From NCBI GenBank assembly GCA_902766655.1, contig CACXEL010000097.1, positions 1 through 19,086 on the forward strand: a DNA stretch of 19,086 nt. The letters run 5' to 3'. Each line of letters starts with the position of its first letter. The first letter of the stretch is position 1. The DNA is from an uncultured Lachnospiraceae bacterium (GTDB lineage: Bacteria; Bacillota; Clostridia; Lachnospirales; Lachnospiraceae). Shown piece by piece: positions 1 to 19,086 of this stretch. The position numbers and the translations under genes were made by a program. The notes beneath the pieces are model-generated. The model was not told the origin of the DNA, did not search any database, and worked only from the letters and a program-made list of their open reading frames with translations.

Positions 1-35
1 ATGGCGCCGCCCTCCATGATCAAAGCGCTCTTCAT
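1..35 (-). CDS. Patatin-like phospholipase, N-terminal fragment (runs off the window)
   Basis: Read on the minus strand from an ATG at 35, the first codons give MKSALIMEGGA followed by AT (probably another Met). This matches the start of bacterial patatin-like phospholipases of the YjjU type, which begin with a short beta strand and the G-G-(A/G) oxyanion turn ahead of the GxSxG nucleophile motif. A Shine-Dalgarno GGGGAGGA (minus, 52 to 45) lies 9 nt upstream of the ATG. Only 11 complete codons are visible, so the catalytic Ser-Asp dyad cannot be checked. The gene is divergent from the hypothetical gene at 133, with about 100 bp shared upstream. The family call is inferred from a short but characteristic N-terminus. 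Confidence 0.66.
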   Translation of the reverse strand, partial: MKSALIMEGGA

Positions 36-66
36 GCCGCCGTATCCTCCCCGGCGGCCTTTCCGG

Positions 67-95
67 TTGAAAGCCGCCGGCTCTTCGTGTATAAT
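67..95 (+). promoter_or_regulatory. Sigma-70-type promoter of the 133-546 gene
   Basis: TTGAAA at 67-72 and TATAAT at 90-95 are separated by exactly 17 bp. Transcription would start near 102, leaving a leader of about 30 nt before the ATG at 133. This promoter lies inside the longer open frame that begins at base 1, so the upstream Met codons of that frame are unlikely to be used. Confidence 0.8.
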
Positions 96-132
96 GGGGG
101 AAACCGGGAAGGTCCGATGCGAGGTGAAAAAG

Positions 133-546
133 ATGGGCATGCCTGAATTCAAATATGTGCGGATCCAGGGCAAGCCGCTGGCGCGGAACACGATGCACGC
201 CAAGGGCATTTTCAGCATCTGCTGGCAGCTGGTGCAGCAGGACGTGATGGAGCAGGAGGACGCGGAGCTCTTCCGCGAGATCGACGGCTGGTTCGCCGAC
301 AACCTGCCCTATCCGCCCCAGTGCCGGAACCAGGAGCCCGTGGTCTGCTGGTTCAAGACCGAGAACGCCGACGAGATGCTGAAGATGATCCGCCCCGCCA
401 TGTGGCTGCTGGAGCGGTATCACCACCCCTTCTTCGTGGTGTACACCAACACGCCCGGGGAGATCGTCTACGAGGATCAGTACCAGATCGCGGCCCGGGC
501 CGACGGCTTCCTCCAGATCGACGATCTGCAGCCCTCCTGGTCCTGA
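133..546 (+). CDS. Hypothetical cytosolic protein, 137 aa
   Basis: I do not recognise a named family with certainty. The start at 133 is chosen because GAGGTG lies 6 nt upstream and a near-consensus promoter sits at 67-95; the open frame continues upstream to base 1, but that part overlaps the promoter and the divergent patatin gene. The protein has no signal peptide or membrane segment. It is rich in Trp, Tyr and acidic residues (for example EDAELFREIDGWFADNLP at residues 42-59 and YTNTPGEIVYEDQYQIA at 104-120) and has three cysteines (C30, C64, C72). It looks like a compact alpha/beta domain. It is a single-gene transcription unit with its own promoter and terminator. The function is unknown. 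Confidence 0.85.
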   Translation: MGMPEFKYVRIQGKPLARNTMHAKGIFSICWQLVQQDVMEQEDAELFREIDGWFADNLPYPPQCRNQEPVVCWFKTENADEMLKMIRPAMWLLERYHHPFFVVYTNTPGEIVYEDQYQIAARADGFLQIDDLQPSWS

Positions 547-566
547 CCGTTTCGCAAAGCCGTGCG

Positions 567-605
567 CCGGCGTCCGCCCCTCCGGGCGGCGGCCGGTGTT
601 TTTTT
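567..605 (+). terminator. Rho-independent terminator after the hypothetical gene
   Basis: CCGGC (567-571) pairs with GCCGG (592-596), and CCGCCC (574-579) pairs with GGGCGG (584-589), around a CTCC loop. A seven-base T run at 599-605 follows after one TG. The T run is only on the plus strand, so the element serves the 133-546 gene and not the convergent Nudix gene. Confidence 0.85.
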
Positions 606-631
606 GTTCTTCCTTTTTTCGCGTCCCGCCG

Positions 632-1132
632 TCAGGGGGCGGTTTCGTCCCCGCCGTCCAGGTATGCCCGCAGGGCGGTGTACTCCCGCAGGTAGGAACC
701 CCGCTTCTCCTCGCTGACGCCGGCCCAGTCCTGATGCCGGGAGAAGATGTCCACGGCTTCCTCCAGGGGGAGCCAGCGCGGCTCCAGCCCGCGGCGGGCC
801 TCCGCCTCCGTCAGGCGCATCCGCCCGCTCCCGGTCACCTCACAGACGAAATAGCGGCTGATATAGCGGTATTCCTCGTAGTACTCGTACAGCGTCAGGA
901 ACTGCCGCAGGGGGCGGACGATCAGCCCCGTCTCCTCCTCCGTCTCCCGGACGACGCATTCCTCCGGGGTCTCGCCCTCCTCCAGCCCGCCGCCGGGGAT
1001 CAGCCACCAGCCGGTCACGGTCTCATGGGAGAGCAGGAGCATCCCCTCCCGCAGGACGATCGCCCGGCAGCCCGCCCGGGTCTTCGTGAAGGTATCGAAG
1101 CGGTTCGCTCCGAGGATCTCAATCTCTCTCAT
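632..1132 (-). CDS. Nudix hydrolase (166 aa), third gene of the operon
   Basis: The protein carries a complete Nudix box Gx5Ex7REUxEExGU at residues 48-70 (G48, E54, R62-E63, E66-E67, G69), the Mg2+-binding signature of nucleoside diphosphate-X hydrolases. A conserved strand with WWLIPGGG (42-49) precedes it. About 95 residues follow the box, including a Tyr-rich segment (LYEYYEEYRYISRYF, near residues 80-95). No substrate-defining motif is evident, so the substrate (a damaged dNTP, a nucleotide sugar or another NDP-X) is unknown. The start ATG at 1132 overlaps the methyltransferase stop in an ATGA, implying translational coupling. Any longer reading upstream is only a shadow inside the methyltransferase gene. 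Confidence 0.9.
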   Translation of the reverse strand: MREIEILGANRFDTFTKTRAGCRAIVLREGMLLLSHETVTGWWLIPGGGLEEGETPEECVVRETEEETGLIVRPLRQFLTLYEYYEEYRYISRYFVCEVTGSGRMRLTEAEARRGLEPRWLPLEEAVDIFSRHQDWAGVSEEKRGSYLREYTALRAYLDGGDETAP

Positions 1133-1947
1133 GCCGTCCCGTCCTTTCCGCGGGCCGCGCCCCGGGCGACGAACATCCCGTACTCCTTGGGGACGCGCAG
1201 CACGCCGCCCTCCATGTGCCGCCTGAGTACCGAGAGGATCTCCTCCCGGGGCAGCTCCCGCAGCTCCGCCATGCCCGTCAGGCTTTGGATGTAATCCGCC
1301 ATGTCCTCCGCGTCGGTGACCTCCAGCGCGTCCTCGTAGAGGAACCGCTCCACCTCCGGGAAGAAGGGGGCCAGCTTCTCCGCCCCGTTCTGCAGCGTGA
1401 AGGGGCCGTCCGTGCGCGCCTCCATCCCGAAGAGGCCGCGGATGTACGCCATCATGCCGTGCTCGCCGTAGGTCGCGCAGTAGAAGGCGCCGTCCTCCTT
1501 CAGCACCCGGCGGACCTCCCGGAGCCCCCGGGCCAGGTCCGGCACATGGTAGAGCATCATGTTCGCGATCACCGCGTCGAAGGCGCGATCCCCGTACGGG
1601 ATGTCCCGGATGTCGATCACGCGGTATTCGATCCCCTCCAGCCCCCTGAGGTTCTCCCGCGCCGTGTTCAGCATGCCATCCGAAAAGTCGGACAGCACCA
1701 GCCGGGCGCACCGACCCGCCAGCTCTTCCTGCCCGAGCCACATCTCCCCGGTGCCGCAGCCCAGCTCCAGCACGGTCATCCCCTCCCGGAAGCGGTAATG
1801 GGAGACGATCCAGTTCCCGAAGCCCTGTTTGTTGACGGAGTATTTGCCGTGGATCGAGATCCGGGTGTTCAGCCTGTCCGCCGTGCCGTACTGCCGCCGG
1901 ACCGTTTCGGCGTCGTTCACGCCCTGCCGCCTGTTCCGCGTACGCAT
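1129..1947 (-). CDS. Class I SAM-dependent methyltransferase (272 aa)
   Basis: This is a Rossmann-fold methyltransferase of the Methyltransf_11/25 type. Motif I is VLELGCGTGE (residues 59-68); the acidic residue after strand 2 is in LVLSDFSDGML (83-93), followed by DIRDIPY (112-118), and strand 4 is FDAVIANMMLYHV (123-135). The N-terminal segment with LNTRISIHGKYSVNKQGFGNW (from residue 26) precedes the core and is not part of it; the C-terminal 110 residues probably form the acceptor-binding part. The acceptor is unknown. It lies between two Nudix genes, 17 nt after the first and overlapping the second by 4 nt. The start is uncertain: ATG at 1947 is reported, but a GTG at 1920 (V10), with AGGCGG upstream, is a plausible alternative. 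Confidence 0.88.
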   Translation of the reverse strand: MRTRNRRQGVNDAETVRRQYGTADRLNTRISIHGKYSVNKQGFGNWIVSHYRFREGMTVLELGCGTGEMWLGQEELAGRCARLVLSDFSDGMLNTARENLRGLEGIEYRVIDIRDIPYGDRAFDAVIANMMLYHVPDLARGLREVRRVLKEDGAFYCATYGEHGMMAYIRGLFGMEARTDGPFTLQNGAEKLAPFFPEVERFLYEDALEVTDAEDMADYIQSLTGMAELRELPREEILSVLRRHMEGGVLRVPKEYGMFVARGAARGKDGTA

Positions 1948-1964
1948 CCGCCCCCTTCCGCTCC

Positions 1965-2408
1965 TCACTTCAGCACGGGCTTCCAGTCGTCCGCCGCGTC
2001 CAGATAGAGCTCCGCGTACGCGCCGTCCGCCATGATCCGCATCAGCCCGTCCATATGCCAGATCCAGTTTGTCCGCAGCACCTCGTCCCGCTCCACCCAG
2101 AAGACCCGGCCCTCCTCCGAGGAGGTCAGCTCCCCGGTGAACCGGTCCGCCGTGAACAGGAACACCACATACCGGGAGCCGTCCCCGTTGATCCACTCCT
2201 TCACGCCGCAGAGGCGGGGGCGCTCGATCGTCAGCCCCGTCTCCTCCCGCATCTCGCGGATGACGGAATCCACGACCGGCTCGTGCTCCTCCACATGCCC
2301 GCCGGGGAAGATCACGCCGCCCGCGCCGGTCTTCTCCTGCACCAGCACGCGCGTGCCGTCCCGGATCATGCACAGATTCGTCAGGGTCACCCGTTCCGTC
2401 CGTTCCAT
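1965..2408 (-). CDS. Nudix hydrolase, MutT/8-oxo-dGTPase-like (147 aa)
   Basis: The Nudix box is complete at residues 37-59 (G37, E43, R51-E52, E55-E56, G58). The upstream sequence NLCMIRDGTRVLVQEK (11-26) and the downstream CGVKEWINGDGSRYVVFLF (67-85) are arranged as in the short MutT-like 8-oxo-dGTP diphosphatases of Firmicutes, so nucleotide-pool sanitation is the likeliest role; the substrate is inferred. ATG at 2408 is chosen over the adjacent GTG at 2411 because GGAGAG (minus, 2420 to 2415) then has 6-nt spacing. It is the first gene of a three-gene operon and lies just downstream of the flippase terminator. No convincing promoter was found in the short gap, so expression may start weakly there or by read-through. 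Confidence 0.9.
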   Translation of the reverse strand: MERTERVTLTNLCMIRDGTRVLVQEKTGAGGVIFPGGHVEEHEPVVDSVIREMREETGLTIERPRLCGVKEWINGDGSRYVVFLFTADRFTGELTSSEEGRVFWVERDEVLRTNWIWHMDGLMRIMADGAYAELYLDAADDWKPVLK

Positions 2409-2450
2409 CACGATCTCTCCGTTTCGTCCTCCGGGTCCGTCCCGGTACAG

Positions 2451-2477
2451 AAAAACACCGGCGGGGAGGCCGGTGTT
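2451..2477 (-). terminator. Rho-independent terminator after the flippase gene
   Basis: On the minus strand, AACACCGGC (2477 to 2469) pairs perfectly with GCCGGTGTT (2462 to 2454) around a 6-nt loop and runs directly into a T stretch (2455 to 2451). It starts 7 nt after the flippase stop codon and separates that gene from the Nudix-methyltransferase operon. Confidence 0.9.
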
Positions 2478-2483
2478 CCGTTT

Positions 2484-3533
2484 TCAGGGGGTCGGGCTCG
2501 CTTTCTTCCGGTCCTTCCGGCGGTTGGTGCGGATGGTGCCCCAGGTGATGGCCACCGCGCCCACGATCAGCGAGATGTAGTAGGTGAAGAAGCGCCACAG
2601 CAGCAGCGCCATCAGCCGCACGCCGTCCGGGAAGATCTGCGCGAAATACAGCGAGAAGATGCCCTCCTGCGCGCCGGAGGCGCCGGGCAGGGGCGTGTAG
2701 GCCGCGCTGGTATAGAGCATCACGCCCAGGGCGATCAGCTCGCCCAGCCCCGCGCCCTGCATGTGGAAGGCGTGGTACACGAAGGCGATGACCGCCATGA
2801 GGCTGAAGAGCTTCACGCTGGCCGAGACCAGCATCACCACCAGGCTGGCCGGCGCCCGTCCCAGCGTCATGATGCTGGTGTGGAAGGTCTCCAGGTGATC
2901 CTGCCAGCGCACCGATTGCGCCTCCGGGTCCTTGACGATGCGCAGCTTCGTCAGCAGGCGGATGATCAGCCGGATGATGAACCACACGATGCGCCGGTTG
3001 AGGGCCATCAGCAGGATGATCCCGACGCTGAAGATATTGTACCCGTATCCGACCACGAGGATCCAGGTGTTGCCGCCCACCTGCTCCGCGATGAAATCAC
3101 GGAAAGCGATCCACAGCACCGTGCCCCACACCGCCAGCATGAACTGGAAGCTGAAGAACTGCACGATCAGCGCCGAGGTGCCGATGCCGATGGGCACGCC
3201 CTTTTTGCTGAGATAATAGATCTGCATGGGCTGGCCGCCCGTGGCGCCGGGGGTGACGTTGCTGTAATAGTTGCCGGCGATGGCGACGTAACCGGCATAG
3301 AGCAGGGAGATGCGGTAGCCCTGCCGGCGCAGATAAAAGCGGATGGACACGGCGTCACACAGGACGGAGACCGCCCAGGCCAGGAGGCAGGCGATGACCC
3401 AGACCGGGCCGATGGAACGCAGGGCGTTCATGGCTCCGCTCATTTCCTGGCCGCTGATACCGACCACCAGGACGATGAGCAGCGTGACCAGGATGAGTCC
3501 GTAGTTGAGCAGTTTTCTGCGCCGAGAGTTCAT
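2484..3533 (-). CDS. MprF/AglD-like flippase-domain integral membrane protein (349 aa)
   Basis: This is a polytopic membrane protein of the lysylphosphatidylglycerol synthase TM-region family (UPF0104, COG0392). The two family signatures are present: GNYYSNVTPGATGGQPMQIY (residues 87-106) and YTPLPGASGAQEGIFSLYF (279-297). About eight hydrophobic segments are visible, the first at residues 10-26. The C-terminus ends in a basic tail (RTNRRKDRKK). The soluble aminoacyl-transferase domain of full MprF is absent, so it is probably a lipid flippase or transporter of unknown cargo rather than an aminoacyl-PG synthase. A strong RBS AAGGAG with 6-nt spacing fixes the start at 3533. It is a monocistronic unit with its own terminator; the upstream gap contains structured repeats and no clear promoter. 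Confidence 0.88.
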   Translation of the reverse strand: MNSRRRKLLNYGLILVTLLIVLVVGISGQEMSGAMNALRSIGPVWVIACLLAWAVSVLCDAVSIRFYLRRQGYRISLLYAGYVAIAGNYYSNVTPGATGGQPMQIYYLSKKGVPIGIGTSALIVQFFSFQFMLAVWGTVLWIAFRDFIAEQVGGNTWILVVGYGYNIFSVGIILLMALNRRIVWFIIRLIIRLLTKLRIVKDPEAQSVRWQDHLETFHTSIMTLGRAPASLVVMLVSASVKLFSLMAVIAFVYHAFHMQGAGLGELIALGVMLYTSAAYTPLPGASGAQEGIFSLYFAQIFPDGVRLMALLLWRFFTYYISLIVGAVAITWGTIRTNRRKDRKKASPTP

Positions 3534-3564
3534 GGCATCTCCTTTCCTGTCCGTAGTCTGTATT

Positions 3565-3606
3565 CCGGGGGGCTTTCCGATCGCCCCCCGGGCCCCCTTC
3601 GGGGCC
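3565..3606 (+). repeat. Structured intergenic repeat, copy A (partial)
   Basis: A 9-bp stem CCGGGGGGC (3565-3573) / GCCCCCCGG (3583-3591) encloses the loop TTTCCGATC, followed by a second stem GGCCCC (3591-3596) / GGGGCC (3601-3606) with loop CTTC. The same loop and hairpin order recur at 3683-3743 and 6562-6619 with different stem bases. Copy A lacks the first hairpin of the other two. It lies between the flippase gene and sufU. The rest of the 3534-3808 gap holds copy B and a linker containing CCCCATTGGGG, with no gene. Confidence 0.8.
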
Positions 3607-3682
3607 GTTGGGATAAATGGGGTGAAGGGAATCGGTTGTCTGCCGGGGCCCCATTGGGGATGTGCAATGTTTGTCTTTTGGG

Positions 3683-3743
3683 TTTCGCGCCTGCGGGCGC
3701 GACCAGAGGGCTTTCCGATCGCCCTCTGGACTCCTTCGGGGTC
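3683..3743 (+). repeat. Structured intergenic repeat, copy B (three hairpins)
   Basis: There are three adjacent hairpins. TCGCGCC (3685-3691) pairs with GGCGCGA (3696-3702). CCAGAGGGC (3703-3711) pairs with GCCCTCTGG (3721-3729) around the loop TTTCCGATC. GACTCC (3729-3734) pairs with GGGTC (3739-3743 region) around a TTC loop. Copy C at 6562-6619 has the same design. It lies about 65 bp downstream of sufU, where it could slow or end suf transcription, but no T run follows on either strand, so it is not a canonical terminator. Confidence 0.85.
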
Positions 3744-3808
3744 GTGACGTCAATAATTGAAATACGGTATTGGCACTATGAACGGCTCAAGCGGCGCCAT
3801 AAACGGCT

Positions 3809-4234
3809 TTACTTCTTCTTGAAGATCTCTTCCACCGTGTGCCAGCCGAGGACGGCGCACTTGACCCGGGAGGGCATGTGGGAGATGTCCTGCAGGGCGC
3901 CGGCTTCCTCGAGCTCGTCGATCTCCTCTTCGGAGGCCTCACCCTTGATCATCCGGATGAAGATATCCGCCAGGCGGAGGGCTTCCTCCTTCGGCTTGCC
4001 GATGATCAGGTCCAGCATCATGTCCGCGGAGGCCTGGGAGATGGCGCAGCCGTCGCCCACGAAGGCGCCGTCCTCGATCACCCCGTCCTCCACCTTCAGC
4101 TGGAGGGTGATGTCGTCCCCGCAGCTGGGGTTCACGCCGCGCAGCGCGGTGTTCGCCCCCGGCAGGGCGTGCTTGTGCTCCGGGTGCAGGTTGTGCTCGG
4201 TGAGGATCTCGTTGTAGTAGGTGTTACTCGGCAT
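3809..4234 (-). CDS. sufU: SufU, NifU-like Fe-S scaffold / SufS sulfur acceptor (141 aa)
   Basis: The length and motifs match SufU: NPSCGDD with C38 and D40, GDGCAIS with C63, and RVKCAVLGW with C126. These are the four Zn-binding positions (Cys, Asp, Cys, Cys) of the family. The insert between the second and third Cys that distinguishes SufU from IscU is present (ASEEEIDELEEAGALQD region). In this family the protein takes persulfide sulfur from the SufS cysteine and passes it to the SufBCD scaffold. The ATG at 4234 lies inside the end of sufS (11-nt overlap), so translation is coupled. It is the last gene of the suf operon. Confidence 0.95.
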   Translation of the reverse strand: MPSNTYYNEILTEHNLHPEHKHALPGANTALRGVNPSCGDDITLQLKVEDGVIEDGAFVGDGCAISQASADMMLDLIIGKPKEEALRLADIFIRMIKGEASEEEIDELEEAGALQDISHMPSRVKCAVLGWHTVEEIFKKK

Positions 4235-5480
4235 AGCCCATCGCTCCTCTGATGCTCCTGAGCACCGTCAGGAAGCGCCCGATCTCCTCCTCCGTGTTGT
4301 AGAACATCACGCTCGCCCGGGAGGAGGAGGGGATCCCCAGGTGCTGATGCAGGGGCTGCGCGCAGTGATGACCCGCGCGGATGCAGACCCCGCCGTCGCT
4401 CATGATGGCGGAAATGTCGTGCGGGTGCACGCCCTCCACCGTGAAGGCCGCGATGCCGTGGTGCTCCGCGGGATCCTGCGAGCCGATCAGCCGCACGTGG
4501 GGGGTATCCAGGATGCCCTCCACCAGCATGCGGGTGAGGTCCGCCTCCCGCTTCTGGATGCGGTCGAAGCCCACGCGGCCCAGATAGCGGATGGCCTCCG
4601 CCAGCGCCAGCGCGCCGCCGGTGTTCACCGTCCCCGCCTCGAATTTCTGCGGCAGGGGCGCCCACCAGATCTCGTCCGTGGTCACCGCGTCGATCATCTC
4701 GCCGCCGGTGAGGAAGGGGGGCATCTCCTCCAGCAGCGCCCGGCGCCCCCAGAGGACGCCGATGCCCATGGGCGTCAGCATCTTATGCCCGGAGAAGACG
4801 AGGAAATCGACGCCCAGCTCCTGCACGTCCACCGGCATGTGGGGCACGCTCTGGGCCCCGTCGGCGACGATCAGCGTGCCGTTTGCGTGGCACAGCTCCG
4901 CGAAGCGCCGGAGGTCGTTCACCCGGCCGAAGACGTTGGAGCAGTGAGTGATGGCGAGGATCTTCGTGCGCCCGTTCAGCGCCTCCCGCAGGGTCTCCTC
5001 CCGGTAGGTGCCGTCCGGCTCGCAGAGGAGATAGCGCACCTTCGCGCCGGTGCGCTCCGCCGCCATGCGCCAGGGCAGCATGTTGCTGTGGTGCTCCGTG
5101 ATGCCGACCAGCACCTCGTCCCCCGGGCGCAGGATATGACTGCCCAGGCTGTAGGCGATCAGGTTCAGCGATTCGGACGCGTTGCGGGTAAAAATGACCT
5201 CCGCCGCCTCCGGCGCGTTGATGAAGCCGCGCACGGTCTCCCGCGCCGCCTCGTAGGCCTCCGTGATCTGTACGCTCAGGGGGTACAGGCCCCGGAAGGG
5301 GCTCGCCTTCTCCCTGAGATAGTGCTCGGAGACCGTGCGGATCACGCACTCCGGGCAGAGGGAGGTGGCTGAATTGTCAAGATAGGCGGTGTCCTGCGCC
5401 GCAAAGAAGGGGAAGTCCTCGCGCACGGAAGCGATATCCAGCGTGTCCGCGCCCCGCACGCCCTCAAACTGTTGTTCCAT
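4224..5480 (-). CDS. sufS: SufS, cysteine desulfurase (418 aa)
   Basis: This is a group II NifS-like, PLP-dependent enzyme that removes sulfur from L-cysteine as an enzyme-bound persulfide. The PLP lysine is K233 in FSGHKMLTPMGIG (229-241); cofactor contacts are H130-H131 (TEHHSN) and D207/Q210 (ADGAQS). The sulfur-carrying cysteine is C373 in RAGHHCAQPL (368-377), in the short loop typical of SufS. TAYLDNSATS (31-40) is the usual N-terminal motif. The ATG at 5480 overlaps the sufD stop by 17 nt. The protein is full length. Pairing with a downstream SufU rather than SufE is the Firmicute arrangement. Confidence 0.96.
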   Translation of the reverse strand: MEQQFEGVRGADTLDIASVREDFPFFAAQDTAYLDNSATSLCPECVIRTVSEHYLREKASPFRGLYPLSVQITEAYEAARETVRGFINAPEAAEVIFTRNASESLNLIAYSLGSHILRPGDEVLVGITEHHSNMLPWRMAAERTGAKVRYLLCEPDGTYREETLREALNGRTKILAITHCSNVFGRVNDLRRFAELCHANGTLIVADGAQSVPHMPVDVQELGVDFLVFSGHKMLTPMGIGVLWGRRALLEEMPPFLTGGEMIDAVTTDEIWWAPLPQKFEAGTVNTGGALALAEAIRYLGRVGFDRIQKREADLTRMLVEGILDTPHVRLIGSQDPAEHHGIAAFTVEGVHPHDISAIMSDGGVCIRAGHHCAQPLHQHLGIPSSSRASVMFYNTEEEIGRFLTVLRSIRGAMGYAE

Positions 5481-6513
5481 CGGTGTCGAAATCCGCTCCG
5501 TTCAGATATTCCGCGACCGCGACGCGGGTCGCCTCGTCCGGGATCTGCGCCGCCACGGCATTCAGCCGGGAGAGCGCCATCTGCCGGTAAATCAGCTCCA
5601 CGGGCATGCCCCGGGAGGCCATGTAGTAGACCAGTTCCTCGCTCAGGCGGCCGATGGTCGCCCCGTGGGTGCCGGAGACGTCCTCCTCCGCGCAGAGGAT
5701 CAGCGGGATGGTCTGGTTGACGGTGCCGTCGTTCATCAGCAGCACGTCCTCCGTCTCCGCGCCCACCGCTCCGGCGGACCCGCGGCGGAAATCGATCGTC
5801 CCGCGGAAGATCTTCCTCGCGGTGTCCTCCAGGACGCCCGCGGCCTGGATGTCGCAGGTGGTGCGCTTCCCCTCGTGGGGCACCACATAGTTCATGTCGA
5901 TGCGGTGGTCCCGGTTCGCCCGGTAGCCGATGCGGGCGGTGAAGTCGCTCCCCTCGCCCCGCAGCAGCACGTGGGCGCCCAGGTCGGTCTCCCGGCCGTC
6001 CAGCACCAGCTGGATCAGGCGGATGCGCGCGTCCTTCGCGCACTCCCCGCCCACGCTCACCACGCTGCGGCCCTCCGCGCCCACGCGGAAGATCTGCACC
6101 AGGGTGAGCTCGGCCCCCTCGTCCGCCAGCAGCAGCGTCTCGAGGCCGGCCTCGCCGCTGCAGCCCTCGGGCGCGGCGATATCCATCACGGCGGTGACGC
6201 GGCTGCCGGGCTCCGCAGCGATGCGGACGCGGTCCAGCGCGGCGCCCTCCTCCGCCCGCCAGCACAGGCGCAGCAGCGCCTCCCCGGAGGCGGAGAGCGC
6301 CAGGGGCTTCTCTTCCATATTCGCCGCCAGGGCTGCGAAAGCCTCCCCGGCGCTGCCCTTCACGGCCGAAAAATCGCGCGCGCAGGGGGTCCAGTCGCCC
6401 CGCCGCTCCGCGATGAGGAGGCGGCCGCCCTTGCCGGCGTCGAAGTCCGTCTCCCCCTGGTTCATCCGCAGCCAGCGCCAGGTGGGCGCCGGGAGGGTAT
6501 TGATCTTCATCAT
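5464..6513 (-). CDS. sufD: SufD, Fe-S assembly scaffold subunit (349 aa)
   Basis: This is a SufBD-fold protein: a right-handed beta-helix with a C-terminal helical part. The C-terminal signature is GTHGATIGRLSEELVYYMAS (281-300), containing the conserved His (H283) that sits at the SufB-SufD interface in characterised homologues, followed by SRGMP. It forms the SufBC2D scaffold with SufB and SufC. ATG at 6513 (MMKINT) is chosen because AAGGAG lies 6 nt upstream; the open frame extends further to 6621 only by reading through the structured repeat at 6562-6619, which is not coding. The N-terminal 100 residues are Ala-rich and divergent, as is common for SufD. Confidence 0.92.
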   Translation of the reverse strand: MMKINTLPAPTWRWLRMNQGETDFDAGKGGRLLIAERRGDWTPCARDFSAVKGSAGEAFAALAANMEEKPLALSASGEALLRLCWRAEEGAALDRVRIAAEPGSRVTAVMDIAAPEGCSGEAGLETLLLADEGAELTLVQIFRVGAEGRSVVSVGGECAKDARIRLIQLVLDGRETDLGAHVLLRGEGSDFTARIGYRANRDHRIDMNYVVPHEGKRTTCDIQAAGVLEDTARKIFRGTIDFRRGSAGAVGAETEDVLLMNDGTVNQTIPLILCAEEDVSGTHGATIGRLSEELVYYMASRGMPVELIYRQMALSRLNAVAAQIPDEATRVAVAEYLNGADFDTDGTTV

Positions 6514-6561
6514 CCGTTGCTCCTTATATCGCAACTTGACTTTTCTCCCCGGATAATGGGG

Positions 6562-6619
6562 TTTCGCGCCTGCGGGCGCGACCAGAGGCTTTCCGATCGC
6601 CTCCGGACTCTTCGGCGTC
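6562..6619 (+). repeat. Structured intergenic repeat, copy C, inside the suf operon
   Basis: The first hairpin TCGCGCC (6564-6570) / GGCGCGA (6575-6581) is identical to copy B. The second, CCAGAGGC (6582-6589) / GCCTCCGG (6599-6606), is one pair shorter and has one mismatch, but keeps the exact loop TTTCCGATC. The third is GACTC TTCG GCGTC (6606-6619). The element sits between the sufB stop and the sufD ribosome binding site, so it is co-transcribed and could affect mRNA processing or relative expression of the two scaffold subunits. Confidence 0.85.
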
Positions 6620-6640
6620 ATTCCTTTGGAGGAGCTGGTA

Positions 6641-8050
6641 TCAGCCGATGCTGCCCTTCATCTCGAGGCGGATCAGGTTGTTCATCTCCACCGCGTACTC
6701 CAGGGGCAGCTCCTTGGAGACGCTGTCCGCGAAGCCGCTGACGATCATCGCGCGGGCGTCCGCCTCCGGGATGCCCCGGGACATCAGGTAGAAGATCGCG
6801 TCGTCGCTGATGCGGCCGATCTTCGCCTCGTGGCCCACGTCCGCCTGCGAGGTGCGGATATCCATCGCCGGGATGGTATCCGACCGGGAGATATCGTCGA
6901 GCATCAGGCTCTCGCAGGAGGCGGAGGATTTGCTCCCCGCGGCCTTCTCCGTCATCACCACCGCGCTGCGGTAGGTGCTGATGCCCCCGTCCTTGGAGAT
7001 GGATTTGGCCGTGATGGCCGAGGAGGTCTTCGGCGCGGAATGCACCACCTTCATGCCCGTGTCCAGGTTCTGCCCCGCTCCGGCGAAGGTGATGCCCGTG
7101 TAGGTCATGCGGGCGCCCTCCCCGGTGAGCAGCGTCATCGGATACAGATAGGACACGTGGGAGCCGAAGGAACCCGACACCCATTCCATCACGCCGCCCT
7201 CCTCGATGCGGGCGCGCTTGGTGTTCAGGTTGTACATGTTCTTGGACCAGTTCTCGATGGTGGAGTAGCGCAGCTTCGCGTTCTTCGCCACGTAGAGCTC
7301 GACGCAGCCGGCGTGCAGGTTGGCCACGTTGTACTTGGGCGCGGAGCACCCCTCGATGAAGTGCAGGTTCGCGCCTTCGTCCACGATGATCAGCGTGTGC
7401 TCGAACTGCCCCGCCCCCGGCGCGTTCAGCCGGAAGTAGCTCTGCAGCGGGATCTCCACGGTGACTCCCGGCGGCACGTACACGAAGGAACCGCCGGACC
7501 ACACCGCGCCGTGCAGCGCGGCGAACTTGTGGTCCGTGGGCGGCACCAGCTTCATGAAATGGTCATGGATCATGTCCCCGTAGGGGCCGTGCATGGCGCT
7601 CTCCAGGTCCGTGTAGACCACGCCCATGGCCGCGACCTCCTCCCGCACGTTGTGGTAGACCAGCTCGGAGTCGTACTGGGCGCCCACGCCGGCCAGGGAG
7701 GCCCGCTCGGCCTGGGGGATGCCCAGGCGCTCGAAGGTGTCCCTGATCTCCTCGGGGACATCGGCCCAGTCGACGTTCATTTTTGTGTTGGGGCGGACGT
7801 AGGTGACGATATTGTCCATATCCAGGCCTTCGATGTCCGGCCCCCAGTCCACCATCTCCGTCCTGTTGTAGATATCCAGCGATTTGAGGCGGAAGGCCCG
7901 CATCCATTCGGGGTCATTTTTCTCCCGCGAGATCGTCTCGACGATGGCCGGCGTCAGCCCCTCCCCGACCTTCCAGACGTCCTTCTCGGCGTTCCGGAAG
8001 TCGTAGAGCTCGCGGTCCACGTCCTCCACATATGTCTTCTCTTTTTCCAT
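6641..8050 (-). CDS. sufB: SufB, Fe-S assembly scaffold subunit (469 aa)
   Basis: Full-length SufB. Signatures are GSFVYVPPGVTVEIPLQSYF (187-206), FEHTLIIVDEGANLHFIEGC (216-235), HSAPKTSSAITAKSISKDGG (337-356) and SASCESLMLDDIS (376-388). C379 aligns with the Cys that binds the nascent cluster or sulfur in E. coli SufB, and E408 (HEAKIG) with the conserved Glu; C235 is a further conserved Cys. SufB is the core on which clusters assemble, with SufC supplying ATP-driven rearrangement. ATG at 8050 has AAAGGA about 7 nt upstream. It is separated from sufC by 188 bp of tandem repeats and from sufD by repeat copy C. Confidence 0.96.
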   Translation of the reverse strand: MEKEKTYVEDVDRELYDFRNAEKDVWKVGEGLTPAIVETISREKNDPEWMRAFRLKSLDIYNRTEMVDWGPDIEGLDMDNIVTYVRPNTKMNVDWADVPEEIRDTFERLGIPQAERASLAGVGAQYDSELVYHNVREEVAAMGVVYTDLESAMHGPYGDMIHDHFMKLVPPTDHKFAALHGAVWSGGSFVYVPPGVTVEIPLQSYFRLNAPGAGQFEHTLIIVDEGANLHFIEGCSAPKYNVANLHAGCVELYVAKNAKLRYSTIENWSKNMYNLNTKRARIEEGGVMEWVSGSFGSHVSYLYPMTLLTGEGARMTYTGITFAGAGQNLDTGMKVVHSAPKTSSAITAKSISKDGGISTYRSAVVMTEKAAGSKSSASCESLMLDDISRSDTIPAMDIRTSQADVGHEAKIGRISDDAIFYLMSRGIPEADARAMIVSGFADSVSKELPLEYAVEMNNLIRLEMKGSIG

Positions 8051-8107
8051 GGTCTCATCCTTTTCTGACTGCCCGGAAATGAAGCCCGGCTCAGGCCTTG
8101 TCCCTGT

Positions 8108-8238
8108 CAGCCCACACGGCCGTGCCTTTCGAAGCCTGCGCTGGCACCAACCTTGCCGGACCTCCGATACCGGCGAAGGCACCAACCTTGTCAGGCCTCC
8201 GAAGCCGGTACAGGCACTCGCCTTGCAGTGCCTTCCCT
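8108..8238. repeat. Degenerate tandem repeat, about 35-bp period, between sufC and sufB
   Basis: Two adjacent well-matched units at 8143-8177 and 8178-8212 both start GGCACCAACCTTG and share CCTCCGA and CCGG further on. A degenerate unit precedes them (8108-8142, with TTTCGAAGCC matching CTCCGAAGCC). Another follows from 8213 (GGCACT...AGTGCC, a hairpin of its own) and runs into the sufC stop region. The period of 35 is not a multiple of three and the frames through it lack coding character, so it is non-coding. It fills most of the 188-bp gap inside the suf operon. Confidence 0.75.
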
Positions 8239-8988
8239 TCAGGCCTTGTTCTCGTAGGCCGCGAAGCCGTTCCTGCTGATCTCATCCACCAGGGACCCAT
8301 CCCCCTCGGCCACGATCCGGCCGTCCACCAGGATGTGGACCCTGTCCACATGGAGGGAGGAGAGGATGCCCGCGTTGTGGGTGATGATGATCAGGGCGGA
8401 CTCCCTGTCCTTCTGGAATTCCCGGACGCCCCTCGAGACCGTCCGGACCGCATCCACGTCGAGGCCGGAATCCGTCTCGTCCAGAATGGCCAGCGACGGC
8501 TTCAGCATGAGGAGCTGGAGGATCTCGGCCTTCTTCTTCTCGCCTCCGGAGAAGCCGACGTTGAGGTCCCGGTCCGCGTAGGAGGGATCCATGTCGAGGA
8601 GCTCCATGGCCCGCAGGAGCTCCTTGCGGAAGGGGAAGAAGCGGACCTTCTGGCCGGTCCTCATTTCCACGGCGCTGCGGATGAAATTGGTGAGGGAGAG
8701 GCCGGGCACCTCCAGGGGATTCTGGAAGGACATAAAAATGCCGTCCCTGGCCCGCTCGTTGACCGCTTTCTCAAGGAGGTCGCCGCCCAGGAACGTGATC
8801 CGGCCGCCCGTCACGGTGTAGGCGGGACTGCCCATGATGGCGTTGCCCAGGGTGGATTTGCCGGCGCCGTTGGGGCCAAGGATCACGTGGGTCTCGCCCC
8901 TGCCCACCGCAAGGTCCACGCCCCTTAAGATGCTCTTTTCATCCGCGCTGACCGACAGGTCTTCTATTTTCAAAAGTTCTTCAGACAT
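8239..8988 (-). CDS. sufC: SufC, ABC-type ATPase of the Suf scaffold (249 aa)
   Basis: This is a soluble ABC ATPase. Walker A is GPNGAGKST (38-46), the Q-loop is SFQNPLEVPG (87-96), the ABC signature is FSGGEKKKAEI (146-156), Walker B is LAILDETDSGLD (166-177), and an H-loop ITHN follows. The SGGEKKK and ETDSGLD variants are diagnostic of SufC rather than of transporters, and no permease gene is nearby. SufC dimerises on SufB-SufD and drives cluster assembly. ATG at 8988 follows a GGAGG 4 nt upstream, with a second GGAG further up; the open frame reaches 9063 but that part overlaps the promoter. It is the first gene of the suf operon. Confidence 0.96.
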   Translation of the reverse strand: MSEELLKIEDLSVSADEKSILRGVDLAVGRGETHVILGPNGAGKSTLGNAIMGSPAYTVTGGRITFLGGDLLEKAVNERARDGIFMSFQNPLEVPGLSLTNFIRSAVEMRTGQKVRFFPFRKELLRAMELLDMDPSYADRDLNVGFSGGEKKKAEILQLLMLKPSLAILDETDSGLDVDAVRTVSRGVREFQKDRESALIIITHNAGILSSLHVDRVHILVDGRIVAEGDGSLVDEISRNGFAAYENKA

Positions 8989-9031
8989 AATGCCTCCGCT
9001 CCTATTTCCTAGTGTTTTACTTGGTTTTACT

Positions 9032-9059
9032 ATTATAGCGCATCCGCCTGGAAATGCAA
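9032..9059 (-). promoter_or_regulatory. Probable suf operon promoter
   Basis: On the minus strand, TTGCAT (9059 to 9054) and TATAAT (9037 to 9032) are 16 bp apart, about 40 nt upstream of the sufC start. Directly downstream of the -10 lies a tandem direct repeat AGTAAAAC ... AGTAAAAC with a 10-bp period. A second possible promoter, TTGACA (9132 to 9127) with TACCAT (9108 to 9103) and 18-bp spacing, lies further upstream. Confidence 0.72.
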
Positions 9060-9072
9060 GCATTTTGGTAGG

Positions 9073-9093
9073 AATTAATGTGGGTACTTAATT
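9073..9093. promoter_or_regulatory. Palindromic candidate operator upstream of suf
   Basis: AATTAA (9073-9078) and TTAATT (9088-9093) form a perfect 6-bp inverted repeat with a 9-bp spacer, just upstream of the -35 box of the suf promoter and at the expected start of the more distal one. An AT-rich dyad of this size suits a dimeric winged-helix regulator. Suf operons are often controlled by Rrf2-family proteins, but the regulator is not in this window and the link is inferred. Confidence 0.4.
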
Positions 9094-9191
9094 TCGCGCA
9101 TCATGGTAATCGAGCCGCCCGCTGCCTGTCAATCGGTTCTTGTCCTTTTCCCTGTAGAAAATTCGGAAAACCATTCTGAATGCAGCCATAG

Positions 9192-9224
9192 AAAAAGGAC
9201 CAGATTTTGGATCTCTGGTCCTTT
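9192..9224 (-). terminator. Rho-independent terminator of the copper operon
   Basis: Read on the minus strand, AAAGGACCAGA (9224 to 9214) pairs perfectly with TCTGGTCCTTT (9204 to 9194) around a 9-nt loop, and the stem continues into a T run (9196 to 9192). It lies about 200 nt downstream of the small membrane-peptide gene. Confidence 0.85.
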
Positions 9225-9249
9225 GGCTTCAGTATTTGCAGCTGTTCGA

Positions 9250-9389
9250 CACCCCGGAATAATGAAGAAAAACTGGCTGGCAAGCTTGCCTGGCAGACAG
9301 GTTTTATTCATTATTTCCAGGTGGCCAGGGCACGAAGCGACTCTGGCTACCCACTGCGAGGGATGCTTTGCATCCTGAGCCCGTGGGGT
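9250..9389. repeat. Cluster of palindromic elements downstream of the copper operon
   Basis: This is the content of the long non-coding gap 9225-9420. An imperfect dyad of about 74 bp spans 9250-9323 and is centred on CAAGCTTG (9281-9288); its arms share AATAATGAA and TTCATTATT. It is followed by GCCAG (9324-9328) / CTGGC (9343-9347), and then by ACCCAC (9349-9354) / GTGGGGT (9383-9389), which encloses GGATGC TTT GCATCC (9361-9375). No protein-like frame is convincing here. The pattern resembles a miniature inverted-repeat or REP-like element. Confidence 0.6.
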
Positions 9390-9420
9390 GCCGGGAAAAA
9401 GTCGGCGCTCTCCGCCCCGT

Positions 9421-9504
9421 TCAGTCGTCCAGGACGGCGACGGTGGTGACCGCCACGGCCACGATGGCGGCAAATGCAGTGATGGCTACAATCATTCTGG
9501 TCAT
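9421..9504 (-). CDS. 27-aa single-helix membrane peptide downstream of copA
   Basis: From ATG at 9504 the minus strand encodes a 27-residue peptide that begins MTRMIVAITAFAAIVAVAV and ends AVLDD. It is a single hydrophobic helix (about residues 4-24) with a basic N-terminus and an acidic C-terminus, suggesting N-in insertion. The Shine-Dalgarno is very strong: GAGGAGG (9519 to 9513), 8 nt from the ATG. The gene lies 50 nt after the copA stop and ahead of the operon terminator, so it is probably co-transcribed. I do not recognise a family. It could be a small regulatory or stabilising subunit of the CopA pump; that is inferred only from position and topology. A short GGCCTGACAGGCC dyad (9529-9541) lies in the intercistronic gap. 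Confidence 0.68.
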   Translation of the reverse strand: MTRMIVAITAFAAIVAVAVTTVAVLDD

Positions 9505-9554
9505 AATACTATCCTCCTCTTTATGAATGGCCTGACAGGCCCGGCGTATCTGTC

Positions 9555-9764
9555 TTACTCGATTCCCAGAACGTCGTAGTCCTTGGCCTCGACGGCCTCC
9601 TTGAGGGCCTCGTCGGCGACGTCCGCGCTCAGCGTCACGACTGCCGTGCCGGCCTCATGGCTCACGACGGCGCTCTCGACGCCCTCCAGCTTCTCCAGGG
9701 CCTTCTTCACGGTGGCTTCGCAGTGGGGGCACATCATGCCCTCGATCTTCATGGTCTTTGTCAT
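9555..9764 (-). CDS. copZ: Possible independent CopZ copper chaperone from an internal start in copA (69 aa)
   Basis: Within copA and in the same frame, ATG at 9764 is preceded by AAAGGA (9776 to 9771) with an optimal 6-nt spacer. Translation from there would give a 69-residue protein, the normal length of free CopZ, with [12 protein letters not shown] carrying the CxxC Cu(I) site (C12, C15) and a complete beta-alpha-beta-beta-alpha-beta fold. The position of the Met exactly at the end of the linker suggests that a separate copZ gene was fused to copA by loss of its intervening stop while keeping its ribosome binding site. Use of this start is inferred; the product would deliver copper to the pump. 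Confidence 0.5.
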
Positions 9765-12200
9765 CTCGATTCCTTTCCCGCCTTGGTCGGCGTCCTTGTT
9801 TGTATGTTCAAGAAGCCAGCCATTTTCGTCGGTGGCGACGGGATGGCTCAGCTTTTTGTCCCTTGCTGTGCTGCGGACCTTGAAGAGGTTGAGCCGCAGC
9901 GCGTTGGACACGACGCAGAAGCTGGACAGGCTCATGGCCGCCGCCCCGAACATCGGGTCCATGGTGATCCCGAAGAGATGGCTGTAGGCGCCGGCCGCCA
10001 CCGGCACCAGGGCCACGTTGTAAATGAGGGCCCAGAAGAGGTTCTCCAGGATATTCTTGTAGGTCTGCCGGCTCAGCCGGACCGCCGCGGCCACATCCAT
10101 GAGGCTGCTCTTCATGAGGACCACATCCGCCGCGTCGATGGCCACGTCCGTGCCGGCCCCGATGGCGATCCCGATGTCTGCCCGGGTCAGGGCCGGAGCA
10201 TCGTTGATGCCGTCGCCGACCATGGCCACCTTGTAGGCATTCGGCACCTCCTTCCTGAAGAGCTTCTGGAAGAGGTTGGGCCTCCGATGGCCAGCGCCTT
10301 TTCCCTGAAGCCGCCGGATGATCTCCTCCTTGCCGCTCGGGAGCACGCCCGCCACGACCTCGTCGACGCCGGCCAGCCGCCCGATGGCCTCGGCTGTCCT
10401 CTGGTTGTCGCCGGTCAGCATGACCACGTGGATGCCCATGCCCCTCAGCTGGGCGATGGCTTCGGCGCTGTCGGCCTTGATGGTGTCCGCCACCGCGATC
10501 ACGCCCTTGAGGGCGCCGTTCTCCGCAAAGAAGAGCGGCGTCTTGCCCTCACCCGAGAGGGCCTCAGCCCGCTCGCGGGTGGCCGTATCCACCCTGACTT
10601 TCCCGGAAATGAAGCCCATGTTCCCGCCGAGCAGCTTCCTGTCCCCGAGCCGGGCCTTGAGCCCGTTGCCCGGAAGGGCCGTGAAGTCTTCCACTTCACC
10701 CGCCTCAATATGCTCCTCCTCGGCCCGGTCCATGACGGCCCTGGCCAGAGGATGCTCGCTCTTCTTCTCGAGCGCCGCAGCCATCTCAAGGAGCTCCCGC
10801 TCCGTCACGCCTGCCGCCGGCAGGATGTCCGTGACCTTCGGCTGACCGCTGGTGATGGTACCCGTCTTGTCCAGGGCCACGACCTGGACGCTGCCGGTCT
10901 CCTGGAGGGCCTCCGCGTTCTTGAAGAGGATGCCGTTCTTCGCGCCCATGCCGTTTCCGACCATGATGGCCACGGGTGTGGCCAGGCCCAGGGCGCAGGG
11001 GCAGCTGACGACCAGGACGCAGATACCGCGGGCCAGGGCGAAGCCGAAGCTCTGCCCGGCCAGGAGCCATATAACGGTGGTGACAACAGCTATACAGATG
11101 ACCACCGGCACGAAGTATCCGGAAATGGTGTCCGCCAGCTTCGCGACCGGCGCCTTGGTGGCCGCCGCATCCGAGACCATGGAAATGATCTGGGCCAGGG
11201 AAGTGTCCTCCCCCACCCGGGTCGCCTCGCACTTTAAGAAGCCCGACTGGTTGATGGTGGCCGAGGAGACCTCGTCGCCCGGCGCCTTGTCCACCGGCAG
11301 GCTCTCCCCGGTCAGGGCGGACTCGTTGACCGCGCCGCTGCCTTCGATGACCACGCCGTCCACAGGGATATTCTCGCCAGGCCTCACCACGAAAATGTCG
11401 CCTCTCCTCACAGAATCCACGGGGACAGTGACTTCATTTCCCTCCCGAATGAGCGTGGCGGTCTTTGGGGCCAGCTTCATGAGGCTCTTCAAGGCATTGG
11501 TCGTCTTGCCCTTGGAGTAGGCCTCCAGCATCTTGCCCACCGTGATCAGGGTCAGGATCATGGCCGCCGACTCGAAGTAGAACTCCATCATGCAGGCCAT
11601 GACAGTCTCCATATCCCCGTCCACCTGGGCCCGGGTCATCACGAAGAGCATGGCCGTCGAGTAGGCGAAGGCCGCGGAGGAACCCAGGGCGATCAGCGTG
11701 TCCATGTTGGGCGCGCCGTGGAAGAGGCTCTTATAGCCGCTGGTGAAGAATTTCTGGTTGATCACCATGATGATGCCCGAAAGGAGGAGCTGGATGAGGC
11801 CCATGGCCACGTGGTTGTCCTCGAAAAATGAAGGCAGTGGCCACCCCCACATCATGTGCCCCATGGAAAAATACATGAGGACCAGAAGGAAGCCGAGGGA
11901 GGTCAGCAGGCGCTTCCTGAGCGCCGGCGTCGCCCGGTCCTTCAGGGCTTCCTCCTCGGCGGCCAGCCTGGCGGAGAGGCTGCCGCTCTCCTCTTTGGGG
12001 GTGCCTTTCACGGCAGCGCCGTAGCCGGCATTTTCCACCGCGGAGATGATCTCGGCGGGGGATGCGGTGCCCTCCACGCCCATGGAATTGGTCAGCAGGC
12101 TGACCGAACAGGCGGAGACGCCCGGCACCTTGGATACCGCCTTCTCGACCCGGGCCTGGCAGGCGGCGCAGCTCATGCCCGTAACTGTATATTGGTCCAT
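9555..12200 (-). CDS. copA: CopA, Cu(I)-exporting P1B-1 ATPase with C-terminal CopZ-like domain (881 aa)
   Basis: Domain order: N-terminal heavy-metal domain with GMSCAACQ (C11, C14); eight membrane helices; actuator TGES (297-300); metal-site CPC (400-402); phosphorylation DKTGT (D444); SEHPL (481-485); GDGINDAP (662-669). YN (727-728) and [15 protein letters not shown] (756-770) in the last two helices are the Cu(I)-specific residues. A flexible linker then leads to a second metal-binding domain, GMMCPHC (821-827). The usual single-MBD CopA is about 740-800 aa, so the tail is an added chaperone domain. A roughly 20-residue basic insertion (about 633-656) precedes [11 protein letters not shown] at 12200 has GGGAGG 6 nt upstream. 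The gene lies 41 nt after csoR. Confidence 0.95.
9765..9776 (-). promoter_or_regulatory. Internal Shine-Dalgarno at the copA/copZ junction
   Basis: AAAGGA followed by six bases and ATG, inside the copA reading frame. It encodes a Gly-Lys-Gly-Ile-Glu segment of the linker, a region under little structural constraint, so its agreement with a ribosome binding site is notable. Confidence 0.5.
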
Positions 12201-12241
12201 TTTTTGCCTCCCGGCAGTGGCGTAAGGCCGCTGCCCATGTC

Positions 12242-12574
12242 TCACTTCATCAGCTTCTGCAGGGTCTTCACCAGCTCGTCCAGCTTCTCGGTGCCGCCCT
12301 CCTGGACGTCCTCCGCGACGCAGGTCCGGATGTGCTCGGTCAGGACCAGCTTGGTGAAGCTGTTCAGGGCGCAGTTGGCTGCCGAGACCTGGTTGATGAT
12401 GTCAATGCAGTAGGCGTCCTCCTCCACCATGCGGCGGATGCCGCGGATCTGCCCCTCGATCCGGCTCAGACGGTTGAGCAGGTCTCTGGCCTCCTTCTCG
12501 CTCCGCCCTCTGGTGCGGCAGCAGGGAGGGAGGGAGCTGCCGTCTTCCGGGGTTTTCATTTCCATATCATCCAT
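12242..12574 (-). CDS. csoR: CsoR, copper-sensing transcriptional repressor (110 aa)
   Basis: This is a CsoR/RcnR-family all-helical repressor (DUF156). The Cu(I) ligands are C56 (DAYCID), H81 (LTEHIR) and C85 (RTCV), spaced 25 and 4 residues apart exactly as in M. tuberculosis CsoR. The helix-1 signature [19 protein letters not shown] (32-50) is typical. The N-terminus carries an extra Cys pair (C18-C19). ATG at 12574 is chosen over the ATG at 12592 because AAGGAGG ends 6 nt before it; the upstream Met codon would contain that site. It is the first gene of the copper operon and very likely autoregulated through the two operators upstream. Apo-CsoR binds DNA and Cu(I) releases it. Confidence 0.95.
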
Positions 12575-12682
12575 GAAGGGCCTCCTTGTCATACTTTCGA
12601 GAGCAGTCGGGACAGGTTTTTCCTCTCATCCGTCGGTCCGGACACATTCCGGGCGGGGAGAGGGTTCTTTCCCGGCAGACAG

Positions 12683-12699
12683 ATACCCGTCCGGGGTAT
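12683..12699. promoter_or_regulatory. CsoR operator, downstream site
   Basis: ATACCC (12683-12688) and GGGTAT (12694-12699) form a 17-bp dyad ATACCCGTCCGGGGTAT, of the GC-tract-centred TACCC/GGGTA type known for CsoR. It lies just downstream of the expected transcription start. Its centre is 35 bp from that of the second site. Confidence 0.8.
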
Positions 12700-12712
12700 C
12701 CTTGTCGGCTAT

Positions 12713-12741
12713 ATAATATACCCCGCCAGGGTATATTGCAA
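12713..12741 (-). promoter_or_regulatory. csoR-copA promoter
   Basis: On the minus strand, TTGCAA (12741 to 12736) and TATTAT (12718 to 12713) are separated by exactly 17 bp, and the spacer is almost entirely the second CsoR operator. The start would be near 12706, giving a leader of about 130 nt before csoR. The leader shows no recognisable riboswitch. Confidence 0.82.
12717..12735. promoter_or_regulatory. CsoR operator, in the promoter spacer
   Basis: TATACCC (12717-12723) and GGGTATA (12729-12735) form a perfect 7-bp inverted repeat with a 5-bp centre. Occupation would block RNA polymerase directly. Together with the site at 12683-12699 this suggests two CsoR tetramers acting on one promoter. 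Confidence 0.88.
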
Positions 12742-12875
12742 GCCCCAAAGAGACATTTTTCTTCATGAAATTCAAATTAAGTAATACAGAATGTATATTT
12801 TTTTGCATTTTCCTGTTAAAATAAGAGGGCTATATATTGCAGGCTTCCAGGCAGGGTAATTGCGGGAAAAAACAT

Positions 12876-12887
12876 GGCCTTAAGGCC
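12876..12887. repeat. 12-bp perfect palindrome GGCCTTAAGGCC upstream of vanY-like gene
   Basis: A perfect dyad about 40 bp before the vanY-like start, in the divergent gap 12742-12925. That gap is AT-rich (12765-12830) and probably holds the plus-strand promoter, but no hexamer pair with good spacing is convincing. The palindrome could be an operator; there is no further evidence. Confidence 0.35.
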
Positions 12888-12925
12888 CGCTTTCACACTT
12901 TATAGGACGACGGAGGAAGAAAGAG

Positions 12926-13900
12926 ATGAGTCAAGATCAGCAGCCTTCATACGAGAGCCCCAGAGACGAGGAGGGCCGTAAAGGCAGAGAGCGCACCGGC
13001 GGAGATGAGCGCCGCAGGGATGAGGAGCGCCGCAAAAAGAATGCCGCCCGCAAGGCCGCCAGAGAACGGCAGGTCAGACGGCAGATGATGTTCATCGGAG
13101 GTGGGACCGCCCTTGTGCTCCTCATCATTATCCTGGTCGCCTTCTTTCTGAAGAAACCTTCCGGGGACGCCAGGGAGGACGTCGTCGCGGATCAGACAGT
13201 CGAGGTGTCGACCGAGACCGGCGCGACGGAGGAGACCGGCGCGGCAGAGGTCGAAGACGGCATGAACACGGTGGACCCGGTCGCCATCCCGGAGGAGACA
13301 ACGCCGGAGATGACGGCGGAGACCACCTCCGACCGGCCGGCCGACCTGCCGGACATCGACATCACCAGCTGGCAGTACATTCTGGCCAACGCCGACCACC
13401 CGATCGGTGACTACACACCCGAGACCAAGCTGGTGGAGAATGACCAGTACGTCGACTACCGCATCTACGATGCCATCACGTCCTTCATCGCGGACTGCCG
13501 CGCGGCCGGCAATTCCGTCTACCTCTCCTCCGCTTACCGGAGCTACGACACCCAGGACTACCTCTTCAAGCGCAAGGTGGAGCAGTACGGCAGCGAGGAG
13601 GAGGCCGCCAAGATCGTCCTCCCGCCCGGCACCAGCGAGCACCAGACCGGCCTGTCCGCCGACATCACCGAGGTGTACTACGAGGTCAAGAACCGGGAGC
13701 TGGAGAACACCGACATGTACAAGTGGATGGCTGCCCACTGCCAGGAATACGGCTTCATCGTCCGCTACCCCGACGGCAAGGAGGACATCACCGACATTAT
13801 CTACGAGCCCTGGCATTTCCGCTACGTGGGCGTCGAAGCAGCGACCTACATCATGGAGCACGACCTGACGCTGGAGGAATTCCTGGCTTACTACGAATAA
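12926..13900 (+). CDS. VanY-like D-alanyl-D-alanine carboxypeptidase, membrane anchored (324 aa)
   Basis: The N-terminal 53 residues are cytosolic and extremely rich in Arg, Lys, Glu and Asp; one membrane helix follows (about 54-76), then a Thr/Glu-rich linker (80-145), and then an M15B (VanY/DacB-like) zinc peptidase domain. Catalytic motifs are complete: SEHQTGLSAD (237-246) supplies zinc ligands H239 and D246, and YEPWHFRYVG (293-302) supplies the catalytic Glu (E294) and zinc ligand H297; SSAYRSYDTQ (201-210) is the substrate-side Arg motif. It would trim the terminal D-Ala from peptidoglycan stem peptides outside the membrane. A GGAGG 9 nt upstream supports the start. No VanR/VanS or VanHAX genes are nearby, so this is a housekeeping-type enzyme rather than resistance evidence. 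Confidence 0.93.
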   Translation: MSQDQQPSYESPRDEEGRKGRERTGGDERRRDEERRKKNAARKAARERQVRRQMMFIGGGTALVLLIIILVAFFLKKPSGDAREDVVADQTVEVSTETGATEETGAAEVEDGMNTVDPVAIPEETTPEMTAETTSDRPADLPDIDITSWQYILANADHPIGDYTPETKLVENDQYVDYRIYDAITSFIADCRAAGNSVYLSSAYRSYDTQDYLFKRKVEQYGSEEEAAKIVLPPGTSEHQTGLSADITEVYYEVKNRELENTDMYKWMAAHCQEYGFIVRYPDGKEDITDIIYEPWHFRYVGVEAATYIMEHDLTLEEFLAYYE

Positions 13901-13909
13901 ACGGGAAAG

Positions 13910-13995
13910 GCTGAGAGGCCACAGGAGAAACAGGGGCGGCCCTTTTCAGTTAAATCTGAAAAGGGCCGCCCCTGTTTCTCCTGTGACCTCTCAGC
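13910..13995. repeat. 40-bp near-perfect inverted repeat between convergent genes
   Basis: Arms 13910-13949 and 13956-13995 match at 39 of 40 positions (the exception is a C/T that can wobble-pair in one transcript) around the 6-nt loop TTAAAT. The right arm includes the stop codon of the SGNH gene. The vanY-like gene ends 9 bp before the left arm. It probably works as a bidirectional transcription barrier. It is far longer than normal terminators and lacks a flanking T run, except for the TTTT and AAAA near the loop. Confidence 0.9.
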
Positions 13996-14977
13996 TTGCA
14001 TTCAGGCACCGGATGGCACGTTTGAGGACCCGCAGGGACGTCGCCAGCGAGAAGTGAACGCCATCGTCGGTATTAGTAAGATAATGGCAGTAGTTGAAGC
14101 CTCTCTGATACAGCCAGCTGTAGGTATCGATATAGCCGGTGTAGGCCCCGGACTCCTTCACATACTGATTGAAAGCCCTGATGTCTGCCTCCTTGCGGAG
14201 AGTCTTGTTCTGGTTGACGGGATTGACCGACATGATGTAGAGGTCACAGTTGTAGTCCCGCTTGAGTTCCTTTTTGAAGCGCTTCAGGAAGGTGACATAA
14301 GCCATTTTAGTCGCTGTAACGTCAACATTCTTTCCCCATAAGTCATTGATACCGAAACAGAAAACGACGGCCTTGGGTTCCTCCGCACCGGCTTGGGAAA
14401 GCTCATCCCTGAGCATGACATAGGTCCCGTTCCCGGAAGACCTGCCCACAAAGTCCGCCAGTCCGTAATCGGGCCTGCAGACGAAGCCGATATGCCGGGT
14501 ATCCTTGAAGGATGCGCTGTAATACCTGTTGACGGCAATCTCCGTCTGCGCCACGCGGGAATCTCCTACAAAGAAGACCCTGGCATATTTACTGGCCTTG
14601 ATGGCAGGAATACTGCTCTCGGCAGGCATGGTGTCGGAGGACCTCCGGAACCTGACCTCGTAGAGGGTGATGTTTTTTTTCACCTTGATCTTCTGCGCGG
14701 GGAGGTAAGTCGGGTTCTTTCTCAGGGCTTTTGTCGTTGACCAGCCCATAAAGACCGTTCCCTCGTCATTCCTGTTGGCCGGAAGAGTGACATACTTGCC
14801 CGCCTTCACCTCTATCGTCCGGAGGACGGCTGTTCCCCGGTTGTTCATCAGGGTCACCTTGACCTTGGCGGCAGCCTCCACCCGGCAGGGCGGGCGGCTG
14901 AAAAGCAGTGTGAACGCCAGTATGAGCACGCCCGCCACGCGTCTGATCCGGCGGCTTTTATCACGCATATTCTTCAT
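13991..14977 (-). CDS. Secreted SGNH-hydrolase-like protein with an N-terminal List-Bact-type repeat (328 aa)
   Basis: A signal peptide (basic start, hydrophobic 14-27, Ala-rich cleavage region near 35-37) is followed by a beta-grasp module resembling Listeria-Bacteroides repeats (38-108, with FMGWSTTK and NITLYEV). The SGNH hydrolase fold follows: block I VFFVGDSRV (134-142, Ser140), block III CFGINDLWG (207-215, N211) and block V TDDGVHFS (303-310, D305 and H308). All catalytic positions are present, so it is probably an extracellular esterase or deacetylase, perhaps acting on acylated polysaccharide; the substrate is unknown. ATG at 14977 is chosen because GAGG lies 6 nt upstream, in the overlap with the preceding stop; the ATG at 14989 (ATGA overlap) has no RBS. 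Confidence 0.85.
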   Translation of the reverse strand: MKNMRDKSRRIRRVAGVLILAFTLLFSRPPCRVEAAAKVKVTLMNNRGTAVLRTIEVKAGKYVTLPANRNDEGTVFMGWSTTKALRKNPTYLPAQKIKVKKNITLYEVRFRRSSDTMPAESSIPAIKASKYARVFFVGDSRVAQTEIAVNRYYSASFKDTRHIGFVCRPDYGLADFVGRSSGNGTYVMLRDELSQAGAEEPKAVVFCFGINDLWGKNVDVTATKMAYVTFLKRFKKELKRDYNCDLYIMSVNPVNQNKTLRKEADIRAFNQYVKESGAYTGYIDTYSWLYQRGFNYCHYLTNTDDGVHFSLATSLRVLKRAIRCLNAS

Positions 14978-14985
14978 ATACCACC

Positions 14986-16872
14986 TCATACCACAGCCGT
15001 CAGGCCATTCCCGTCATAAAGACTGGCTGACGGTTTCCATGCTCTCACTGTATATATATAGGTCTGTCCTGTCTGAACGGTCGTATCCACGAAGAAAAGG
15101 TCCGCCGTATCCGCGATTTTTGCGAAGGTCCCCTCCTCCGTTTTACGGTAGACCCGGTATTTCGTCGCACCGGCCGCCTGCTTCCAGGTAATCTTCACCT
15201 TTCCGCCCGTGACCACGGCTTTGCGCAGGACCGGCTGCAGGATCCTTGTGACGGTGACCGTGCCGCTGAGCCCGGTCAGCCACCACCCGTTCCCGCTGAG
15301 GCAGCGCACTCTGTACTCGTAAGTACAGCCTGCCTGCGCGGTGGTGTCCGTATATCTGAGATTCACCGTTCCCGTGAGCGCCTCCCATTTTCCGCCGACC
15401 TCTCTTCTAGATAACCTGTATCCTGCCGCACCATCCACAGCACTCCATTGGATCTGACAGCCGGAGGCGTTATTCTGAGCCTTCAGCATCGTCGGGCAGG
15501 CACGGAAGGCGAGGGATGTCCCCGTACGGTCATAATCACTCATGACCGGTCTCCTGGCACGCACCGTGTAGGTGCAGGTCTCCCCGGGCACGGCGCCGGT
15601 GTCTGTAAATTCAGTACCGCTGCAATCGCCCAGCTTCACATATACCCCCTCCCGGACCGCATAGACACGGTAGGAGGTCGCTCCTTCCACCGCCTTCCAG
15701 GTGATCTTTATACCGCTGTTCGTCCCCTCCAGTCTGGAAATGAAAGGCGTGGCAAGATAGGTGCCGGTAAAATCCCGGCTCTCGCAGCGCTTGCCGGCCA
15801 CCTTGTAGACATAGGAGCACCCGGAGGCGACGCCGGTATCCAGGAAGCTGCAGGATGCCGTGGTCCCGATCTGCTCAAAAGACCCGGCGCCATCCTGCCG
15901 GTATACCGTGTAGGTATCACTGTTATCGACTGCAGTCCAGGTTATCTGCAGGCCATTTTTTCTGCAGGTGGAGGAGAGGGTGAGGACGCTGTAAATGTCA
16001 AACTCAGCGGTCAGGATGCCGCAGTAGTCATTGATCCCGACGGCCAGCACCGCGCCGACTCCCACTGCCCGGTTCTGGCCGTAAAGGACAGCGTAGTCCC
16101 TGTTCTTCGTCAGAGTCTCTCCGTTCAGCGTTACCGTGAACTCCGGTCGAATGTACTTGCCGGTGTAAAGGTAATAATCGGAAAGACCGCAGATCTCTCC
16201 GCCTTCAATGGAGATCCCCTCATCGTCATCACCGTCCGCCGGCTCACCGCCCTCTGTTCCGGTGCCTTCACTGCCGCCGTTGTTCCCGCCGCTGCCGCCG
16301 CCTTCCGTTCCGGCGCCTTCACTGCCGCCGTTGTTCCCGTCGCTGCCGCCGTCTTCCGTTCCGCAGGGTTCGATTCCTGCGTCCATCCCATCGCCTTCTT
16401 CGGTCTCTGCGCCGATTCCGCTGTCTTCAGCTGTTTCGCCCGTTTTGCGTTCGGCTGCACTCTCGTTCACTCCGATATCCGCGGCTCCGGTCTCCTCACA
16501 GCTCTCCCCGAAGGCAAGGCCGGCTGCTTCGCACGTCAGTAAGCTGCCGCCGTCTTCGGTCGTCGCACTGCTCTCATTTACCTCGGTTTCAGGCGCACCG
16601 GTCTCCCCGCTGTTCTCCCCGGAGGCAGCGTCGGACACTTCATCCGTCTGTCCGGTCTGAGCGTCGGCGGGATATACGGCTGGGGATTCATTTTCCGGGG
16701 CGGACGTCTCCGAAGAAGCGGAAGTGTTTTCTTCCGCCTCCCATGCCAGGTCAGGAGTCATACTGTCGGACGACGCAAATACGCCTGCGGGGGTGCCGCA
16801 AACGACAAGAGAAAACCCGATAAAAAATGCTGCCAGCCTCTTCCTCATATTCACCGCTTTCTTGATGGCCAT
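14986..16872 (-). CDS. Secreted multi-domain protein with four FnIII-like repeats and an acidic Gly-rich linker (628 aa)
   Basis: A signal peptide (about 9-34, ending VFAS-SD) leads into a 190-residue Glu/Ser/Thr/Gly-rich low-complexity region with a perfect-period 17-residue duplication (172-205, GGNNGGSEG). An Ig-like YTGKYIRPEFTVTL module (236-293) follows, then four FnIII-like repeats, each with ITW (or IQW) and YRVY-type strands and a TYxYxVR end (about 296-373, 374-457, 458-541, 545-628). No enzyme motif, LPxTG or S-layer domain is seen, so it is probably a secreted adhesin or scaffold. It is co-transcribed with the downstream SGNH protein (8-nt gap). Start: ATG at 16872 or, equally plausible, 16848; no clear RBS decides. 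Such proteins are frequent in Clostridia of the gut. Confidence 0.85.
   Translation of the reverse strand: MAIKKAVNMRKRLAAFFIGFSLVVCGTPAGVFASSDSMTPDLAWEAEENTSASSETSAPENESPAVYPADAQTGQTDEVSDAASGENSGETGAPETEVNESSATTEDGGSLLTCEAAGLAFGESCEETGAADIGVNESAAERKTGETAEDSGIGAETEEGDGMDAGIEPCGTEDGGSDGNNGGSEGAGTEGGGSGGNNGGSEGTGTEGGEPADGDDDEGISIEGGEICGLSDYYLYTGKYIRPEFTVTLNGETLTKNRDYAVLYGQNRAVGVGAVLAVGINDYCGILTAEFDIYSVLTLSSTCRKNGLQITWTAVDNSDTYTVYRQDGAGSFEQIGTTASCSFLDTGVASGCSYVYKVAGKRCESRDFTGTYLATPFISRLEGTNSGIKITWKAVEGATSYRVYAVREGVYVKLGDCSGTEFTDTGAVPGETCTYTVRARRPVMSDYDRTGTSLAFRACPTMLKAQNNASGCQIQWSAVDGAAGYRLSRREVGGKWEALTGTVNLRYTDTTAQAGCTYEYRVRCLSGNGWWLTGLSGTVTVTRILQPVLRKAVVTGGKVKITWKQAAGATKYRVYRKTEEGTFAKIADTADLFFVDTTVQTGQTYIYTVRAWKPSASLYDGNGLTAVV
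16256..16357. repeat. 51-bp tandem duplication in the linker of the FnIII-like protein
   Basis: Two adjacent 51-bp units (16256-16306 and 16307-16357) differ at only a few positions and keep the reading frame, encoding two 17-residue Gly-Ser-Asn-rich units. A recent in-frame duplication or slippage is likely, so copy number may vary between strains. Confidence 0.88.
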
Positions 16873-16965
16873 CGCAGCCGTTCCGTCCCTTCAGACACGC
16901 CGCACCCGGCTGTGCGAGGAGCGGAAACAGGCGCCAATACCCGATGGCAATGGATTAGTGGTATT

Positions 16966-16994
16966 ATTCTACGACCAAACGGAAGATATTTCAA
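16966..16994 (-). promoter_or_regulatory. Promoter of the FnIII/SGNH operon
   Basis: On the minus strand, TTGAAA (16994 to 16989) and TAGAAT (16971 to 16966) are exactly 17 bp apart, about 90 nt before the first start codon. The leader contains a CGCAC/GTGCG hairpin but no riboswitch I recognise. Confidence 0.72.
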
Positions 16995-17084
16995 CAAGCT
17001 GTTATGTAAACCTGTAAGAAAAAAGGACAGCCATGAGATAGAGATCGCAGCTGTAATATCTCCTGAGATCTTTATGGAAAAGAA

Positions 17085-17127
17085 GGGAGGAGGGAAAAGA
17101 AGTACCTTCCTTCTTTCCCCTCCTCCC
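17085..17127 (-). terminator. Terminator after the zinc-type P-type ATPase
   Basis: Arms 17085-17102 and 17110-17127 pair over 18 bp with one mismatch around a 7-nt loop. On the minus strand the stem is followed by TTCTTTTCC. It begins 7 bp after the ATPase stop. The purine/pyrimidine bias of the arms is unusual, but the placement is that of an intrinsic terminator. Confidence 0.78.
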
Positions 17128-17133
17128 TTGTTC

Positions 17134-19008
17134 TCAGAGGTTCTTCACCGCGAGGCACCGGACTGCGTTCAGTACGCAGAGGACCATGACGCCCACGTCG
17201 GCGAAGATGGCCAGCCACATATTGGCGATGCCCAGGGCCCCCAGAAGGAGGCAGAGGAGCTTGACGCCGATGGCGAAATAAATGTTCTCGTAGACGATCC
17301 GGATGCATTTCTTCGCGATCCGGATGGCCTTGGCGATCTTCACGGGATCGTCGTCCATGAGGACCACGTCCGCGGCCTCGATGGCCGCATCCGAGCCGAG
17401 AGCGCCCATGGCGATGCCGACGTCCGCCCTGGAGAGGACCGGCGCGTCGTTGATGCCGTCGCCCACAAAGGCAACTCTCGCCTTCTCCGAGCTGCCTTTC
17501 AGGAGCCGCTCGACCTCGGTGACCTTGTCCCCGGGCAGGAGCTCGGCGCGATACTCGTCAATCCCCAGCTCGGCAGCCACGGCCCTGGCCACGGATTCTT
17601 TGTCACCGGTCAGCATGACCGTCTTCGTGACGCCGGCCGCCGCCAGCTTCCGCATGGCCTCCCGGGCCGTCTCCTTGATCTCGTCGGAAATGACCACATG
17701 CCCTTGGTACTCCCCGTCCACGGCAGTGTGGACGATGGTCCCCGGGCTGTGGCATTCAGGCACGTCCACGCCCACCTCCCGCATGAGCCGGAGGTTGCCG
17801 GCAGCCGTCTCCCGGCCGTCGACCCTGGCGATGACGCCGGCGCCGCTGATCTCCCTGACGTCGGTCACTCTCCCCTGGTCCAGCTCCCGCCCGCAGGCCT
17901 CGCGGAGACTCCTGCTGATGGGGTGCGAGGAGTGGAGCTCAGCCAGCGCAGCCATCTCGAGCAGGTCCTCCCGTTCCATGGCCGCATGATGGACGTCCGT
18001 GACCTTGAAATTGCCTTTGGTCACGGTGCCGGTCTTGTCGAAAGCCACCGTCTTCACCTGTGCCAGTGTCTCCATGAAGTTGGAACCCTTGATCAGGATG
18101 CCCTGGGCGCTGGCCCCGCCGATGCCGCCGAAAAAGCTCAGCGGTATGCTGACCACGATGGCGCAGGGGCAGCTGATGACCAGGAAGGTCAGGGCCCTGT
18201 ATACCCAGTCGCCCCACATGGGCGCGAGTCCCATGATGAGCCTGACGACGGGCGGAAGGACCGCCAGCGCCAGCGCGCCGTAGCAGACAGCCGGCGTATA
18301 GACGCGGGCGAATTTGGTGATGAACTGTTCGGACCGGGCCTTTCTGGATGAGGCGTTCTCCACCAGGTCCAGGATCTTGGAGGCGGTGGACTCGTCGAAC
18401 TCCTTCTCGGTCCTTATTTTCAGGAGGCCGGACATGTTGACGCAGCCGCTGATCACGCTGTCCCCGACGGAGACGTCCTGCGGGGCGCTCTCGCCCGTCA
18501 GTGCGGCCGTGTTGAGGGTCGAATTTCCGAAAATGACGACACCGTCGATGGGTACCTTCTCCCCGGGATTCACGACGATGACGGAGCCCACCTCCACCTC
18601 GTCCGGGTCCACCCGCTCCACATTGCCATCCTCGTCCTCGTAATTGGCATAGTCGGGCCGGATGTCCATGAGCTCGGAGATATTCCGCCTGGACTTGCCC
18701 ACAGCGTAGCTCTGGAAGAGCTCTCCGATCTGGTAGAACCACATGACGGCCACGCCTTCGGTGTACTCGCCCAGGATCATGGCGCCGATGGTGGCCACGG
18801 CCATGAGGAAGCACTCGTCGAAGACCTGGCGGTTGAGGATGCCCTTCCCGGCCTTGCGGAGGATATCATACCCCACGGTAAAGTATGGAATAAGGAAAAG
18901 AAGGAACCGCACGACCGGGTAGTCCTTCAGCGGCAGGAGGGCCAGCACTAGGAGCATTGCCCCGGCGGCAATGACCCGGATCAGTAAGTTTTTCTGTTTT
19001 TTAGTCAT
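17134..19008 (-). CDS. Zn/Cd/Pb-exporting P1B-2 ATPase, ZntA/CadA-like, without N-terminal metal-binding domain (624 aa)
   Basis: This is a heavy-metal P-type ATPase with actuator TGES (171-174), CPC (280-282), DKTGT (D324), SHP (361-363) and GDGINDAP (516-523). K583 (AIGVKLL) and D604 (FADVGVM), 21 residues apart, match E. coli ZntA K693 and D714, which define the Zn2+/Cd2+/Pb2+ specificity. The N-terminus begins directly with the first membrane helix (7-26): the CxxC domain and any His-rich tail usual in ZntA/CadA are absent. ATG at 19008 is chosen over GTG at 19017 because AAAGGTG lies 6 nt upstream. It is presumably in the plasma membrane. No ArsR/SmtB or MerR regulator is seen in the window. 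Confidence 0.93.
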   Translation of the reverse strand: MTKKQKNLLIRVIAAGAMLLVLALLPLKDYPVVRFLLFLIPYFTVGYDILRKAGKGILNRQVFDECFLMAVATIGAMILGEYTEGVAVMWFYQIGELFQSYAVGKSRRNISELMDIRPDYANYEDEDGNVERVDPDEVEVGSVIVVNPGEKVPIDGVVIFGNSTLNTAALTGESAPQDVSVGDSVISGCVNMSGLLKIRTEKEFDESTASKILDLVENASSRKARSEQFITKFARVYTPAVCYGALALAVLPPVVRLIMGLAPMWGDWVYRALTFLVISCPCAIVVSIPLSFFGGIGGASAQGILIKGSNFMETLAQVKTVAFDKTGTVTKGNFKVTDVHHAAMEREDLLEMAALAELHSSHPISRSLREACGRELDQGRVTDVREISGAGVIARVDGRETAAGNLRLMREVGVDVPECHSPGTIVHTAVDGEYQGHVVISDEIKETAREAMRKLAAAGVTKTVMLTGDKESVARAVAAELGIDEYRAELLPGDKVTEVERLLKGSSEKARVAFVGDGINDAPVLSRADVGIAMGALGSDAAIEAADVVLMDDDPVKIAKAIRIAKKCIRIVYENIYFAIGVKLLCLLLGALGIANMWLAIFADVGVMVLCVLNAVRCLAVKNL

Positions 19009-19048
19009 CTTATCCACCTTTCGGGCAGTCAGGAGGGGTGGAAGGCCT

Positions 19049-19083
19049 TTTTGAGAATCAGGGACGGTCCTTTTTTCTCAAAA
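19049..19083. repeat. Palindromic REP-like element upstream of the zinc ATPase
   Basis: TTTTGAGAA (19049-19057) and TTCTCAAAA (19075-19083) form a perfect 9-bp outer stem, with an inner GGAC/GTCC (19062-19065 / 19067-19070). On the plus strand the inner stem is followed by TTTTTT, so it may also act as a terminator for a plus-strand gene. The GGGACGGTCC core resembles palindromic repeats that I recall as multi-copy in Firmicute genomes, sometimes near REP-associated Y1 transposases; this is from memory and unverified. Confidence 0.5.
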
Positions 19084-19086
19084 TCA

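Follow-up and report, generated by a model that had tools for sequence, protein, structure and literature searches.

Does the copper-pump gene copA of an uncultured Lachnospiraceae bacterium contain, in its own reading frame, a second gene for a free copper chaperone? The question is raised by a stretch of 19,086 nucleotides of contig CACXEL010000097.1 (hereafter the window), in which the C-terminal HMA domain of the predicted pump begins with a Met codon that is preceded by a Shine-Dalgarno (SD) sequence. From the comparison of this site with its counterparts in relatives we infer that ribosomes initiate at this codon in the cell, and internal in-frame initiation that makes free CopZ from copA is the best-supported reading of the locus and very probably the correct one. 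Ribosomes starting at 12200 would make a membrane copper pump with an HMA domain tethered at each end, and other ribosomes would bind the SD at 9776-9771, initiate without a change of frame at ATG 9764 and make a free, 69-residue chaperone of the CopZ type that is identical to the C-terminal domain of the pump. The free form may carry cytosolic Cu(I) to the pump and perhaps also to the neighbouring CsoR-type repressor.

The copA locus and its predicted 69-residue product

The copA gene (9555..12200, minus strand) encodes a P1B-type copper ATPase of 881 amino acids, in which Pfam identifies two HMA domains, one at each terminus, in addition to the E1-E2 ATPase and Hydrolase domains. It starts at ATG 12200 with the SD GGGAGG ahead, and its frame is open further upstream to GTG 12245. 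The N-terminal HMA domain occupies 12021..12191 (minus strand; PF00403, 62.2 bits), and a gene for a metal-sensitive repressor of the CsoR/DUF156 type (12242..12592, minus strand; PF02583, 108.6 bits) adjoins copA. A variable linker (9765..9875, minus strand, with approximate limits set by eye) leads from the last membrane helix to the C-terminal HMA domain and has the SD AAAGGA (9771..9776, minus strand) at its end, which is followed by the in-frame ATG (9762..9764, minus strand) of the putative nested copZ. On the minus strand the site reads GGGAAAGGA ATCGAG ATG ACA AAG ACC, so that an in-frame start codon and an SD at a usable spacing are both present. The nested copZ (9555..9764, minus strand) ends with the TAA of copA (9557-9555). 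The sequence-only reading of the window had described AAAGGA, a spacing of 6 nt (AAAGGA-ATCGAG-ATG), a Met codon and exactly 69 codons in frame from it, and the description proved exact when the minus strand was re-read.

The 69 residues are predicted to form a complete HMA fold (pLDDT 94.6), with strands at residues 2-8, 29-35, 40-45 and 64-68 and helices at residues 13-24 and 51-59. They carry the HMA domain (PF00403, 64.6 bits) with a GMxCxxC metal site (GMMCPHC) of a copper chaperone of the CopZ/Atx1 type. The best PDB matches by Foldseek are CopZ 6ff2 and then CopZ 2qif, and the sequence matches are led by metal-binding domains of copper ATPases, with CopZ entries after them. The product is a putative copper chaperone.

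Taken by itself, the window gene makes a modest case. The SD of ATG 9764 pairs with the anti-SD at -10.4 kcal/mol, which is the strongest pairing among the 36 in-frame ATGs of copA (runner-up, -8.1). Synonymous recodings of the same residues have a structure as weak as that of the native start region in 14.2% of cases, and the single-gene evidence is only suggestive because 10.1% of the recodings match the native SD in pairing strength; neither the SD nor the low structure is significant. The 16S tail of this genome was not found in its draft assembly (76% complete), and all of the related genomes searched (4/4) have the canonical 16S 3' end.

Free CopZ could also be made from a transcript of its own, started at an internal promoter, or be cut from CopA by proteolysis, and thus not come from copA mRNA. 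The linker seems flexible enough to be cleaved, but proteolysis would require neither an SD nor a start codon. An internal promoter was rejected as a candidate: a scan confined to consensus promoters within 9050-10000 revealed no promoter-like site on the minus (coding) strand between 9764 and 10000, and a separate transcript would still use the internal start. We regard both sources as very improbable, and initiation within the copA mRNA is preferred.

Just 3' of copA is a hydrophobic ORF of 27 codons (MTRMIVAITAFAAIVAVAVTTVAVLDD; 9504-9421, minus strand) with a strong SD. In none of the 34 other genus loci inspected is copA followed by a similar peptide, three of them having unrelated, SD-preceded short frames at that place, and this small ORF was rejected as a conserved element. 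Directly downstream of copA is also what appears to be a cluster for iron-sulphur assembly of the SUF type (ORFs like SufC/B/D/S/U, named by eye; 3809-9063, minus strand). An ORF of 627 aa (17134-19017, minus strand) encodes another P-type metal ATPase, the second in the window; PF00403 detects no HMA domain in it.

Start codon and SD in relatives

A whole-CopA search of 42 genomes for the genus set gave 38 loci with a readable C-terminus, from 36 genomes; another locus (L006) was left out because its sequence is truncated ahead of the site. All 38 loci are fused, and in each the HMA domain is immediately preceded by an ATG, with SDs that pair at -9.2 to -13.5 kcal/mol, although their linkers vary in length and sequence. 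A larger set was compiled from the genus loci, 80 related contigs, the matches listed in a sample of 250 genomes of the family and extra stretches, in which fused loci were defined by the presence of a stop, a terminal HMA domain and 90 residues upstream, and removal of duplicates reduced 259 loci to 255 unique ones. Among the matches listed, an ATG is found in 250 of the 255 loci and an ATG with a strong SD (anti-SD pairing of -8 kcal/mol or better) in 246. A sample of the class (291 genomes) contributed 74 further fused loci among the matches listed: 65 with ATG and SD, two with GTG or TTG and an SD, three with ATG and a weaker SD and four without either. GTG and TTG stand in the place of the ATG once each (L369 and L404), with strong SDs of -16.4 and -13.4, respectively, which fits a start codon better than a methionine needed by the protein. 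The start or the SD is missing or weak in 9/255, 7/74 and, among low-scoring genomes (see below), 2/21 loci, plus L435, a locus with a lost start that is absent among the family-sample matches listed.

These locus counts are samples and not a census because they were taken from matches listed. The search model contains the Met, and the resulting ranking bias was checked with the whole-CopA genus set and with low-scoring genomes of the family (63 searched, 30 loci read), a check by which such bias is not fully excluded. Among the matches listed for the low-scoring genomes, 21 loci are fused by the above rule, 19 of them with ATG and SD and two with none; L463, which has ATG and SD and failed the terminal rule, is outside these 21. 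Of the 80 related contigs, 20 are titled Lachnospiraceae, and the titles also include Ruminococcus, Gemmiger, Acutalibacter, Evtepia, Hornefia, Mogibacterium, Butyrivibrio and one Erysipelotrichaceae; the scope of the wider searches, Clostridia, rests on these titles.

When the seven residues ahead of the ATG were recoded according to the codon use of the gene concerned (200 trials), a strong SD was predicted in a mean of 114.65 and a maximum of 130 of the 250 loci with ATG, compared with the 246 observed. Of the 4058 other ATGs that these genes have in frame, no more than 152 are preceded by a strong SD. Chance is excluded as the source of ATG and SD across the relatives. Pairing of a 9-base window with the anti-SD (-6 or better) is found in 91% of loci at position -16 and in 1 to 6% at sampled positions from -75 to -25, and its peak is limited to about -18 to -13. 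The register of the SD spans all three codon phases (198, 41 and 9 loci), which indicates no fixed amino-acid motif, and in 12 loci with the ATG two codons closer to the cysteine the commonest spacing is still 8 (6/12). In 36 disjoint close pairs, third-position mismatches amount to 21/108 in the SD core, 485/1152 in the linker plus the last membrane helix and 50/108 in the spacer, so that third positions of the SD core change about half as often as those of the linker. The absence of ATG mismatches in these pairs is by construction, all loci there having the ATG.

The same data bear on whether the site is a relic of a recent fusion, in which copA lost its stop and was read into copZ, and the old SD and ATG persist without function. 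A fusion of this kind would produce the observed anatomy; stand-alone copZ frames (L411-L421) exist elsewhere in the class, and there is one frame-broken copA-copZ overlap (L244). The fusion is, however, found in all readable genus loci with very different linkers, and in the class sample it occurs under at least 30 further family labels; a neutral relic would have drifted at the SD third positions that are constrained here. On the conservation of SD and ATG, the synonymous excess and the constraint in close pairs, a recent neutral relic was rejected, and we consider this explanation highly unlikely.

SD-like sequences have also been proposed as pause sites, a proposal that is disputed. The SD-like stretch of copA might make elongation pause between the membrane part and the last domain, or the Met and an E/K/G-rich stretch might be needed as residues of the pump. 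Part of the signal does lie at the amino-acid level, and about 46% of synonymous recodings keep a strong SD, but neither idea accounts for a start codon whose spacing hardly varies, its replacement by GTG or TTG, an SD in three codon phases or the AT-rich, unstructured flanks described below. With the internal HMA domains considered in the next section, there is very little probability left for a pause or a need for these residues.

The surroundings of the internal ATG are open: in 108 GC-rich loci the minimum free energy of the segment from -22 to +32 has a mean of -3.06, vs. -15.78 elsewhere in the genes. The 54-base window of codons -7 to +11 in the same loci has a mean of -3.07, vs. -4.98 for synonymous recodings, and structure is weaker than the locus's own recoding null in 91 of the 108; most of the openness therefore comes from the residues and part of it from codon choice. 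In the family set, 9 of the 11 codons between -3 and +8 (the ATG left out) have A/T in the third position more often than expected. Thus, across relatives, start and SD are selected beyond the protein sequence, which the window gene alone does not show at a significant level. An internal ribosome-binding site in a copA-copZ fusion had been proposed from the sequence-only reading, with conservation of SD and ATG at synonymous positions as its expected mark; this conservation is seen in the relatives and lends support to the proposal. The recurrence of the arrangement across the class sample and the position of the site in an AT-rich, unstructured patch go beyond what had been noted.

Internal HMA domains, separate copZ genes and lost starts

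The Met is lacking in 7/7 HMA domains that have other HMA domains both before and after them in the protein, and a Met conserved for protein reasons was rejected on this ground; its absence there is likewise unexplained by pausing or by a need for pump residues. The list of internal HMA domains had 18 entries, 11 of which were set aside after inspection as N-terminal HMA domains with the frame open upstream (10 with Met and one without). Where a pump has two C-terminal HMA domains (L026, L060, L069 and L396), the start is found only on the last one, and the first of the pair is among the seven domains without Met.

In genome G092, a stand-alone copZ is similar to the fused copy over its whole length and for about 24 nt ahead of the ATG, beyond which the similarity ends, a boundary which indicates that SD and copZ were copied out as one unit. 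This genome has kept the internal start as well as the separate CopZ. In G110 (L167 and L435), a separate copZ (a frame of 76 codons) lies behind a frame that is CsoR-like by eye, and the fused copy (L435) has neither Met nor SD, while in G162, which has a separate CopZ (L219), the fused copy (L226) has lost the SD. G110 and G162 fit relaxed selection on the internal start. This fit is only suggestive because, among the matches listed, a separate CopZ of >100 bits is found in no other genome that has lost start or SD, and because small HMA proteins do not separate the groups: a frame of at most 150 aa that scores at least 50 bits for HMA is present in 9 of 11 such genomes, a count that leaves out G110 and G200, both with a separate copZ, vs. 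16 of 30 intact ones. The idea that the start is lost wherever any small HMA protein exists is not supported by the latter figure.

Stand-alone copZ frames are also found elsewhere in the class (the L411-L421 mentioned above). In the overlap of L244 (genome G209), which may be an assembly error, copA and copZ are in different frames and the copA frame continues past the copZ start, so that CopZ there could come only from its own start.

Known systems and a probable nested copZ in Clostridia

Programmed -1 frameshifting is reportedly how E. coli makes CopA(Z), in work attributed to Meydan et al. and Drees et al., both of 2017. The copA of E. coli, which yields CopA(Z) by frameshifting according to an excerpt of PMC5009743, resembles the gene in the window in that two proteins come from one gene, the pump itself and a small HMA protein (about 70 residues) that binds copper. 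Unlike in E. coli, where the 5' segment is used and a frameshift ends translation early, here the C-terminal domain would be made from a new in-frame start. The slippery heptamer (X XXY YYZ) that such a frameshift would have downstream of the N-terminal HMA domain was not found in the zero frame of codons 1-140 of copA.

The internal-start product of ArcB is the C-terminal part of the protein. ArcB is given as a case of an in-frame internal start in an excerpt of PMC11005335, and partial accounts describe the CTP1L endolysin, SpaO-short and Cas11b as further in-frame internal starts that give a short C-terminal product. The predicted copZ start is like these in that a downstream start in the same frame gives a shorter product, but none of them is a metal pump with its chaperone. 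A C-terminal metal-binding domain is also found on the CopA of Archaeoglobus fulgidus (excerpt of PMC7558416), which has two MBDs (excerpt of PMC11970713); the excerpts of these two papers, by whose description alone the proteins are compared, do not mention an internal start.

Separate copZ genes are described in part of PMC4938975 for Listeria (csoR-copA-copZ) and B. subtilis (copZA). The predicted product is the same kind of protein as a separate CopZ, and 2qif, its second-best fold match, has 69 residues, but here copZ lies wholly inside copA and in frame, unlike the copZ of Listeria and B. subtilis, which is a gene of its own. In gut Clostridiales, the CsoR regulon is also reported there to lack CopZ (PMC4938975, in part), an absence that a nested copZ may explain. 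We think it likely, from these comparisons of genes, that much of the Clostridia does have CopZ, encoded in frame inside copA, with class-wide selection on its own SD and start, and that it is occasionally released (G092) and decays where a separate copZ exists (G110 and G162). No report of an internal copZ start in copA was found in the titles and abstracts of the open literature searched, to which most subscription papers do not belong. If true, a nested copZ would be a second bacterial route to a pump and a chaperone from one gene, gene callers may overlook the chaperone in many species, and pump and chaperone would be locked to one reading frame, with the small product still tunable through its own SD.

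Other HMA proteins are encoded in the genome of the window (76% complete), one next to an ArsR-like frame (C260) and another next to feo-like frames (C276), all named by eye. Small HMA proteins (some 90 residues long) that have a metal site of the CxMC type were also observed (L425, L426, L430, L443 and L448, and L004 in the genome of the window). Several of them have a PYEKKGLF-like tail, and they are sometimes encoded beside copA and, in the genome of the window, beside feo-like frames.
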